From NCBI RefSeq assembly GCF_007991175.1, contig NZ_BJXV01000001.1:248001-312000 (forward strand): 64,000 nt of DNA, written 5' to 3'. Source of the DNA: Halovibrio variabilis. Its GTDB lineage: Bacteria > Pseudomonadota > Gammaproteobacteria > Pseudomonadales > Halomonadaceae. The notes beneath the pieces were generated by a model that was not told the DNA's origin, searched no databases, and saw nothing but the letters and a program-made list of their open reading frames with translations. Shown one piece after another: positions 1 to 64,000 of this stretch (positions within the stretch are counted from its first letter, which is position 1; every line of letters begins with the position of its first letter). Made by a program: the position numbers and the translations under genes.

Positions 1-884
1 ATAATGACCAGCATGATTTCATGACGGGTCAGTGCGCCCAGCTTGGTTAACTCCTTTCCGGCCCAGTCGGAAATTTCATCGCCCGCTTTCACTTCGGGGG
101 CGCATAGCCAGTAGCTTAGCAGCGGCACCAGCAGTAGCAGCAGAATGCCCACCGGCACGACCGCCATAAACCACTGCCCCCAGTTGATCTGGATGCCAGT
201 GGTGCTTTCGGTTAGCGCGATCGCCAATAAATTGGGGGCCAGCGCAGTCAAAAATAGCGAGCTGGTCACGCAGGTAGACGCCAGCGCTGTCCACATCAGA
301 AAGCTGCCCATGCGCTTCATGCTGGGGTCATTGGGGTGCGAATCGTAAAGCGTTGGCAGGTTACGAATTACCGGGTAAATGGTGCCTCCACTGCGGGCTG
401 TGTTAGAAGGTGTAAAGGGCGCCAGAATGCCATCGGCAATCATCACCGCGTAGCCAAGGGTCAAGGTGCGTTTCCCCATTGCCTTGACCAACCAGAGCGA
501 TATTCGCCTGCCCAAGCCGGTTTTTTCGTAGCCTAGAGCAAACATGAAGGCCCCGAAAATTAGCCAGACGGTGGAGTTGGTAAAGCCCGACACTGCCCAG
601 GAAAAGGCCTGGCCAGCGGGGTTGAAACCGTCAACGGCGAGCTGTTCGGGAGAGAACAACACCCACCTTGAAAGTAGCGCCACCAGGGTAACGCCGATCA
701 GCCCCACCACCGCGCCCGGTAGTGGTTCAAGAATCAAACCCACCACGCAACCCAGGAAAATGGCTAAAAAATACCACGCATGGGGCGCAAGCCCCGGGGG
801 AGTGGGGATCAGCGCGACAATAATAGCGACTGCTAACGGTGCTAGCAGTTTCCATCGCGGTGAGGGTTGAGCATTCGTCGTCAT
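1..884 (-). CDS. DASS-family anion (dicarboxylate) permease, 3' end outside window
   Basis: Inner-membrane secondary transporter of the divalent anion:Na+ symporter family (CitT/TtdT/SLC13-like), which moves dicarboxylates such as succinate, fumarate, malate or tartrate. About 294 residues are visible, starting at the ATG at 884-882 behind a good ribosome site (GGAGG read on the minus strand). Hydrophobic segments follow one another from residue 12 on, and the family's Ser-Asn-Thr signature occurs in TPSNTARSGG, after the membrane segment TVWLIFGAFMFALGY. The reading frame runs off position 1, so the C-terminal half is missing. It is divergent from the fumarate reductase genes, which makes a fumarate/succinate carrier the most natural guess, but the substrate cannot be read from sequence. 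Confidence 0.85.
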   Translation of the reverse strand, partial: MTTNAQPSPRWKLLAPLAVAIIVALIPTPPGLAPHAWYFLAIFLGCVVGLILEPLPGAVVGLIGVTLVALLSRWVLFSPEQLAVDGFNPAGQAFSWAVSGFTNSTVWLIFGAFMFALGYEKTGLGRRISLWLVKAMGKRTLTLGYAVMIADGILAPFTPSNTARSGGTIYPVIRNLPTLYDSHPNDPSMKRMGSFLMWTALASTCVTSSLFLTALAPNLLAIALTESTTGIQINWGQWFMAVVPVGILLLLLVPLLSYWLCAPEVKAGDEISDWAGKELTKLGALTRHEIMLVI

Positions 885-1025
885 GCGGCACCTCCTTGAG
901 TTTGCCTTGGCTATTTTTATTGCCTGGCGGATAGGTAGATAGGTATCTGCCTTGCAGTGAGTGGCTTGGAGAGTAGGGGCTGCGGTGTGAGGGGAACAGC
1001 AATACCCACTCGATTTTCTTCTCCC

Positions 1026-1039
1026 TTGATGCACGTCAA
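1026..1039. promoter_or_regulatory. FNR/ANR-type binding site upstream of frdA
   Basis: TTGATGCACGTCAA matches the FNR/ANR consensus TTGATNNNNATCAA at 9 of 10 defined positions, and is identical to the common ANR form TTGAT-N4-GTCAA. It lies about 117 bases before the frdA start and 142 bases from the divergent permease start, so it could serve either promoter. Oxygen-controlled expression is what one expects of fumarate reductase. I could not place a convincing -10 box at the usual class II distance. Confidence 0.7.
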
Positions 1040-1155
1040 TAGTTCTTTCGACTAATGAGCGGGGTCTGCCAAGGGCGTGGTAAGTTCGAATAATGAAAGG
1101 GCGCCGGAGAGTGCCGCCAGTACCACCTTTGACTTGGCTAATGGAAGGGGTTGTC

Positions 1156-2943
1156 ATGCAGCAGCGGGATTTCGATATCGTTATCGTTGGAGGGGGTGGA
1201 GCCGGTTTGCGCGCTGCCATTGGAGCTGCCGAGCAGGCCAAGGGGCAGGGCACTCCCCAGCGTATTGCGCTGCTGTCCAAGGTGTACCCCATGCGCTCCC
1301 ATACAGTGGCCGCTGAAGGTGGGGCGGCTGCCGTTACCAGCGAAGAAGACACTCACCAAGCGCATTTTGACGACACGGTGTCTGGCGGTGATTGGCTGGT
1401 TGAGCAGGGCGTCGTCGATTACTTTGTCCACCACGCCTATCAAGAGCTGGTGCAGATGGAGCGCTGGGGCTGCCCCTGGAGTCGTAAAGACGATGGCCAA
1501 GTGCAAGTACGCCGCTTTGGGGGTATGAAAACCGCCCGCACCTGGTTCGCCGCCGACAAAACCGGCTTCCATATGCTTCACACGCTGTTTCAAACCTCGC
1601 TGAAATACCCCGAGATCGAGCGCTTTGACGAGTACTTCGTGCTCGATCTCGCCGTTCATGAAGGCGCTGTGATTGGCGTGATTGCCCTGCAAATCGCCAC
1701 CGGTGAGCTGACCCTGTTGCGCGCTAAAGCGGTGGTGCTGGCTACCGGCGGTGCGGGGCGCCTGTTCCGCTTCAATACCAATGCGGGCATTGTTACCGGC
1801 GACGGCATGGCGATGGCCTATCGTCACGGTGTGGCGCTGCGGGACATGGAGTTTGTTCAATACCACCCCACTGGCCTGCCTGGCTCCGGCATTTTGATTA
1901 CCGAAGCGTGCCGGGGCGAAGGTGGGATTCTGCTCAATAAAGATGGCTATCGCTACCTGCAGGATTACGGCCTTGGCCCGGAAACGCCACTTGGCAAACC
2001 GGAGAACAAGTACATGGAGCTGGGGCCACGGGACAAGCTCTCCCAGGCCTTCTGGCAGGAGCAGCAGGCGGGCCGCACTGGCAAGTTTGGCGACAGCGAT
2101 GTGGTCTATCTTGATCTGCGCCACCTGGGTGAAAAATACATTCTGGAGCGCCTGCCGTTTATCTGCGAGCTGGCCAAAGCCTACATCAACGTCGACCCGG
2201 TGAAAGAGCCGATCCCCATCCGACCGGCGGTTCATTACACCATGGGTGGCATTGAAACCAACCCCCAGTGCGAAACCTCCATTGCCGGGCTCTACGCCGC
2301 CGGGGAGTGCGCTTCGGTGGGCTTGCACGGCGCCAACCGACTGGGCTCTAACTCACTGACTGAGCTGTTGGTGTTTGGCCGCCTGGCCGGTGAGCAGGCA
2401 AGTAAGCGCGCTGCGCAAACCGAGTGGGCCGATGAGCGCCTGCTGGAAGCCCAGGGCGATCGTCAGCAAGCCAAGCTGCTGCGGTTATGCGACGGAACCG
2501 ACAGTGCGGAGAGCTGGGTAGAGCTCAAGCACGCCATGGTGCAGGCCATGGAGAGCGGCTGCGGGATTTATCGCACCGAAGAGGGCATGCGTCATTCGCT
2601 GGATACCATGCGCCAGTTGCGTACTCGCTTTAATAAGGTTCGCATTAACGATACCAGCAAGATTTTCAATACCGAGCTCTTGGAGTGTTTGGAGCTGGAG
2701 TGTGGCCTGGATATTGCTGAAGCCTCCTGCTTGGGGGCGCTTGAGCGGCGTGAATCCCGCGGTGCCCACCAGCGCTTGGATGAGGAGATGCAGAAACGCG
2801 ATGACGTTAACTACCTCAAGCACAGCCAGGTGTTCTATCAAGGCGATGCCCATGCCGAGCTGCGCTGGCAGGACGTCGATGCGCGCTTCTCCGCCCCGGC
2901 GGAGCGGGCTTATGGCGATGCAGGCAAGGGGGAGAAGGTATGA
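1156..2943 (+). CDS. frdA: fumarate reductase flavoprotein subunit FrdA
   Basis: Catalytic FAD subunit of quinol:fumarate reductase (595 aa; E. coli FrdA is 602). Seen: the dinucleotide-binding GGGGAG at residues 12-17, the SHTVAAEGG segment whose His (about 49) carries covalent FAD in this family, and the active-site stretches [17 protein letters not shown] and [12 protein letters not shown] chose ATG 1156 because GGAAGGGG stands 6-8 bases before it and the protein then begins like E. coli FrdA; an in-frame ATG at 1141 and one at 1093 would only add residues not found in the family. First gene of frdABCD; its stop overlaps the frdB start (ATGA). FrdC and FrdD as separate anchors mark it as the FrdABCD type rather than succinate dehydrogenase. 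Confidence 0.95.
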
Positions 2944-3722
2944 GTACCGATCAGATCACCGCCAAGCGTGTTAGCACTAATAGCGCCAGCACCAAGCACA
3001 TCAGCGTTAAGCGCTACCTGCCGGACACCTCGACTGAAACATACTGGCAGGAGTATGACCTGCCGGTGGATGACAGCACCTCGCTGCTGGATGCCCTCAA
3101 CCATATCAAAGAGCAGCTCGATAGCACGCTGAGTTATCGCTGGTCTTGCCGTATGGCGATCTGTGGCTCCTGCGGGGTGATGGTGAACGGCATTCCCAAG
3201 CTTGGCTGCAAAACCTTCCTGCGCGATTATGAGGGCGATATTCGTATTGAGCCGCTATCTCACTTCCCGGTACAGCGGGATCTGGTGGTGGATATGGCGA
3301 TCTTCCTTGAGCATCTGGCGGCGGTTAAGCCCTACTTGATTGGCGATAACCCGGTAAAACCCTACGACCCTAAAGCGCCGGAAACCTATCAGCAGACGCC
3401 GGAGCAGCTTGCCCGCTACAAGCAGTTCGCGAACTGCATTAACTGTGGGCTTTGCTACTCCGCCTGCCCCCAGTTTGGGCTTAATCCAGAATTCCTGGGC
3501 CCAGCGGCGCTAACGCTGGCTCACCGTTACAATCTGGACAGCCGCGACAATGGCAAAAAAGCGCGTATGGCCGAGCTTAACCGCCACGACGGCGTATGGA
3601 GCTGCACTTTTGTGGGCTTCTGCTCGAAGGTATGCCCCAAACACGTTGACCCCGCCGCTGCGGTAAATCAGGGCAAGGTCGAGGCGGCCAAACACACGCT
3701 TATTGCGCTGTTTAAAGGGTAG
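2940..3722 (+). CDS. frdB: fumarate reductase iron-sulfur subunit FrdB
   Basis: Electron-transfer subunit between membrane quinol and FrdA. 260 aa against 244 in E. coli; the difference is a Ser/Thr-rich N-terminal stretch of about 20 residues before the conserved start of the ferredoxin domain. Cysteines for the [2Fe-2S] cluster are at 70, 75, 78 and 90 ([11 protein letters not shown]); [12 protein letters not shown] (166-176) binds [4Fe-4S]; [12 protein letters not shown] (222-233) binds the remaining cluster, with Val rather than Cys at the position that distinguishes [3Fe-4S]. The C-terminal half closely resembles E. coli FrdB. Starts inside the frdA stop codon, so it is probably translationally coupled. 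Confidence 0.95.
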
Positions 3723-3736
3723 GGGGAGAGACAATC

Positions 3737-4135
3737 ATGGATAAGTCATCATCGCAGCGCCTGCCGCCACTGAAACGCACTTGGTGGCTGAAGCACCGCT
3801 TTTTTAAGCTCTATATGCTGCGCGAAGCCACGGTGCTACCGCTGGTGTTTTTCACGCTGTGTTTACTGGCCGGTATGGTCGCTCTTCTCCAGGGAGCGGA
3901 CAGCTGGCAGGGGTGGATCGCCTTTATGGGCTCCCCCATCGTGCTGCTACTGAACCTTGTAGCATTGGCTGCCAGCCTGTTCCACGCCGCCACCTTCTTT
4001 GTGCTGTTCCCGCGGGTAATGCCGATTCGCATCGCCGGCCATAGCCTGCCCGATCAGGCTATTGTCGCTGGGCAGTGGGCGGGAGTGGTGGTCGTTGCGC
4101 TGCTGTTTTTCTGGCTATTGGGGAGGGGGGCATGA
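3737..4135 (+). CDS. frdC: fumarate reductase membrane anchor FrdC
   Basis: 132-aa membrane anchor that, with FrdD, holds FrdAB on the cytoplasmic face and binds menaquinol. Three hydrophobic segments are visible (about 32-52, 64-88 and 108-128). The segment YMLREATVLP corresponds to the part of E. coli FrdC holding Glu29, which is implicated in quinol proton transfer. It follows frdB after 14 bases with the ribosome site GGGGGAGA and overlaps frdD by ATGA. Confidence 0.92.
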   Translation: MDKSSSQRLPPLKRTWWLKHRFFKLYMLREATVLPLVFFTLCLLAGMVALLQGADSWQGWIAFMGSPIVLLLNLVALAASLFHAATFFVLFPRVMPIRIAGHSLPDQAIVAGQWAGVVVVALLFFWLLGRGA

Positions 4136-4518
4136 ATATGAACAAACACGATGTTCAGCACAAACAAGCCTTTGACGAGCCGCTCTGGTGGGGACTGTTT
4201 AGCGCGGGCGGCGTCTGTTTTGCCGTCTTGCTGCCCGCCGTTATTCTGTTTATCGCGGTTCTACTGCCCCTGGGCCTGCTGCCTACCGAGGCACTGAGCT
4301 ATGAGCGGGCATCATCGCTGCTGTTTAGCGTGCCAGGGTTCCTGTTTGTGGGGGCGGTGGTTTGTCTACCGCTATTCCATACCGCCCACCGCCTGCGCCA
4401 TGGATTGTTTGATATCAGCGTGGGCAATGACACACTCAACAAGAAGCTGATGTACGGCGGCGCTGCGCTGCTGAGTGTTTTGGCGCTGGGCTTAGTCGTG
4501 GCAGGTTTCCTTAGCTAA
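4132..4518 (+). CDS. frdD: fumarate reductase membrane anchor FrdD
   Basis: Second membrane anchor, 128 aa (E. coli 119). Three hydrophobic segments follow an N-terminal soluble stretch. The loop LFHTAHRLRHGLFD is the typical FrdD segment between the second and third helices. The start at 4132 gives an ATGA overlap with frdC and has GGGAGGGGGG just before it; a longer in-frame reading from 4075 would lie inside frdC and is not needed. Last of the frd genes; menB follows after 49 bases with no terminator that I can see. Confidence 0.92.
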   Translation: MNMNKHDVQHKQAFDEPLWWGLFSAGGVCFAVLLPAVILFIAVLLPLGLLPTEALSYERASSLLFSVPGFLFVGAVVCLPLFHTAHRLRHGLFDISVGNDTLNKKLMYGGAALLSVLALGLVVAGFLS

Positions 4519-4567
4519 ACGGCGCGCTGCCATCGCTTACCCCTGACAGATAAAAAAAGAGACTGGC

Positions 4568-5428
4568 ATGATCAACGGACTCACTGAAGCAGAACTCTAC
4601 GCGGCTATCGAGTGGCAGGATCACTCAAACGACTATCAGGATATTCTGTACCACACGTCGAAAGAGGGTATTGCGCGCATCACCATCAATCGCCCCGAGG
4701 TGCGTAACGCCTTTCGCCCGCTGACGGTTAGCGAGATGATCCAGGCGCTAAGCCGGGCGCGCTACGATAGCGCCACTGGCGTGATTATTCTCACCGGTGC
4801 AGGCGACAAAGCGTTCTGTTCTGGTGGCGATCAGCGCATTCGTGGCGACTACGGCGGTTACCAGGACGAAGAGGGCGCCCATCACCTTAACGTGCTGGAC
4901 TTCCAGCGCGATATTCGCACCTGCCCTAAGCCGATTATCGCCATGGTGGCCGGTTACGCCATTGGCGGTGGCCACGTACTGCATATGATGTGCGACCTGA
5001 CCATTGCCGCCGATAACGCCATTTTTGGCCAGACCGGCCCCAAGGTCGGCTCCTTCGATGGCGGCTACGGCGCCTCTTATATGGCGCGCATTGTGGGCCA
5101 GAAAAAAGCGCGGGAAATCTGGTTTCTGTGCCGCCAGTATGATGCCGCCCAAGCGCTTGAAATGGGGCTGGTTAACCATGTGGTGCCTCTGGCGGCGCTT
5201 GAAAAAGAGAGCGTACGCTGGTGCCGTGAAATGCTGCAGAATAGCCCGATGGCGCTGCGTTGCCTGAAAGCCGCACTCAATGCTGATTGTGATGGGCAGG
5301 CCGGGCTTCAGGAGCTGGCGGGCAATGCCACCATGCTCTTCTACATGACCGAAGAGGGGCAGGAGGGGCGCAACGCCTTTAACGAAAAGCGCCGCCCGGA
5401 TTTCTCCCGCTACCCGCGCAACCCGTAA
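4568..5428 (+). CDS. menB: 1,4-dihydroxy-2-naphthoyl-CoA synthase MenB
   Basis: Crotonase-fold enzyme that closes the naphthoquinone ring from o-succinylbenzoyl-CoA in menaquinone synthesis. 286 aa (E. coli 285). Conserved stretches include [16 protein letters not shown] (oxyanion hole) and [15 protein letters not shown]; the last third ([19 protein letters not shown] and onward) is almost the same as the enterobacterial protein as I remember it. It follows frdD on the same strand with no visible terminator, so the final step of ring formation is probably transcribed with the menaquinol-consuming reductase. Stop and menC start overlap as TAATG. Confidence 0.95.
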
Positions 5429-6366
5429 TGCAGCTGGCGCTTTACCGCTACTCGCTACCGTTTCGCCAGCCGCTGATGTTTAAAGGTATGCGGCTGGTGA
5501 GCAGAGAAGGGCTGCTAGTAACGATCAACGGCCAGTGGGGCGAGATAGCCCCACTGCCTGGCTTCTCAATCGAAACCCTTGCCGCAGCAGAAGCTGAAAG
5601 CCTGGCCTGCCTAGCTGCCATACAGCGCGGCGAGAAAGCCACGCCAACGCTACCTTCAGTGCAGTTTGGGTTCGACTGTGCCCTGCGCCTGTGGCCTGCA
5701 ACTCTTCCCACGCCTTTGCCCCCCTATCCACTGCTTCAAGGGGCGCCTGCGGCGCTGATGGCCAACCTTGATAATATCGTAGCCGGTTGGGGGGCGTTGC
5801 CGCCGCCTCGGCTCAAACTCAAGGTGGCACGCTTCGCCATGGCAGAAGAGCTAGCACTGATTAACCTGCTTGCTACCCGGCTACCCACCACCAAGCTGAT
5901 TCTGGATGCCAACGGCGGCTGGACGCGGGAAGAGGCGCAGCGTTTCTGTGAGCGGTTACCCCTTGAGCAGATCGACTACCTGGAAGAGCCCTGCGCTAGC
6001 TTTGCTGACACCATCGCGGTCGCCGAAGCCTCCGGCGTGAACGTGGCGCTGGATGAAACGCTTTCTCGCGGAGACGCGTGGCACTGCCACCCGCAGCTAA
6101 AAGCGCTGGTGATCAAGCCTACATTGATTGGCTCGCTAAATGGCTGCGAAGCGCTCGTTCAGCGAGCACGAGAAGGCAATCTGCGCGTTGTGATTTCCTC
6201 AAGCTTTGAATCCGATTTAGGACTTGGGCTGCTGGGCCGATTAGCCAGCGAGTGGGCGGCCGATGAGCCGCCGGGGCTGGATACCGGCCACTGGCTGGCT
6301 GCGCGTGTTACCAATGCCTTGGGCGAAGTGATGACCAACTCACTGCACTGCCTCTACCGGGCTTGA
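5428..6366 (+). CDS. menC: o-succinylbenzoate synthase MenC
   Basis: Enolase-superfamily dehydratase that makes o-succinylbenzoate from SHCHC. 312 aa (E. coli 320). Visible family marks: the catalytic KxK in LKLKVAR (about residue 130), metal ligands in LDANGGW, EEPC and LDETLSR, and the second catalytic Lys in VIKPTLIGS. Starts one base inside the menB stop, so it is coupled to menB. In E. coli the order menB-menC-menE is the same, but there the group is preceded by menF-menD-menH; those genes are not in this window. Confidence 0.92.
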   Translation: MQLALYRYSLPFRQPLMFKGMRLVSREGLLVTINGQWGEIAPLPGFSIETLAAAEAESLACLAAIQRGEKATPTLPSVQFGFDCALRLWPATLPTPLPPYPLLQGAPAALMANLDNIVAGWGALPPPRLKLKVARFAMAEELALINLLATRLPTTKLILDANGGWTREEAQRFCERLPLEQIDYLEEPCASFADTIAVAEASGVNVALDETLSRGDAWHCHPQLKALVIKPTLIGSLNGCEALVQRAREGNLRVVISSSFESDLGLGLLGRLASEWAADEPPGLDTGHWLAARVTNALGEVMTNSLHCLYRA

Positions 6367-6426
6367 TAGGTACAACACCATCGCTGGAGGGACACATACC
6401 GACCGCTATCAACAGGAGCATTCAGC

Positions 6427-7821
6427 GTGATCGATATTTGCCCCATACACTACTGGGATAAAGAGACCCCTGAACATATCGCCATAGAGGCTGGCTCGGT
6501 GCGCCTTGATTACCGGACGCTTGATCGCCGCGTGGCGTCGTTAGCACAGCAGTTGGCGCGTAGTGGTCTCATGCCGGGGGATCGGTTGATCGTACCCGCT
6601 AAAGGCTCGCTTGAGTCTTTGCTGCTGGCGTGGGCCTGCCTGCGGGCAGGGGTTGTTTTTTGTCCGCTGAATCCTGCGTTTCCTATTGCCCAGCAGCTCA
6701 ATCTGGCCAAACGCTTGCAGGCTGAGCGGGTTTGCCAAACGGAAAGCGACCATCATTATCCTGCCGAGCTCACACCGGTTAGCCTCGATTTTTTGGCGGA
6801 AGCTGATGTGAGGGAGCCTCCGGTGCTGGATAGCAACCAGCTGTGCAACACGATTTTTACCTCCGGCTCCAGCGGTACGCCCAAGGCGGTGCTGCACCGC
6901 GTGGGCAATCATTTGGCTTCTGCACGCGGTTCGGCGTCGTTGATTCCCGTTGACCAGAACAGTGGCTGGCTACTGTCGCTGCCGCTGTTTCATATTGGCG
7001 GTTACGCGATCCCGTTTCGGGTCTTTCTCGCCGGCGGGCGGGTGATCCTCGACGATGCTCCCGATACGCTGGCGGAGCGCCTGGAGCAGCAGGCAATAAC
7101 TCATCTTTCCTTGGTGCCCACTCAACTTTGGCGGCTGCTGAAAGCGGGTTTTACCCCTAAGCGCACCCAATTGCGCGAGCTACTGTTGGGCGGTGCGGCG
7201 ATCCCTGCGCCGCTGGTGGCGCAGATGACATCGCTAGGGCTAACGCCGAAAGTTAGCTATGGGCTATCGGAAATGGCCAGCCAAGTCTGTACCGGTATCC
7301 CCACTGTGCCGGGTGTGGTTGGAAAACCGCTGCCGGGTCGAGAAGTTAGGGTCATCGATGGGGAAATCCAGCTACGCGGCGAGACCCTGTTCTGCGGCTA
7401 TTTGAATGATGGAGTGATTGATCCAGCCCTCAACGCAGAAGGCTGGTTTGCTACCCGCGACAAGGGCCACTTCAATGCGGACGGGGCGCTGGTGGTGGAA
7501 GGGCGGCTCGATAATGGCTTTATCTCCGGTGGCGAGAATATCCAGCCGGAAAGTATTGAGCAGCACTTGGTCGACCACCCCAGCATCGCCCAGGCGCTGG
7601 TGGTAGCAGTGCCCCACCCCGAGTGGGGCGAGCGCCCGGTGGCGTTTATCGATTGGCACGGTGAGGCCGTCCAAGAGCAGGCGCTAAACAACTGGGTTCG
7701 CGAAGCACTGCCCGGCTTTATGGTGCCCGATGCCTGGCTGGCCTGGCCGCCGGGGTTGGGCTTTAAACCTTCCCGCACACAGTTTGCAGAGCTGGCGCGG
7801 GAGCAGGTTAATACCGTTTAG
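6427..7821 (+). CDS. menE: o-succinylbenzoate--CoA ligase MenE
   Basis: ANL-superfamily adenylate-forming enzyme that activates o-succinylbenzoate with CoA, supplying the MenB substrate. 464 aa (E. coli 451). The P-loop-like motif TSGSSGTPKA lies near residue 145; later motifs YGLSEMASQV and EGRLDNGFISGGENI follow the superfamily order. GTG start at 6427, with ACAGGAGC about 8 bases upstream. Sixty bases separate it from menC. It converges with the carbamoylase gene 34 bases downstream; I see only weak hairpins there. Confidence 0.92.
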   Translation: MIDICPIHYWDKETPEHIAIEAGSVRLDYRTLDRRVASLAQQLARSGLMPGDRLIVPAKGSLESLLLAWACLRAGVVFCPLNPAFPIAQQLNLAKRLQAERVCQTESDHHYPAELTPVSLDFLAEADVREPPVLDSNQLCNTIFTSGSSGTPKAVLHRVGNHLASARGSASLIPVDQNSGWLLSLPLFHIGGYAIPFRVFLAGGRVILDDAPDTLAERLEQQAITHLSLVPTQLWRLLKAGFTPKRTQLRELLLGGAAIPAPLVAQMTSLGLTPKVSYGLSEMASQVCTGIPTVPGVVGKPLPGREVRVIDGEIQLRGETLFCGYLNDGVIDPALNAEGWFATRDKGHFNADGALVVEGRLDNGFISGGENIQPESIEQHLVDHPSIAQALVVAVPHPEWGERPVAFIDWHGEAVQEQALNNWVREALPGFMVPDAWLAWPPGLGFKPSRTQFAELAREQVNTV

Positions 7822-7855
7822 CCATGTGGCCTATTGGTGGTGACCTCTTAGGTAC

Positions 7856-9124
7856 CTATTCTGCTATCTCAGCCGCATTTAGCATCGCGTGTAGCAGTAC
7901 GTTACAGCCTGCGTGAACGTGCTCCGGCTTAGCGCTTTCAATTTCGTTGTGGCTAATGCCATCCTTGCAGGGAATAAAGATCATCGCGGCAGGGGCAACG
8001 CGACCAATAAACATCGCATCGTGCCCTGCGCCGCTGATGATGTCCATATGCGATAGCTGAAGCTTTTCGGCTGCTTGGCGCACGGTATCAACACAGGCTT
8101 TATTGAAGTGTTCAGGTACAAAGTCTGCGGTGGGGGTTAGCTCGTACGCCAGCCCGTGACGTTGGCAAATTTCCTCAACAGCGGCGGTGACTGCCTGCCC
8201 CATTTCCTCAATTGCTTCCGGTTCCCAGTGGCGCATGTCCAGGGTCATTTTGACCTGGCCGGGAATGACGTTGCGCGATCCTGGGTGCAGGGTCATACAG
8301 CCCACCGTGCCACGCCCGTGGGGCTGATGATCTAAGGCGATACGGTTGAGCGCTTGGGTCACTTCCGCCGCGCCCATCATGGCATCACGTCGCAGATGCA
8401 TCGGCGTAGGGCCCGCGTGGGCTTCAAGCCCGGTCAGGGTTAAATCAAACCACTTCTGGCCAAGCCCACCGATGACCACGCCAATGGTGGTGTCGGTATC
8501 TTCAAGGATGGGGCCCTGCTCAATGTGCGGTTCAAAGTAGGCTTTGATTTCGTTTGGTGAGACTTCATCGCTACCACGATAGTGAATGGCGTCCAGTGCA
8601 TAGCTTACCGTGACGCCATCAGTGTCGGTGCGCGCCATCATGGCGTCAAACTCTAGCTCGCCGGTGAACACTCCGGAACCCATCATGCAGGGTGGAAAGC
8701 GGCAGCCTTCTTCGTTGGTCCAGGCGACGACTTCTATAGGGGATTGCGTGGTGATGTTGTGCTGGTTAAGGGTACGAATCACTTCCAGGCCGGAGAGCAC
8801 GCCGAAGCAGCCATCGTACTTACCGCCAGTGGGTTGGCTATCCAGATGGCTGCCTGCCATCACTGCTTTGGCGTTGGGGTCACTGCCTTCACGGCGGGCA
8901 AAGATATTGCCGATATTGTCGATCCGAATCGTACAGCCCTCGGCGCGACACCATTGAATAAACAGGTCCCGCCCCTGGCGTTCTAAATCGGTAAGTGCTT
9001 GGCGATTGACGCCGCCTTTGGCGGTGGCCCCCAGCTTGGCCATCTCCATCAGCGCCTGCCACAGGCGATCACTGTCGGTACGTAGGTCGGCGATGGTGGT
9101 TGTCGGTTCAGTCAGCGAGTTCAT
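7856..9124 (-). CDS. Zn-dependent hydantoinase/carbamoylase-family amidase (candidate beta-ureidopropionase)
   Basis: M20-family metallohydrolase, 422 aa, of the group containing N-carbamoyl-L-amino-acid hydrolase, allantoate amidohydrolase and bacterial beta-ureidopropionase. Metal-binding stretches are visible: AGSHLDSQPTGGKYDG, EEGCRF, HIEQGP, and GHDAMF near the C-terminus; GLEAHAGPTPMHLRRDA is the dimerisation/substrate segment. It is divergent from a beta-alanine aminotransferase gene and close to a RutR-like regulator, which favours N-carbamoyl-beta-alanine as substrate. A second, unrelated enzyme for the same step (nitrilase fold) is encoded at 50849-51715, so the true substrate here could instead be another carbamoyl amino acid. 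Confidence 0.85.
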   Translation of the reverse strand: MNSLTEPTTTIADLRTDSDRLWQALMEMAKLGATAKGGVNRQALTDLERQGRDLFIQWCRAEGCTIRIDNIGNIFARREGSDPNAKAVMAGSHLDSQPTGGKYDGCFGVLSGLEVIRTLNQHNITTQSPIEVVAWTNEEGCRFPPCMMGSGVFTGELEFDAMMARTDTDGVTVSYALDAIHYRGSDEVSPNEIKAYFEPHIEQGPILEDTDTTIGVVIGGLGQKWFDLTLTGLEAHAGPTPMHLRRDAMMGAAEVTQALNRIALDHQPHGRGTVGCMTLHPGSRNVIPGQVKMTLDMRHWEPEAIEEMGQAVTAAVEEICQRHGLAYELTPTADFVPEHFNKACVDTVRQAAEKLQLSHMDIISGAGHDAMFIGRVAPAAMIFIPCKDGISHNEIESAKPEHVHAGCNVLLHAMLNAAEIAE

Positions 9125-9318
9125 ATGACTTCCTTTTATTGAGCACGGACGAAGCTGGCGACTCCCGGGTTTATTGTTTGGCTCATTGCTAGAGTAGCGA
9201 TGAAAAAGGTTATGTTACGTATAGATTCTCTAACGTGAACAAAAGAAAAGCGTAATTTTATAAACGTGTCCGGTGGCGCATGCTGAGGCAATGCCCTATA
9301 GCGATGGAGCTGGACACC

Positions 9319-10692
9319 ATGTTTGGAATAAAAAGCAAAACACCCTCTGAAACCTCGCGTACCCCGTCAGCAGATACGCCAGAGAAAACGGCACTGAATC
9401 AGCACTACTGGATGCCGTTTAGCGCCAACCGCGATTTTCATGCCAACCCACGCGTGATTACCGGGGCGGAAGGGCGCTACTACATTGATGACCAGGGCCG
9501 TAAGCTGTTCGATTCGCTTTCGGGCCTATGGACCTGCGGCGCGGGGCATAACCGTGAAGAGATTCAAAAAGCCGTGGCGGCGCAGCTAGGCACCCTCGAC
9601 TTTGCCCCAGGTTTTCAGCTTGCCCATCCGCTGGCATTCAAACTGGCGGAAAAGGTCGCTAGTCTCACGCCTGCGGGTCTGGATCATGTGTTCTTCACCA
9701 ACTCAGGCTCAGAAGCCGCCGATACCTCGGTCAAGATGGCCAAGGCCTACTGGCGGTTAAAAGGTAAGCCTGAAAAAACCCGCATGATCGGCCGTGCCAA
9801 GGGCTACCACGGGGTGAATATTGGCGGCACCAGTCTGGGCGGTATCGGCGGTAACCGTAAACACTACGGCCAGCTGATGGACGTAACGCACCTTCCCCAC
9901 ACCCTTCAGGCGGGCTATGCCTACACCCAAGGCCAGGCGGAAACGGGCGCCGAGCTTGCCGATGCGCTGCTGGATCAAATCGCGCTCCATGATGCCTCTA
10001 CCATTGCGGCGGTGATTGTTGAGCCCATGTCCGGCTCGGCGGGGGTGATCGTGCCACCGAAAGGCTATCTGGATCGCCTGCGCGATATCTGCACTGCCCA
10101 TGATATTTTGCTGATTTTTGACGAGGTGATTACCGCCTTTGGCCGCAGCGGCGCAACCACCGGCGCCGAGGCCTTTGGTGTAACGCCGGATATCATGAAC
10201 GTGGCGAAGCAGATCACCAACGGCGCGATTCCCATGGGCGCAGTGATCGCCTCCAGCGAGATTTTCGACACCTTTATGCATGGCGGTGGCCCCCAGCATG
10301 CCGTCGAGTTCCCCCATGGCTACACCTACAGCGCTCACCCGGTGGCCTGTGCGGCGGGGTTGGCCGCGCTTGAAATGATGGAGCGCGAAAACTTCCCTGC
10401 CCAGGTGAATGCCATAGCGCCGAGCTTTGAGCGGAAGCTTCACGCCCTGAAAGGCCGCAACCACGTTGTCGATATTCGCAATTACGGCCTGGCTGGCGCA
10501 ATTCAGCTAACGCCCCGCGACGGCGACCCCATCATCCGCCCGCGTGATGCTCACATGGCGCTCTGGGAAGCAGGCTTCTATGTGCGCTATGGTGGTGACA
10601 CGCTGCAGTTTGGCCCTCCCTTTGGCACCACCGAGGCCGAGTTAGAGCGCCTGTTCGACGCCGTGGCAACCACCTTGGATTCATTAAAATAA
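9319..10692 (+). CDS. beta-alanine--pyruvate aminotransferase (omega-amino acid transaminase)
   Basis: Class III PLP-dependent aminotransferase, 457 aa from the chosen start, similar in length to Pseudomonas beta-alanine:pyruvate aminotransferase. Seen: QHYWMPFSANRDF near the N-terminus, GSEAADTSVKMAKAYWR, the PLP-contacting FDEVITAFGRSG and the Schiff-base Lys in NVAKQITNGAIPMGAV. It converts beta-alanine (from uracil) to malonate semialdehyde, or the methyl homologue from thymine. ATG 9319 is preferred because GGAGC stands 8 bases upstream; in-frame ATGs at 9280 and 9304 are possible. It is followed after 48 bases by the semialdehyde dehydrogenase gene, a usual pairing. Confidence 0.88.
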   Translation: MFGIKSKTPSETSRTPSADTPEKTALNQHYWMPFSANRDFHANPRVITGAEGRYYIDDQGRKLFDSLSGLWTCGAGHNREEIQKAVAAQLGTLDFAPGFQLAHPLAFKLAEKVASLTPAGLDHVFFTNSGSEAADTSVKMAKAYWRLKGKPEKTRMIGRAKGYHGVNIGGTSLGGIGGNRKHYGQLMDVTHLPHTLQAGYAYTQGQAETGAELADALLDQIALHDASTIAAVIVEPMSGSAGVIVPPKGYLDRLRDICTAHDILLIFDEVITAFGRSGATTGAEAFGVTPDIMNVAKQITNGAIPMGAVIASSEIFDTFMHGGGPQHAVEFPHGYTYSAHPVACAAGLAALEMMERENFPAQVNAIAPSFERKLHALKGRNHVVDIRNYGLAGAIQLTPRDGDPIIRPRDAHMALWEAGFYVRYGGDTLQFGPPFGTTEAELERLFDAVATTLDSLK

Positions 10693-10740
10693 GATTCGTT
10701 AGCATAAGTTCGCTGGCACAACCGATTACGGAGCGTAAAT

Positions 10741-12237
10741 ATGAGCGTTGTTTCCCACCTGATTAACGGTGAGTTAGTCGACAGTAACCGCACGCTGGAT
10801 GTTACCAATCCCTCAACGGGCAAAGTGATTCGTCAAGTGGCAGATGCCAATGCCGCTGACGTAGAGCGTGCCATTGCGGCTGCCCAGGCTGCGTTCCCTG
10901 CCTGGCGCGATACACCGCCCGCCAAACGCGCCCAGGTGATGTACCGCTTTAAACAGCTGCTAGAAGATAACGCTGACCGCCTGGTAAAACTGGTTAGCGA
11001 AGAGCATGGCAAAACCCCTGAAGACGCCATGGGTGAACTCAAGCGCGGTATCGAAAATGTCGAGTACGCCTGCGGCGTGCCGGAGCTCCTGAAAGGCGAG
11101 TATTCCCATAACGTGGGGCCGGGCATTGATGCCTGGTCCAACTTTCAGCCTTTGGGCGTGGTGGCGGGCATTACCCCGTTTAACTTCCCCTGCATGGTGC
11201 CGCTGTGGATGTACCCGATGGCGATAGCCTGCGGTAACACCTTTATTCTCAAGCCATCAGAAAAAGATCCTTCAGCGGCCATGGCCATTGCCGAACTGCT
11301 TCAAGACGCTGGGCTACCCAAAGGCGTGATGAACGTGATTCACGGTGGGCGCGAAGCGGTGGAAACGCTGCTGGATGCCAAGGCTGTTAAAGCCATTTCG
11401 TTTGTCGGCTCCACGCCGGTAGCCGAAGCGATCTATACCCGCGGTTCTGCCGCTGGCAAACGCGTGCAGGCGTTGGGAGGGGCGAAGAACCATGCCGTGG
11501 TGCTGCCTGACGCGGATTTGGAAAACGCCGCCAACACGCTAATGGGCGCGGCGTTTGGTAGCTGTGGCGAGCGCTGTATGGCGATCTCGGTGGCAGTTTG
11601 TGTCGGCGATGCCACAGCAGACCGCCTCGTTGAAACGCTGCTGCCCAAAATTGCCGAGCTAAAGGTTGGCCCCGGCACCCGCAAAGGGCTGGATATGGGG
11701 CCGCTGGTCACCGCCGAGCACCGCGATAAAGTGTTGGGCTTTATCGACGATGGTGTGAAGGCAGGCGCTAAGCTGGTCGCCGATGGCCGTGATCTTCAAG
11801 TCGCTGACCATGAAGAGGGCTATTTCGTGGGTGGCTGTCTTTTCGATAACGTCACCGCTGAGATGCGGATCTACCAGGAAGAGATTTTTGGACCGGTGCT
11901 GTGCGTGGTGCGGGTCGGCAGCTTAGATGATGCCATGCAGCTGGTTAACGACCACGAATACGGCAATGGCACCTGCCTGTTTACCCGCGATGGCGAAGCC
12001 GCCCGGCGCTTTACCGACGCTATCGAGGTGGGCATGGTCGGTGTGAATGTGCCGCTACCGGTGCCCGTGGCCTACCATAGCTTTGGTGGCTGGAAGCGTT
12101 CGCTGTTTGGTGATTTACACGCCTACGGCCCCGACTCGGTACGCTTCTATACCCGCCGCAAAGCCGTTTCCCAGCGCTGGCCTTCCGTGAGTGAAGCCAC
12201 ACAGGCTGAGTTCTCATTTCCCGCCAATCAAAGTTGA
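10741..12237 (+). CDS. mmsA: CoA-acylating methylmalonate-semialdehyde dehydrogenase
   Basis: Aldehyde dehydrogenase superfamily, 498 aa. It oxidises malonate or methylmalonate semialdehyde with NAD+ and CoA to acetyl-CoA or propionyl-CoA plus CO2. Seen: TPFNFPCMVPLWMYPMAIAC, FVGSTPVAEAIY, catalytic Cys in FGSCGERCMAIS, EEIFGPVLCVVR and VPVPVAYHSFGGWKRSLFGD, all typical of the MmsA branch. It is the last gene before a clear rho-independent terminator and consumes the product of the upstream aminotransferase. Valine or inositol breakdown can use the same enzyme, but the neighbours point to pyrimidine/beta-alanine catabolism. Confidence 0.93.
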   Translation: MSVVSHLINGELVDSNRTLDVTNPSTGKVIRQVADANAADVERAIAAAQAAFPAWRDTPPAKRAQVMYRFKQLLEDNADRLVKLVSEEHGKTPEDAMGELKRGIENVEYACGVPELLKGEYSHNVGPGIDAWSNFQPLGVVAGITPFNFPCMVPLWMYPMAIACGNTFILKPSEKDPSAAMAIAELLQDAGLPKGVMNVIHGGREAVETLLDAKAVKAISFVGSTPVAEAIYTRGSAAGKRVQALGGAKNHAVVLPDADLENAANTLMGAAFGSCGERCMAISVAVCVGDATADRLVETLLPKIAELKVGPGTRKGLDMGPLVTAEHRDKVLGFIDDGVKAGAKLVADGRDLQVADHEEGYFVGGCLFDNVTAEMRIYQEEIFGPVLCVVRVGSLDDAMQLVNDHEYGNGTCLFTRDGEAARRFTDAIEVGMVGVNVPLPVPVAYHSFGGWKRSLFGDLHAYGPDSVRFYTRRKAVSQRWPSVSEATQAEFSFPANQS

Positions 12238-12265
12238 CGTCTTGGGGTAACTAAGACATCTTCTC

Positions 12266-12296
12266 AGCACCGTCGCCCTGCGATGGTGCTTTTTTT
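12266..12296 (+). terminator. rho-independent terminator after mmsA
   Basis: A ten-base stem, AGCACCGTCG paired with CGATGGTGCT (one G-T wobble), has the loop CCCTG and is followed by seven T. It separates mmsA from the regulator gene downstream. Confidence 0.88.
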
Positions 12297-12332
12297 GGTG
12301 CGTATGTTTAGACGTAAAGGGATGAGACCAGC

Positions 12333-12953
12333 GTGGCGAGAACACAGGACGAAATTCGGCAAACCAACGTTAAGAAGATTCTCCAAGCCGCAGAGCAGCT
12401 GTTTGCCGAAAAGGGCTACGCCGGTGCCTCCATGGGGGAAATTGCCCAGTTGGCCGAACTTCCCAAGTCCAACGTGCACTACTACTTCTCTACCAAAAAA
12501 GCGCTCTACCAGGATGTGTTGCTGGAGCTTTTGGAAGTCTGGAAGCAGGATGCGCTTTGCTTTGAGCTCTACGATGATCCCCGCGTGGTGCTCTCCAGCT
12601 ATATTCGCGCCAAGATGAACCACTCCCGCAATCGCGCCCACGGCTCAAAGGTGTGGGCGGCTGAAGTCATGCAGGGCGCGCCCATTCTTAAAGAGCGCCT
12701 GCGCGACAACCTCTATGAATGGGCCAAGCTCAAAGAGTCGAAAATTCGCGAGTGGGTCGAGTCAGGTCAGATCAATCCCGTTGAGCCATCTTATCTTCTT
12801 TATATGATTTGGGCCTCCACCCAGCACTACGCCGACTTCGACTACCAAATCTGTCTGCTCAACGACGACCAACCGCTGGACGATCTGCAGTTCGAAAAAG
12901 CTGTGCAGTCGGTGACTTCAGTGATTTTGCGAGGGATTGGGCTGACGGCTTAG
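12333..12953 (+). CDS. rutR: TetR-family regulator, RutR-like
   Basis: 206-aa TetR-type repressor. The N-terminal helix-turn-helix (residues 10-55; AEKGYAGASMGEIAQLAELP and NVHYYFSTKKALYQ) is followed by a C-terminal domain of the RutR/YcdC kind (WAAEVMQGAPIL, WASTQHYADFDYQI). RutR senses uracil/thymine in E. coli. GTG start at 12333, with AAAGGGA about 9 bases upstream. It is encoded just after the aminotransferase/dehydrogenase pair. I found no exact copy of the E. coli RutR box (TTGACCANNTGGTCAA) in the surrounding intergenic DNA. The last 20 codons are repeated twice downstream (see the repeat entries). Confidence 0.85.
   Translation: MARTQDEIRQTNVKKILQAAEQLFAEKGYAGASMGEIAQLAELPKSNVHYYFSTKKALYQDVLLELLEVWKQDALCFELYDDPRVVLSSYIRAKMNHSRNRAHGSKVWAAEVMQGAPILKERLRDNLYEWAKLKESKIREWVESGQINPVEPSYLLYMIWASTQHYADFDYQICLLNDDQPLDDLQFEKAVQSVTSVILRGIGLTA
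12888..12953 (+). repeat. 3' end of rutR, copy 1 (intact, within the gene)
   Basis: This is the original of a sequence found again at 14498-14563 and 15698-15760. It codes for the last residues of RutR (FEKAVQSVTSVILRGIGLTA) and the stop. Compared with it, copy 2 is identical at 54 of 60 aligned bases (from TTCGAAAAAG on) and copy 3 at about 45 of 60. Confidence 0.9.
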
Positions 12954-12980
12954 GTGACTAAAGATGGCTTGAAAGCTTAT

Positions 12981-13024
12981 AAGTAGACACCTAGACTATG
13001 TTTATATAGTCTAGGTGTCTACTT
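12981..13024. promoter_or_regulatory. perfect 19-base inverted repeat, probable AbiEi operator
   Basis: Arms 12981-12999 and 13006-13024 are perfect complements (AAGTAGACACCTAGACTAT and its reverse complement), with the spacer GTTTAT. It directly abuts the GTG start of the antitoxin gene. AbiEi antitoxins are known to repress their own operon by binding inverted repeats at the promoter, so this is the expected operator. The TATA-rich centre may also be the -10 region. Confidence 0.75.
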
Positions 13025-13564
13025 GTGGATCAAAAAATCGCTCGCCAACGGTTGGATGCCTGGGATCGCCAGGGGCGCACTATCTTCACGCTGAGAGATA
13101 TCGCCAAGCTGTTCCATGAGGATAGCCCGAAAACGCTGCAAGAAGGTGTGAACCGCCTCCGTCGTCATGGAGTGCTTGAAGGTGTTGCGCGGGGTATCTA
13201 TCACTATGCGCTATCTCGAACTCCAGATGCTTATCTGCTGGAGCGTATCGCTCGTGCCATGCGGCGCGGCGAATACAACTATGTTTCTTTAGAGTCTGCC
13301 TTATCTGAATACGGCGCCATCTCACAGATTCCGGTTGATCGACTGACTGTTATGACGACCGGCCGAAAGGGAACCTACCGCACACCTTATGGCACCATTG
13401 AGTTCACCCACACAAGCCGCCCAATCACTGAATTGATGGAGCGCATGAAAGATATTGGCCGCCCCCTCAAAATCGCGACGCCTGAAGCCGCTTGGGCTGA
13501 CCTTAAACGCGTAGGGAGAAATACCCACTTAGTGGATGTCGAGGTGCTAAATGAGCCGGATTGA
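13025..13564 (+). CDS. abiEi: type IV antitoxin AbiEi
   Basis: 179-aa antitoxin of the AbiE type IV toxin-antitoxin system. An N-terminal winged-helix region (TLRDIAKLFHEDSPKTLQEGVNRLRRHG) is followed by a C-terminal AbiEi domain (YNYVSLESALSEYG, GTIEFTHTSRPI, IATPEAAWADL). GTG 13025 lies immediately beside the inverted repeat, with no Shine-Dalgarno sequence; the message may be leaderless, or the start may be later (for example TTG 13052). It overlaps the toxin gene by 14 bases, as usual for this pair. Base composition is a little poorer in GC than its neighbours, consistent with acquisition. Confidence 0.88.
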   Translation: MDQKIARQRLDAWDRQGRTIFTLRDIAKLFHEDSPKTLQEGVNRLRRHGVLEGVARGIYHYALSRTPDAYLLERIARAMRRGEYNYVSLESALSEYGAISQIPVDRLTVMTTGRKGTYRTPYGTIEFTHTSRPITELMERMKDIGRPLKIATPEAAWADLKRVGRNTHLVDVEVLNEPD

Positions 13565-14483
13565 GCCTGGTGATTATGAACAGCTAGTGGCGAGGGCAAT
13601 GGAGGATCCCGCGCGTAAAGCGATGCGTCCGGTGATTGAAAAGGAGCTGCTTCACTTTGATATTTTGTATGCTCTGGACCGGGAGGGGTTGTTAGATGCA
13701 CTGACGTTCCAGGGCGGGACTTGCTTGCGGCTTTGCCGGGGATCGCCCAGATTTAGTGAGGATCTCGATTTTGTGGGTGACCGGGGCTTCAAACGCGAAG
13801 ACTTTACGCGGATCAAAGAGTGTATTGAAGATTACGTTAGTCGCCGCTATCGCCTTGAGGTCACGGTGAAAGCACCTAAAGAACTCAGAGACGATCCTCG
13901 ATACGCCGATGTAAGAGTCGATAAGTGGCAGGTTGCCGTCGTAACCGCACCCATGCGACCAGACATTCCGAAGCAGCGAATCAAGCTGGAGATCGCAAAC
14001 ATTCCTGCTTATACCCGCGAGGCGCATGCTATCCAAGTTCACTATCCTTTTCTGCCTGATGGGTACAGTGATCTATTGGTGGTCACTGAGAGTAACGATG
14101 AGATCATGGCAGACAAGCTCGTCTCATTGGTAAACACCAAAAAGTATGTACGCCACCGGGATATCTGGGATCTGCAGTGGTTAAAACAGCAGGGCGCAGC
14201 ACTTAACCTTGATTTACTCCAGCGCAAACTTGCCGATTATAGCGTTGAAGGTTACTCAGCCAAGGCTCGCGGCATGATCGAGCGTTTGCCAAACATCATT
14301 TCAGGCACCGACTTCCACGCTGAAATGACGAGATTTCTACCCACTGACACGTTAGCGCGAACGCTGGAGAACCCGCGATTTGCTGACTTTCTAACGCGAG
14401 AACTCGCAACGATGCTTGGTTCGGTTGTAGCAACGTTGGACGGGCCTGATCCAAATACATCGCCTCCTGAGTTTAAGCTTTGA
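13551..14483 (+). CDS. abiEii: type IV toxin AbiEii (nucleotidyltransferase)
   Basis: 310-aa toxin of the DUF1814/AbiEii nucleotidyltransferase family. The hallmark GGTCLRLCRGSPRFSEDLDF spans residues 55-74 and supplies the catalytic Asp pair (71 and 73). A downstream Lys/Asp motif (DKLVSLVNTKKYVRHRDIWD) is also in place, so the enzyme looks intact. The family blocks growth by modifying RNA, and AbiE systems give abortive phage resistance or stabilise mobile DNA. The gene ends only 17 bases before a second copy of the rutR 3' end, so the AbiE pair fills almost the whole space between repeat copies. Confidence 0.9.
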   Translation: MSRIEPGDYEQLVARAMEDPARKAMRPVIEKELLHFDILYALDREGLLDALTFQGGTCLRLCRGSPRFSEDLDFVGDRGFKREDFTRIKECIEDYVSRRYRLEVTVKAPKELRDDPRYADVRVDKWQVAVVTAPMRPDIPKQRIKLEIANIPAYTREAHAIQVHYPFLPDGYSDLLVVTESNDEIMADKLVSLVNTKKYVRHRDIWDLQWLKQQGAALNLDLLQRKLADYSVEGYSAKARGMIERLPNIISGTDFHAEMTRFLPTDTLARTLENPRFADFLTRELATMLGSVVATLDGPDPNTSPPEFKL

Positions 14484-14497
14484 AGCCCATCTGCCTG

Positions 14498-14563
14498 CCA
14501 TTCGAAAAAGTCGTGTAGTCGGTGACTTCGGTGATTTTGCGCGGGATTGGGCTGACGGCATAA
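14498..14563 (+). repeat. 3' end of rutR, copy 2 (relic)
   Basis: Read in the rutR frame this gives FEKVV, an amber stop, then SVTSVILRGIGLTA and a TAA stop. From 14501 it matches copy 1 at 54 of 60 bases. Most differences are silent, which suggests it came from another rutR allele rather than being a recent copy of the local gene. Only the end of rutR is present. Confidence 0.85.
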
Positions 14564-14603
14564 GTTATCTAAGTGTTCTAGCTGATCTGAAAAGGGGTTA
14601 ATG

Positions 14604-15059
14604 ATGGACAATACTGGACAGCCTATTATCGGTGTTGGCGCTATTCTTGTCCGCCCAGACGGAGCCGTGCTGCTTGGGTATCGCGATAAGCCTGGAGAAT
14701 CGGCGTGTTGGTGTTTGCCCGGCGGTCATGTTGATGCGGGCGAGTCATTTGAGACGGCGGCTGTTCGCGAAATTTCAGAAGAAACGGGTATTACCGAGCT
14801 GCAACGTTTTAAGTTGCTGGCAATAACTCAGAACCTGAATAGTGCAGTCTCTATAGTGACAGGGGCAGTAATCGCCCACGTGAATCAGGATGCTGAAGCA
14901 TTACTGCTTGAGCCGGAAGTTTTTGCTGAATGGTGCTGGTTTAGCCCCGGTTCACTTCCCACGCCGTTATTCCCGGCCAGCCAGGCGGTACTTGCACACT
15001 GGCAGGGCCATGAATCGCCCACCGGTTGGCAGACGTACCCCATCGCGCCAGTAGAGTAA
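14604..15059 (+). CDS. Nudix hydrolase
   Basis: 151-aa Nudix-fold pyrophosphohydrolase. The Nudix box runs from GGHVDAGESFETAA through VREISEETGI (about residues 45-68), with all catalytic Glu residues present; the Trp-Cys-Leu-Pro before it is typical of MutT/ADP-sugar-type members. ATG 14604 is favoured over 14601 because AAAAGGGG sits 6 bases upstream of it. The substrate cannot be named from sequence. It stands alone between two rutR relics, 40 bases after copy 2, so it appears to be acquired cargo. Confidence 0.85.
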   Translation: MDNTGQPIIGVGAILVRPDGAVLLGYRDKPGESACWCLPGGHVDAGESFETAAVREISEETGITELQRFKLLAITQNLNSAVSIVTGAVIAHVNQDAEALLLEPEVFAEWCWFSPGSLPTPLFPASQAVLAHWQGHESPTGWQTYPIAPVE

Positions 15060-15065
15060 ATCTCG

Positions 15066-15326
15066 CTATGTAGAGAGCAAGCTTTCCATAGACACTGACG
15101 TATCAAACTTATGCCGCTTACGCGACAGTAACGTGCGGAACTTGCGCATATTGTCGCCGGCATAGAGCACACGATCGCAGAATCGTTCGTACTCATCTAA
15201 ATCAGCCACCGTCACGATTAATACAAAGTCACATTCGCCAGTTACCTGGTAGCACTGCTTCACTTCAGGTGCGTTTACCGCTGACGTTAAGAACCGTTGG
15301 TAGAGTGATTTCTTATCTCGCTCCAT
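15066..15326 (-). pseudogene. truncated Lrp/AsnC-family regulator, effector domain only
   Basis: 86 residues match only the C-terminal ligand-binding (RAM) domain of Lrp/AsnC regulators: VKQCYQVTGECDFVLIVTV and LDEYERFCDR are characteristic. The DNA-binding half is missing and a stop codon lies in frame just before the ATG at 15326. A GGAG sequence 10 bases upstream means a stand-alone RAM-domain protein could still be made, but a gene fragment is more likely. Such regulators often sit beside amino-acid exporters; a scrap of membrane protein follows at 15512-15631. Confidence 0.7.
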
Positions 15327-15511
15327 CGTGACTTACTCCAACATATCTAGGCATTGCCCGAGAGCGTTAGGGTTGAGCAGCGCGCCATCTCCCGTTCGAT
15401 AATCCTCGCGTCGCGCAACCGCTTAACCGGCTTTAAATAGGCAGATCAGGTAGCTGGTGATACGCCCTTGAGTGTCGAGCAAGTAACGGTGCTAGGCGCT
15501 AATGCTGGTAG

Positions 15512-15631
15512 GGCACTCAATGTCTTGAGGTGGCTGACGTGCCGGGCGTCTTGTGGGCACGGTTGTTGTTTGCCATTGTGGTGGTCGCGGTTATTGCCCG
15601 CTGGCCCAAAGTCACGTTGCTTAATAAATAA
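15512..15631 (+). pseudogene. remnant of an unidentified membrane protein (C-terminal end)
   Basis: An open stretch of 39 codons ends in TAA and contains one clear membrane helix (WARLLFAIVVVAVIARW) followed by a short basic tail. It is closed by a stop at its upstream end and has no plausible start, so it reads like the C-terminus of a longer transporter. I cannot name the family. The rest of 15327-15700 shows no gene. Confidence 0.35.
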
Positions 15632-15697
15632 GCAGTTACGGTTTTAGAGATGCTTTGAGCTGGCACACTCTCGGCAGGCTGGCCCCAGGCCAACCTG

Positions 15698-15760
15698 CCG
15701 TTCGGAAAAGCCATCCAGTCTTTTACCTCTGCGATCTTGAGAAGTATTAGGCTGACGGCT
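15698..15760 (+). repeat. 3' end of rutR, copy 3 (diverged relic)
   Basis: In the rutR frame from 15701 this gives FGKAIQSFTSAILRSIRLTA, identical at 14 of 20 residues to the end of the intact RutR; the DNA matches at about 45 of 60 bases. No stop codon follows. It lies 10 bases from the 3' end of the TonB receptor gene and marks the right edge of the patchwork that begins in rutR. Confidence 0.7.
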
Positions 15761-15769
15761 GATGTCGTC

Positions 15770-17890
15770 TTAAAACCTAACCGACGCCTGTAGGCTAACT
15801 TCCAGCGGGTCACCAACCACTACCCGCGTGCTGCCACCGCTTGAGGGGTAGTAAGTGGTATCAAACAGGTTCTTGGCGTTGAGCTGCAGGTGCAGGTTAT
15901 CGCCCAGCCAAGGGGTATCCCAGCCGATAAAGGCATCGGCGACGGTGTAGGCGTCCAGCTGGAAGCTGTTGTCGGCATCGCCTTCGCGCTCGCCCACATA
16001 ACGAACCCCACCACCCAGGCGCCAGTTGCCCAGCCCAGGCGCGGTGGTCAGGTCGTGCGCCAGGTAGAGGCTGGCGGTATGGCGTGCGGCGTTGGTCAGC
16101 CGGTTGCCCTGGGTGCCTTCGGTGTCTTTGCGCACTTCGGTATCGGTATAGGCGTAAGCGCCTAGCAGTGAGAGCTGATCGGTCAACTGGCCGGAAACCG
16201 TTAGCTCCACACCCTGGGCGCCCGCTTCGCCTACCGTGCGAGTGACGCCGTTGTCGGAGACGGCGACATTTTCCTTGCGGATATCGAACAGCGCAGCGGC
16301 CAACGAGAACTGGTCATTCCAGAGGTGTTTGACGCCGATTTCGCTGCCCATGCTGTGTTCAGGATCCAGCGCCTTGCCGGTATCGCTGTCGGCGCCGTTG
16401 GGCACAAAGGCCTCGCTGTAGCTGGCGTAAACCGATGTTTCCGGGCTCAGGCGATGCAGCAGGCTGACCGACGGCAGGAAAATATCGTCGCTGATATCGG
16501 TAGCGGTAACAAAAGGTCGGCCGCGGCCGCTAAACTGCTCGTAGTGGGTATAGCGCCCGCCTAGCCCCAGAGTCCAGCGGTCGTTGAGGTGCCAGCGGTC
16601 ATTGAGGTAAACGCCGGTCGTATTGATCTCATCCAGGCGATCACTGCGCGAGGTGTTAAGGCTATCGCTATCCAGATTCAGGCCACCGTAGCGCATGTCG
16701 TATATATTCTGGTCGGTGATCGCCGTGCCGCGATACACATCGGCCACATAGTCCCGGCGGCGTTCGTGATCGATTCCCACAGTGAGATCGTGGCGCATAC
16801 CTGCCAGAGTGGCGGTACCGGTGGTGTCCCAAGCGGTGTACTGTACGCGGCGGTCAAAGCCGATATTGGCATCGGCACGCCGGGTGAGTGCGCCTGTGTC
16901 TTCATTCACGCGCAGTACCCGCGGTTGGCCATCGCTGTACTGGCGGCGGTTCCAGCCGTAGGTCAAGCGTGTCGACCAGGCGTCGCTGAGATCCTGCTCC
17001 CACCAGGCGGTGACCGCTTCGTCGTGACCGAATACCCGCGACCAGGGTTCGTCGAAACGGCGGTCGTTGGGCACCTTGGCAGGCTTGCCGTCGACAATCA
17101 CCGTGCCGCGATCCAGATCCAAGTCGTAGTCGCGATACTCATAAGAGATCTGCGCACGGCTGTCGCTGCCTTCCCAGCGCAGCGAAGGGGCAACAATTGT
17201 GCGTCGGTTATTACCGAAAGCACGAAAGGAGTCTTCATCTTCATGGTGGACGATAAAGCGGAACGCCAAGCCGCTATCGGCAAGCGGGCCAGTGACGTCC
17301 ACGCTGGCATTGCCGCCGCCCAGGGAGGTGGCTTCGGCGCTGATTTCGCGCTGCCACTCGTACTCCGGGCGTTTGGTGACCAGGTTGATCACCCCGCCAG
17401 GATCCTGCTGGCCTTGAAAGAGCGAGGCTGGCCCCTTGAGTACTTCGACATGATCCACCGTTGCCATGGAGAAGGTGCCGCGGGGCTGGCGAATGCCGTC
17501 GATCAGAATCGAGCCATCGCTGTTGCTGCCGAAACCGCGTTTGATAAAGCCGTCCTCAGTGCCCCCCATCGTGTTGCCTTCCGTCACCCCCGCGACCATC
17601 GCCATCGCCTCGGTGAGGCTGTCGATATTATGGTCGGCCATCACCTGGGCGGTGACTGTCTCTACGGTGCGGGCTTCTTCCAGAAACGACACCGGCTGCT
17701 TGCTGGCCAAACGGGAGCGCTGGGCTCGATAGCTCTGCGGGGCCACGTCAGTGAGGCGATCTGAAGTGACGATCACTGTTTCTGAGACCGTTTCTGAAGC
17801 GGCCTCGCTGGCTTGTTGCGCGAAGGCATAGGGCAGCGGATTCAGCAGTAGCAGCGGCGAAAACAGCGCAATGGTTCGTGAGCGGAGCAT
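15770..17890 (-). CDS. TonB-dependent siderophore receptor
   Basis: 706-aa outer-membrane beta-barrel receptor. A signal peptide (about residues 1-24, ending YAFA) is followed by the plug domain (EARTVETVTAQVMADHN, GFIKRGFGSNSDGSILIDG, VEVLKGPASLFQGQQDPGG). The barrel ends in LEVSLQASVRF with the terminal Phe needed for assembly. The plug resembles ferrichrome/hydroxamate-type receptors (FhuA/FhuE class), but ligand prediction is uncertain. Last gene of the minus-strand group permease-ATPase-binding protein-receptor, 47 bases after the binding protein. Confidence 0.9.
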   Translation of the reverse strand: MLRSRTIALFSPLLLLNPLPYAFAQQASEAASETVSETVIVTSDRLTDVAPQSYRAQRSRLASKQPVSFLEEARTVETVTAQVMADHNIDSLTEAMAMVAGVTEGNTMGGTEDGFIKRGFGSNSDGSILIDGIRQPRGTFSMATVDHVEVLKGPASLFQGQQDPGGVINLVTKRPEYEWQREISAEATSLGGGNASVDVTGPLADSGLAFRFIVHHEDEDSFRAFGNNRRTIVAPSLRWEGSDSRAQISYEYRDYDLDLDRGTVIVDGKPAKVPNDRRFDEPWSRVFGHDEAVTAWWEQDLSDAWSTRLTYGWNRRQYSDGQPRVLRVNEDTGALTRRADANIGFDRRVQYTAWDTTGTATLAGMRHDLTVGIDHERRRDYVADVYRGTAITDQNIYDMRYGGLNLDSDSLNTSRSDRLDEINTTGVYLNDRWHLNDRWTLGLGGRYTHYEQFSGRGRPFVTATDISDDIFLPSVSLLHRLSPETSVYASYSEAFVPNGADSDTGKALDPEHSMGSEIGVKHLWNDQFSLAAALFDIRKENVAVSDNGVTRTVGEAGAQGVELTVSGQLTDQLSLLGAYAYTDTEVRKDTEGTQGNRLTNAARHTASLYLAHDLTTAPGLGNWRLGGGVRYVGEREGDADNSFQLDAYTVADAFIGWDTPWLGDNLHLQLNAKNLFDTTYYPSSGGSTRVVVGDPLEVSLQASVRF

Positions 17891-17937
17891 GGGTGGTATC
17901 GATCCTTTTTGTCGTCAGTGGGTTGAGGGAGGAGGCG

Positions 17938-19068
17938 TTATTGAGCGTTGAGGGCACCCCAGAAGCGGCCCTCGCGGCTTAGCGCTGCCGGGGTGGGTAG
18001 CAGGGCGTCGAAGGTGGCGGCCGGATCGAGATCGCTAAACAGCGCGGGGTGCAGCCACTGGGCAACACGCTCCAGCGCCACGATGGCGAAGGGGCCTTGG
18101 TGGAAGCCATGCCAAAGCGCGTAGAACTGTCCTTGCTGAACGGCGTCGAGATGCTGCCAGCCGGGCAGTTCGTGGCTAAGCGAGCGCAGGTCTTGGGCAA
18201 TCTCCGCATCGCTAATCCCAAGCCCCACGCGGATGCCATCGCCTGCTGCCCACTGCCCCGCGGTATTGAGGATGACGTCGGGCGGGTGGCTCAGCACCCA
18301 CTCGTTGCTTAGCGTCGCCGATGCGCCAGGGGCTAAGGCACCGGCAATATTATCGCCGCCTGCCCGGGCCACTAAGTCGGCAAGCCCGTTACGTAGATTG
18401 GTGCGGCAACAGTCAACTTTGACCCCAGGGGCGACATTGATCAGCACCGTGGGGGCGTCGGCTGGCCGCCCTGCCAGGCGCTGGTCGATACGTGCCAGAC
18501 GCTGCTCGATCAGGGCAATAACGTGGTTAGCTCGCGGGGTGGCGTCCAAAGCTTCGCCTAGCAGCGTCAGGCTTTTCGGCGTGTTTTCCAGCGGGTGACG
18601 GTTAAAGTCGATAAACAGGTAGGCAATGCCTAGCTCGTCCAGCAGCCGTGCCAGCGGGGAGCCTTCCACACTGCCCACACGGGAGAGGTCGAACAACACC
18701 AGATCCGGCGCCAGGTTCAGCAGCGCTTCGCTATTGAGCTGGGGTGTCGGCGCGCTGGAGAGCGTAGGCAGTTGGGCAAGTGCAGGCCACTGGGTAATAA
18801 AGCGCTGGGCCATGGCGGGGTCAAACACCGCCAGCGGGTAGGTCCAGCCTGCCAAACGTGGGGTTGGGTCATCGAGTAGCGTTGCCAAGGCATAGAGCTG
18901 GCGCGGCTGGGTAAGGAACAGGCGAGTGGGCGGCGCTGAAAGCGTCACCTGGCGGCCTGCTAAATCGGTGACTTGTTTTGGGAAACCACCTGCAGGCTCA
19001 CTTGCCAGGCATGCAGCAGCGCTTAACAAACTCATCCAACACAGCAAATTAATAGCCAAGCGGCACAT
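17938..19068 (-). CDS. siderophore ABC transporter, substrate-binding protein
   Basis: 376-aa periplasmic binding protein of the FhuD/FepB/BtuF superfamily (Peripla_BP_2). The N-terminus has a hydrophobic signal with SLLSAAACLAS, so it could be either lipidated at the Cys or cleaved as a soluble protein. Seen: VTDLAGRQVTLSAPPTRLFL and NLAPDLVLFDLS, the two usual landmarks, then a C-terminal lobe. The Cys-Cys in VDCCRTNL is unusual. It delivers the siderophore taken up by the neighbouring receptor to the permease/ATPase encoded upstream. Confidence 0.85.
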   Translation of the reverse strand: MCRLAINLLCWMSLLSAAACLASEPAGGFPKQVTDLAGRQVTLSAPPTRLFLTQPRQLYALATLLDDPTPRLAGWTYPLAVFDPAMAQRFITQWPALAQLPTLSSAPTPQLNSEALLNLAPDLVLFDLSRVGSVEGSPLARLLDELGIAYLFIDFNRHPLENTPKSLTLLGEALDATPRANHVIALIEQRLARIDQRLAGRPADAPTVLINVAPGVKVDCCRTNLRNGLADLVARAGGDNIAGALAPGASATLSNEWVLSHPPDVILNTAGQWAAGDGIRVGLGISDAEIAQDLRSLSHELPGWQHLDAVQQGQFYALWHGFHQGPFAIVALERVAQWLHPALFSDLDPAATFDALLPTPAALSREGRFWGALNAQ

Positions 19069-19083
19069 GTCGGTATCCTGGGG

Positions 19084-19875
19084 TTAATTCGCAGTGAGGT
19101 CGCTGACGCGATCGCTTAACACCACCGGCCGTCCCTGCGAGCAGTGCTCTACTCGGGCCTCCACACCGTAGGCGGCGCGAAGTACGTCGGGCGTAATCAC
19201 GTCCTGTGGGTCGCCTGCGGCCAGCAGTCCGCCGTTACCAAACAGCAGCACCTGATCACAGAAACGCAGCGCCAAGTTGATGTCGTGAATCGCCATCAGA
19301 CAGACCGCCTGACGCTCTGCTATCACGGCGCGCACGGTATCGATCAGCGCCAGCTGCCAGCGCAGATCCAGCGCGCTGGTGGGTTCGTCCAGCAGTAGCA
19401 GCGCTGGTTGACGGGCAATCGCCTGTGCCAGGCCCACCATCTGACGCTGACCGCCGGAGAGCTCGCTCAACGGGCGCAGGGCGAGCGGGCGAATGGCCAG
19501 GGCATCAAAAACGCGCTCGATTAACGTGTTTATTTCTACACGGCTGAGATCGGGGCGGACGGCACGGCAGGCGCTTAGTACCGCTTCATAAGCGACCAGG
19601 GTGGTCGCCTGAGGGAGCGTTTGCGGCAAATAGCCCACATGGCGCATTCGCGCTGCACCGCTGAGGGTGGCGAGGTCGATATCGTTAAGCTGCATTTGCC
19701 CGCTAGAAGGTTGCAAGCCCGCGATGGCCTTTAACAGGGTTGATTTACCCACCGCATTGGGCCCCAGCACCGCGACCAGCGAACCGGGTGGCAGTGTGGG
19801 GAGACTGAGCTGCTCAAAGACACGTCGTTTGCGATAACCGGTCGTGACATTGCTGAGCGTAAAACCGGCCTTCAT
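19084..19875 (-). CDS. siderophore ABC transporter, ATP-binding protein
   Basis: 263-aa ABC ATPase of the FecE/FhuC/BtuD type. Walker A GPNAVGKSTL (Ala-Val in place of the common Asn-Gly), Q-loop GYLPQTLP, signature LSGGQRQMVGLAQA, Walker B LLLLDEPTSALD and H-loop AIHDINLAL are all present. It overlaps the permease gene by ATGA (19872-19875) and precedes the binding-protein gene by 15 bases. Confidence 0.92.
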   Translation of the reverse strand: MKAGFTLSNVTTGYRKRRVFEQLSLPTLPPGSLVAVLGPNAVGKSTLLKAIAGLQPSSGQMQLNDIDLATLSGAARMRHVGYLPQTLPQATTLVAYEAVLSACRAVRPDLSRVEINTLIERVFDALAIRPLALRPLSELSGGQRQMVGLAQAIARQPALLLLDEPTSALDLRWQLALIDTVRAVIAERQAVCLMAIHDINLALRFCDQVLLFGNGGLLAAGDPQDVITPDVLRAAYGVEARVEHCSQGRPVVLSDRVSDLTAN

Positions 19876-20930
19876 CGTGCCCGCCCCTGCAACATGATCA
19901 AGGCCATAAAGAAGGGGATGCCTACCAGCGAGGTCACCAGCCCTACCGGCAACACCAACCCATCGACCAGCGTTTTACTGGCGATGGACGCAAGTGAAAG
20001 CACCAGGGCCCCGGCCAGAGCGCTGCCCGGCAGGTAAAAACGGTGATCCTCGCCCAGTGCCAGGCGCGCCATATGCGGGCCAACCAGCCCAATAAAGCCA
20101 ATGGTGCCCACAAACGCAACCGCGGCGGCGGCGAGCAGGCTCACTCTAAGCAGTGAGATAAGCCGCAAACGCTCAACCGCGATGCCGAAACTGCGGGCGT
20201 GCTCATCCCCTGAGCGTAGCGCCGTCATCGCCCAGGCGCTGCGCAGCGAGAAGGGCAGGCAAACGGCCAAGACCGCCGCCACAATGGCTACCGTTTCCCA
20301 GGAAGCTCGCGATAGGCTGCCCATCGTCCAGAAAACGAGTTGCTGTAACGCATCGGGGCTGGCAATCAACTGCAAAAGCGCGACCAGCGCGTTGAGTACA
20401 AACACCAGCGCAATACCAAACAGCACGATGATTTCACGGCTGGCGCCGTAGAGGCGCGACAGCGCATTGATGGTCAAAATCGACGCCGCCGCAAATACAA
20501 ACGCCATCAAGGCGGTGGCGTAGTGGGCATTTAAACCCAGCAGGGTGAGGTTAAAGACAATCACCAGCGAAGCGCCCAGGGTGGCCGCCGCGCCCACGCC
20601 CAGGGTAAACGGGCTGGCCAGCGGGTTATTCAGCACCGTTTGCATCTCTGCCCCCGCAAGGCCAAGAGTAGCGCCTACCAGCACCGCCATAAGCGCTGCC
20701 GGCATGCGGATTTCCCAGACAATGGCCTGCTGAATCGGGCCTTGAGCATGGGCATCAAACAACAGCGCGATTAAATCAGCCATTGGGATATGCGCAGGGC
20801 CACTGGCGATATCAGCCAGCAGAGAAATGACCAAGGCGATGGCTAGGCCCACAACAATCAGCAAACGGGTAACGATAAAGCGCCGATAGGAGGATGCCAA
20901 AGGCACAGCAGGTGGCGAAGAGGCGGGCAT
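19872..20930 (-). CDS. siderophore ABC transporter, FecCD-type permease
   Basis: 352-aa polytopic inner-membrane permease of the FecCD/BtuC family with about nine to ten hydrophobic segments. GATLGLAGAEMQTVLNNPLASPFTLGVG (shown here only by its parts GAEMQTVLNNPLA and SPFTLGVG) is the family's best-known stretch, and VGTIGFIGLVGPHMAR near the C-terminus is the loop that contacts the ATPase. A single permease gene implies a homodimer. First gene of its operon, behind a Fur-like box. Confidence 0.9.
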   Translation of the reverse strand: MPASSPPAVPLASSYRRFIVTRLLIVVGLAIALVISLLADIASGPAHIPMADLIALLFDAHAQGPIQQAIVWEIRMPAALMAVLVGATLGLAGAEMQTVLNNPLASPFTLGVGAAATLGASLVIVFNLTLLGLNAHYATALMAFVFAAASILTINALSRLYGASREIIVLFGIALVFVLNALVALLQLIASPDALQQLVFWTMGSLSRASWETVAIVAAVLAVCLPFSLRSAWAMTALRSGDEHARSFGIAVERLRLISLLRVSLLAAAAVAFVGTIGFIGLVGPHMARLALGEDHRFYLPGSALAGALVLSLASIASKTLVDGLVLPVGLVTSLVGIPFFMALIMLQGRAR

Positions 20931-20994
20931 CGTAAAGGCGATTCCAGGTGGTCATAAGAATAGGGTGAGTTCGTTTTCATGTGAGACTGAAACT

Positions 20995-21013
20995 CATTAT
21001 TCTTTACATTATC
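20995..21013. promoter_or_regulatory. Fur-like box upstream of the siderophore operon
   Basis: CATTATTCTTTACATTATC, read on the minus strand as GATAATGTAAAGAATAATG, agrees with the 19-base Fur consensus at 13 positions and lies 65 bases before the permease start. Iron repression is what one expects of this operon. Confidence 0.55.
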
Positions 21014-21192
21014 ATCCTTTAGTCTAAAGCTTGTCAACCGCTGAAAAAGCTAAAGAAAAAGCTAAAAAATTGCTATCCAGCCCTTGAAAAATGACTGACT
21101 TTTCCTACTTTTATGAGTAGACGAAGTTGCTTCTAGGCGCTAATAATTGACTGATTATATTAAGAATATGCTTAACGTAGGAGGTGTTCGAT

Positions 21193-21291
21193 ATGTTCGA
21201 TAATCTCAAGCGTTTTGAAACCAGTTTGCCCCAGCAGTTTGACTGGTTTAGCCAGTTGTTGAATAAGTGGCTGCTTAACCGCATTGTATAG
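21193..21291 (+). CDS. small protein of 32 residues, unknown function
   Basis: ATG 21193 is preceded, 7 bases upstream, by a near-perfect ribosome site (AGGAGGTG at 21179-21186), and the reading frame closes at TAG 21289-21291 just where a terminator begins. The peptide starts MFDNLKRFETSLPQQFDWF and ends LLNKWLLNRIV; the second half is amphipathic with aromatic and leucine residues, as if to lie on a membrane or pack against a partner. It is a self-contained gene (ribosome site, frame, terminator) between the siderophore operon and fbaB. I do not recognise a family. Confidence 0.6.
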   Translation: MFDNLKRFETSLPQQFDWFSQLLNKWLLNRIV

Positions 21292-21319
21292 CCGTCCCTA
21301 TGGGGGCGGCACTTTTCTT
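21291..21319 (+). terminator. rho-independent terminator after the 32-residue gene
   Basis: GCCGTCCC pairs with GGGGCGGC (one G-T wobble) around the loop TATG, followed by ACTTTTCTT. It begins at the last base of the small gene's stop codon. Confidence 0.75.
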
Positions 21320-21406
21320 AGCCCATGTTTTAGCTCTATGCTCTATTTTAAGGATGTTTGGCGTACACTCACATTTCCTTACAAATAGAACGTAGAGGAT
21401 TGCATT

Positions 21407-22459
21407 ATGACCGATATAGCCGCGTTGCTTGGCAGCGATGCCGATAGTTTGCTCAATCACACCTGTCAGGGCGTTCCCCGCGACAGCCTGCATTTACCTG
21501 GCCCTGATTTTATTGACCGTGTCATGGCGGATAGTGACCGTAGCCCGGCGGTGCTGCGCAATATGCAGAGCTTCTTTAATCATGGCCGTCTCGCGGGCAC
21601 CGGCTATTTAAGCTTGCTGCCGGTAGACCAAGGCATCGAGCACTCCGCAGGCGCCTCCTTTGCTCCGAACCCACGCTACTTCGACCCGGCTAATATCGTT
21701 GAGCTGGCCCTCGAAGGGGGTTGCAACGGCGTGGCATCCACGCTTGGCGTGCTGTCGTCGGTCGCGCGGCGCTACGCCCACAAAATTCCGATGATGCTTA
21801 AGCTTAACCACAATGAGACGTTGAGCCACCCGGCGATATACGACCAGACGCTATTTGCCGATGTCGAGCAGGCCCACGACATGGGCTGCGTGGCGGTGGG
21901 GGCGACGATTTACTTTGGCTCCCACGAGAGCCGCCGCCAAATCATGGAGATTAGCGAGGCCTTTGAGCGCGCCCACCAGTTGGGCATGGTCACGGTGCTG
22001 TGGGCGTATCTGCGTAACCCGGACTTCAAGCACGATGGCAACGACTATCATGTGTCGGCCGACCTCACCAGCCAGGCCAACCACATGGCCGCGACCCTTA
22101 AAGCGGATATCGTCAAACAGAAACTGCCGGAGAACAACGGCGGCTACAAAGCGGTCGGTTTCGGACATACCCACGATAAAGTTTACAGTGAGCTGACCAC
22201 TGATCATCCCATCGACCTGGCCCGTTACCAGGTTGCCAACTGCTTTATGGGCCGCGCTGGTCTGATTAATTCCGGCGGTGGCTCCAAAGGGCACTCCGAT
22301 CTCGGCGAAGCGGTGCGCACGGCGGTCATCAACAAGCGCGCCGGTGGGATGGGCCTGATCTCAGGGCGTAAGGCGTTCCAAAAACCGATGCAGGAAGGCG
22401 TTGACCTGCTGCATGCGATTCAGGATGTCTACCTCTCCAAGGACGTAACCGTCGCCTGA
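21407..22459 (+). CDS. fbaB: class I fructose-bisphosphate aldolase FbaB
   Basis: 350 aa, the same length as E. coli FbaB (DhnA-type class I aldolase). It cleaves fructose-1,6-bisphosphate through a Lys Schiff base in glycolysis and gluconeogenesis. Seen: [37 protein letters not shown] and [20 protein letters not shown], the phosphate-binding end. Start at 21407 with AGAGGA about 9 bases upstream. It has no metabolic partner nearby and converges on phzF with a 44-base gap. Confidence 0.93.
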
Positions 22460-22503
22460 TCTCGCGGTCCTCACGAGCCAAGTTGGGGCAACAGAAGGGG
22501 CGC

Positions 22504-23394
22504 TTAGCATCTAGCATCAATTGATTGATGTATTTCAAAAGCGCCCCTGCCCATCACCACTGCGTTACCGCCCACTTCCACCAAGCCGGTTTTGATATCG
22601 CCATTGGCGGTGGTGTAAATAACGCTAGGCCGGCCCATCTCAACACCCTGGTGAATCTTGCACTGCAAGGCATCTGGCTGAAGTGATGCCAAATAGCCGG
22701 TCAATGCTGCTGCGGCGCTCCCGGTAGCGGGGTCTTCGCAAAGGCTGTTCTCCATGGAAAACATGCGACTACGGATCAGCATCTCAGTACTGTTTTGCCG
22801 TTCAATCACATATAGGTAGACCTGCTCGGCACTACTGGAGGCGACGGCGCTTGCCCAGGTGGTTGTAGCAATTCGTACGCTCTCTAAAGCGGCAACATCT
22901 GCTAGCTCGATCAAATGAAAGGGCAGTCCAGAGGAGGCAAATACTGGGTTGCCAATCACCCGATGCTCCTCAAGCCCTAATAGCTCGGCGGCGGTAGCGT
23001 GATCAAGTGTGCTGTCCGTCACTTTGGCAGGCTGAGCGGTAGTAAACGTCGCTCTTCCTTGATCATAGCTAACCACTAGCTCGCCGATGGGAGGCTGTAG
23101 CACAACGCCTTGCTCGCGGTTCACGAAATTCAGTTCCGCTAGCAGATGCGCGGTGCCTACCGTGGGGTGGCCTGCAAAAGGTAGCTCTTGAGTCGGCGTA
23201 AAGATCCGTATCGGGTAGTGATTCGGCCCAGTGGCGGCACTTAAGAACACCGTTTCAGCGAGGTTAAGCTCATTGGCCAACGCCTGCATGGTGCTGGTTG
23301 CCAACCCATCGGCCTCTAGAAAGACCGCCAACGGGTTGCCGGTAAACGGCTGGTCGGTAAAGACGTCTAGCAGGTAATACTCAGCGGTTTTCAT
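22504..23394 (-). CDS. PhzF-family isomerase/epimerase
   Basis: 296-aa protein of the PhzF fold (diaminopimelate epimerase-like, two-lobed). Seen: DVFTDQPFTGNPLAVF at the N-terminus, the acidic catalytic segment NLAETVFL, ELPFAGHPTVGTAHLL and CEDPATGSAAAAL, all standard for the family. Most members outside phenazine clusters have no known substrate, and none can be inferred here. It overlaps the DUF1127 gene by ATGA and both lie divergent from the MocR regulator, which may control them. Confidence 0.88.
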   Translation of the reverse strand: MKTAEYYLLDVFTDQPFTGNPLAVFLEADGLATSTMQALANELNLAETVFLSAATGPNHYPIRIFTPTQELPFAGHPTVGTAHLLAELNFVNREQGVVLQPPIGELVVSYDQGRATFTTAQPAKVTDSTLDHATAAELLGLEEHRVIGNPVFASSGLPFHLIELADVAALESVRIATTTWASAVASSSAEQVYLYVIERQNSTEMLIRSRMFSMENSLCEDPATGSAAAALTGYLASLQPDALQCKIHQGVEMGRPSVIYTTANGDIKTGLVEVGGNAVVMGRGAFEIHQSIDARC

Positions 23395-23609
23395 AGTAAG
23401 TCCCTCTTTTTAAGTGATACGTGTTTCCAAAACGGTTTACGGCCTTCTTTTTGTGCCTGCTCTCGGGTAATGCCAATATCCTTCAGCAGCCGGTCGTCCA
23501 ATGCCAGTAGCTGACGGCGGCTATGACGGTTATGACGGTACTGGCGTAGTTGATAACTGAGTTGATGACTTAGCCGATAGCGAAGCTGAGTAAGGCTGAA
23601 ACTTGGCAT
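23391..23609 (-). CDS. DUF1127 (YjiS-like) small protein
   Basis: 72 aa, rich in Arg and Gln at the N-terminus, with the DUF1127 core RRQLLALDDRLLKDIGITREQA and then a basic tail. Members are small, often RNA- or membrane-associated proteins involved in stress and phosphate or polyamine regulation; the molecular role here is not known. It begins just downstream of the nested operators and is coupled to phzF. Confidence 0.85.
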   Translation of the reverse strand: MPSFSLTQLRYRLSHQLSYQLRQYRHNRHSRRQLLALDDRLLKDIGITREQAQKEGRKPFWKHVSLKKRDLL

Positions 23610-23661
23610 GACGAATCCTCCTTGTTATGTGCCTTACCAGATTACTCAGCGTCATTATTTT

Positions 23662-23745
23662 GATACAGATATAGAATTTATTATTTTTAAGATACAGAAG
23701 GGCGTTTTATACTTCTGTATGGCGGATTATAAGAACATCTGTATC
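23662..23745. promoter_or_regulatory. nested inverted repeats, probable MocR operators
   Basis: Four copies of an eight-base core (GATACAGA or its complement) lie between DUF1127 and the regulator. The outer pair GATACAGAT (23662-23670) and ATCTGTATC (23737-23745) encloses the inner pair ATACAGAAG (23692-23700) and CTTCTGTAT (23712-23720). The two pairs are almost concentric (centres 23703.5 and 23706). MocR regulators commonly bind repeated sites next to their own gene. Confidence 0.7.
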
Positions 23746-23773
23746 GGTATTGGGCTGTGGGGAGGAAGGTGTT

Positions 23774-25219
23774 ATGACGCGTTACGAAGAAGTGGCGAGC
23801 ATTTTACGCGAACGTATCGAGCATGGTATCTACCGCGTGGGTGATCGTTTGCCGTCTATTCGTGCGGTTTGCAAAGAGTTGGATGTCAGTATTTCCACGG
23901 CCCAAGAGGCCTACCGGCAGTTAATGGATGTGACGTTAATTGAGTCGCGTCCTAAGTCGGGCTATTTCGTGCTGCCAAGCCGCGTGCCATCGGTGCTCCC
24001 GTCGGTCTCAAGGCCTGCGCAGCGCCCGCTGGATATTTCCCAATGGGACCAGGTGCTGGAGCTTGTCGCCACCCAGCGGGACGATGATCGGCTTTTATTG
24101 GGGCGTGGTGTACCCAACCTTGAGTATGAGACATTGCGGCCGCTGTCGAAAATCCTCGCTGGCCTGCATCGCCGTACTGATCTAAACGGATTCAACTACG
24201 ACAAGCTTAACGGCAGCCCCGAGCTTCGACAGCAGGTGGCGAAGCTTGCGGTTGCCTCCGGCTGCTTGCTGCATCCGGATGACATCATGGTGACCACCGG
24301 CTGTCAGGAGGCGCTTTCCATTGCATTGCGCACCCTTACCCAGCCCGGCGATGTGGTCGCCGTGGACTCGCCCAGCTTCTACGGCACCATGCAGATCCTC
24401 AAAGCTAACGGTTTAAAAGCGCTGGAAATTCCCACTGACCCGCAAACGGGTATCAGCCTTGAAGCGCTGGAATTGGCGTTGGAGCAGTGGCCGATCCGCG
24501 CCATACAGGTCACGCCGACCTATAACAACCCGCTGGGCTACACCATGCCTGAGGCGCGCAAGCGGGCGCTGTTTCAGCTTGCCCAGCGTTTTGATGTGGC
24601 GATTATCGAAGACGATATCTACGGTGACTTGTCATTTAGCCTGCCAAGACCGCGTACCGTGAAATCCTTCGATGACGATGGCCGTGTGATGTTGTGCAGC
24701 GGCTTTTCCAAAACGGTCGGGCCAGGGCTGCGAGTGGGCTGGCTGGCGCCGGGGCGTTACCGCGACCAGGCGATGCATATGAAATATGTCTCCACCGGTG
24801 CTTCGGCGACGCTACCGCAGCTGGCTGTGGCGGAGTTCGTCGCCAAAGGCCACTACGAGCGCCACCTGCGTTTCGCTACCCGTCAGTATCAACGCCAGCG
24901 CGACATCATGATCAGCTGGGTGCAGCGCTACTTCCCTAAGGGCGCGGGAATTAGCTACCCCCAAGGCAGTTTCTTGCTATGGGTTGAGCTACCCGCAGCG
25001 GTGGACTGCGTGCGCCTTAACGAACGCTTAGCGCAGCATGCCATCCATGTGGCGCCGGGCTCGCTGTTTTCAGCCTCGGGCAAGTTTCGCCAATGTCTGC
25101 GCCTGAACTATGCGTTTACGCTGACGCCGACCATTGAAGATGCCGTGCGCAACGTGGGGGAGCTTGCCACCGAGATGGTGGAGGAGGCGCAGGCACACGA
25201 GGCATGTCTTATAAATTGA
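23774..25219 (+). CDS. MocR-family transcription regulator (GntR wHTH plus aminotransferase domain)
   Basis: 481 aa. A GntR winged helix (residues 1-70; RVGDRLPSIRAVCKELDVS) is joined by a short linker to a fold-type-I aminotransferase domain (about 100-470). The PLP Lys is in CSGFSKTVGPGLRVGWL and the Asn/Pro/Tyr segment TPTYNNPLGYTM is present, so PLP binding is expected. ATG 23774 has GGAGGAAGG directly upstream; an in-frame ATG at 23750 lacks a site. It is divergent from DUF1127-phzF, with its likely operators between. The 3' end overlaps the anti-sigma gene by 11 bases. Confidence 0.9.
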   Translation: MTRYEEVASILRERIEHGIYRVGDRLPSIRAVCKELDVSISTAQEAYRQLMDVTLIESRPKSGYFVLPSRVPSVLPSVSRPAQRPLDISQWDQVLELVATQRDDDRLLLGRGVPNLEYETLRPLSKILAGLHRRTDLNGFNYDKLNGSPELRQQVAKLAVASGCLLHPDDIMVTTGCQEALSIALRTLTQPGDVVAVDSPSFYGTMQILKANGLKALEIPTDPQTGISLEALELALEQWPIRAIQVTPTYNNPLGYTMPEARKRALFQLAQRFDVAIIEDDIYGDLSFSLPRPRTVKSFDDDGRVMLCSGFSKTVGPGLRVGWLAPGRYRDQAMHMKYVSTGASATLPQLAVAEFVAKGHYERHLRFATRQYQRQRDIMISWVQRYFPKGAGISYPQGSFLLWVELPAAVDCVRLNERLAQHAIHVAPGSLFSASGKFRQCLRLNYAFTLTPTIEDAVRNVGELATEMVEEAQAHEACLIN

Positions 25220-25919
25220 AGGTGCTGCCACGTACTGGCGTCAAACGGCCATGGTCGATAATCGGCCCGGTAGGCTGGCCTTCGGGAGCGCCCCCTTGGG
25301 GCTCAATACTGACGGCTAAATCGGCAGTGAATAATTGCGCACGTAGCTCGTCACTGGGTTGTAGGCGATGGCTGCCTTGCGCAGGCAGCAGGCCCAGCGA
25401 AATGGGCGTGCCATCGGCGATCAGCCACAGCTCACCGGTCTGTTCGCTGCCCACCTGAGTGGGTTGAACCGCTTGCACGACCAGCTCTCCCTCCTGGGTC
25501 GCGCTAATGATCCAGCCTGGCGTGCGCGATTCGTCCTGAACCACAAAGACCGCCTCTCCGTCTGGCAACTGGGTCAGTTCAGCTTGTTGCCACAGAAGGC
25601 CCAGTGCTACTGCGATCACCCCAAAACTGGTCGCCATGGCCTGCCATGCACCCAGGCGTTGCCACCAGCGTAAAGGCACGGCCCCGGTTGCCTGGGTAAT
25701 GCGCTGCCAGACTTCCTTGGGTGGTGTCTTGGGGTCCAGTCGCTCGTTGAATAAGTTCAGGTATTCTCGCCAGTTATCCACGTCGTTACGTAGATCATGG
25801 CTGACAGCCAACAGCGCTTCAAAGCGTGCTTTCTGATCGTTATCCAATACGCCCAAAACGTATTCGCCAGCGGCTAGGTGGCGGTCGTCAGGGTCGCTTA
25901 AATCCCATTGGTTAGACAT
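25209..25919 (-). CDS. anti-sigma factor, RskA-like
   Basis: 236-aa membrane-bound anti-sigma factor of the RskA (anti-sigma-K) type. A cytoplasmic N-terminal helical part (DDRHLAAGEYVLGVLD) binds the sigma factor; one membrane helix lies at about 92-110, and a periplasmic RskA domain follows (PGWIISATQEGELVV, GELWLIADG, SLGLLPAQG). Its gene overlaps that of the sigma factor by 22 bases, the usual arrangement. Release would require regulated proteolysis in the periplasm and membrane. Confidence 0.88.
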   Translation of the reverse strand: MSNQWDLSDPDDRHLAAGEYVLGVLDNDQKARFEALLAVSHDLRNDVDNWREYLNLFNERLDPKTPPKEVWQRITQATGAVPLRWWQRLGAWQAMATSFGVIAVALGLLWQQAELTQLPDGEAVFVVQDESRTPGWIISATQEGELVVQAVQPTQVGSEQTGELWLIADGTPISLGLLPAQGSHRLQPSDELRAQLFTADLAVSIEPQGGAPEGQPTGPIIDHGRLTPVRGSTFNL

Positions 25920-26461
25920 GTTTTTAACCTCTCAAGTCCACGGCGGATCCAGCTTTTAACGCTGCCCAGCGGTTGGGACAGAGAGTGAGCAAGCTCGCTG
26001 TGAGTCATGCCCTGAAAGTAGGCCATTTCCATTAACTGGCGCTGATGGCGGCTGAGTGTGTCGAGGCAGTCTTTCAGTTTGCCGTTTTGCTGATAACTGA
26101 TGCTGTCATCTTCAGGGTCGTCGGTGCCTAATAGTGTCGCTAATAAGGGCTCATCGGTGGTGGCGTCCTGGGGTTTCTGGCGGCGCAGCCAGTCGATGCC
26201 AATATTGCGAGCGAGTGTCGACAGCCAGGTCATCGGCTTGGCTCGCGTTGCATCGTATTGATCGGCAGCATGCCAGATTCTGATGAAAACATGTTGTAGG
26301 CAATCCTGAGCGGCACCCTCGTCTCTTACTATACGCAGCAACTGAGCATATAGATGCGTACAAGAGGCGCGATAGAGGCGTTCGAATGCTCGACTGTCCC
26401 CTTGGGCACAGCCATGAAGCTGGTCAATAAGATACTGGTGGCGCTGTGTGGCATCTAGCAT
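25898..26461 (-). CDS. ECF sigma factor, SigK-like
   Basis: 187-aa ECF sigma factor. Region 2 (FERLYRASCTHLYAQLLRIV, then QDCLQHVFIRIWHAA) and region 4 (MAYFQGMTHSELAHSLSQP and VKSWIRRGLERLK) are both present. A paired RskA-like anti-sigma factor and a divergent fasciclin gene match the SigK arrangement known from mycobacteria and found in several proteobacteria, where fasciclin proteins are regulon members. The start codon follows at the left edge of a 184-base divergent promoter region. Confidence 0.9.
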   Translation of the reverse strand: MLDATQRHQYLIDQLHGCAQGDSRAFERLYRASCTHLYAQLLRIVRDEGAAQDCLQHVFIRIWHAADQYDATRAKPMTWLSTLARNIGIDWLRRQKPQDATTDEPLLATLLGTDDPEDDSISYQQNGKLKDCLDTLSRHQRQLMEMAYFQGMTHSELAHSLSQPLGSVKSWIRRGLERLKTCLTNGI

Positions 26462-26564
26462 TCAGGCATCTCTGCACAATAAACCGAATCGCCAGTCTTG
26501 GTGAGTCCGCCGTTGAAGGCAATAGGCGAGCCCCCAGCGGCCAATAAAAAATTGTAGGGGTTTT

Positions 26565-26592
26565 GCATCCACCGGGGTACTAGGCGCGTAAG
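26565..26592 (+). promoter_or_regulatory. possible ECF-type promoter of the fasciclin gene
   Basis: GCATCC, 16 bases and CGTAAG have the spacing and flavour of an ECF promoter (mycobacterial SigK uses a CCATCC-type -35). It would start transcription about 45 bases before the fasciclin ATG. Only one instance is visible, so this is a guess. Confidence 0.35.
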
Positions 26593-26645
26593 TGTTAGTG
26601 AGCTTGCATTGTTGAGCTATTTTAATGACAACCAGGAGATGCCCA

Positions 26646-27197
26646 ATGAAACTCAAACTTCTTACTGCCAGCCTTTGTGCCGCTGCTCTCTATACCGGCG
26701 TTGCCGTTGCCGACCATGGTCCGACCACGGTAGGCGGCGCTAGCATGCTTCCCGAGCGTAATATCATCGAAAATGCGGTTAATTCGGGTGACCATGAAAC
26801 ACTCGTCGCCGCCGTTAAAGCGGCTGAGCTGGTCGATGTGCTGCAAGGTGAAGGTCCCTTCACGGTATTTGCCCCGACGGACGATGCCTTTGCGAAACTT
26901 CCCGGTGGCACCGTTGATACGCTGCTGCAATCAGAAAATCAGGCGCAGCTTCAAAGCGTCCTTACCTATCATGTTGTGCCCGGCAACCTGACGCGCGATG
27001 TATTGTTGGAAGAGGTGATGGACAGTGATGGCACGGCGGCTTTTAAAACCGTTCAAGGCGAGTACCTTTCCGTCATGCGCAATGGCAATAACCTGATGGT
27101 TATGGATGCACAGGGCAACAGTGCCAATATTACGGTCGTCGATGTCGCACAGGAGAACGGTGTTATTCACGTGGTCGATAGCGTATTAATGCCATAA
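26646..27197 (+). CDS. secreted fasciclin-domain protein
   Basis: 183 aa: signal peptide (about 1-22, ending AVA) and a single FAS1 domain (about 38-183). FAS1 landmarks are clear: EGPFTVFAPTDDAFAKLP (H1 region), LTYHVVPGNLT and the final GVIHVVDSVLMP (H2 region). Such proteins act in adhesion or as cell-envelope/extracytoplasmic proteins. ATG 26646 has CAGGAGAT 9 bases before it; a longer frame from 26625 would spoil the signal peptide. Divergent from the sigma/anti-sigma pair and likely under its control. Confidence 0.9.
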   Translation: MKLKLLTASLCAAALYTGVAVADHGPTTVGGASMLPERNIIENAVNSGDHETLVAAVKAAELVDVLQGEGPFTVFAPTDDAFAKLPGGTVDTLLQSENQAQLQSVLTYHVVPGNLTRDVLLEEVMDSDGTAAFKTVQGEYLSVMRNGNNLMVMDAQGNSANITVVDVAQENGVIHVVDSVLMP

Positions 27198-27245
27198 TTG
27201 ACCTGACTTAGACGGACAGCTCAACGGTGTCCGCCAAGCGATTGA

Positions 27246-27291
27246 CCATCCTGCCGCCTTGCATCGCTAGGCGGCAGGATGGTTTGTTTTT
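27246..27291 (+). terminator. rho-independent terminator after the fasciclin gene
   Basis: A perfect 14-base stem (CCATCCTGCCGCCT with AGGCGGCAGGATGG) carries a nine-base loop and is followed by TTTGTTTTT. The downstream arm overlaps the end of the convergent tag gene. Confidence 0.92.
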
Positions 27292-27890
27292 GTAGGCCGC
27301 GTAAACGCTTCTGATGCGAACGCGGCTTTCTTGCGAATGATGCACGTTTCTGCATGATCATTGAGTAACCCCATGGCCTGCATAAAGGCAAACGCGGTGG
27401 TGGGGCCGAAAAATTTCCAACCACGTTTTTTCAGTTCTTTCGCCATTGCTATGGATTCAGGTGAGGTAGTCTGAGTTTGCGGCGTCGCTAACGCGGTCGG
27501 CGCATAGCGCCAAAAGAACGCCGCTAATGAGCCTTCCTGCTCGACCATCTCCTTGGCACGTTGGGCGTTGTTGATGGTCGCTTCGATCTTGCCCCGGTGG
27601 CGAATAATGCCTGCATCTTGAAGTAAACGTTGCACATCGTCTTCGCTAAAGTGAGCAACCTGATGGAAGTCGAAGTGGAGAAAGGCGGCGCGAAAGTTGT
27701 CGCGTTTATTGAGAATGATGCGCCAGCTCAAACCCGATTGAAAACTCTCCAGGCAAAGCTTCTCGAATAGCCGCTGATCATCGTCAACCGGGAAGCCCCA
27801 TTCGTTGTCGTGGTAGGGCAAAAATTCCGGCGCGCCGCCACACCACTGGCAGCGGGGATATCCGTCAGGGGCGATAAAGTCGTTGCTCAT
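27267..27890 (-). CDS. tag: DNA-3-methyladenine glycosylase I
   Basis: 207-aa base-excision repair enzyme that removes 3-methyladenine from alkylated DNA. The zinc-site residues are visible in CQWCGG (N-terminus), YHDNEWGFP and HAETCI (near residue 180), and the catalytic-pocket stretch LCLESFQSGLSWRIILNKRDNFR is typical (here shown by ESFQSGLSWRIILNKR). Length is normal for the family. It lies 14 bases after the pcs gene on the same strand. Confidence 0.94.
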   Translation of the reverse strand: MSNDFIAPDGYPRCQWCGGAPEFLPYHDNEWGFPVDDDQRLFEKLCLESFQSGLSWRIILNKRDNFRAAFLHFDFHQVAHFSEDDVQRLLQDAGIIRHRGKIEATINNAQRAKEMVEQEGSLAAFFWRYAPTALATPQTQTTSPESIAMAKELKKRGWKFFGPTTAFAFMQAMGLLNDHAETCIIRKKAAFASEAFTRPTKTNHPAA

Positions 27891-27904
27891 TGGCTACTTA
27901 CCCA

Positions 27905-28630
27905 TCAATCGAACCATTCTTTGGCAGTCCGCCATAGGCAGATGCCGAAAAAATAGACAGAGGCAATGCCCAATCCCCATAGTGCCCAAGCGGCGTGCTC
28001 GGGGCTTGAGAGTACCAGTGACGTGGCACATGCACACCACGCCAGCGTAACGGTGATATTGAGCGGCATGAATAAGCGCACCCGAAAGGGGTGCAGAAAC
28101 TTCATTCGGGTCACGGTGAGGATGGCCAGCAGCACGATAGTGGCAAAAGTGATGAACGGCGGAAGGTCGAGAATATAGAAATAGGCGGCGGCGATGTTCC
28201 AGGCGGCAGGAAAGCCAACGAAGTAATTATCCTGGCTTTTCATATCGACGTTGCAGAAACAGAACATCGATGACAGTAGAATGATAAATACGGATAGCAG
28301 CCCTAAATAGGGCGGTAATTCAATGAAGTAGTAGATGAACAGGGCGGGGATAAAGGCCCAGGTGAGGTAATCAATGACCATATCGAGGGTTGAGCCATCG
28401 AAATGGGGCAGTATGGCCTTTACTTCATATTTGCGGGCCAGGGTGCCATCGATACCATCAATCATCATCGCGGCGCCTAGCCAGAGCAGGCAAGCAACGG
28501 GATTATTGTCGACCAGTGCAAGCAGCGCCATGGTGCCAAGCAGCACGCCGCTGGCGGTAAATATGTGCACGCTCCATGCCTTCCATACCGAGGCGCGGGA
28601 CTCTGTGTGCGAAGAGAGTAATTGAGCCAC
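27905..28630 (-). CDS. pcs: phosphatidylcholine synthase (CDP-diacylglycerol:choline)
   Basis: 241-aa integral membrane CDP-alcohol phosphatidyltransferase with about seven to eight hydrophobic segments. The catalytic motif is DGIDGTLARKYEV followed by FDGSTLDMVID, matching D-G-x2-A-R-x8-G-x3-D-x3-D. The N-terminal WSVHIFTASGVLLGTMAL and the CDP motif context are those of Pcs rather than of PgsA or PssA. It would make phosphatidylcholine directly from choline, which many host-associated alpha- and some gammaproteobacteria do. GTG start at 28630. Confidence 0.85.
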   Translation of the reverse strand: MAQLLSSHTESRASVWKAWSVHIFTASGVLLGTMALLALVDNNPVACLLWLGAAMMIDGIDGTLARKYEVKAILPHFDGSTLDMVIDYLTWAFIPALFIYYFIELPPYLGLLSVFIILLSSMFCFCNVDMKSQDNYFVGFPAAWNIAAAYFYILDLPPFITFATIVLLAILTVTRMKFLHPFRVRLFMPLNITVTLAWCACATSLVLSSPEHAAWALWGLGIASVYFFGICLWRTAKEWFD

Positions 28631-28790
28631 ATTAACCCCGTTGGGAACGTGGGGTTCCCTTTAAATTGGATTTATAAATAAGCCTGTAAAGAAAGATACA
28701 CTACTACAAGAATGCTTCCAGGGAATATGCTGGCGGCGGATCCTTTGCCTATCACTATAGTGTAATGCCAAACGTTTAAGGAGATTGCTG

Positions 28791-29240
28791 ATGACGACTG
28801 TTCGTACAGCCACAATTAACGACCTTGATGCTTTAGCCGAGTTGCTGGATGGCTATCGCCAGTTTTATCAGCAGCCGGGTGACCTTGATGCGGCGCGTAC
28901 TTTTCTGCATCAGCGTTTTGGTCAGGCCGATTCGCGCATCCTGGTCGGTGAAGACGCTGCAGGGAAGCTATCCGGTTTTGTGCAGCTCTACCCTGGGGTT
29001 TCCACGGTGGGCTTGAATGCTCGCTGGACGTTGAATGATCTTTTTGTGTTGCCAGAGTGTCGTGAGAAAGGCACTGGTAGGGCATTAATGGAGGCTGCCA
29101 CTCAGCTTGCCCGCGAGCATGGCGTCGCACGTTTGATATTAATGACGCAGGTAGAGAACGAGCGCGCCCAGCACCTTTATGAATCATTGGGCTGGCAGCG
29201 TAACACCGCGTTTTATGGCTATCTATTGGATGTTAAGTAA
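28791..29240 (+). CDS. GNAT-family N-acetyltransferase
   Basis: 149-aa GNAT fold. The acetyl-CoA-binding segment is LFVLPECREKGTGRALME, followed by the typical VENERAQHLYESLGW. The substrate (a small amine, amino acid or protein N-terminus) cannot be told. ATG 28791 has AAGGAG 7 bases upstream. Stands alone; a ten-base palindrome CACTATAGTG is found at 28753-28762 in its promoter region. Confidence 0.85.
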   Translation: MTTVRTATINDLDALAELLDGYRQFYQQPGDLDAARTFLHQRFGQADSRILVGEDAAGKLSGFVQLYPGVSTVGLNARWTLNDLFVLPECREKGTGRALMEAATQLAREHGVARLILMTQVENERAQHLYESLGWQRNTAFYGYLLDVK

Positions 29241-29263
29241 GTTCTATCGATTGAGAAAGACGA

Positions 29264-29740
29264 TTAACTAACCCTCTCCGGCAACTTACACACATCCACC
29301 CATTCGGCATTGACCAGCTCGGCGAGGCGCTTGGGGCTTAAACGCACGGCGCTGTTGGGTGAGCCTGCGGCGGGCAGCACTTCATCAAAAGCGTGGAGCG
29401 ATTCATCGCAGTAAATCGGTAGGTCAGTGGCGAGGCCAAAGGGGCAAACGCCGCCGATGGGGTGGCTGGTGAGTTCCATGACCGTCTCGGCGTCGAGCAT
29501 TTTGGCTTTGCCGCCAAAGGTATCGCGGATTTTGCGGTTGTCGATACGCGCATCGCCGCTGGCGACAATGAGCACCTGGCGCTCGCCGACTCGAAACGCC
29601 AGCGTTTTGGCAATTTGCCCTGGGGCCACGCCGTGGGCGTCAGCGGCAAGCTGTACGGTGGCGGTGCTGGCTTCAAGCTCTTCGATGTTGATGTCTGGTG
29701 CGTGTTCGGCAAGAAACTGGCGAACGGTCTCGACGCTCAT
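29264..29740 (-). CDS. YbaK/EbsC-family aminoacyl-tRNA deacylase
   Basis: 158-aa protein of the YbaK/ProX family, which hydrolyses mischarged aminoacyl-tRNA (Cys- or Ala-tRNAPro and relatives). Seen: IAKTLAFRVGERQVLIVASG with the family Lys, KIRDTFGGKAKMLDAE and PIGGVCPFGLA. It follows codA on the same strand after 51 bases but has no functional tie to it. Which tRNA it edits cannot be predicted. Confidence 0.85.
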   Translation of the reverse strand: MSVETVRQFLAEHAPDINIEELEASTATVQLAADAHGVAPGQIAKTLAFRVGERQVLIVASGDARIDNRKIRDTFGGKAKMLDAETVMELTSHPIGGVCPFGLATDLPIYCDESLHAFDEVLPAAGSPNSAVRLSPKRLAELVNAEWVDVCKLPERVS

Positions 29741-29791
29741 TCTGAAATCCCCGTATTGGCTAAAGGGTTAACCTAACGCGCCTCTGGTGCA

Positions 29792-31045
29792 TTAGCCAAG
29801 CCAAGGCGGCGTGGTGATCTTGGCGGGCTCGCGCTGCATGATGATTTCCCCTTTGCGTACAGAGAGCAGGACCTCACCCTGGGTGCGCAGCACGCTGTAG
29901 TCATCCTCGCCCTCCAGCAGGTTGAAGCTGGCGGGCTTGCCGACTTCAATGCCGTAGCGGTCTTCGATATTAAGCGTGCGGGCGCTGTTATCGGTAATTA
30001 GCGAAAGCGCCTGGCTGAAATCCTGATAGCCCATCATCTGGCAGATATGCAGGCCAAAATCCAGCGTACGCAATAGTTTGCCATTACCCAGCGAGTACCA
30101 GGGGTCAACAATGGAGTCTTCGGCCAGGCACACATTGATGCCGGCTTCGTTAAGCTCTTTTACACGGGTCACGCCGCGGCGTTTGGGGTAGCTGTCGAAG
30201 CGTCCCTGCAGGTGAATACTCTCGGTTGGGCAAGAAACAAAGTTAATGCCCGAGCGCTTGAGCAGCAGAAACAGCTTGGAACAGTAGGCGTTATCGTAGG
30301 AATGCATGGCCGTGGTGTGGCTGGCGGTGACGCGGCTGCCGAGGTCGTGTGTCAGGGCTTCATGTGCCAACACTTCAAGAAAGCGCGAGTTGGGGTCATC
30401 GATCTCGTCGCAGTGGACGTCTACCAAACGGTCATACTTGATCGCCAGCTCGATCACCCGCTTCATCGAGGCCACGCCCAGCTCGCGGGTGTATTCGAAA
30501 TGCGGAATGCCACCGACGACATCCGCGCCGATCTCCAGCGCCTCTTCCAACAGCTTTTCTCCGCCGGGGTAGGAGAGCAGGCCATCCTGAGGGAAGGCGA
30601 CCACCTGAATATCGATTTTATCCTTTAGCTCATCGCGCAGAGCGCACAGCGTTTTGATCCCGATGAGGCTGGGGTCGCTGGTATCGGCGTGGGTGCGTAC
30701 AAACTGGACGCCGTTGCTGATCAACAGGTTGAGTGTTTTTAGTGCCCGCTCGCGAATATCCGCTTCGGTGAGCAGTGGTTTCCGCTCGCCCCAGCGCTCG
30801 ATGCCCTCAAACAGCGTACCGCTCTGGTTCCAGTTGGGCTCACCCGCCGTCAGGGCTGCGTCCAGATGAATATGTGGCTCGATAAACGGCGCACAAACGA
30901 GCTTGGCGCCCGCATCAATCTGGCCTTCGCTCGCGTTTAGCGGCGCGTCCTGGGCGGTAATCGCTGTAAAAATGCCGTTCTCAATCTCGAGTCGATAAAG
31001 CTCGGGGCGCTGGCGCAGGCGGGCGTTAATGATCTGCAGGCTCAT
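29792..31045 (-). CDS. codA: cytosine deaminase
   Basis: 417-aa amidohydrolase (E. coli CodA 427) that turns cytosine into uracil and ammonia. Metal and catalytic motifs are in order: PHIHLDAAL, HADTSDPS, VHCDEIDDPNSRF with the catalytic Glu, SHTTAMHS and AEDSIVDPW. Sixteen bases after codB in the same operon. Its product uracil would feed the reductive pathway encoded at 46.6-51.7 kb. Confidence 0.93.
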   Translation of the reverse strand: MSLQIINARLRQRPELYRLEIENGIFTAITAQDAPLNASEGQIDAGAKLVCAPFIEPHIHLDAALTAGEPNWNQSGTLFEGIERWGERKPLLTEADIRERALKTLNLLISNGVQFVRTHADTSDPSLIGIKTLCALRDELKDKIDIQVVAFPQDGLLSYPGGEKLLEEALEIGADVVGGIPHFEYTRELGVASMKRVIELAIKYDRLVDVHCDEIDDPNSRFLEVLAHEALTHDLGSRVTASHTTAMHSYDNAYCSKLFLLLKRSGINFVSCPTESIHLQGRFDSYPKRRGVTRVKELNEAGINVCLAEDSIVDPWYSLGNGKLLRTLDFGLHICQMMGYQDFSQALSLITDNSARTLNIEDRYGIEVGKPASFNLLEGEDDYSVLRTQGEVLLSVRKGEIIMQREPAKITTPPWLG

Positions 31046-31061
31046 ATAAACAAGGACTCAC

Positions 31062-32327
31062 TTATTGCTTAGCCGTAGAGGGAATACTATCACCCAGCGT
31101 AGCGTGTTTGAGGCGTAGCAGCACCGCATAGCTTCCTGCTGCCACCGCAACACCCACCAACGGTGGCAGTAACGGGGAGAAGTAAGCAGCGCCAGCGCCC
31201 AGTGCATAGGCCGCCAAGCCCCGGCGGTTGAAGTCGGGTAGTGCAGCCGACTCTAATGCCGGATAGCGGCCTTTATGTTTGAGCCAAAAGTCCGCCATGA
31301 TCACCCCGCCCATGGGCGGAATAAAAGTGCCCAGCAGCACCAGGAAGGGGATCAGCAAGTTATACATGCCGCCGACCGCCAACACGGTGCCAATCGCCGC
31401 GCCGCCCACGGTGACCAGACGGCGCTTTTCGGTGCGCAGTAAATTGCAGCCCGCCACGGCGAAGTTGTAGATGGTGTTGTCCTGGGTGGTCCAGATATTC
31501 AGAAACAGCATCAGCACGGCGATAGTGACAAAGCCCTGAGCGATCAATACATCAACAATATCCGCCTGCTGGTAAATCATGCTGCCCAGTGCGCCGGTTA
31601 GCACCATTAAGCCGTTGCCGACAAAAAACGCTGCCAGGGTTGCGATGACGGCAATTTTGGGCGTCTTGGCGAAGCGGCTCCAGTTGGTGGCTTGGGTGCC
31701 GCCGCTGATAAAGGTGCCAATAATAACGGTAATCGCCGCCGCCACGCTCATGCTCTCCGTGGGCATTTGCTGGCTCAGCCCTGCAAAGCCGCGCACGTCC
31801 ACCAGCCCGGTGAACAGGCTAAGCAAAATAAACAGCATCATGGCGGGAACGGCAAAGCGCGAAAGCCAATCCATGCCTTTGTAGCCAATCATGGCGGTTA
31901 CGCAGAAACCAAATCCAAACAGCACCATTAAGGGGATTTCCAGCCATTCAGGCATCCCTGTGGTGCGTACGAGCACCAGGGCAATGGTGGCAGTCCCCCA
32001 GGCGTACCAGCCAATCTGGGTAAAACCGAGGATAACGTCAGAAAGTTTGCTGCCCTTTTCGCCAAAGCAGAAACGACCCATCAGCACCGAGGTAAGCCCG
32101 CTTTGACAAGCGATATAAGCAAGTGCTGCCGCGTAGGCCCCCAGCAGTAGGTTGCCAGCCACAATAATCCACAGCAGCTCGCCAATCGGGAAGGCCTGGC
32201 CCAAGGAGCCGCCTGCCCACATGGTAGCGGTGAAGAAGGTAAAACCGAGCAATACAGCAGAGGTAGAGAGCAGACCCTTGCGGGCGCTGGTGGGGACTTC
32301 GCTGAGGGGGTAATCGGAATGTCGCAT
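31062..32327 (-). CDS. codB: cytosine permease
   Basis: 421-aa NCS1-family transporter with about twelve hydrophobic segments, similar in length to E. coli CodB. Seen: WAGGSLGQAFPIGE near the N-terminus, GQAF/GEKGSKLSD, IGWYAWGTATIALV and TFIPPMGGVIMADFW. Imports cytosine with protons. First gene of codBA; the 255 bases upstream (to the diguanylate cyclase gene) must hold its promoter, but I see no clear operator there. Confidence 0.92.
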   Translation of the reverse strand: MRHSDYPLSEVPTSARKGLLSTSAVLLGFTFFTATMWAGGSLGQAFPIGELLWIIVAGNLLLGAYAAALAYIACQSGLTSVLMGRFCFGEKGSKLSDVILGFTQIGWYAWGTATIALVLVRTTGMPEWLEIPLMVLFGFGFCVTAMIGYKGMDWLSRFAVPAMMLFILLSLFTGLVDVRGFAGLSQQMPTESMSVAAAITVIIGTFISGGTQATNWSRFAKTPKIAVIATLAAFFVGNGLMVLTGALGSMIYQQADIVDVLIAQGFVTIAVLMLFLNIWTTQDNTIYNFAVAGCNLLRTEKRRLVTVGGAAIGTVLAVGGMYNLLIPFLVLLGTFIPPMGGVIMADFWLKHKGRYPALESAALPDFNRRGLAAYALGAGAAYFSPLLPPLVGVAVAAGSYAVLLRLKHATLGDSIPSTAKQ

Positions 32328-32582
32328 GGTGATCTCCTAGCCAAAGGAAACAGTTAGCAAAAAGAGCGTCTATCAACAAAAGACATTAGCAAGAGTTATG
32401 CCAATAACTCAGGGGCGTGAGAAATAGTGTTGTTTCTATTTTTTTAAGGCCTATTCAGTCTTTTTAGTGGTACTTTTAAAATAAATCCTAATAAATTTTA
32501 GTCACTGGCCGAAGAATGTCATAGACGCCATATATTTCGTTTCCGCTGCCGATGGTGTAGCAAATAAGGGGCTCCCAAGCAT

Positions 32583-34049
32583 ATGCAACACCCCTCTCGG
32601 GCGAATTCATCAGCGACGGTGACCAAGCTGCCCTGGCGCCATACGCTGGTAGGTAAGGTGGTGGTATTTATGCTGCTGGGGGTCATGTTTGCCTATTTAA
32701 TGGGCGCGTTGTCGGGTTTTTTAATGGTAGAGCGTGGCGCGCGCGAACAGTGGTGGCGTGAAGCGCAGGTCAATGCGCAGATCGTCAGTGCGACTATCCG
32801 GCGTATTTATACCTCTGTCGCCGTCAGTGCTGACGAAACGGGGCAGATCACCCATATTATCTCCCAGCGGCCGATTGGCGATGAGGAGTCGGTGCTTGAA
32901 ACGGGATTTAGTCCCGTTGATGTCCTGGCACTGGCCAGTGCCCAAACACGCAACAATGTGTGGCTGTTTGGAGCAACGCCGGAAGGCTCACTTGAGGTAG
33001 TGGCAGACGCCCTTAACGCTTCGCCGGGCTCGGTGATGACATTGACGGTGAATACTTGGCAATCAACAGCAGAGGCCTCTGACTTTTACGTTGGGTTTGC
33101 CCAGGTTGGGAGTCAAGAACACTTTATTAGCTCATTGCCTATTGTGACGCCTGACGGCCAGTTATTGGGCGTGGTTGTTTCCACCATTGGCCAGCGAGAA
33201 GCGCTTTATCAGATGCGTAATGATCTGATTGGTAACGCGTTAATGGCACTATTGGCGGTGTTGGTCGCCACTGCACTGATGCTAAGTATATTAATGCGCC
33301 ACCTCTTCAGGCCGGTACCCATATTGATTCGGGCGCTGGCGTCGATTGCCAAAAACCAGACACAAAGCCCCACGCCGTATACCACTCGCAACGATGAAAT
33401 TGGCCGAATGGCAAAGGCCATTGATGCCCTGCGTAAGAAGGTTATTGAGCGTGAACACCTGCTTGATGTAAAAGACGAAGCCCTTCGCTTTCAGCACCTT
33501 GCTCACCATGATGAGCTGACCAAACTGCCTAACCGTATACAGCTTAATGACGCTTTAAAAGCGGCAGAGCACTCACTGCTGCAAGGCGACATATTTAACG
33601 TCATGTTGTTTGACCTGGATTATTTTAAAGATGTGAATGATAGCTTGGGTCATGCGGTGGGTGATGCACTGTTGATAGACGTTAGCCAGCGGGTTCAGGG
33701 GTTACTGAAAGAAAACGATTTGGTGGCGCGTCTAGGCGGCGATGAATTTGCCATTATTCAGCGCGTCGCCGGCAGTACGCCGGAAGAGGAGGCCAAGGCG
33801 TTGGCGAGTGACATTGTTGCCACGCTAGGTGAGCCGTTTCAGATTGAGGCGCAAGACATCCAAATCAGCGTCAGCGTGGGTATATCCCGAGCTCCTGTCG
33901 ATGGTGACACCAGCTACGACCTGCTGCGAAACGCCGATATTGCGCTGTATGCGGCCAAGGCGAAAGGGCGCAACCGCTATATGCTGTTTGCCTCGGGGAT
34001 GAAGATGATGACGAATACTGTCAGGAGGGGGAAATCATGCCCTGGTTAG
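32583..34049 (+). CDS. membrane-bound diguanylate cyclase
   Basis: 488 aa: membrane helix at about 24-47, periplasmic sensor region (50-210, no family recognised), second helix (about 213-237), HAMP-like stretch, then a GGDEF domain (about 320-475) with intact ARLGGDEFAII. The RxxD feedback site expected five residues before the motif reads KEND, so product inhibition may be lost or altered. It makes cyclic di-GMP. The gene overlaps the next by 13 bases and forms a tight operon with two periplasmic binding proteins, so they may supply its signal. Confidence 0.9.
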   Translation: MQHPSRANSSATVTKLPWRHTLVGKVVVFMLLGVMFAYLMGALSGFLMVERGAREQWWREAQVNAQIVSATIRRIYTSVAVSADETGQITHIISQRPIGDEESVLETGFSPVDVLALASAQTRNNVWLFGATPEGSLEVVADALNASPGSVMTLTVNTWQSTAEASDFYVGFAQVGSQEHFISSLPIVTPDGQLLGVVVSTIGQREALYQMRNDLIGNALMALLAVLVATALMLSILMRHLFRPVPILIRALASIAKNQTQSPTPYTTRNDEIGRMAKAIDALRKKVIEREHLLDVKDEALRFQHLAHHDELTKLPNRIQLNDALKAAEHSLLQGDIFNVMLFDLDYFKDVNDSLGHAVGDALLIDVSQRVQGLLKENDLVARLGGDEFAIIQRVAGSTPEEEAKALASDIVATLGEPFQIEAQDIQISVSVGISRAPVDGDTSYDLLRNADIALYAAKAKGRNRYMLFASGMKMMTNTVRRGKSCPG

Positions 34050-34972
34050 TAGCTTTTATAGTCGGCATGTTGAGCTGGCATGGCGCCGCCTTGGGTGATC
34101 AGTTTTCCACCTCGCCGGTGCTGTCGCGTATCGCATTGAATGGCGAAATTAACGTTGGCCATCGTGCCAGCGAAGCGCCTTTTTCCTACGTGGCTAACGA
34201 CAAGCCGATGGGCTATGCGATTGACCTATGTTTGAACATCATAGAAGGCCTTCGCAAAGAGCTGGCGCTAGACGAGTTAACGATTAACTTTGTACCGGTA
34301 ACGCCTGCGAATCGGTTTATCTTAGTGCGCAATGGCCAAGTAGACATTGAGTGCGGTGTGACCACGAATACGCCCGAACGCCGCCGCCAAGCCGCCTTCT
34401 CTTACCCGCATTTTCTAACCGCCACACGTTATGTATCGCTCGCCGAGCAAAATATGCAAAGCATTGACGATCTGGCTGGCCGCAGCGTGGTGTCAACAAC
34501 AGGCACCATCAATATTGAACAGCTCAATCAACTCAACCGCCGCGAGGGTCTGAATATAGCGGTGATGTTGAGCCATAACCATGAAGAGGCCTTTGCCATG
34601 GTGGCGTCAGGTCAGGCGTCGGCATTTGTTATGGACGCTGTTTTGCTGGCGGGTTTGGTGTCAACCGCTACGGACCCTGGCATTTTCAATATCTCAGAAG
34701 CAGCGCTGAGCAATGCTGAACCGTATGGCTTAATGATGCCGCCTGATGATCCGGTTTTTGTTGAGCTGGTGAATAATAAACTACGTCACCTTTATCAAAG
34801 CGATGCTATTCTCCCCCTTTACGCGAAGTGGTTTTTGCAGCCTATACCGCCTGATGATCAGGTGTTGAGCTTGCCGTTAACGCCAGAACTGGCGGCGATA
34901 TTCGCTGATCCGTGTAGTTACCTGGACGATAGTTCCCTGGACGATAGTTCCCTGGATGATAATCTGGAGTAG
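34037..34972 (+). CDS. periplasmic amino-acid-type solute-binding protein (first of two)
   Basis: 311-aa SBP_bac_3 protein with a signal peptide (about 1-20). Landmarks: INVGHRASEAPFSYV, GYAIDLCLNI, and VDIECGVTTNTPERRRQAAF, as in glutamate/aspartate-binding GltI. AGGAGG lies 10 bases before ATG 34037, inside the diguanylate cyclase gene. No permease or ATPase gene is nearby. The C-terminus carries a repeated acidic tail (DDSSLDDSSLDDNLE) made by a 15-base tandem repeat. About 40% similar to the next protein by eye, so the two are duplicates. Confidence 0.85.
   Translation: MPWLVAFIVGMLSWHGAALGDQFSTSPVLSRIALNGEINVGHRASEAPFSYVANDKPMGYAIDLCLNIIEGLRKELALDELTINFVPVTPANRFILVRNGQVDIECGVTTNTPERRRQAAFSYPHFLTATRYVSLAEQNMQSIDDLAGRSVVSTTGTINIEQLNQLNRREGLNIAVMLSHNHEEAFAMVASGQASAFVMDAVLLAGLVSTATDPGIFNISEAALSNAEPYGLMMPPDDPVFVELVNNKLRHLYQSDAILPLYAKWFLQPIPPDDQVLSLPLTPELAAIFADPCSYLDDSSLDDSSLDDNLE
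34921..34965 (+). repeat. 15-base tandem repeat in the coding end of the first binding protein
   Basis: CCTGGACGATAGTTC occurs twice exactly (34921-34935, 34936-34950) and once degenerate (34951-34965). It codes for the repeated LDDSS units of the acidic tail. Since the unit is a multiple of three, copy-number change would alter tail length without a frameshift. Confidence 0.85.
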
Positions 34973-34984
34973 AGGAGCTGTGCG

Positions 34985-35869
34985 ATGCATAAAACAACAT
35001 CAATAGGATATTGCAGCCTACTGGCAATGGCGCTGAGTGGCGGCGCAGCGCAAGCAACGCCGCCGATTAATACCCTTGAACGGATAGAAGAAACGGCCAC
35101 ATTGCGCGTGGGCTATGGCGATGCAGCGCCTTTTTCCTACCTGGATAACCAGGGGCAAGTGGTTGGCTACTCCATCGATATTTGCCAGCGTTTAGCTAAG
35201 CAGCTGAAAGCAACCCTGGGACTTTCATCACTTGAAATCGCCTACGTGCCTCGTACACCCAGTAACCGGATTCAGCTACTTAACCGTGGCGATATTGACA
35301 TTGAATGCGACGCCAGCACCAACACCGTCGAAAGACGGCGTAGCGCGCTGTTTGCCCTGAGCCATTATTTCGTCACCGTGCGCTATGTGGCACTGCGCGA
35401 GAGCGGTTTGAAGACGTTGGCAGATTTGGCCGGGCAGAGCGTTAGCGTGGCGCGAGGCACCGTCAATGTTGGGCAAGTCAATCAAGCGAACCGAGAGCAG
35501 CGCCTATATTTATCGGTGGTGCCTGCCGATACGTTGCAAGAAGCGTTTGATTTAGTCACTGATGGCCGCGTCGCGGCCTTTGCGATGGACGATATTTTAC
35601 TCAGAGCGATGATTGCCGAATCGGAAAATCCCGATGCGTACACCGTATTCGCTGAGCCTTTAACAGCATCACAACCGCTTGGTTTTATGATGCGACTCGG
35701 TGATGACGCCTTTGCTGAGCAAGTCAACAAAGTCCTTCGTGCCATCTACACGAGCCCGGAGATGGAATCGATTTATGACCGTTGGTTTCATCAGCCGCTG
35801 CCAGGTAAAGGCATCACGCTTAACGTGCCAATGAGTGAGGCATTGGCTGACCACCTTAATCATCCATAA
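34985..35869 (+). CDS. periplasmic amino-acid-type solute-binding protein (second of two)
   Basis: 294-aa SBP_bac_3 protein with a signal peptide (about 1-24, ending AQA). It shares the pattern of its neighbour: LRVGYGDAAPFSYLDNQG, VVGYSIDICQRL, DIDIECDASTNTVERRRSAL and IYDRWFHQPLPG, but lacks the acidic tail. GAGGAG stands 7-8 bases upstream. Last gene of the cyclase-binding protein-binding protein operon. A lone pair of binding proteins next to a cyclase suggests sensing rather than transport. Confidence 0.85.
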   Translation: MHKTTSIGYCSLLAMALSGGAAQATPPINTLERIEETATLRVGYGDAAPFSYLDNQGQVVGYSIDICQRLAKQLKATLGLSSLEIAYVPRTPSNRIQLLNRGDIDIECDASTNTVERRRSALFALSHYFVTVRYVALRESGLKTLADLAGQSVSVARGTVNVGQVNQANREQRLYLSVVPADTLQEAFDLVTDGRVAAFAMDDILLRAMIAESENPDAYTVFAEPLTASQPLGFMMRLGDDAFAEQVNKVLRAIYTSPEMESIYDRWFHQPLPGKGITLNVPMSEALADHLNHP

Positions 35870-36004
35870 GGCTTTCAAGCGGCCGGTTGAGATGTTCTGA
35901 AAAACTATTCCTGAATACAGCCAATAAATGCAGCACCTGCGCTGGTTCGGCTGGCGCCGCGGGGAATCTAAACCAGTGGGGGCGGATCAGGCGTGGGAAG
36001 CGTT

Positions 36005-36628
36005 CTAACGACTTGAGACCGTTAAAAGCCCGCGCATCAGCGTTTCGACAATGCTATCGCGGGCGTCGTCCAGTGAATACTGGCGAGTGTCTTGCAGCCA
36101 ATCAAAGCAGTTACCAATCAAAAAACTGTGGAACTGGCGGCGGGCATTTGCGGGCGTCAGGTCGGCACGCAGTTGGCCTTGCTGCTGGATCTGTTCGAAT
36201 AATTGCTCTACCCGCGTTTCGGCATGCTCAGAGAGCCGCGTGATCATACTGATTCGCGGGTGGTCGTCTTCAAGCTTTTCGCAGCGGTGCAGCACAATAG
36301 TGGCGGCCCGCTGTAGCGGTAAATCGTGACAAATGCCCGCTAATGATCGCTGGGCGATCTCGCGTAAACAGGCCACAGGCTCTGTGCCAAGGCGCTGTAC
36401 CGCTTCATCGACAATTTCATCCAGTGGAATGCGTACCCGCTCAAGCAGCGCATCGAAGACCGCTGCCTTATCCGCAAAGTGCCAATAAATGGCTCCTCGG
36501 GTGACGCCTGCCGCCTCGGCAATATGTGCCAGGGTAGTGCGAGCAACCCCGTGGGCGAGAAAGGTGGTTTCGGCAGCGTCGAGAATGGCTTCCCGAGTGC
36601 GTTCGGCATCGGCCTTGCGACGGGTCAT
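36005..36628 (-). CDS. TetR-family repressor of the RND efflux operon
   Basis: 207 aa, AcrR/TtgR type. The helix-turn-helix spans about 10-57 (ATTFLAHGVARTTLAHIAEA, GVTRGAIYWHFADKAAVFDAL); the C-terminal domain follows the AcrR pattern (LEDDHPRISMITRLSEHAETRVE is close to the family form; part shown). It is divergent from the adaptor/pump genes, and a perfect 20-base palindrome lies between them, so it is the likely local repressor. Confidence 0.9.
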   Translation of the reverse strand: MTRRKADAERTREAILDAAETTFLAHGVARTTLAHIAEAAGVTRGAIYWHFADKAAVFDALLERVRIPLDEIVDEAVQRLGTEPVACLREIAQRSLAGICHDLPLQRAATIVLHRCEKLEDDHPRISMITRLSEHAETRVEQLFEQIQQQGQLRADLTPANARRQFHSFLIGNCFDWLQDTRQYSLDDARDSIVETLMRGLLTVSSR

Positions 36629-36712
36629 GGCGGCTCCTAGGACAACAAGTCACATTATTCTGGCATTGATGAATGGCAAAGTCGCCAGCAGATGATTACT
36701 ATACACATCTGG

Positions 36713-36732
36713 CTGACATTCATGAATGTCAG
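36713..36732. promoter_or_regulatory. 20-base perfect palindrome, TetR/AcrR-type operator
   Basis: CTGACATTCATGAATGTCAG is its own reverse complement. The core ACATTCATGAATGT resembles known AcrR operators (ACATTNATGAATGT-like). It lies 84 bases from the repressor start and 105 bases from the adaptor start. Confidence 0.75.
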
Positions 36733-36755
36733 TTAGTAAGCGTCAGTTAGTAAGC
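36728..36755. repeat. two exact 14-base tandem repeats in the efflux promoter region
   Basis: GTCAGTTAGTAAGC is present at 36728-36741 and again at 36742-36755; the first copy overlaps the right end of the palindrome. The duplication lies just upstream of the adaptor's probable promoter. Confidence 0.8.
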
Positions 36756-36837
36756 ATCGATTATTAAATACTAGCTAAAAGACACTACCTCTCGCCCGAT
36801 GACCATGCTGAGGGCAAACGTTACCAAGGAGTTCACC

Positions 36838-37932
36838 GTGCCCGTTACTTTTACGCGTTTATTGCCAGGGCTTTTGGTCTTGCTGCTTTTGGCAGGCTGC
36901 GATCCTTCCCCGGCGGCGTCGGAAAGTACCGCGCGCCCGGTCAAGCTGGTTACCCTGGAAGCGGGAAGCGCCACGGCGCTGCGGCAGTTTCCGGCGCGGG
37001 TGGAAGCGACGACGCGCAGCAATTTATCGTTTCGCATGGCGGGCGAGCTACTGGAACTTAATGTCAGCCCCGGCCAGCAGGTGAGCGAGGGCGACATCAT
37101 CGCGCGCATTGACGACCGCAATGCGCAAAGCGAGTTGGATAGCGCCCGCTCGCGTTTGGAGCTGGCCAAAGCAATGCTCGAACGCATGCGTTACACCCTG
37201 GAACGCGGCGCGGTTAGCCAAGCCCAGTTTGATGAAGCGGAAAGCGAGTGGCGAGCGGCGCGGGCCACCTTTGAACAGGCCCAGGAGCAGGTCGCGCATA
37301 CCAAGCTGCGCGCCCCTTACGACGGTGTGATTGCCCAAGTCCCGGTGGATAACCGCCAGATTGTTCAGGTGCAGGAAACGGTCGCGGTTATTCAGCAACC
37401 CGGGCAGTTAGACGTGGTGTTTCATCTCCCCGAGCAAATTGTTCAGCGCATGCCGCGCAACGACGGCGCGCCCTTCGGTGATGCATTGGCGTTTGAAGTG
37501 CGTTTTGGTAACAGCGATACGCCTTACCTTGCCCAGCTAGCTTCCTACACCACCCAAGCCAGCGCCCAGAGTCTGGCCTACGAAATCACGCTGACGCTGC
37601 CCCAGCCGGACGATATCACCCTGCTCGATGGTATGAGCGCCAATGTGCGCTTGGATTTAGGCGCGTTGCAAGCCGAGAATAGCCCCCCGCTCTGGCGCCT
37701 GCCGCCTGACGCGGTGAGCTATGTAGGCGACGACCCCGAACAGGCCCAGGTATGGCGCTTTGTCGAACCGGACAGTGTTGAAGCGGTAGCGGTGGATGTC
37801 GGTCGCCTGACCGCCAAGGGGCTTGAAGTCAGCGGTGACCTAGCCGCGGGCGATCGCATTGTAGCGGCCGGCGCCCACCGCTTAACGGCGGAGACGCAAG
37901 TGACGCCGTGGGAAAAAGAGCAGGGGCTTTAA
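36838..37932 (+). CDS. RND efflux periplasmic adaptor (lipoprotein)
   Basis: 364-aa membrane fusion protein. Lipoprotein signal LLPGLLVLLLLAGC (lipidated Cys at about 21), then the barrel-sandwich half-motif (GELLELNVSPGQQVSEGDII), an alpha-helical hairpin (about 95-165) and the returning half (LRAPYDGVIAQVPVDNRQIV). GTG 36838 has AAGGAG 6 bases upstream; an in-frame ATG at 36799 has no site. It links the pump encoded next to an outer-membrane channel encoded elsewhere. One base separates it from the pump gene. Confidence 0.9.
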   Translation: MPVTFTRLLPGLLVLLLLAGCDPSPAASESTARPVKLVTLEAGSATALRQFPARVEATTRSNLSFRMAGELLELNVSPGQQVSEGDIIARIDDRNAQSELDSARSRLELAKAMLERMRYTLERGAVSQAQFDEAESEWRAARATFEQAQEQVAHTKLRAPYDGVIAQVPVDNRQIVQVQETVAVIQQPGQLDVVFHLPEQIVQRMPRNDGAPFGDALAFEVRFGNSDTPYLAQLASYTTQASAQSLAYEITLTLPQPDDITLLDGMSANVRLDLGALQAENSPPLWRLPPDAVSYVGDDPEQAQVWRFVEPDSVEAVAVDVGRLTAKGLEVSGDLAAGDRIVAAGAHRLTAETQVTPWEKEQGL

Positions 37933-37933
37933 T

Positions 37934-40900
37934 ATGGTCGACTATTTTCTACGCCACCGAGCGGCCAGCTACTTAATGACAGTGGTGCTACTGGCGGGCG
38001 GCGCGCTATCGTTTTTAGGCATGGGCCAACTAGAGTTCCCCGAATTTACGATTCGCAACGCACTCATTACCACGCAGTACCCCGGCGCGACACCTGAAGA
38101 GGTCGAGCAGGAAGTCACCTCGACACTCGAAGAGTCGATCCAGGGGATGTCGTCGATAAAACGCGTTAGCTCGGTGAGCTCCGATGGCCTCTCGCAGATT
38201 ACCGTCGAGTTAGAGAGCACGGTGCAGAACGAGGAACTGGAGCAACTCTGGGATTCACTGCGTCGTAAAGTCGCCGATGCCCAGGCAGCGCTACCCCCTG
38301 GGGCCAGTCAATCCCGCGTTAACGATGATTTTGGCGATGTGTTTGGCTTTATGGTCAACCTGACCGGCGAGGGCTATAGCATGCCCGATCTGGCCGACCA
38401 TGCGGATTTCCTTAAGCGTGAGCTGGCGCTGGTAGAGGGGGTGGAGAAGGTCTCGTTGGGCGGCGAGCACGCAGAGCGCATCTATATTGAGGTCGACCGC
38501 GAACGCCTGCGGGCGCTGAATATTCCGTTAACCCGCTTGCAGCAATTGCTTGATACCCAGAACGCGGTGGCCGACTCGGGGCATCTCAAGCAGGACGGTC
38601 GCCGTTTTCGGATTACCCCTACCGGCAGCGCGGCCAATATTGATGACCTGCGCGCGCTGATTGTTAGCGAAGGTGATGGCGAGCTGGTGCGGTTGAGCGA
38701 TATTGCCGATGTCAGCCGCGAGCTGGCGGAGCAGCCCCAGCAGCTTTACCGCGATATGGGCAGGCCGGCGATCTCGTTGGGCATTTCCTTTGAGAGCGGG
38801 GTGAACGTCGTCGAAGTCGGTGAACGTTTGCAGCAGCGCCTGGATGAACTTCAAGCGCGCACGCCGCTGGGTATGGAGCTCAACGTGGTTTACGACCAGC
38901 CCCAGGTGGTCGATGAGGCGGTCTCGGGCTTTTTGGTCAGCCTGATCCAGGCGGTGGCCATTGTGATCGTGGTACTGATGCTGTTTATGGGCTGGCGCAG
39001 CGGGCTGCTGATGGGCTTTATCCTGCTGATCACCATTATCGGCACCTTTATGCTGATGCGCATCCACGGCCTGCAGCTGGAGAAAATCTCGCTGGGGGCG
39101 CTGATTATCGCCTTGGGGATGCTGGTGGATAATGCCATTGTGGTCACCGAGGGCATGTTGGTGGGCTTAAAGCGCGGCTACACGATCCGCGATTCGGCCC
39201 ACCAGGTGATTCGCCAAAATGCCTGGCCCTTGCTGGCCGCCACGCTGATTGCGATTGCCGCCTTTGCGCCGATTGGTCTGTCGCCGGATACCACCGGCGA
39301 GTTTATCGGCTCGCTGTTTTTTGTGCTGCTTTACTCGTTACTGCTGAGCTGGATTACCGCGCTGACGCTAACGCCCTTCTATTTTAAGCTGTTTTTCCGC
39401 AACGTCGCCCCTGGCGATGGTCAAGATGACCCTTACCAAGGCATCGTGTACCGCTTTTTTGCGCGCATTATTATCGTCGGTATTCGCTGGCGTTGGTTGA
39501 CCCTGGCGTTGGTGGCCGCGGTTTTAGTTGGGGCTGTGGTGGGCTTTGGCTCGGTGAAAAACGCCTTCTTTCCCGCATCGAACACGCCGATCTTTTTTGT
39601 CGATTACCGCACGCCCGAAGGCACCGATATCCTTGAGACCCAGCGCCGCGTTAGCGAGCTGGAAGACAGCGTGATGGCGATGGACGGCGTGCGTCACCTG
39701 ACTACCACGGTGGGCGGCGGCGCGCAGCGCTTTACCCTCACTTATTCGCCGGAAGACCGCTACGCCAGCTACGCGCAGCTAATTGTCGAAACCGACGATA
39801 AAGCCACCCAGCAAGCGCGCATGGCCGACGTTGAAGCCGAACTTAAGCGCAACCACAGCGATATCGACTATAAAATTGCCCCCTTGGAAGTCGGCCCTTC
39901 ACCCAAGGCCAAACTGGAGGCACGCTTTTACGGCAGCGACCCGGAAGTGCTGCGTCAGCTGGGCGATCAGGCCGAAGCCATGTTCCGCGATACACCGCAT
40001 ATGACCAGCGTGCGCACCAGCTGGCGTAACCGCGTGCACGCGATTGAACCGGTCTTTATGGAAGATACTGCCCGGCGGCTGGGGGTTACCCGTGAAGATC
40101 TAGCCAGTACCCTGGCGCTGAGTACCAGCGGTAGCCAAGTGGGTATTTATCGCGACGGTAGCGACCTGATTCCCATGGTGGCACGGGCGATTCCCAGCCA
40201 GCGCCACGATGTGGATAACCTGGGTTCGCTCAACGTATGGAGCGCAGAGCAAGGCCGCTATATCACCGCCGATCAGGTGATTAGCGATATCACCACACGC
40301 GTCGCGGACCCGCTGATAATGCGCCGCAACCGGGAGCGCATGCTGGCGGTTTACGGCGAGCCGGACCCGCTAAGCGGGGTAACCGCGGCCAGCGTACTAG
40401 CCAATGTTCGCCCCCAGGTGGCGGCGCTGGAATTGCCATCTGGCTATCGTCTCGAGTGGGGCGGCGAGTACGAAACGGCCGGTGAGGCGCAAAGCGGGCT
40501 GTTTTCCTCACTGCCCCTGGGGCTGGTGATGATGTTTATTATCACCGTGGTGCTGTTTAACAACTTCCGCCAGCCGCTGGCCATTTGGTCGCTGGTGCCG
40601 CTGACGATTATCGGCGTAGTGGGCGCGCTGCTGCTCACCGGCATGCCGTTTTCGTTTATGGCGCTGCTGGGTACGCTCAGCCTGATCGGTATGGTAATTA
40701 AAAACGCCATTGTGCTGGTGGAGGAAATCAACGTACAGCTGCCGCTGCATCAGGACCGCTACCACGCGGTCGTCCGGGCGGCCGTTAGCCGCGTTAGGCC
40801 GGTGGCGATGGCCGCGCTGACCACCATGTTGGGGATGATTCCGCTGATTAGCGATGCCTTCTTCGCCAGCATGGCGGTGGCGCTAATCGGTGGCCTTGGG

Positions 40901-40981
40901 GTTGCCACCTTGCTAACCCTGGTGGTACTGCCGGTGGTTTATTGTGTGCTGTACCGGATTCGTATTCACGCTGATCAATAA
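37934..40981 (+). CDS. RND-family efflux transporter, inner-membrane subunit
   Basis: 1015-aa AcrB/MexF-like proton-driven pump with the two-fold RND layout: N-terminal helix (about 12-32), periplasmic loop, membrane helices (about 330-530), second loop, and helices near 850-1000. GMLVDNAIVVTEGM in helix 4 carries the Asp of the proton relay, but with one Asp instead of the two usual in AcrB (GLLVDDAIVV). The pump resembles the shorter HAE1 subgroup that exports lipids, dyes or biocides; substrate unknown. No outer-membrane channel gene follows. Confidence 0.92.
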   Translation: MVDYFLRHRAASYLMTVVLLAGGALSFLGMGQLEFPEFTIRNALITTQYPGATPEEVEQEVTSTLEESIQGMSSIKRVSSVSSDGLSQITVELESTVQNEELEQLWDSLRRKVADAQAALPPGASQSRVNDDFGDVFGFMVNLTGEGYSMPDLADHADFLKRELALVEGVEKVSLGGEHAERIYIEVDRERLRALNIPLTRLQQLLDTQNAVADSGHLKQDGRRFRITPTGSAANIDDLRALIVSEGDGELVRLSDIADVSRELAEQPQQLYRDMGRPAISLGISFESGVNVVEVGERLQQRLDELQARTPLGMELNVVYDQPQVVDEAVSGFLVSLIQAVAIVIVVLMLFMGWRSGLLMGFILLITIIGTFMLMRIHGLQLEKISLGALIIALGMLVDNAIVVTEGMLVGLKRGYTIRDSAHQVIRQNAWPLLAATLIAIAAFAPIGLSPDTTGEFIGSLFFVLLYSLLLSWITALTLTPFYFKLFFRNVAPGDGQDDPYQGIVYRFFARIIIVGIRWRWLTLALVAAVLVGAVVGFGSVKNAFFPASNTPIFFVDYRTPEGTDILETQRRVSELEDSVMAMDGVRHLTTTVGGGAQRFTLTYSPEDRYASYAQLIVETDDKATQQARMADVEAELKRNHSDIDYKIAPLEVGPSPKAKLEARFYGSDPEVLRQLGDQAEAMFRDTPHMTSVRTSWRNRVHAIEPVFMEDTARRLGVTREDLASTLALSTSGSQVGIYRDGSDLIPMVARAIPSQRHDVDNLGSLNVWSAEQGRYITADQVISDITTRVADPLIMRRNRERMLAVYGEPDPLSGVTAASVLANVRPQVAALELPSGYRLEWGGEYETAGEAQSGLFSSLPLGLVMMFIITVVLFNNFRQPLAIWSLVPLTIIGVVGALLLTGMPFSFMALLGTLSLIGMVIKNAIVLVEEINVQLPLHQDRYHAVVRAAVSRVRPVAMAALTTMLGMIPLISDAFFASMAVALIGGLGVATLLTLVVLPVVYCVLYRIRIHADQ

Positions 40982-41007
40982 TCCCTGATACTGGGATATT
41001 CCCTTTT

Positions 41008-41059
41008 CATCACACCGCCGTGGCTACGTTTGGATTTGCCAAGCCACGGCGGTGTGATG
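41008..41059. repeat. 18-base perfect inverted repeat after the efflux operon
   Basis: CATCACACCGCCGTGGCT (41008-41025) and its exact complement (41042-41059) enclose a 16-base loop. It would fold into a very stable hairpin, but no T run follows on either strand, so it is not a classical terminator; it could stop transcription with Rho or protect the mRNA 3' end. Confidence 0.75.
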
Positions 41060-41240
41060 ACTGAACGTAAATTTTAAATCACTCTCTATGGCGCGCTATT
41101 TTTAACAATAACCTATGTTAAATTTGAGCGGTTTTTGTGTACTGTATTTGTAGTTTTTTACCCGCTTGCTGTTTCGTTATGGTGCTTTCTCTCGTTTTTC
41201 AAGATAAAAATAAATTATAATTAATTTATATGCGTTAGAC

Positions 41241-41267
41241 TAAAGTAATGGGTCTCTAAGCCGATAT
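41241..41267 (+). promoter_or_regulatory. sigma-28 (FliA) promoter of the chemoreceptor gene
   Basis: TAAAGTAA, 11 bases, GCCGATAT: this fits the sigma-28 consensus TAAAGTTT-N11-GCCGATAA at 13 of 16 positions with exact spacing. Transcription would start near 41275, about 110 bases before the gene. It ties the receptor to the flagellar regulon. Confidence 0.85.
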
Positions 41268-41384
41268 CTGTTTTCCCTGAAAGAATATTGGTTGATCTAA
41301 TGGTTTGTTGCTGATTTTTACTAGCTAAATTAGATAATAAAAATGCCAATAGTTAACGGAACTAACCTAAAGGTACTTTGCATT

Positions 41385-43076
41385 ATGAACCGTGTACTTA
41401 GTAACATCTCCATAAAAATGAGCTTGACGCTTGTTTTAGCTATCTTTTCGTTGTTGATTGTGGTTATTGCATTGCTTGGCTACCAGGCAGGTGAAGAGGG
41501 CAGTACTTCGTTGAAAGAGCTTGACTTGTCAGGTGATCGCACCCTGGCGCTCAGCCGTAGTCAACGATCTTTAGCTTATGCACAGCTTTTTTACATGAAT
41601 AGTTTTGATGCGGTTGAAAAGGGTGATGATCGTTCAGCCCGTGATTACCTGGAACGGGCGAAAAACTCTCGGCAGGTTGCACAAGATTATTATGCTGAAT
41701 TTGAAGCCACCGACCCTGAATCAGCGCTTGCTGGCTCAGTGATGACTGCTTACGACCGCCTAATGCAGCAGGGGCTTACTCCGTTAGAGGAGTCGTTAGA
41801 GGTGGGTAATGAAGCCGAAGTTAGCGATTTAAGAGAGACGGTTAGTGATTTAAACCAGCAATTAATAGAATCAATTAGCGCCTACAATGATCTTCGGGCT
41901 GAGCAAAACAAGCTAATGATTGCTGATTACGAAAGCGATATGCAGCTCCTCACCTATATTGATATCGCCGTTCTCTTCGTTGCTGCGTTAATCGTTCTGT
42001 TTGTGCGCATTGCCATGGTGGGGTCGATTGTAAAACCGCTGAATGAAGCGGTGGCGCACTTTGAGCGCATTGCCCAAAACGACTTATCGGGCAAGGTAAG
42101 TGACCGAGGCCGTAATGAGATCGGTAAGCTATTTAGCGCCATGCAGCATATGCAGAGCGGTTTAGCTAAAACCGTGTCTGATGTACGCAACAGCAGTGGC
42201 TCGATCCATGTTGGTGCAAGGGAAATTGCTAGCGGCAATGCGGACCTGTCCTCGCGTACTGAGCAGCAGGCCGCTTCGCTGCAAGAAACTGCCGCTAGCA
42301 TGGAGCAGTTAACCGCTACCGTTAAACAGAATGCCGATAATGCCCGTCAGGCGAGCCAGTTGGCAAACGATGCCTCTAGCACTGCCAGCAACGGTGGCGA
42401 AGTAGTTGAGCAGGTGATTACCACCATGCACGGTATTTCCAGCAGTTCGCAAAAAGTGTCGGATATTATTACTGTTATCGATTCTATTGCGTTTCAAACC
42501 AATATTCTGGCGCTTAATGCCTCGGTGGAGGCTGCGCGCGCCGGCGAACAGGGGCGTGGTTTTGCGGTTGTGGCCAGCGAAGTGCGTAATTTAGCGGGTC
42601 GCAGTGCCGATGCAGCCAAAGAGATCAAGGTGTTGATCGAAGCGTCGTCTACCCAGGTGAAAGAGGGCTCTGTACTAGTCGAAAGCGCCGGGGAAACCAT
42701 GCGTGAGGTAGTGTCGTCGGTGCGCCGCGTGACCGATATTATGGATGAAATTTCGGCGGCGTCTCAGGAACAGAGTTCTGGCATTGAGCAAGTTAACCAG
42801 GCGGTTGCCCAGATGGATGAGGTGACTCAGCAGAACGCGGCGCTGGTTCAACAGGCATCGTCAGCGGCAAGCTCGTTGGAAGAGCAGGCGGCCCGGCTGG
42901 AAAGCGTAGTGTCTTCATTTCGTTTAGCGGAAGGTGAGAGCCGCACGCAGCATGCCCCGCTAACCTCACCGCAGCACTCGCAACGACACTCATCTCAGCA
43001 ACAGGTAGCGCTTGTGCGGCCCGCGGCGCGTAGCCAAACCAGCCATAGCGTCGATCAAGAGTGGGAAGAATTCTAA
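41385..43076 (+). CDS. methyl-accepting chemotaxis protein
   Basis: 563 aa: membrane helix at about 12-32, periplasmic four-helix-bundle ligand domain (35-190; TarH-like), second helix (about 192-212), HAMP, and the MCP signalling domain. The hairpin tip contains [21 protein letters not shown] and [20 protein letters not shown], here given in part. The final residues EWEEF are the xWxxF pentapeptide that binds CheR/CheB. ATG 41385 gives the usual E. coli-like N-terminus; an in-frame ATG at 41343 is less likely. Preceded by a sigma-28 promoter and followed by a terminator. Confidence 0.93.
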
Positions 43077-43094
43077 CCCACCGTATCGATTAGC

Positions 43095-43132
43095 AAAAAC
43101 GGCACCCCATTGCGATGGGGTGCCGTTTTTTT
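43095..43132 (+). terminator. rho-independent terminator after the chemoreceptor gene
   Basis: A 16-base stem (AAAAACGGCACCCCAT with ATGGGGTGCCGTTTTT), loop TGCG, then a T run. Symmetrical A and T runs mean it could also serve the convergent TonB receptor gene. Confidence 0.95.
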
Positions 43133-43162
43133 GGGTAGTGGCCCGGCGCTTGGTTCAACGAC

Positions 43163-45337
43163 TTAGAACACATACTCTGCGCTAATACCAACGTTACGTC
43201 CTGGCTGGGTATAACGATCAATACCGGCACTACTTGCCGAAACGCCTCGGACGTCATCCCACACCCAATATTGCTTGTCCAGCAGGTTGAAAACGCCGCC
43301 GCGCACGGTCAGGTGGTCGCCTAAGGTCATGTGTCCGGTCAGGTCGTAGAGCTGATAGGCGGAGGGGGCATACGCATCCTCTGCGTCGTAGGCGCTGACA
43401 TGGTTGACGAAGGTGCCCGCAAGCTCGCTGCCCCAGCGGTGGTCAGGTGCTTCGTAGCCGAGCGCCGCGACGGCCTGGATGGGGGGTATGGATTCAATGG
43501 TGCCGCCATCGTCGAGATTTTTGCCTTCAATATAGGCCGCCGCGGTACGGGCGTACCAGCCGTCATTGACGCCGAAGGCTTGGTGCAAGTTCAGCTGACC
43601 TTTGAATTCGGCGCCCCGAATGATGGCGCGGTCAACATTATCGGTGGTGAATTCCCCGATGGGGTAGTTAGTGGGATCGATACTTACCGAAACCGAGCTT
43701 TCGATAAAATCACGGTAGTCGGTATAGAAACCGGTGAATTCGGCGCTGCCGAGGGCGCCCTGTTTACGTATCCCGAACTCGGCGAAGTGACTGTGTTCAT
43801 CATCGAGGTCTGGGTTGGCGACGATGCGATAGCCTCTTCCCGCGTTGTGGTCGTAGTAAAGCTCTTCATAGGAGGGGGCACGGAAGCCGATGCCGGTTTT
43901 GCCGAATAGCTCGGTGCCCGACGTAATATTCCAAGTGCCTCCAACCTGGCCGGTCAATGCCTGGCCTTCGGCGCCATCATAGGGTTGCGAGGTAAGGTTA
44001 TCGTTGTCGAGATCGTATTCATAATGGTCGAATCGCAGGGCGGGTGTCAGGCTGCCGCGTTCGTCGGCCAGTGAAAGCCGGTCCTGCAGATAAAGCCCAA
44101 AGCGTGTTGCGGTGCCTGGCGGCGAAAAGCGTGATTCATCCAGCGTGTTGGCGTCCAGGTTGTAATCTTGGCTCAGGCTCGTGTAATCATCGCGTTTGAG
44201 GGTCAGCCCATAGGCCACCTGCTGGGGCATACCGGTATCGATCTGGTTGCTGAAGTCGGTTTTAAGTTGCCAGGTTGTCTGGTCAAAATCACGCTCGACC
44301 ACGCGGTTGTAGCCGTTGTAGACCATTGATGTGGCGTTGACCGTCTCGCTGCGTTGCCAGTCAATCTGCCAGTGAAAGGCGTCAAACAAGGCGCTCTGGT
44401 ATTCACCATCCTGATAGAGCCCCAACCGAGCGCGCGTTAGCGTATCATCGCTACTATAGTCGCCGTATCGGGCGTTTTCTAACGAGAAAAGCCTCAGTTC
44501 AGACGACGAACGGTACTTCTGGGCCACTATGCCGACCTGGCCCAGGTCGTTGAGTTTTTGAATTTTAACCAACACGTCATAGCTATCCACATCACCCGGG
44601 TCGGGGGTGGTGCGCCCATCGCCACTGGTTGAATCGCTCTCACCGCTGCCATGATAGTTCTCGGTCGCGTTGCCATCGCGGTGGGTAGCAACTAATAAGG
44701 ACTCATAATCGCCCTGGCGGGCGGCGAGTTTTATGTTTTGGAAGAAACCTTCGCTGTCGCTCCGGTAGCCCCCCTGAACACTGGCATAGGTATCGTCACC
44801 GCTTGGGTTGAGGAAGTCTTGCGGCGCGTGTAAGCGCAATGCTACCGAACTGAAGCCTGACCCTTGCTGGGCATTTCCCCCTTTGACCACCGACGCGCTG
44901 GAGAGCGAGGCAATATCGGCGCTTAAGCGCCCAGCGTCGAGATAGCTTGAGGACGGGCCATAATTTTCGGCCATCTCGACACCGTCGAGCTGAATCGAGA
45001 TCCGGTTGTCGTCGAGCCCGCGAACGTTAAAACCGGCGAGGCCAAAACGCCCATTGCTGGTCGTCAATATGCTGGGATCGTAGCGAAAAAGATCTTTGGC
45101 CGAATAAGCCACGGTGTTGTTTAGCTGCTGAGCGTCAACCACGCTGACCGAGCCTGTTTCTTTAGCGGTCTTTTCGGTGGCAGACACGAACGGCTCTGCC
45201 GTCACCTGAACATTGGGGAGGCTAAACGCTGCCTTATCGTCGGCCTGTGCCGGCGATATCACGAAGAGCGAGGCGATGGTTAAGGGAAGCAGCGCGTAAC
45301 CGGGTCGCTTGGTGGAAGTCGGGAGGTGCGGTTGCAT
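43163..45337 (-). CDS. TonB-dependent receptor, heme/hemoglobin type
   Basis: 724-aa outer-membrane receptor. Signal peptide about 1-32 (ending AQA), plug domain (TGSVSVVDAQQLNNTVAYSA, GFNVRGLDDNRISIQLDG), 22-strand barrel and a terminal Phe. GFRAPSYEELYYDHN followed by NPDLDDEHS corresponds to the FRAP and NPDL boxes used to recognise heme/hemoglobin receptors. The catecholate alternative cannot be excluded, since the gene upstream on the same strand codes for a siderophore-type binding protein. A Fur-like box lies just upstream. Confidence 0.85.
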   Translation of the reverse strand: MQPHLPTSTKRPGYALLPLTIASLFVISPAQADDKAAFSLPNVQVTAEPFVSATEKTAKETGSVSVVDAQQLNNTVAYSAKDLFRYDPSILTTSNGRFGLAGFNVRGLDDNRISIQLDGVEMAENYGPSSSYLDAGRLSADIASLSSASVVKGGNAQQGSGFSSVALRLHAPQDFLNPSGDDTYASVQGGYRSDSEGFFQNIKLAARQGDYESLLVATHRDGNATENYHGSGESDSTSGDGRTTPDPGDVDSYDVLVKIQKLNDLGQVGIVAQKYRSSSELRLFSLENARYGDYSSDDTLTRARLGLYQDGEYQSALFDAFHWQIDWQRSETVNATSMVYNGYNRVVERDFDQTTWQLKTDFSNQIDTGMPQQVAYGLTLKRDDYTSLSQDYNLDANTLDESRFSPPGTATRFGLYLQDRLSLADERGSLTPALRFDHYEYDLDNDNLTSQPYDGAEGQALTGQVGGTWNITSGTELFGKTGIGFRAPSYEELYYDHNAGRGYRIVANPDLDDEHSHFAEFGIRKQGALGSAEFTGFYTDYRDFIESSVSVSIDPTNYPIGEFTTDNVDRAIIRGAEFKGQLNLHQAFGVNDGWYARTAAAYIEGKNLDDGGTIESIPPIQAVAALGYEAPDHRWGSELAGTFVNHVSAYDAEDAYAPSAYQLYDLTGHMTLGDHLTVRGGVFNLLDKQYWVWDDVRGVSASSAGIDRYTQPGRNVGISAEYVF

Positions 45338-45375
45338 ATAATATTCGCCAATAATATTGATTTTGATTAGTATAA

Positions 45376-45394
45376 GCGAATGATAACAATTTAC
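45376..45394. promoter_or_regulatory. Fur-like box upstream of the heme-type receptor
   Basis: GCGAATGATAACAATTTAC agrees with the 19-base Fur consensus at 13 positions and begins 39 bases before the receptor start. Iron repression would be expected. The rest of 45338-45599 holds a ten-base inverted pair (GGCCACCATG at 45491 and CATGGTGGCC at 45536) and no credible gene. Confidence 0.5.
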
Positions 45395-45599
45395 AACAGT
45401 ACCCTTGTGTCAATACCCGGTTTTGCAATATAAAAGGGCAAGCTGGCACAGACAGGGTGATGGGAAGCCGGAGGTGGGTCTTTGCGGGGTAGGCCACCAT
45501 GGGGGAAATACGCTGCTAAAAGCGTTATTGGCCCGCATGGTGGCCCTAATGCTGCTTATTGAGCGGCTTGTGACCGGTAACGAGTTACTTGACGACTAG

Positions 45600-46472
45600 T
45601 TACCTGACGAGCGCCGCAGCCACTTCTTTAATCTGTAGCGCCAAGCTTTGCAAGCCGCCGCCGGAGAGGTACCACAGCGCAGGCGTTAGCATCACCACCT
45701 GGGCGTTGTCGGCACCGGCGTCATTTAGGGTTTTGCGCAAGCTATCGGCATCGGCAGGCTCATCGCCAATCGCGGCGCTGCGGTCCATCACCAACACAAC
45801 GTCTGGATTAATCTCGGCGATGGCATCGGCGGACAGCGGGGTAAAGGTACGTGTGCCGCGGGTTTCGCTGGTCACGCTAGCGGGCATTTCGAGTGCGTCT
45901 ACGCCCAGCACATCGTGGACGACGGGGTGTTGATTGAGCATCAGGTGGCCGCCGTTATGGGTCACTACCAGCGTGCTGGGAGCATCACTCAGGGCTTCGC
46001 GCTGGGATTCAATCTCGGCGTGCAGGATTTCAAGCGCTTCTTCTGCTTGGGCTTCGGCATCCAGACGGCTGGCCAGCTCGCGCACGTTGGCATCAAAAGC
46101 GGCGAGATAGTCGTCACCCCGCAGGCTGGTGTTGAGCAGCGGCGCAATGTCGCCCAGCTCGTCTTCCCAATCGCCCTGGCGACCGGTGTAAAGAATCAGG
46201 CTAGGCTCACTTGCGCTGATGGCGTCCATGTCCGGCGAGCGCAGGCCGCCGATATCGGTGTAGGCCTCTTCTGTGTACTGCTCAAGGTAGGCGGGCAGGC
46301 TCTGTTTCGGGACGCCCACCACCTGCTCGCTTAACCCCAGCGCGTCCAGGGTATCCAAACTGCCTAAATCGAAGCTGGCGATACGCTGGTCAGCCGCAGC
46401 GCTGACGGCCGAAAACAGTAAGGTAACAGCGGCGGTAGTGGCAACAGTGGCAGCGATTGTCTTAGACGTCAT
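45600..46472 (-). CDS. siderophore-type periplasmic binding protein (CeuE/YclQ-like)
   Basis: 290 aa, signal peptide about 1-27, Peripla_BP_2 fold. IASFDLGSLDTLDALGL, DIGGLRSPDMDAISASEPSL (part) and INPDVVLVMDRSAAIG follow the CeuE/YclQ/FatB group that binds catecholate or petrobactin-like siderophores. No permease or ATPase gene adjoins it; it may use the system at 19-21 kb or another elsewhere. It precedes the TonB receptor on the same strand by 262 bases, possibly as a separate transcript. Confidence 0.85.
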   Translation of the reverse strand: MTSKTIAATVATTAAVTLLFSAVSAAADQRIASFDLGSLDTLDALGLSEQVVGVPKQSLPAYLEQYTEEAYTDIGGLRSPDMDAISASEPSLILYTGRQGDWEDELGDIAPLLNTSLRGDDYLAAFDANVRELASRLDAEAQAEEALEILHAEIESQREALSDAPSTLVVTHNGGHLMLNQHPVVHDVLGVDALEMPASVTSETRGTRTFTPLSADAIAEINPDVVLVMDRSAAIGDEPADADSLRKTLNDAGADNAQVVMLTPALWYLSGGGLQSLALQIKEVAAALVR

Positions 46473-46582
46473 TGGGCTTCCTTTTATGAGAAAAAATTTT
46501 ATATGCGACAGTTTCTCATTCTGTCAATAAAGTGGTCTCTTGTCGCTGCTCGGTGAAGGAACGGCTTGTTGCAGGAAATGCG

Positions 46583-46607
46583 ACCGCCCTCAACCTGAGA
46601 GGGCGGT
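46583..46607. repeat. 9-base inverted repeat after preA
   Basis: ACCGCCCTC and GAGGGCGGT enclose seven bases, 22 bases beyond the preA stop. No T run follows on the minus strand, so a Rho-independent terminator is doubtful; it is nonetheless the only strong hairpin between preA and the binding-protein gene. Confidence 0.45.
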
Positions 46608-46628
46608 GGGTTAAAAAAGGCGGTTAAA

Positions 46629-47978
46629 TTAAGACGCCACGCGAAAAGGGTTGCGCGGGTCGTTATCCCAGGCCAGGAAAGGTTGGCCGGTTTCCTGCGG
46701 CACCATGGTGATGCAGTTTTCCACCGGGCAGGTGATCTGGCAAAGATTACAGCCCACGCACTCCTCTTCGATCACTTCGTAGCGCCGCGCGCCGTCCTGC
46801 TCGGTGAGCTTGGCAATCGACTGGTGAGACGTGTCCTCGCAGGCAATGTAGCAGCGGCCGCACTCGATGCACAGGTCCTGATCGATCTTGGCGATGGTCT
46901 TGAAGTTGATATCCAGATGTTTCCAGTCGGTGGTCTGGGGTATCGCCTTACGCGAAAACGCCTCTATCGAGTCGTAGCCTTTTTCCGCCATCCAGCGCGA
47001 AAGGCCGTCTTTCATCTCCTCCACAATCCGAAAACCGTTGAGCATCGCGGCGGTGCATACCTGCACGCTGCCCGCGCCGAGAGCGATAAATTCCGCCGCA
47101 TCGCGCCAGGTGGAAATACCGCCAATACCGGAAATGGGCAGCGTTGGCGTGGCCGGGTCGCGGGCGATTTCCGCCACCATATTCATCGCAATGGGCTTAA
47201 CGGCGCTGCCGCAGTAGCCGCCGTGGGTGCTCTGGTGGCCGACTGTGGGTTTGGCGACCATATTGTCCAAGTCGATGCTGGTGATCGAGTTGATAGTGTT
47301 GATCAGCGATACCGCATCGGCCCCGCCGCGCAACGCTGCCTGTGCGCCCACGCGAATATCGGTGATGTTGGGGGTGAGTTTGACAATCACCGGCTTCGAG
47401 TAGTGTTTCTTGCACCAGTAGGTAACTTTCTCGATCAGGTCCGGGTTTTGGCCCACCGCCGCACCCATGCCGCGTTCGGGCATGCCGTGGGGGCAGCCCA
47501 GGTTGAGCTCGATGCCGTCCGCGCCGGTGGCTTCCACCAGCGGCAGAATATACGCCCAGGCTTCCTCGTTGCAGGGCACCATGATGGAGACGATCAGCGC
47601 CCGGTCGGGCCAATCCTTCTTCACCTGGGTGATTTCTTTCAGGTTGATCTCCAGCGAGCGGTCGGTAATCAGCTCGATATTGTTAAAGCCGATCACCTCG
47701 CGGTTCTTGCCGTAGTGGGCCGAATACCGCGAGGAGACGTTCACCGCTGGGGGTTCTTCGCCGAGGGTTTTCCACACCACGCCGCCCCAGCCCGCTTCAT
47801 AGGCGCGCACCACGTTATAGGCTTTGTCGGTGGGCGGTGCGGAGGCCAGCCAGAACGGGTTGGGAGCCTTGATGCCGGCAAAATTCACCGACAGATCAAC
47901 GCCATTGACCACGCTGGCACCCCTATCTTTTTTGCCCGGGGGTGTAAAAGAAAGCGGAGTAACGTTGAGGGTATTCAT
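46629..47978 (-). CDS. preA: NAD-dependent dihydropyrimidine dehydrogenase, subunit PreA
   Basis: 449-aa FMN-containing catalytic subunit that reduces uracil/thymine to dihydropyrimidines, the first step of the reductive pathway. Dihydroorotate-dehydrogenase-like barrel (about 25-330), with NLGCPHGMPERGMGAA, the catalytic-Cys segment in this family, then a ferredoxin tail: CIECGRCYIACED and CVGCNLCQITCPVENC hold two [4Fe-4S] clusters (about 375-430). ATGA overlap with preT. First steps of the pathway continue in the next genes of the operon. Confidence 0.95.
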   Translation of the reverse strand: MNTLNVTPLSFTPPGKKDRGASVVNGVDLSVNFAGIKAPNPFWLASAPPTDKAYNVVRAYEAGWGGVVWKTLGEEPPAVNVSSRYSAHYGKNREVIGFNNIELITDRSLEINLKEITQVKKDWPDRALIVSIMVPCNEEAWAYILPLVEATGADGIELNLGCPHGMPERGMGAAVGQNPDLIEKVTYWCKKHYSKPVIVKLTPNITDIRVGAQAALRGGADAVSLINTINSITSIDLDNMVAKPTVGHQSTHGGYCGSAVKPIAMNMVAEIARDPATPTLPISGIGGISTWRDAAEFIALGAGSVQVCTAAMLNGFRIVEEMKDGLSRWMAEKGYDSIEAFSRKAIPQTTDWKHLDINFKTIAKIDQDLCIECGRCYIACEDTSHQSIAKLTEQDGARRYEVIEEECVGCNLCQITCPVENCITMVPQETGQPFLAWDNDPRNPFRVAS

Positions 47979-49360
47979 GCGGCCTCCTGCTTGGCGGTCA
48001 GCGCTTGATGAATGGCGTGGGCGGCCAGTTTGCCGTGCTGCACGGCTTGTACGGTAAGATCCTGGCCGGGCTTGATGCAGTCACCGCCGGCGTAAACGTT
48101 AGGTAGCGACGTTTGGAGCATCTCATTAACGTGAATGCGCTCACCATCGCGAGCGAGTTCAGCGGCAGTGGCGTCGCTGAGGCTTGCGCTGTCAAAGCCC
48201 TGGCCAATTGCCTTGAAGATGGCGTCGGCGGCAATCTCGAAGGTTTCCCCGGTGGCTGTTAATTGGCCCGCTTGTTCATGGGTCTTGGCAAAACGCATGC
48301 CAGCCACCCGGCCTTGGCTGTCCAGCAGAATGTCGTCGGGCTGCGCCCAGGTGATCATGCGCACGCCGTTGGCTTTGGCGATCTTTTGCTCATGATCGGT
48401 GGCCGACATGGCTTCCACGCCGCGGCGATAAACCAGCGTCACTTCGATGGCGCCCAGGCGGGCCATTTGGGTGGCCATATCGATGGCGGTATTACCCGCG
48501 CCGATGACAATGCAGCGTTTGGCCACCGTTAGGCTTCCCAGGTCGTCGGTTTGGCGCAGGGTTTTGATATAGTCCACGGCAGGCATCAAACCGGGGGCAT
48601 CTTCCCCAGTGAGTCCCAAGGCGCGGCTGGCACCCAGGCCTAAACCGAGAAACACGCTGTCGTACTGTTGATGCAGGGTGGCCAGTTCCAGGTTGTCGCC
48701 TAACCGCTTCCCGTACTGAATGTCGATGCCACCGATTTCGAGCAGAAACTCGACTTCCTTGCAGGCAAAGTCGTCGGTCATCTTGTAGCGGGCAATACCG
48801 TATTCGTTCAGCCCGCCGGGCTTCTGTTCGGCTTCAAAAAGGGTCACCTGATGGCCCAGCATCGCCAGGCGATGCGCGCAGGAGAGCCCCGCTGGCCCGG
48901 CACCTACCACCGCAATATGACGGCCGGTGGAAGCGGCGCGTTTAAACGGGTGGCCTTCAAACTGCATGTTGTCGGTGGCGTGGCGCTGCAACAGGCCGAT
49001 CAGCACCGGCTGGCACTCAGCGTCGTGGTTACGCACGCAGCTGCGCTCGCAGAGAATTTCCGTCGGGCATACCCGAGCGCAGCTACCGCCGAGGATATTG
49101 GCTTCCAGAATGGTTTCCGCCGCACCGTTGATGTTGTCTTCGCTGATCTGACGAATAAAGCTCGGGATGTCGATCTCTGACGGGCAGGCCTCCACGCAGG
49201 GCGCGTCATAACAGTAGAGACAGCGCTGGCTTTCGATCATCGCCTGACGGTGGGTCAGCGGTGGGTGCAGATCGCTAAAGTTGTTTGCCAGCGTTGGCGG
49301 GTCGTAGGTGCCGACCTCTTTTGCGCTGGGTAGGTGATTCAGTGAATGGGTCACGGTCAT
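47975..49360 (-). CDS. preT: NAD-dependent dihydropyrimidine dehydrogenase, subunit PreT
   Basis: 461-aa FAD/NAD(P)-binding subunit that passes electrons from NADH to PreA. N-terminal cysteine-rich part CLYCYDAPCVEACP and CARVCPTEILCERSC binds [4Fe-4S] clusters; VVGAGPAGLSCAHRLA binds FAD and VIGAGNTAIDMATQ binds the nicotinamide dinucleotide. It resembles GltD and the N-terminal half of mammalian dihydropyrimidine dehydrogenase. Second of preT-preA in transcription order after the hydantoinase-type gene, 17 bases from it. Confidence 0.95.
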   Translation of the reverse strand: MTVTHSLNHLPSAKEVGTYDPPTLANNFSDLHPPLTHRQAMIESQRCLYCYDAPCVEACPSEIDIPSFIRQISEDNINGAAETILEANILGGSCARVCPTEILCERSCVRNHDAECQPVLIGLLQRHATDNMQFEGHPFKRAASTGRHIAVVGAGPAGLSCAHRLAMLGHQVTLFEAEQKPGGLNEYGIARYKMTDDFACKEVEFLLEIGGIDIQYGKRLGDNLELATLHQQYDSVFLGLGLGASRALGLTGEDAPGLMPAVDYIKTLRQTDDLGSLTVAKRCIVIGAGNTAIDMATQMARLGAIEVTLVYRRGVEAMSATDHEQKIAKANGVRMITWAQPDDILLDSQGRVAGMRFAKTHEQAGQLTATGETFEIAADAIFKAIGQGFDSASLSDATAAELARDGERIHVNEMLQTSLPNVYAGGDCIKPGQDLTVQAVQHGKLAAHAIHQALTAKQEAA

Positions 49361-49377
49361 TTCTCCCTCGAATGGTG

Positions 49378-50832
<1,455 letters not shown>

Positions 50833-50848
50833 TTATCCGCTAGCCGGG

Positions 50849-51715
50849 TTATTCGCCGTCGGTCAGGCGGGTGTAGGTTTCCGGGCGGCGGTCGCGGAAG
50901 AACTGCCAGTTGTTGCGTACCTCGCGCACCATGTCCAAATCGATCTCGTGCACCAGCAGTTCGTCTTCGGTTTCGCTGGCTTGGGCCTCGATCTTGCCCC
51001 GGGGGTTAACGATATAGCTGGAGCCATAAAAATCGCCGATGTTCCACGGTGCTTCCGTACCCACCCGGTTGATGGCGGCGATAAAGCAGCCGTTGGCGGC
51101 GGCAGAGGCGGGCTGCTCTAGCTCCCACAAGTACTGGGAAAGCCCGGCGACGGTAGCGGAAGGGTTGAAGATCACCTCGGCGCCGTTGAGTGCCAGTGCT
51201 CGCCAGCCTTCGGGGAAGTGGCGGTCGTAGCAGATATACACGCCGATTTTGCCGTAGGCGGTATCGAATACCGGCCAGTTGGATTGGCCCGGTTTGAAGA
51301 AGAATTTCTCCCAAAATCCGGCCACTTGGGGAATATGCGTTTTGTGGTACTTGCCCAGGTAGCTGCCGTCGGCGTCGAACACGGCGGCGGTGTTGTAGTA
51401 AACGCCGGTGTCAGTTTCTTCAAAGACGGGAACGATGATCACCATCTGGTGCTCGGCGGCGAGTTTTTGCATCATTTGGCAGGTGGGGCCTTCCGGCACC
51501 CGCTCGGCGGCGGCGTACCATTTGCCGTCCTGGCTGGGGCAAAAGTAGGGTTGATTAAACACTTCCTGGAAACACAGCACCTGCACGCCTTGCTCGGCTG
51601 CCTGCTTGATCATCGGCAGGTGGGCTTCGTTCATAACATCGCGGATGGCCGCTGGTTCCTGGTCGGTGGTGGTCTTCAAGGCCATTTGAATTAAACCGAT
51701 TTTCATCTTCTGCAT
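50849..51715 (-). CDS. beta-ureidopropionase, nitrilase family
   Basis: 288-aa carbon-nitrogen hydrolase releasing beta-alanine, CO2 and ammonia from N-carbamoyl-beta-alanine. Catalytic triad: Glu in CFQEVFNQP, Lys in KYHKTHIPQ and Cys in YICYDRHFPEGW. ATG 51715 is chosen because GAGGGAG stands 8 bases upstream and the protein then starts MQKMKIGLIQ; the longer frame back to 51850 runs through a tandem repeat. First gene of the four-gene operon. It duplicates by function, not by ancestry, the M20 amidase at 7856-9124. Confidence 0.9.
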   Translation of the reverse strand: MQKMKIGLIQMALKTTTDQEPAAIRDVMNEAHLPMIKQAAEQGVQVLCFQEVFNQPYFCPSQDGKWYAAAERVPEGPTCQMMQKLAAEHQMVIIVPVFEETDTGVYYNTAAVFDADGSYLGKYHKTHIPQVAGFWEKFFFKPGQSNWPVFDTAYGKIGVYICYDRHFPEGWRALALNGAEVIFNPSATVAGLSQYLWELEQPASAAANGCFIAAINRVGTEAPWNIGDFYGSSYIVNPRGKIEAQASETEDELLVHEIDLDMVREVRNNWQFFRDRRPETYTRLTDGE

Positions 51716-51730
51716 GAACGTTTCTCCCTC

Positions 51731-51782
51731 TGATGATTGGTTCTGATGCTTGGTTCTGATGATTGGTTCTGATGATTGGTGT
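51731..51782. repeat. 13-base tandem repeat (four units) in the leader of the pyrimidine operon
   Basis: TGATGATTGGTTC occurs at 51731 and 51757, with one change at 51744 and a shortened match at 51770. The array begins one base beyond the ribosome site of the ureidopropionase gene, so it forms the operon's leader or lies across its promoter. Confidence 0.9.
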
Positions 51783-52366
51783 AGGCGCATTGTTGTAAGG
51801 CGTGGAGTATGAGTTTTGTAAAGCTGACAAAAGAGACAGCTTTTATTCAAAGTATCGCTGGGTGGGTGGTTTTAGCAAGTTGTGAGAAGGCGTTTTTGCA
51901 ATTATCTTTAACTCTTTGAGTTCATTTGGTTTTATTCTCTGGCTAAGCGTTATTCACTGTTTTGGTGAGTGGGTGCACTGTTTTGGATATTTGATTTAAC
52001 TTTTTTAAATCAATAACTTGTTATTGTTATGCCAGTTATTTTTTAACGGATGCCGTTTAAAATTGGTGCAAATATATTTTTGATCTAGATTTGTTTAATT
52101 GATTTGGGTTTGGATGAGGTCAACTGCAAAGATTAAAGGAAAATATTAATATTGTTGTCGAGCAAGGCAGCTTTTTAATCAATGGGTTAATAGGCGCACT
52201 TTGAAGGTTAGGCACGCTTATTGCTTTGCTTCTAAGAACGAGGGTTAAGAACGACGGTTTAAGAGCGATAATTTAAGAGCAATAGCCGCTAACAGCCATG
52301 ATTTCTAAGCGATTTAATTAAGCACTCCCGAGACCGTGGGGAAACGCAATGCAGAGGAGACGCAAC
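51783..52366. other. 584-base AT-rich divergent regulatory region between the pyrimidine operon and the NCS1 transporter
   Basis: No open frame of note. It contains an exact 11-base direct repeat CACTGTTTTGG at 51955 and 51976 (21 bases apart, two DNA turns), the inverted repeat CAATAAC-TT-GTTATTG at 52011-52026, and four degenerate units of about 14 bases at 52233-52286 (TAAGAACGAGGG and relatives). AT content is much higher than in the flanking genes. Both divergent promoters must lie here. Confidence 0.75.
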
Positions 52367-53884
52367 ATGACCGAGACAACCTCTCAGATGGTCGACCGAG
52401 ACGGACTAATAGAGCTTGATAAAGGCGACGATGTCCGCAATAGTCCGCGCTTTAACCAGGATATTGCGCCGACTCAGGCCAGCGAGCGTACCTGGAGTAA
52501 GTGGAACATTGCGGCGCTATGGGTAGGCATGTCGATCTGCGTGCCCACCTATACCCTGGGCGGTGTGTTAACCGCCTACTTTGGTTTAAGCGTGGGGGAA
52601 GCGCTGTTTGCAATTTTATTGGCGAACGTGATTGTACTGATCCCGCTCACCCTAAACGCCTTTCCAGGCACAAAATTTGGCATTCCCTTTCCGGTGGTGC
52701 TGCGCTCGTCTTTCGGTATTTTAGGCTCTAACGTGCCCTGCTTGGTGCGCGCTTTGGTGGGCTGCGGCTGGTTTGGGATCCAAACCATGTTCGGTGGGCT
52801 GGCGATTCACCTGCTGCTTTCAGAGCTGGTGCCTGCTTGGGCAGCCCTTGGCGGCGTGGGCGAAGTGATCGGCTTTTTTGTCTTCGCCGCGATGAACCTT
52901 TACGTGGTGATTCGTGGCGCCGAATCGATCAAGTGGCTGGAAACCTTGGCAGCACCGCTGCTGTTAGCCGTCGGCGTTGGCTTGATGGTGTGGGCATGGC
53001 CGCATATGTCGATGACCGAACTACTGGCACAGCCGCCTTCGCGCCCTGAAGGCGCTTCGGTGTATGGCTACTTCTTTGCCGGGTTAACCGCTATGGTGGG
53101 CTTTTGGGCAACGCTATCGCTAAATATTCCCGACTTCAGCCGCTTTGCCAAAAGTCAGAAGGATCAAATTGTTGGTCAGGTGATTGGCTTGCCGCTAACG
53201 ATGTTCTTCTTTGCCGCCCTCGGCGTGGTGTTAACCGCTGCTTCCGAGTCGCTGGTAGGGCAAACGATTGCCGATCCGGTCAATCTGATTGGCATGATCG
53301 ATAGCCCGTTTTGGGTAGTATTGGCGATGTTGTTGATTATCGTCGCAACCCTGTCGACTAATACGGCGGCGAACATTGTTTCACCCACCAACGACTTCCA
53401 GAACATTGCGCCCAAGTTGATCAACCAGACCCGAGGGGTTCTTCTCACCGGCGCGGTAGGCGTGCTGCTGATGGGCTACGATCTGCTACAAAAAGCAGGG
53501 ATCATTCCACCAGGGGTTTCCCTTGAGCAGATGTACTCCAACTGGCTGTTGGGCTATTCGAGCCTGCTGGGCCCCATCGCGGGCATTATGGCGGTGGATT
53601 ACTTCCTGATTAAAAAGCAGCGCCTGGATGTGCCCAGCCTGTATATGGATAACCATGCGTATCCTGCCGTGAATATTGCCGGTTTTATCGCCTTTGGCGT
53701 GCCGGTGGGGCTCACTCTGATTTCGCTGTTAACCGGCACCATGAACTGGTTCTATGACTACGGCTGGTTCACCGGCTCGGCGCTGGGGGCAATTGTTTAC
53801 TTTGGGGCTAGCCTAGTATTGGTATCGTCGCCTCAAGTGGGGCCTGCGCCCATTATGGCCAGCGAGATAGCAGAACAGCCCTAG
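52367..53884 (+). CDS. NCS1-family nucleobase/hydantoin transporter
   Basis: 505-aa polytopic transporter with about twelve hydrophobic segments. Landmarks: NIAALWVGMSICVPTYTLGG, FGIPFPVVLRSSFG, NIPDFSRFAKSQKDQ and NTAANIVSPTNDFQNI, as in PucI/HyuP/Mhp1-type carriers for allantoin, hydantoin or uracil. ATG 52367 with AGAGGAGA 7 bases upstream is preferred to 52349. It lies divergent from the pyrimidine operon, so uracil, thymine or dihydropyrimidine uptake is the likely role. Confidence 0.9.
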   Translation: MTETTSQMVDRDGLIELDKGDDVRNSPRFNQDIAPTQASERTWSKWNIAALWVGMSICVPTYTLGGVLTAYFGLSVGEALFAILLANVIVLIPLTLNAFPGTKFGIPFPVVLRSSFGILGSNVPCLVRALVGCGWFGIQTMFGGLAIHLLLSELVPAWAALGGVGEVIGFFVFAAMNLYVVIRGAESIKWLETLAAPLLLAVGVGLMVWAWPHMSMTELLAQPPSRPEGASVYGYFFAGLTAMVGFWATLSLNIPDFSRFAKSQKDQIVGQVIGLPLTMFFFAALGVVLTAASESLVGQTIADPVNLIGMIDSPFWVVLAMLLIIVATLSTNTAANIVSPTNDFQNIAPKLINQTRGVLLTGAVGVLLMGYDLLQKAGIIPPGVSLEQMYSNWLLGYSSLLGPIAGIMAVDYFLIKKQRLDVPSLYMDNHAYPAVNIAGFIAFGVPVGLTLISLLTGTMNWFYDYGWFTGSALGAIVYFGASLVLVSSPQVGPAPIMASEIAEQP

Positions 53885-53911
53885 GCCGAGCACCGGCGCT
53901 GTTTGGCTCAG

Positions 53912-54817
53912 TCACTCAGCGCTTTTAACAAAGCTTAAAAACGCATCGACTACCCGGTTGGGGCGACGGTCGTGGCGGGTAATCAGTACAAACGGAATGC
54001 GGTAGTGCTGTGTGGCAACATGCAGGGCTCGCATCTTACCCGCCGCGACCCATTGCGCGGCGACGTGTTCAGGCAAAAAGCCGATAAAGCGTCCGGTCAG
54101 GATCAAAAAGGCGGCGCCTTCGCGGTCAGACGCCGAGGCCCGCAGGCTTAGCGCATCGTGGGCTTGGCGTGCCTCAACGGGTAGCGGATAGCGCGGCGAA
54201 ATAGCCGCGTGTTGGGCGATATCCGCAACGCTAAGTGTGTCATCTTCCTCACTAAAAAGCGGATGGCCTGCCGCGCAATAAAGGTAAGAGGGCTCATCGT
54301 AGAGGTGGCGGGTGTCTAAGCTGGTGGGTAGGTTCACCGCGGGTACAACGCCAACGTGTAAATGGCCATCCATCACGCCGCGGATGACGGCGTCGGAAGG
54401 TTCCATATGAATATGCAGTGTCACGTCATGTTCAGGCGCGCTAAGTTCGGCCAGTGCATTGGTTACGTGCATGGCGGGTAGCGTGACCAGATTGTCGGTA
54501 ATGCCGATATTCAGCTCGCCTTTAATCGTCTGATGCAGGGCGTTAACGTCACTTTTGAAAGTTTCAAGTGCGGTTAGCAGCGTCATGCCAGCCTGATAAA
54601 TCTCTTTACCTTCTTCGGTTAAACTAAACCCACCACGCCCGCGCTGGCAGAGTGAAAAGCCCAGCCGTCCCTCCAAATCGTTCATGTGCTGGCTAATCGC
54701 CGAGCGACTAATACCCAGCATCGTTTCCGCTGCAGTAAAGCCACCACACTCAACCACGGTCTTAAATATACGGATAAGGCGTATTTCGTAGTCGCTCATT
54801 TGGCCCAGCGATGCCAT
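53912..54817 (-). CDS. LysR-family transcription regulator
   Basis: 301 aa. Winged helix at about 10-68 (GGFTAAETMLGISRSAISQH, LGFSLCQRGRGGFSLTEEG), then a periplasmic-binding-like effector domain (about 95-295). AAGGAG stands 5 bases before ATG 54817. It converges with the NCS1 gene; local control of the transporter or pyrimidine operon is plausible but not shown. Upstream lies a tandem-repeat region shared with the GGDEF-EAL gene. Confidence 0.9.
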   Translation of the reverse strand: MASLGQMSDYEIRLIRIFKTVVECGGFTAAETMLGISRSAISQHMNDLEGRLGFSLCQRGRGGFSLTEEGKEIYQAGMTLLTALETFKSDVNALHQTIKGELNIGITDNLVTLPAMHVTNALAELSAPEHDVTLHIHMEPSDAVIRGVMDGHLHVGVVPAVNLPTSLDTRHLYDEPSYLYCAAGHPLFSEEDDTLSVADIAQHAAISPRYPLPVEARQAHDALSLRASASDREGAAFLILTGRFIGFLPEHVAAQWVAAGKMRALHVATQHYRIPFVLITRHDRRPNRVVDAFLSFVKSAE

Positions 54818-54921
54818 AACAACTCCTTGGTATCTAGACGCTCAATACAAAGCGTCACGCTTTTTTGCGCCTTAGCGGTGATAAAACCTGATATACATCA
54901 CCAATGTACTCCGGCACTATC

Positions 54922-55014
54922 TAGTACATCCATATTTTCAGGTAAATCCATATTTTCCTGATAAATCTATATTTCCTGGTAAATCTAAGTTTCTTGGTAG
55001 ATCGTAAGTTTCGG
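54922..55014. repeat. tandem repeat of five 18-19-base units between LysR and GGDEF-EAL genes
   Basis: Units of the type GGTAAATCCATATTTTCCT start at 54922, 54941, 54960, 54978 and 54996, with increasing divergence; a sixth, weaker match follows at 55015-55035. It fills a third of the 299-base divergent region 54818-55116, so it may affect both promoters. I see no gene in the region. Confidence 0.85.
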
Positions 55015-55116
55015 CCAGACAAATCCATGTTGCGGCGTTTGTGGTGTAGCGTTTCTGGCCCCTTTTATACACTGTGCCAGGCCTCTTGTTAGGCACCTAA
55101 ATAAGGCCTCTGTGCG

Positions 55117-57834
55117 ATGCCGCTCACTCCTGTTGATGTCAACGATGCTGCGTTAAAAGCAACTCATCATTACCGCCAGCAGCGGCGCAATGTCGTTACG
55201 CTCTACACGCTAGCGCTATTGGCTATGGTGGTGCTGTTCGGTTGGCAGCTCCATGAACAGTACCAACAAGAAATACAGGCCGCCGAATCGCGTACCACGG
55301 CGCGTGCCAATGTGGTCACTGAATGGGCTAAAGGGGTGTTTGCCCAAAGTGGCCAAGCCTTGTTTGGGCTGAGTGAACTGATGGCAATAGACGCGATGGC
55401 CGAGGTGCGTAACCCTCTACTACTGCCGCAAGCGTTAAACAACCTGATTGCTTACGTGCCCATGATCAATGAGATCGGCGTATTGGATCGCGAAGGGCGT
55501 GTGCTGGCAAGCGGTAGCGGTCAGTGGATGGCCCAGGGTGATGTCAGTGATACCCCGTTTTTTAACGCCTTTCAACACAGTGACGAGCAAGAGCTGGTCA
55601 CTCCCTTATATGGGTCTGAAAGCGAGCAAACGTATTATCTTTACCATGGTCGGCGATTACATGTGCCGACAGACGAGTTGGCAGAGTGGGTAGTCGCCCG
55701 CATTGCACCCACCGTATTTATCGACTCGCTTGAAGAAATAAACGGTTATGACGGTGAGAGCATTGCGTTGGTCGATGCTAATTTAAAATTGATTGCGCGG
55801 CACCCGAGTGTCAGCGAGTCATTTAGCATTGGTAGGCAAATTGACAGCCCTGAAACCGATGAGTGGCTGGCGCGTGGTGAACCGATGTGGTCTACCACGA
55901 TGCGTTCGCCCATTGATGGCCGCGAGCGGTTGTTTCGTGTTCAGCGAGTGGGTGAATACCCGATGCTGGCGGTGGTGGGCATCGACCTGCATGGATTGCT
56001 GGCGGGTTGGCGACAGCGCGCCCTGATCTTATTGGCGGTGATGGTAGTTATTGCGCTACTAGGTGCCTGGGGCACGCGGCACTACCTCAGCCGCTTGGCG
56101 TTAACCGATCAGTTACGCCAGCGGATCGAAGAGCGCGAACAGGCACGTGCCGAAGCGCAAATTGCTGCAGCGGCCTTTCAAACCCATTTGGGTATTTTGA
56201 TTACCGATGCCCATGGGGAAATTCTCAAAGCCAATCAAACTTTTACCCGTATTACCGGCTATAGCGAAGCCGAGGTGGTGGGCAAGAACCCCCGCCTGTT
56301 TAGTGCTGGCCACCACAACGCCGCGTTTTATCGCCAGCTATGGAAAAGTCTCGTTAAGACAGGGAACTGGGAAGGCGAGATATGGAATCAACGCAAGAAC
56401 GGCGAACTGTTTCCTGAGTGGTTAACGGTTAGCGCGATACATAGTTCTTCAGGCGAGCTGACCCACTATGTAGCCACCATGAATGATATTAGCGAGCGCA
56501 AAGCCGCTGAGCAGGAAATACATCAACTGGCGTTTTATGACCCGTTAACGGGGCTGGCTAACCGGCAACTATTCATGGATCGCATGGAAGCCGCGCTCAA
56601 AGAGCTTAGGCGCCATCAGCGGTGCGGCGCGCTACTGTTGATCGACATCGATAACTTCAAACAAATCAATGACACCTTAGGCCACGTCAGCGGTGACCGG
56701 CTATTACAAACCATCGCACGGCGGCTTGGCCAAATGCTACGCGATACAGACACCTTGGCGCGTTTAGGCAGCGATGAGTTTGCGATATTAATTGAAGGGG
56801 AGGCTAGCAGCCCGATGCAAACTTCTCAGCTGGCCGAGCGTGTTGCGCATAAATTACAGGCGACGTTATGCACGCCTATCATGCTGGGCGAGGAAAGTGT
56901 CACGGTGACTGGCAGTGTCGGTATTGCCCTGATGACGAACAGCGAGTACGGCGCGGATGACTACTTACAGCAAGTCGATATGGCGCTCTTTCAGGCTAAA
57001 AGAAGCGGTCGCCATCATGTGTGCTTTTTTGACCCTGCCATGCAGGCCTCGCTGTTAGCCCATGTGAAACTAGAGACGGACTTATACCAAGCGCAGGCAA
57101 AGCAGCAGTGGCTGCTCTATTACCAGCCCCAAGTCGACCACCACGGCAAGGTTTTCGGTGTGGAAGCGCTGTTACGTTGGGAGCATCCCGAGCGTGGCCT
57201 GGTGTCGCCCGATGCGTTTATTCCATTGCTGGAAAGCACCGGGCTGATAAACGCTGTGGGCGAGTGGGTATTGGAGACGGCTTGCCATCAATTAGTGCAT
57301 TGGGCGCAGCACCCTCAGTTTCGCGAATTGACCTTATCGGTCAATATAAGCCCGGCTCAGTTCCGCGATGAGGGGTTTTTGCGTCGTGTCGAGGCAGTGT
57401 TTGCGCGCACCCAGGTGCCGCTTCAACGGTTAAAGTTGGAAGTGACGGAGTCGCTGTTTGTCGAAGCCCGTGATGATGCCCGCGATAAAATGCTCGCCTT
57501 AAAAGCGCAAGGGGTGCGCTTTTCGCTGGATGATTTTGGAACCGGTTACTCGTCGCTTGCCTATTTAGCCCAGCTGCCGCTGGATCAACTGAAAATCGAC
57601 CAGTCGTTTGTCCAGCAAATACTCGTCAGCCAAGCCAATGCCGCGATTGTCGAAAGTACCATCGCGCTGGCGGAGAGTCTGGATCTCGAGGTCATTGCTG
57701 AAGGCGTAGAAACCCAAGCGCAGCAGGCGTGGCTATTAGCGCACGACTGTCGCGCTTACCAAGGCTTTCTGTATGGACGCCCGGTGGCAGCCAGCGTCTT
57801 TGAAACCCAGCTATTGGGCGGGATCGCTAGCTGA
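55117..57834 (+). CDS. membrane-bound sensor with PAS, GGDEF and EAL domains
   Basis: 905 aa: membrane helix at about 28-47, periplasmic Cache-like sensor (50-290), second helix (about 297-320), PAS (about 345-455), GGDEF (470-630) and EAL (650-895). The GGDEF motif reads GSDEF, which may weaken cyclase activity, while the upstream RxxD site (RDTD) is present. The EAL side keeps EALLRWEH, VNISPAQF, EVTESLF, DDFGTGYSSLAYL, KIDQSFV and AEGVETQ, so phosphodiesterase activity on cyclic di-GMP is expected. Its end overlaps the convergent cobW-like gene by 24 bases. Confidence 0.92.
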   Translation: MPLTPVDVNDAALKATHHYRQQRRNVVTLYTLALLAMVVLFGWQLHEQYQQEIQAAESRTTARANVVTEWAKGVFAQSGQALFGLSELMAIDAMAEVRNPLLLPQALNNLIAYVPMINEIGVLDREGRVLASGSGQWMAQGDVSDTPFFNAFQHSDEQELVTPLYGSESEQTYYLYHGRRLHVPTDELAEWVVARIAPTVFIDSLEEINGYDGESIALVDANLKLIARHPSVSESFSIGRQIDSPETDEWLARGEPMWSTTMRSPIDGRERLFRVQRVGEYPMLAVVGIDLHGLLAGWRQRALILLAVMVVIALLGAWGTRHYLSRLALTDQLRQRIEEREQARAEAQIAAAAFQTHLGILITDAHGEILKANQTFTRITGYSEAEVVGKNPRLFSAGHHNAAFYRQLWKSLVKTGNWEGEIWNQRKNGELFPEWLTVSAIHSSSGELTHYVATMNDISERKAAEQEIHQLAFYDPLTGLANRQLFMDRMEAALKELRRHQRCGALLLIDIDNFKQINDTLGHVSGDRLLQTIARRLGQMLRDTDTLARLGSDEFAILIEGEASSPMQTSQLAERVAHKLQATLCTPIMLGEESVTVTGSVGIALMTNSEYGADDYLQQVDMALFQAKRSGRHHVCFFDPAMQASLLAHVKLETDLYQAQAKQQWLLYYQPQVDHHGKVFGVEALLRWEHPERGLVSPDAFIPLLESTGLINAVGEWVLETACHQLVHWAQHPQFRELTLSVNISPAQFRDEGFLRRVEAVFARTQVPLQRLKLEVTESLFVEARDDARDKMLALKAQGVRFSLDDFGTGYSSLAYLAQLPLDQLKIDQSFVQQILVSQANAAIVESTIALAESLDLEVIAEGVETQAQQAWLLAHDCRAYQGFLYGRPVAASVFETQLLGGIAS

Positions 57835-58830
57835 CATGAGCTTAGCTTCAAGGTCCGCGCCGGGGCTTGCGACTGAATCGGGGAGGATAATTTCCAAGCG
57901 GGAGTCCTGCCGCCATGCGCTGCTTTCGATGCTCAGCGTGCCGTCAGCGCGGTTAAGGCGCTTCCAGCCGCTGTGGGTATGGAACACGCCTTTAATGCGC
58001 GCTTCCCGGGGCAGTTCTGCCAAGTGGGCCGCAAGGCGATCCAGGTCGAAGCGCTCGCTAGGATGCCAACGTAACCCGGTGCTGGTGTAGCCCAGCGCGG
58101 TGCCGGTTTCTCGCTGCGGTTTGCCGGGTGCGGGAGGGAAGTCAAAAAACGAGCCTTCCAGGCTGGGCGCTGCGTTCAGCTGTTGGTGGCTGGCGGGCAT
58201 CTCTTTGTCAGCCCCATTGGCGTTGCCGCTGTGCAGCAGCAACGCCAGCGGCAACTCACCGTCAGGGCTTTCTTGGACCCATTTGCGCGGCGGCCAGCGC
58301 TGCGCCACAAAGGCATGAGCGGCGCTGAGCTGCTCGGGGGTGCTCTGGTCGAGCATGGTCAGCGCGACGGCATCGGCCATGTCCAGCTGGTCGCGAAAGG
58401 TGTCGTGCTCCCGCGCTCGCGGGTCATCCAAGCGGCGGGGATCAAGGGTGGAAATAATATCGCGCACGTCAAGCACCTCATGGAAGGCTTCCCCGCGGAG
58501 TAGGTCCAGCAGGCCCGCCGGGTGGCCAAGGCCGGAAGGCTCGATAATGACTCGGTCAGGCTTGCTGCGCGCGAGCAGGTTAACCAGCGCCGCCTGTAGT
58601 ACAAAGGCAAGCTGGCAGCATAGGCACCCGCCGGGCAGCCCCTTCACCACAACGTCATCGCGGGCGTCGAACATGGTTTGGTCGATACCGATCTGCCCAA
58701 ACTCGTTGACCAGAATGGCCCATTTCTCATCCACAGGCTTTTGTTCAATCAGGCTGTGGATAAGCGTGGTTTTACCGCTGCCTAAAAAGCCGGTGACGAT
58801 ATGCACGGGTACCTGGGTCAACGCTGCCAA
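57811..58830 (-). CDS. CobW/COG0523-family GTPase (metal chaperone type)
   Basis: 339-aa G3E-family GTPase. Walker A GFLGSGKTTL, switch stretch NEFGQIGIDQ, the metal-binding GCLCC (about residue 71) and IEPSGLGHPAGLLD are present; a C-terminal CobW domain follows (ARIKGVFHTHSGWKRLNR). Members deliver metals such as zinc or cobalt to target enzymes. Three bases separate it from moaA, so it is probably cotranscribed with the molybdenum-cofactor genes; whether it serves them is unknown. Confidence 0.88.
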   Translation of the reverse strand: MAALTQVPVHIVTGFLGSGKTTLIHSLIEQKPVDEKWAILVNEFGQIGIDQTMFDARDDVVVKGLPGGCLCCQLAFVLQAALVNLLARSKPDRVIIEPSGLGHPAGLLDLLRGEAFHEVLDVRDIISTLDPRRLDDPRAREHDTFRDQLDMADAVALTMLDQSTPEQLSAAHAFVAQRWPPRKWVQESPDGELPLALLLHSGNANGADKEMPASHQQLNAAPSLEGSFFDFPPAPGKPQRETGTALGYTSTGLRWHPSERFDLDRLAAHLAELPREARIKGVFHTHSGWKRLNRADGTLSIESSAWRQDSRLEIILPDSVASPGADLEAKLMSASDPAQ

Positions 58831-58833
58831 GGT

Positions 58834-59922
58834 CTAGCCCCCCGTCATATTCATAAAGCGCACCACTTGGACATCGCCATCGGTGGTGAAGTGGTGGCGT
58901 TCCGGCTTGAGCGGCAGGGCGTTAATAATCGTTTCTTTGAGTACCTGCATATCGCCGGGGTGGCGGCGCAGCACGTCGCGCAGATCCACCGAGTGTTCGT
59001 TGCCTAAACATAGCAGCAGGCGGCCTTCGACCGTCACGCGCACCCGGTTGCAGGTATCGCAGAAGTTGTGGCTATGGGGCGAGATAAACCCCACGCGGCT
59101 GTCACTATCGGCCATTTTGAAGTAGCGCGACGGCCCCGGCGTTGTTTCGCTGGTGGGTATTAACGGATAGCGGGTTTCGATCAGTGCCTGTACGTCGTCA
59201 CTGGAATAGAAAGTTTCCGCCCGTGAGTGATCGGAGACATCGCCCAGCGGCATCTCCTCGATAAAACTGATATCGATGCCTTCCTGGCGGGCAAAATCCA
59301 CCAGGTCGATGACTTCATCATCGTTGCGGCCTTTTAAGATCACCGCGTTAAGCTTGATGCGCGTAAAGCCCGCTTCTTTTGCGGCGTGTATTCCGTCGAT
59401 CACTTTGGCTAAATCGCCGGTGCGGGTGAGTTGCTTGAAACGCTCGGGGTCCAGCGAATCCAGGCTGATATTAAGCCTGCGCATGCCCCCCGCGTAGAGC
59501 TGCTTGGCGTGCTTGCGCAGGCTGGCACCGTTGGTGGTCATGGTGAAGTCGTCAAGCCCGGGCATGGCGCCGATTTCATCGACCAGTTGGTCAATGCCGC
59601 GGCGTACCAGCGGCTCGCCGCCGGTGAGGCGAATTTTCTCTACCCCCAGCTCGGTAAAGGCGCGCGCCACCATGGCGATCTCTTCCAGAGAGAGCACCTG
59701 GGCGCGGGGCAGAAACGTCATCTCTTCGCTCATGCAGTACACGCAGCGGAAATCGCAGCGGTCGGTCACCGAAATACGCACGTAGCTGATACGCCGGCCA
59801 AAGTCGTCAATCAGTTGCTGGTCCTGTTCTGGGTAGGCCGCTGGTGACTGGACAGGTTTTTGCTGGACAGGTCTTTGCTGAACAGACGCTTGTTGGGAAG
59901 TTGGTTGCTCGGTCATAGCCAT
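58834..59922 (-). CDS. moaA: GTP 3',8-cyclase MoaA
   Basis: 362-aa radical SAM enzyme for the first step of molybdopterin synthesis. N-terminal cluster motif CDFRCVYC (about 56-63), SAM-binding [11 protein letters not shown]-terminal cluster [18 protein letters not shown], and the essential C-terminal Gly-Gly. The first 30 residues are a Gln/Val/Pro-rich extension with a repeated QQRPVQ-type unit not common in the family. Start could be 59922 or 59916; the latter gives an ATGA overlap with moeA. Partner moaC, moaD and moaE are not in the window. Confidence 0.95.
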
Positions 59923-61184
59923 CCCGTTAGTGGTTGTATGCTAACTGCCTCGCCTGGTTGGGCGCCGTCTTGGTCGTCGGCAAGCTCAATCAAGCAGTTG
60001 GCCGTCACCATCGAGGTTAAAATACCCGACCCCTGGGCGCCGGTGCTATGTACGTGTAACTGTCCTTTAGCATCAGTATGGTAGACGCCGCGAATAAAGT
60101 CAGTGCGCTTAAAGCGGCTCTTCAGGGCAGTGTCGGTGATCGCATAAAGGCGGTGGGGCGAGGTAACCGGCTGCCCGTGAAGTCGGTCCAGCAGCGGCCT
60201 GACAAACTGCAGAAAGGTTACCATGACCGCCACCGGATTGCCGGGCAAGCCGACGAAAGGCGTATGGGTGTCGCCCAGCCAGCCACAGGCCATGGGGCGA
60301 CCTGGGCGCAGCGCCACGCGCCAGAAGGCCAAGCGGCCCAGCTGCTCCAGTGCGTCGCGGGTAAAATCGGCTTGACCGACGGAAACGCCGCCGCTGGTGA
60401 TCACCAGGTCGCTCTGCTTGGCGGCCTGTTCAAGCGCCGTTTTGGTTGCCGTTAAGTCATCCGGCAGAATGCCCAGGTCAACGACATCTGCGCCATACTC
60501 GGTGAGCAAGCCGGTCAGCGTAAAGCGATTGGCGTCGTAAATCCCCGCCTTGGCCAGTGGCTCGCCGGGGTTGGTGACCTCGTTGCCGGTAGAAAAAATG
60601 GCCACTTTGGGGCGCTGATACACCATGACGTCGGCGCAGCCTAACGAAGCTAACAGCCCCAGCGAAGCGGCATCAAGCCGCGCGCCGGCCGGCAGCGCTG
60701 TCTCGCCAAGGGCAATATCCTCTCCGGCCTGACGAACATGTTGGCCGTGTTTGAGCAGCTCAGGAGACTCAATGATCACATGCTCAGGCTGCTCACCGAT
60801 TGGTTCGCGTAGTTGTTCACTCATTACCACCGTATCGGTGCCCGGTGGCAATGGGGCGCCGGTGGTGATGCGCACACAGTGACCGGCAGGCACCAATTCG
60901 CTGCGATACTGCCCTGCCAGCACCTCACCGGCCAGCGGCCAATTGGTTTGCTTGGCCCCAACACCTTCTCTAGCCAAGGCTAGCGCTACGCCATCCATGG
61001 CTGCATTGGTGTTTTGCGGCACGTTAATCGGCGCCTGCACGGCTGCCGCCAAGCGGCGGCCATGTGCCTGGTTCAGCGGGATCGATTCACTGCCCAGTGA
61101 GCGTTCAACCAGAGTGGCGAGCGCTTGGCGCGCTTCGTCGACGCTGAGCATTTTCTCGCCAAGATCAAAGCAGGAGAGCGTCAT
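59913..61184 (-). CDS. moeA: molybdopterin molybdenumtransferase MoeA
   Basis: 423 aa (E. coli 411). Inserts molybdate into adenylylated molybdopterin. Seen: [58 protein letters not shown] and [17 protein letters not shown], the MoCF and MoeA core motifs in order. Overlaps mobA by ATGA upstream and moaA downstream. Confidence 0.95.
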
Positions 61185-61804
61185 TTCGCCACCTTTTCTG
61201 AAGCGGCGGCCAACACGCTTTCCAGGCGCAGCTTCTCTTCTTCGGTATTAAGGTTGGCAAAAGCGTCGGGGCAGTCCGACATATCGACCTTGCACCAGTC
61301 GTGGCGGGCGTACCAGCGGTCGATTTTGCGCTCGCCCTCGGCAAGCGTCGCGGCTAAATCATCGGCCAGTGAGGTGCGCAGCAGTGCCACCACGGGGTGC
61401 AGCCGTTCACCGTCATAGGCCACGGCGATATCATGGTTGCCGTTGTCTGAGGCGATACCTGCCACCATTCGCGCTACTAAATCAGCGGGCAACGCGGGGG
61501 AGTCGCAGGGAGCGACCAGTAACCACGGCGTGTTTGCCGCGCGTAGGCCGCTATAGATCCCCATCAGCGGACCTTTAAAGCCGTCTTCAGCATCAGCAAT
61601 TACCCGGTCAGCGAAAAAGCCATAGGCGTCGGCATTGCGATTGGCGTTAATGAGTAGCTCGGCCACCTGGCCCTCAAGGCGTTTCACCACGTGGCCGACT
61701 AACGGCAGGCCCGCGAAAGGCTCAAGGCCTTTGTCGCGACCGCCCATCCGGCGTCCTTCACCGCCCGCGAGAATCATGCCGGTGAGTTCGTCAGTAGGAA
61801 TCAT
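61181..61804 (-). CDS. mobA: molybdenum cofactor guanylyltransferase MobA
   Basis: 207 aa. Nucleotidyltransferase that attaches GMP to molybdopterin, forming the bis-MGD cofactor used by DMSO-reductase-family enzymes, including formate dehydrogenase. N-terminal LAGGEGRRMGGRDKGLEPF binds GTP; VAPCDSPALP carries the metal-binding Asp; HPVVALLR follows. ATGA overlaps on both sides (fdhD upstream, moeA downstream). Confidence 0.95.
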   Translation of the reverse strand: MIPTDELTGMILAGGEGRRMGGRDKGLEPFAGLPLVGHVVKRLEGQVAELLINANRNADAYGFFADRVIADAEDGFKGPLMGIYSGLRAANTPWLLVAPCDSPALPADLVARMVAGIASDNGNHDIAVAYDGERLHPVVALLRTSLADDLAATLAEGERKIDRWYARHDWCKVDMSDCPDAFANLNTEEEKLRLESVLAAASEKVAK

Positions 61805-62658
61805 GCGCTTGCCTCTTTGGATGAACGGGCATGAGACGGCCGCGTCGGGATAGCATCCAACGCTAGGCGACCATGGGTATTAATGGCTTGGAAATGACGT
61901 CCTTTGGCGCGGGCGATCAGCATGACACCGAAGCGCTCGGCCAATTCGACACCTTTTTGGGTCACGCCGGAGCGCGATACCAGCACGCTAATGCCCATCT
62001 GCGCCACTTTGAGTACCATTTCAGACGTTAGCCGCCCGGTGGTGTAAAAAATATCTGCATTGGCGCTGTTTGCCTGCTGAAGCCACTGGTGCCCCGCCAA
62101 GGTGTCTACCGCGTTGTGCCGCCCGACGTCTTCAACAAAATCAAGCACCTCGGTTTGATGGCACAGCGCGCAGCCATGCACCGCGCCGGCGCTGCGGTAG
62201 GTTTCGTTGTAGGCATTGAGGTTTTGCAGCAGTTGATAAAGGGTTGACTGGGCTAACGGCGTTTCGGGCAGCGCCGTGAGCGCGGTTTGATCGAGCAACT
62301 TACCAAATACCGTGCCCTGGCCGCAGCCGGTAGTGACCGTGCGGGTACTCAAGCGGGCTTCCAGATCTTCGGGCAGGTGGCGGGTAACGATGACCGCGGC
62401 TTCTACTTCCCAGTCTACCTGCACGACCTGGAGATCGGCGGCCGCGCGCAGTAACCCTTGATTACGCAAATAGCCAACCACCAGCGCTTCGGGATCGTCC
62501 CCTAAGGTCATTAAGGTGACGATCTCGCGTTTGTTTAGGTACACGGTCAATGCGCGCTCAGCGGCAATCGCCTGCTGGCGCGTATCACCATACTCATCGA
62601 CAATGCTGATTTCGGTGGTGGCCGGTAAGCGGGCTCGGCTTAGCTGAAGGGCAGCCAT
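61801..62658 (-). CDS. fdhD: formate dehydrogenase accessory protein FdhD
   Basis: 285-aa sulfurtransferase that passes sulfur from IscS to the Mo cofactor of formate dehydrogenase. The Cys pair lies in AVHGCALCHQTE (about residue 170-180), with VTTGCGQGT before it and DVGRHNAVDTLAG and TGRLTSEMVLKVAQMGI after it. First gene of the minus-strand Moco group and divergent from DUF3305-DUF3306, which in other genomes sit in the same formate dehydrogenase locus. Confidence 0.95.
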   Translation of the reverse strand: MAALQLSRARLPATTEISIVDEYGDTRQQAIAAERALTVYLNKREIVTLMTLGDDPEALVVGYLRNQGLLRAAADLQVVQVDWEVEAAVIVTRHLPEDLEARLSTRTVTTGCGQGTVFGKLLDQTALTALPETPLAQSTLYQLLQNLNAYNETYRSAGAVHGCALCHQTEVLDFVEDVGRHNAVDTLAGHQWLQQANSANADIFYTTGRLTSEMVLKVAQMGISVLVSRSGVTQKGVELAERFGVMLIARAKGRHFQAINTHGRLALDAIPTRPSHARSSKEASA

Positions 62659-62796
62659 TTGCGATCCTCATAAGACTGAAGTAAACACACAACCACTTAA
62701 TATACGCGAGTAAATACCTGAGTAAAAAAGTCGGAGTTGACGATGATGGCGCTGTGAGGGCTTACTTGTCTACCCATTCAAGCAGGGGCTAACGTG

Positions 62797-63237
62797 ATGA
62801 ATGATAATCTACGCGCCATTAGTATTACCTTGGTCGCCGAAACCAAGCAGGTGAACCGTTTTAGCCTGACCCAATGGCGCATTGCGGAACTTGCCCTGGG
62901 TGAGCAGGGACCCGTGGTGCTTCAACTGCAGCTTTCGATGACTGAGCGTGCTGCCTATCGTTTCAATCTAACCGCCACGACGCCGCGGTTATTTGTGCGC
63001 GCGGGCTTTAGCAGCCAGACGCCAAAGCCGGATGCCATCACCGCTAGCCAGGATGTCGCGGCGGGCTGGATGGATGGCGAACAGCAGGTACTCGAAGCAC
63101 CGATGCCCATGGCCCTTCAGGTCTGGATTGAGAGTTACCTGGCGCGCCACGGCGAAGCGCCGATGGAAATGCGCAAAAAGAAACGCAAAGGGGCCGGGCG
63201 CGCTAAAGACACGCCCACCAAGGAGCAGCCGCAATGA
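62797..63237 (+). CDS. DUF3305 protein, formate dehydrogenase locus
   Basis: 146 aa. LRAISITLVAETKQVNRF, FNLTATTPRLFVR and PMPMALQVWIESYLARHGE follow the DUF3305 pattern; a basic Lys/Arg-rich tail follows. Function unknown; it regularly accompanies FdhD and formate dehydrogenase genes. ATG 62797 or the adjacent GTG 62794 are both possible; AGGGG stands 8-9 bases before the former. Overlaps the DUF3306 gene by ATGA. Confidence 0.8.
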   Translation: MNDNLRAISITLVAETKQVNRFSLTQWRIAELALGEQGPVVLQLQLSMTERAAYRFNLTATTPRLFVRAGFSSQTPKPDAITASQDVAAGWMDGEQQVLEAPMPMALQVWIESYLARHGEAPMEMRKKKRKGAGRAKDTPTKEQPQ

Positions 63238-63848
63238 GTCGCTTAGAGCGCTGGTCACGTCGTAAACGCAATGTTCAGAGTGAAGAAGAGACGCCGCCAA
63301 CCGCTGTGGCTAACGCAGCCGTTGAGGAAACGTCAGCGGCGCCGTCGGCGCTGCAAAACGAAGCCGAGCAGCCCGGCCAGCCGGAAGGCGCAGCAGGTGC
63401 CACGGACGCCGCACCGGTCCAGGCGCCCGAGCCGGGCAGCCTTGACCACACCTTGCCGGACCCCGATCACCTCGCGGCGGGCAGCGACTTCAGTGCCTTT
63501 ATGGCGCCAGGTGTCAGTGGCGCACTGCGGCGGCGTGCTTTAAAACGGCTATGGGCCACCGGCAACTACAACGTGCGCGATGGTTTGGATGACTATGATG
63601 CCGACTATCACCAGCAGCTAAAGCCTATGGCGTCGGAACTCGCCAGCAAGCTGCGCCGCTGGACTCACAAAGTGGAAGAGGCGGTGGATAAGCAGCTGGA
63701 TGACACTCAGGACAATCCTCAGCCTGAGATAGCGTCCCAGCAAGAAGCACCGTCAAGCGAACAGATAAACGAACCAGCGTCATCATTAACACAAGAAACC
63801 ACCGGGTCTGAGACAACCGCCGATAACGCAGACCACAAGCGCGGATAG
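63234..63848 (+). CDS. DUF3306 protein, formate dehydrogenase locus
   Basis: 204 aa. MSRLERWSRRKRNVQSEEE at the start and LRRRALKRLWATGNYNVRDG in the middle are DUF3306 landmarks; the rest is long acidic, Ala/Gln/Pro-rich and probably disordered. Function unknown. In related loci an iron-sulfur protein, a chaperone and the formate dehydrogenase subunits come next, but the remaining 152 bases of the window show only short frames and no start of such a gene. Confidence 0.8.
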   Translation: MSRLERWSRRKRNVQSEEETPPTAVANAAVEETSAAPSALQNEAEQPGQPEGAAGATDAAPVQAPEPGSLDHTLPDPDHLAAGSDFSAFMAPGVSGALRRRALKRLWATGNYNVRDGLDDYDADYHQQLKPMASELASKLRRWTHKVEEAVDKQLDDTQDNPQPEIASQQEAPSSEQINEPASSLTQETTGSETTADNADHKRG

Positions 63849-64000
63849 ACGACCAGTCTGATTTTATAAGCCTCTAAGACGAAAATATGAAGCCGCTATT
63901 AATGCTTTTAAAAACAAAGTGTTGTGATGAAAGTGGTGGCTAGCGTTGGTAGCGCAATTGGCAAAAAAAACGCCCACGCCGTAGTCTGAATGTAGTACCA

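Follow-up and report, generated by a model that had tools for sequence, protein, structure and literature searches.

Why should a diguanylate cyclase be encoded together with two amino-acid-type solute-binding proteins (SBPs) and no transporter? We addressed this question for a locus of a Vreelandella/Halomonas genome, that of a salt-loving bacterium, within a window of 64,000 nucleotides, a term that denotes the whole stretch of DNA analysed.

Layout of the cluster and domains of the cyclase

The three open reading frames at 32583-35869 were all found where the original prediction had placed them (Table 1), and its description of tandem genes that overlap or lie 12 bases apart was accurate: the cyclase and SBP1 genes overlap by 13 nt, and 12 nt separate SBP1 from SBP2. 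By their translations, the neighbors of the cyclase are the SBPs, a divergent cytosine/purine-type permease with a deaminase, and a TetR/RND cluster; among the neighbors named in this way, no YfiR/YfiB pair was noticed. As predicted, no amino-acid permease or ATPase was found among the window ORFs around the trio, and the tight three-gene cluster, composed of a cyclase and two GltI-type SBPs without a transporter, is confirmed as a real unit. Since the cyclase is encoded with two SBPs and no transporter, the trio resembles a system for sensing nutrients more than one for taking them up.

The three genes are presumably co-transcribed. A scan for sigma-70 promoters and terminators revealed no excess as compared to shuffled sequence. 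The conserved block upstream of the cyclase is located in the divergent region common to the cyclase and the permease gene, and is possibly a promoter or regulator site, of uncertain ownership. Farther away, beyond the RND genes, the translation at 41343-43076 of the window is that of a methyl-accepting chemotaxis protein homologue.

Table 1. Positions of the trio genes, cyclase domains and upstream block in the window
Feature	Position	Strand	Description
Conserved intergenic block	32440..32500	.	upstream of cyclase; alignment of 9 upstream regions
Cyclase gene	32583..34049	+	488 aa; TM - periplasmic single-Cache-like domain (predicted) - TM - HAMP - GGDEF
Periplasmic sensor domain	32721..33230	+	residues 47-216; lies between the two TM helices; single-Cache fold predicted
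HAMP linker	33291..33440	+	residues 237-286; Pfam 23.5 bits, below the cut-off of 25
GGDEF domain	33501..33977	+	residues 307-465; Pfam 150 bits, 4.8e-44, full-length match
KEND at primary inhibition site RxxD	33708..33719	+	read in sequence
SBP1 gene	34037..34972	+	311 aa; GltI-type family-3 solute-binding protein
SBP2 gene	34985..35869	+	294 aa; GltI-type family-3 solute-binding protein

The catalytic GGDEF motif is intact at 33735-33749 and is found in 15/16 aligned orthologues, with DGDEF in the remaining one. As a membrane enzyme with this motif, the cyclase should, judging from its sequence, synthesize c-di-GMP. Its GGDEF part matches the YfiN/TpbB GGDEF structure 4iob with a Z of 24.0, but the NCBIfam equivalog model DgcN (YfiN) covers residues 189-459 only and, with 162 of 325 bits, falls far under its cut-off. 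The primary inhibition site (I-site) is defined as RxxD located five residues ahead of GGDEF. The KEND reported in its place was found again, and the arginine is missing in 16/16 aligned orthologues, so the cyclase does not classify as product-inhibited at this site. Judged at the primary I-site motif alone, it is likely not limited by its own product. Given that this motif is missing, the control of the cyclase is probably mainly periplasmic, as in YfiN/YfiR.

The sensor domain predicted in Table 1 agrees with the periplasmic domain originally placed at about residues 50-210. Since Foldseek/VIA searches with the full-length cyclase model were swamped by GGDEF matches, we built a separate model of the sensor domain and used it as the query. 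Only the best of the five AF2 models was confident (pLDDT 87.4, pTM 0.83), with the remaining four scoring 53-73. Its best PDB match was 8py1, the sensor domain of a chemoreceptor with bound formate (Foldseek E 2.1e-9; VIA Z 17.3, with 149 residues aligned at an rmsd of 2.6), and 8py0, a formate-bound single-Cache domain, gave a Z of 13.2. In Pfam, sCache_3_3 matched 3/16 members and sCache_3_2 matched 1/16, all weakly (best E about 0.008). The model thus predicts a single-Cache fold for the sensor, which we propose as the docking or sensing site, and which could also take a small ligand directly. If the domain senses a small, formate-like carboxylate by itself, the SBPs would act without contacting the cyclase, as a linked pair for scavenging or buffering. 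Such direct sensing is consistent with the two formate-bound structures, with the weak sCache_3_3 matches and with a chemoreceptor member of the sCache_3_3 family that binds formate (PMC12415202). However, we regard it as rather unlikely, because it leaves unexplained the transporter-less SBPs that are always linked to the cyclase.

Pockets of the binding proteins and permeases of the host

Both SBPs match Pfam SBP_bac_3 (SBP1, 3.6e-22 and 79 bits; SBP2, 2.6e-25 and 89 bits; cut-off 26.4), and their top NCBIfam model is in both cases the GltI subfamily PRK10797, with 194 and 180 of 375 bits, well under the cut-off. The amino-acid-binding core is kept by both proteins; the side-chain pockets differ, and neither is fully glutamate-like. 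In GltI numbering, SBP1 keeps R24 and H164 and carries S27->E, S72->P and S90->V. In SBP2, the alignment of which has a one-residue gap ambiguity near position 27, the changes are R24->G, S72->P, S90->A, H164->L and I70->R. The glutamate side-chain contacts S27 and S72 are both replaced in 30/30 trio SBPs, and R24 is lost in 15/15 SBP2 sequences. With the glutamate side-chain pocket incomplete in both SBPs, the case for a Glu/Asp-type ligand is weakened. The different predicted pockets suggest that SBP1 and SBP2 take two different ligands, in agreement with the original prediction. Neither protein classifies as a GltI glutamate/aspartate transport SBP by the subfamily cut-off, the S27/S72 contacts, or an operon permease and ATPase. 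The trio also cautions against taking every GltI-like family-3 SBP for a transport protein. Both SBPs are probably secreted; the N-terminus of the window SBP1 (MPWLV...) lacks the positive charge usual in a signal peptide.

In the host genome, six PAAT permease matches exceeded the cut-off. They are distributed over four operons, each with its own SBP and ATPase, and none of the six is a distant orphan permease that could serve as the SBP partner. Their best NCBIfam models, all below cut-off, are cystine (three), HisQ, HisM and GlnP, with GltK as a lower-ranked match only, in 5/6. Two more PAAT permease matches (C16 and C9) are weak and below the cut-off. Judged by length only, the long SBP_bac_3 matches C3 (468 aa) and C12 (an ORF of 498 aa within an open frame read as 505 aa) resemble MltF-type or other long proteins.

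Several SBPs on one permease is a known arrangement, and the trio SBPs might load a distant ABC permease promiscuously, the operon merely co-regulating uptake and c-di-GMP. The two weak PAAT matches would suit this explanation, as would the nearest relatives outside the genus, which include transporter-linked GltI proteins. On the other hand, the four loci with over-cut-off permeases own an SBP each, GltK is merely a lower match of these permeases, and none of the 63 genomes of the genus that lack the trio contains an SBP matching SBP2 at E<=1e-40. We consider a distant permease, which the original prediction had named as the outcome that would speak against it, improbable and unsupported by the six matches.

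Occurrence and evolution of the trio

The cyclase (match at E<=1e-80) is carried by 19/82 genomes of the genus, and the same 19 carry trio-type SBPs, which adjoin the cyclase in each. SBP2 is the copy present in all 19 carriers, frameshifted in one (G198). V. stevensii lacks SBP1, and the V. neptunia copy is about 36 aa short, indicating that two SBPs are not always needed. Within one scan, an SBP matching the trio profile adjoins 12/12 orthologous cyclases and 0/68 other GGDEF loci, although this profile, built from trio SBPs, would miss other SBP types in the latter count. The linkage of cyclase and SBPs exceeds chance. In the junctions read, the gene order is constant, with short overlaps or gaps. 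Clean empty sites, in which the permease adjoins TetR/MFP without the trio, were found in 14/30 sites read, a survey that covered 30 of the 39 matched genomes; in three genomes (G180, G069 and G047) the trio is present and the neighboring permease has no match. The trio that the original prediction proposed to seek in other genomes thus recurs, and the lack of conserved linkage that would have counted against it is excluded.

A gene that by its translation encodes a homologue of methyl-accepting chemotaxis proteins follows SBP2 in two carriers, V. boliviensis and V. neptunia. Together with the homologue in the window, this could mean that the SBPs signal to a chemoreceptor, instead of or besides the cyclase. 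However, the RND genes separate the chemoreceptor gene from the trio in the window and in several further carriers, the invariant neighbor is the cyclase, and we find this explanation very improbable.

Outside the genus, Nitrincola sp. A-D6 carries the trio in a foreign neighborhood: the trio pieces are 67-76% identical, and the best match to the window RND pump is 43%. This trio copy contains frameshifts, which were not taken as decay. Across the class, the sensor-domain profile matched 2/369 genomes, both in the same genus, outside which the trio linkage is hardly known. The SBP profile matched 8/369 genomes, two of which are trio carriers. In the six others, a motif scan of the SBP strand within about 3 kb detected an ABC ATPase signature at four of seven loci (G549, G542, G339 and one in G456) and none at three (the second G456 locus, G521 and G276). 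The motif scan found GGDEF at 0/7 of these loci, and no second trio was therefore seen among them.

As compared with V. boliviensis, the dN/dS values of the three trio genes are 0.13, 0.16 and 0.19, indicating purifying selection in this one genome pair; those of the three neighbor genes measured are lower (0.04, 0.05 and 0.10). The elevation above the neighbors, the patchy distribution, the occurrence in a foreign neighborhood and the frameshifts or deletions in some copies would fit a gene cluster that is selfish or drifts, without functional coupling. Given the constraint on all three genes and the constant, tightly spaced arrangement noted above for the junctions read, we assign this explanation hardly any probability. 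In a mirror-tree analysis of 13 of the 16 aligned genomes, the SBP1 distances track those of the sensor domain beyond the GGDEF distances (partial r 0.59, 0/2000 permutations), and for SBP2 nothing of the kind remains (partial r 0.01, 934/2000 permutations), by permutation tests on partial distances, which are liberal. The alignments (A1-A4) omit frameshifted or partial copies (L033, L047, L049, L123, L028 SBP2 and L142 SBP1) and second copies from the same genomes.

Proposed signalling and known systems

The original interpretation as a whole is partly supported. We consider it fairly probable that the trio works as a sensory operon devoid of a transporter, with an SBP-gated cyclase, like NspS-MbaA, ArtI-STM1987 and ScrB-ScrC, but with two SBPs. 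In such an operon, the two secreted SBPs would catch different small ligands in the periplasm. Either closed around the ligand or free of it, they would dock onto the membrane cyclase at its single-Cache domain. The signal would travel via the second transmembrane helix and the HAMP linker to the GGDEF dimer, and SBP contact would alter c-di-GMP synthesis, with the cyclase, devoid of the primary product-inhibition motif, controlled mainly from the periplasmic side. We infer the docking, the ligand classes, the sign of the effect and the c-di-GMP output. As a tentative extension, which we hold to be doubtful, SBP1 and SBP2 with their different ligands might form a split gate, competing or cooperating for the one Cache domain, which may have its own small-ligand pocket and hence possibly make three inputs. 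The cyclase, free of primary product feedback, would then report a two-nutrient ratio, and the gate would spread as a three-gene cassette. Such a minimal cassette of one cyclase and two SBPs, with empty sites in sister species, would allow testing of both SBP-Cache communication and ratio sensing.

A search of the open-access literature yielded no paper recognised as being about this trio, and, among the papers found, only a few c-di-GMP enzymes are under the control of a separate binding protein (PMC8967002, PMC8846402, PMC10269520, PMC9602780). In NspS-MbaA of Vibrio cholerae and Sinorhizobium meliloti, a periplasmic SBP reports its ligand to a membrane c-di-GMP enzyme (PMC8967002, PMC9993111). 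At the level of genes, the trio likewise pairs a c-di-GMP enzyme with SBPs that have no transporter of their own. However, MbaA has GGDEF and EAL and one polyamine SBP, whereas the trio has GGDEF only, two family-3 SBPs and a single-Cache sensor. ArtI is an arginine-transport SBP. In Salmonella, this amino-acid SBP is required for the L-arginine response of the periplasmic Cache domain of the cyclase STM1987, which is listed with dCACHE_1 (PMC8846402), while the trio cyclase is single-Cache and is encoded with transporter-less SBPs.

The ScrA-ScrB-ScrC operon of Vibrio parahaemolyticus also has a periplasmic binding protein that controls a c-di-GMP enzyme (PMC10269520). ScrC is bifunctional, however, and the operon has scrA, the product of which makes the signal, a gene without counterpart in the trio. 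CdgH of Vibrio cholerae combines two binding modules, preferring Arg/Lys/Orn and Gln/His, with one cyclase (PMC5431781). These modules are fused to the cyclase, whereas the trio SBPs are separate proteins and the trio cyclase has its own Cache domain. YfiR is not known to be an SBP. In the YfiN/YfiR system (DgcN/TpbB), a cyclase with no I-site is gated by a periplasmic protein (PMC10127611), and, of the NCBIfam and PDB entries, YfiN is closest to the HAMP-GGDEF part of the trio cyclase.

The gene cluster and its conservation

The three co-directional genes at 32583-35869 (the trio) encode a diguanylate cyclase followed by two solute-binding proteins of family 3 (SBP1 and SBP2), and their junctions are a 13-nt overlap and a 12-nt gap. 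Pfam detects GGDEF in the cyclase, with HAMP slightly under the cut-off, and SBP_bac_3 in both SBPs. The nearest solved structure to both SBPs is the GltI chain 2ia4/2vha, and both score far under the NCBIfam cut-off of the GltI subfamily. Genes, domains and structure matches thus bear out the original prediction of a cyclase tightly clustered with two tandem GltI-like SBPs. The window genome belongs to Vreelandella/Halomonas (the genus), and its closest named relative by cyclase is V. boliviensis LC1 (92%). At the start of SBP1, MPWLV (MHWLA in V. boliviensis) replaces the MKWL of several orthologues, leaving the predicted signal peptide without its positive charge.

Coordinates of the features discussed (L-numbers are fetched loci)
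Feature	Sequence	Positions
Cyclase gene (488 aa, +)	window	32583-34049
SBP1 gene (311 aa, +)	window	34037-34972
SBP2 gene (294 aa, +)	window	34985-35869
SBP1 start	window	34037-34100
AT-rich block conserved in nine genomes, divergent permease-cyclase intergenic region	window	32440-32500
Chemoreceptor gene past the RND genes	window	41343-43076
Chemoreceptor homologue directly after SBP2, V. boliviensis	L038	9618-11333
Chemoreceptor homologue directly after SBP2, V. neptunia	L026	11464-13145
Shortened SBP1, V. neptunia	L026	9454-10236
Single SBP, V. stevensii	L037 / L048	7064-7993 / 7388-8317
DGDEF cyclase, genome G047	L036	7980-9422
Trio, Nitrincola sp. A-D6	L047	5968-11257
Amino-acid operon and GGDEF-EAL gene, host genome	L222 (C1:411010-415422)	3511-7923
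GltI-like SBP, genome G521	L190	5938-6984
GltI-like SBP, genome G276	L191	5983-6849

The cyclase (E<=1e-80) and an SBP2-type SBP (E<=1e-40) are each matched in 19 of 82 genomes of the genus; the carriers are the same 19, and the genes are adjacent in each by coordinates. Eighteen carriers have more than one SBP match, the exception being G182 (V. stevensii), and G198 has three, since SBP2 is split in that assembly. Across the family, the cyclase matched 20 of 201 genomes at E<=1e-40: 13 matches are orthologues, all within the genus (G010 is split), and 7 lie beyond it, covering mainly the C-terminal HAMP-GGDEF part. Among 80 GGDEF loci, an SBP adjoins the cyclase in 12/12 orthologous loci and in 0/68 others (E<=1e-5), as judged by a profile made from the trio SBPs, which other SBP types would escape, and with some flanks short. 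The linkage is thus conserved elsewhere.

A permease-side survey covered 30 loci, out of 39 genomes with a permease match. The cyclase adjoins the permease in 12, the site is empty in 14 (the permease adjoins the TetR and MFP genes, with the trio absent) and neither arrangement occurs in 4; in genomes G180, G069 and G047, the trio is present though the neighbouring permease gives no match. In Nitrincola sp. A-D6, whose assembly carries frameshifts there, trio pieces 67-76% identical are flanked by a tricarboxylate-transport/aminotransferase cluster on one side and the end of glmS on the other (gene names read from translations), while the best match to the window RND pump is just 43% identical. 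This disparity in a foreign setting suggests that the trio moved as a cassette. The trio there adjoins the 3' end of glmS, known as the Tn7 attachment region. Synonymous divergence of the window from V. boliviensis is 0.31-0.40 for the trio genes, lower than in the flanks (MFP, 0.45 on one side; codA/codB, 0.76-0.77 on the other), which is compatible with exchange of the trio. For this single genome pair, dN/dS is 0.13, 0.16 and 0.19 for the trio genes and 0.04, 0.05 and 0.10 for codB, codA and MFP, showing that all three trio genes are under constraint, weaker than that on their neighbours.

Sensor and catalytic parts of the cyclase

Modelled alone, the periplasmic region (residues 47-216) forms a single domain, predicted to have a single-Cache fold, with pLDDT 87.4 and pTM 0.83 in the best model; the other four were not confident (pLDDT 73, 66, 59 and 53). 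Its best solved relatives are formate-bound chemoreceptor sensor domains (8py1: Foldseek E 2.1e-9, TM 0.70; VIA Z 17.3, rmsd 2.6 over 149 residues), followed by the citrate/dicarboxylate sensor domains of CitA and DcuS (Z 9.6-10.3). Pfam gives weak sCache_3 matches only, and the sensor-domain profile matched 2 of 369 sampled genomes of the class, both in the genus.

Of 16 orthologues, 15 have an intact GGDEF motif; that of G047 has DGDEF and may be inactive. The arginine of the RxxD inhibition site is absent from all 16 and the aspartate from three; the original prediction had noted the KEND at this position. YfiN, as described in an excerpt of PMC10127611, also lacks the primary site and is held by periplasmic YfiR. 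DgcY of Halomonas hydrothermalis likewise lacks the canonical site, yet has another feedback route (PMC12421958, in part), so that freedom of the trio cyclase from product limitation, judged from the primary site, is likely but not certain. With 34 GGDEF matches in the host genome (E<=1e-10), it is one among many cyclase-type proteins.

Predicted ligands and possible partners of the two SBPs

In GltI numbering, with S72 and S27 placed from an excerpt of PMC10942590, T92, R97 and D182 are kept in 30/30 trio SBPs and, by homology (comparison in part of PMC5431781), would hold the amino-acid backbone. Both groups have S72 replaced by P, and S27 by E in SBP1 and A in SBP2. In the same excerpt of PMC10942590, S27 and S72 touch the glutamate side-chain carboxylate, and S72P shifts preference to aspartate. 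SBP1 retains R24 and H164 and has S90V, whereas SBP2 has R24G, I70R, S90A, T91S and H164L (15/15 each). Among five outside relatives, the full GltI set is retained in G549, which adjoins an ABC ATPase; of the two G339 sequences, one carries P72 and A27, while E27 and A72 occur in both G521 and G276. No single change is therefore diagnostic. The differing pockets are consistent with the proposal of two ligands, which would be amino-acid-like and mutually different, but neither plainly glutamate.

Evidence on which SBP matters is mixed. SBP2 is found in 19/19 carriers (frameshifted in G198), whereas V. stevensii has lost SBP1 and V. neptunia has an internally shortened copy of it. A stretch of ~36 residues flanked by two PPD(D/N) repeats is missing from this copy, through either in-frame deletion or assembly collapse. 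The single V. stevensii SBP, of SBP2 type, occupies the place of SBP1, as recombination between the two tandem copies would produce. After correction for GGDEF distances, distances of SBP1 track those of the sensor domain across 13 genomes (partial r 0.59, 0/2000 permutations), whereas those of SBP2 show no correlation (0.01, 934/2000). Since such permutation tests of partial distances are liberal, co-evolution of SBP1 with the sensor is only a hint.

Alternatively, the SBPs might serve a distant permease. The host genome has eight SBP_bac_3 matches: two belong to the trio, two are long proteins of 468 and 498 aa, and the other four lie in operons with one or more amino-acid ABC (PAAT) permeases and an ATPase recognised from its translation. 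All six PAAT permease matches over the cut-off, the basis of this census, lie in those four operons; two further matches score under it. Their best NCBIfam models, all under cut-off, are cystine permease (three), HisQ, HisM and GlnP, and GltK is a lower-ranked match in five of the six. A shared distant permease is thus not indicated by the sequences, although they are compatible with promiscuous loading.

Elsewhere in the host genome, an SBP-permease-ATPase operon is convergent with a gene for a 655-aa GGDEF-EAL protein with a putative N-terminal periplasmic region; the two could form an ArtI-STM1987-like pair. Within the stretches fetched (L190 stops at the contig end), no ABC-ATPase signature accompanies the G521 and G276 SBPs, which come from other families of the class and may be orphans with other partners.

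Relation to known SBP-gated systems

The best-supported reading of the trio is an SBP-gated cyclase. SBP1, SBP2 or both would dock on the Cache domain in a ligand-dependent manner, and the signal would pass via TM2 and HAMP to GGDEF. The original idea that the SBPs act on the cyclase is plausible and strengthened. The trio is proposed to work like NspS-MbaA (excerpt of PMC8967002), ArtI-STM1987 (excerpt of PMC8846402) and ScrB-ScrC (excerpt of PMC10269520). According to an excerpt of PMC9602780, it is general and widespread for SBPs to bind receptor domains. CdgH has two fused binding modules, preferring Arg/Lys/Orn and Gln/His (PMC5431781, in part); the trio would be a split version with an additional Cache domain. 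SBP-gated c-di-GMP enzymes are already a known kind of system. Among the open-access papers listed by literature searches, we recognised none on the combination of a pair of separate, transporter-less GltI-type SBPs, a predicted single-Cache cyclase lacking the RxxD arginine and a three-gene cassette with empty sites, and we judge this combination to be the new element, a variant on known SBP gating.
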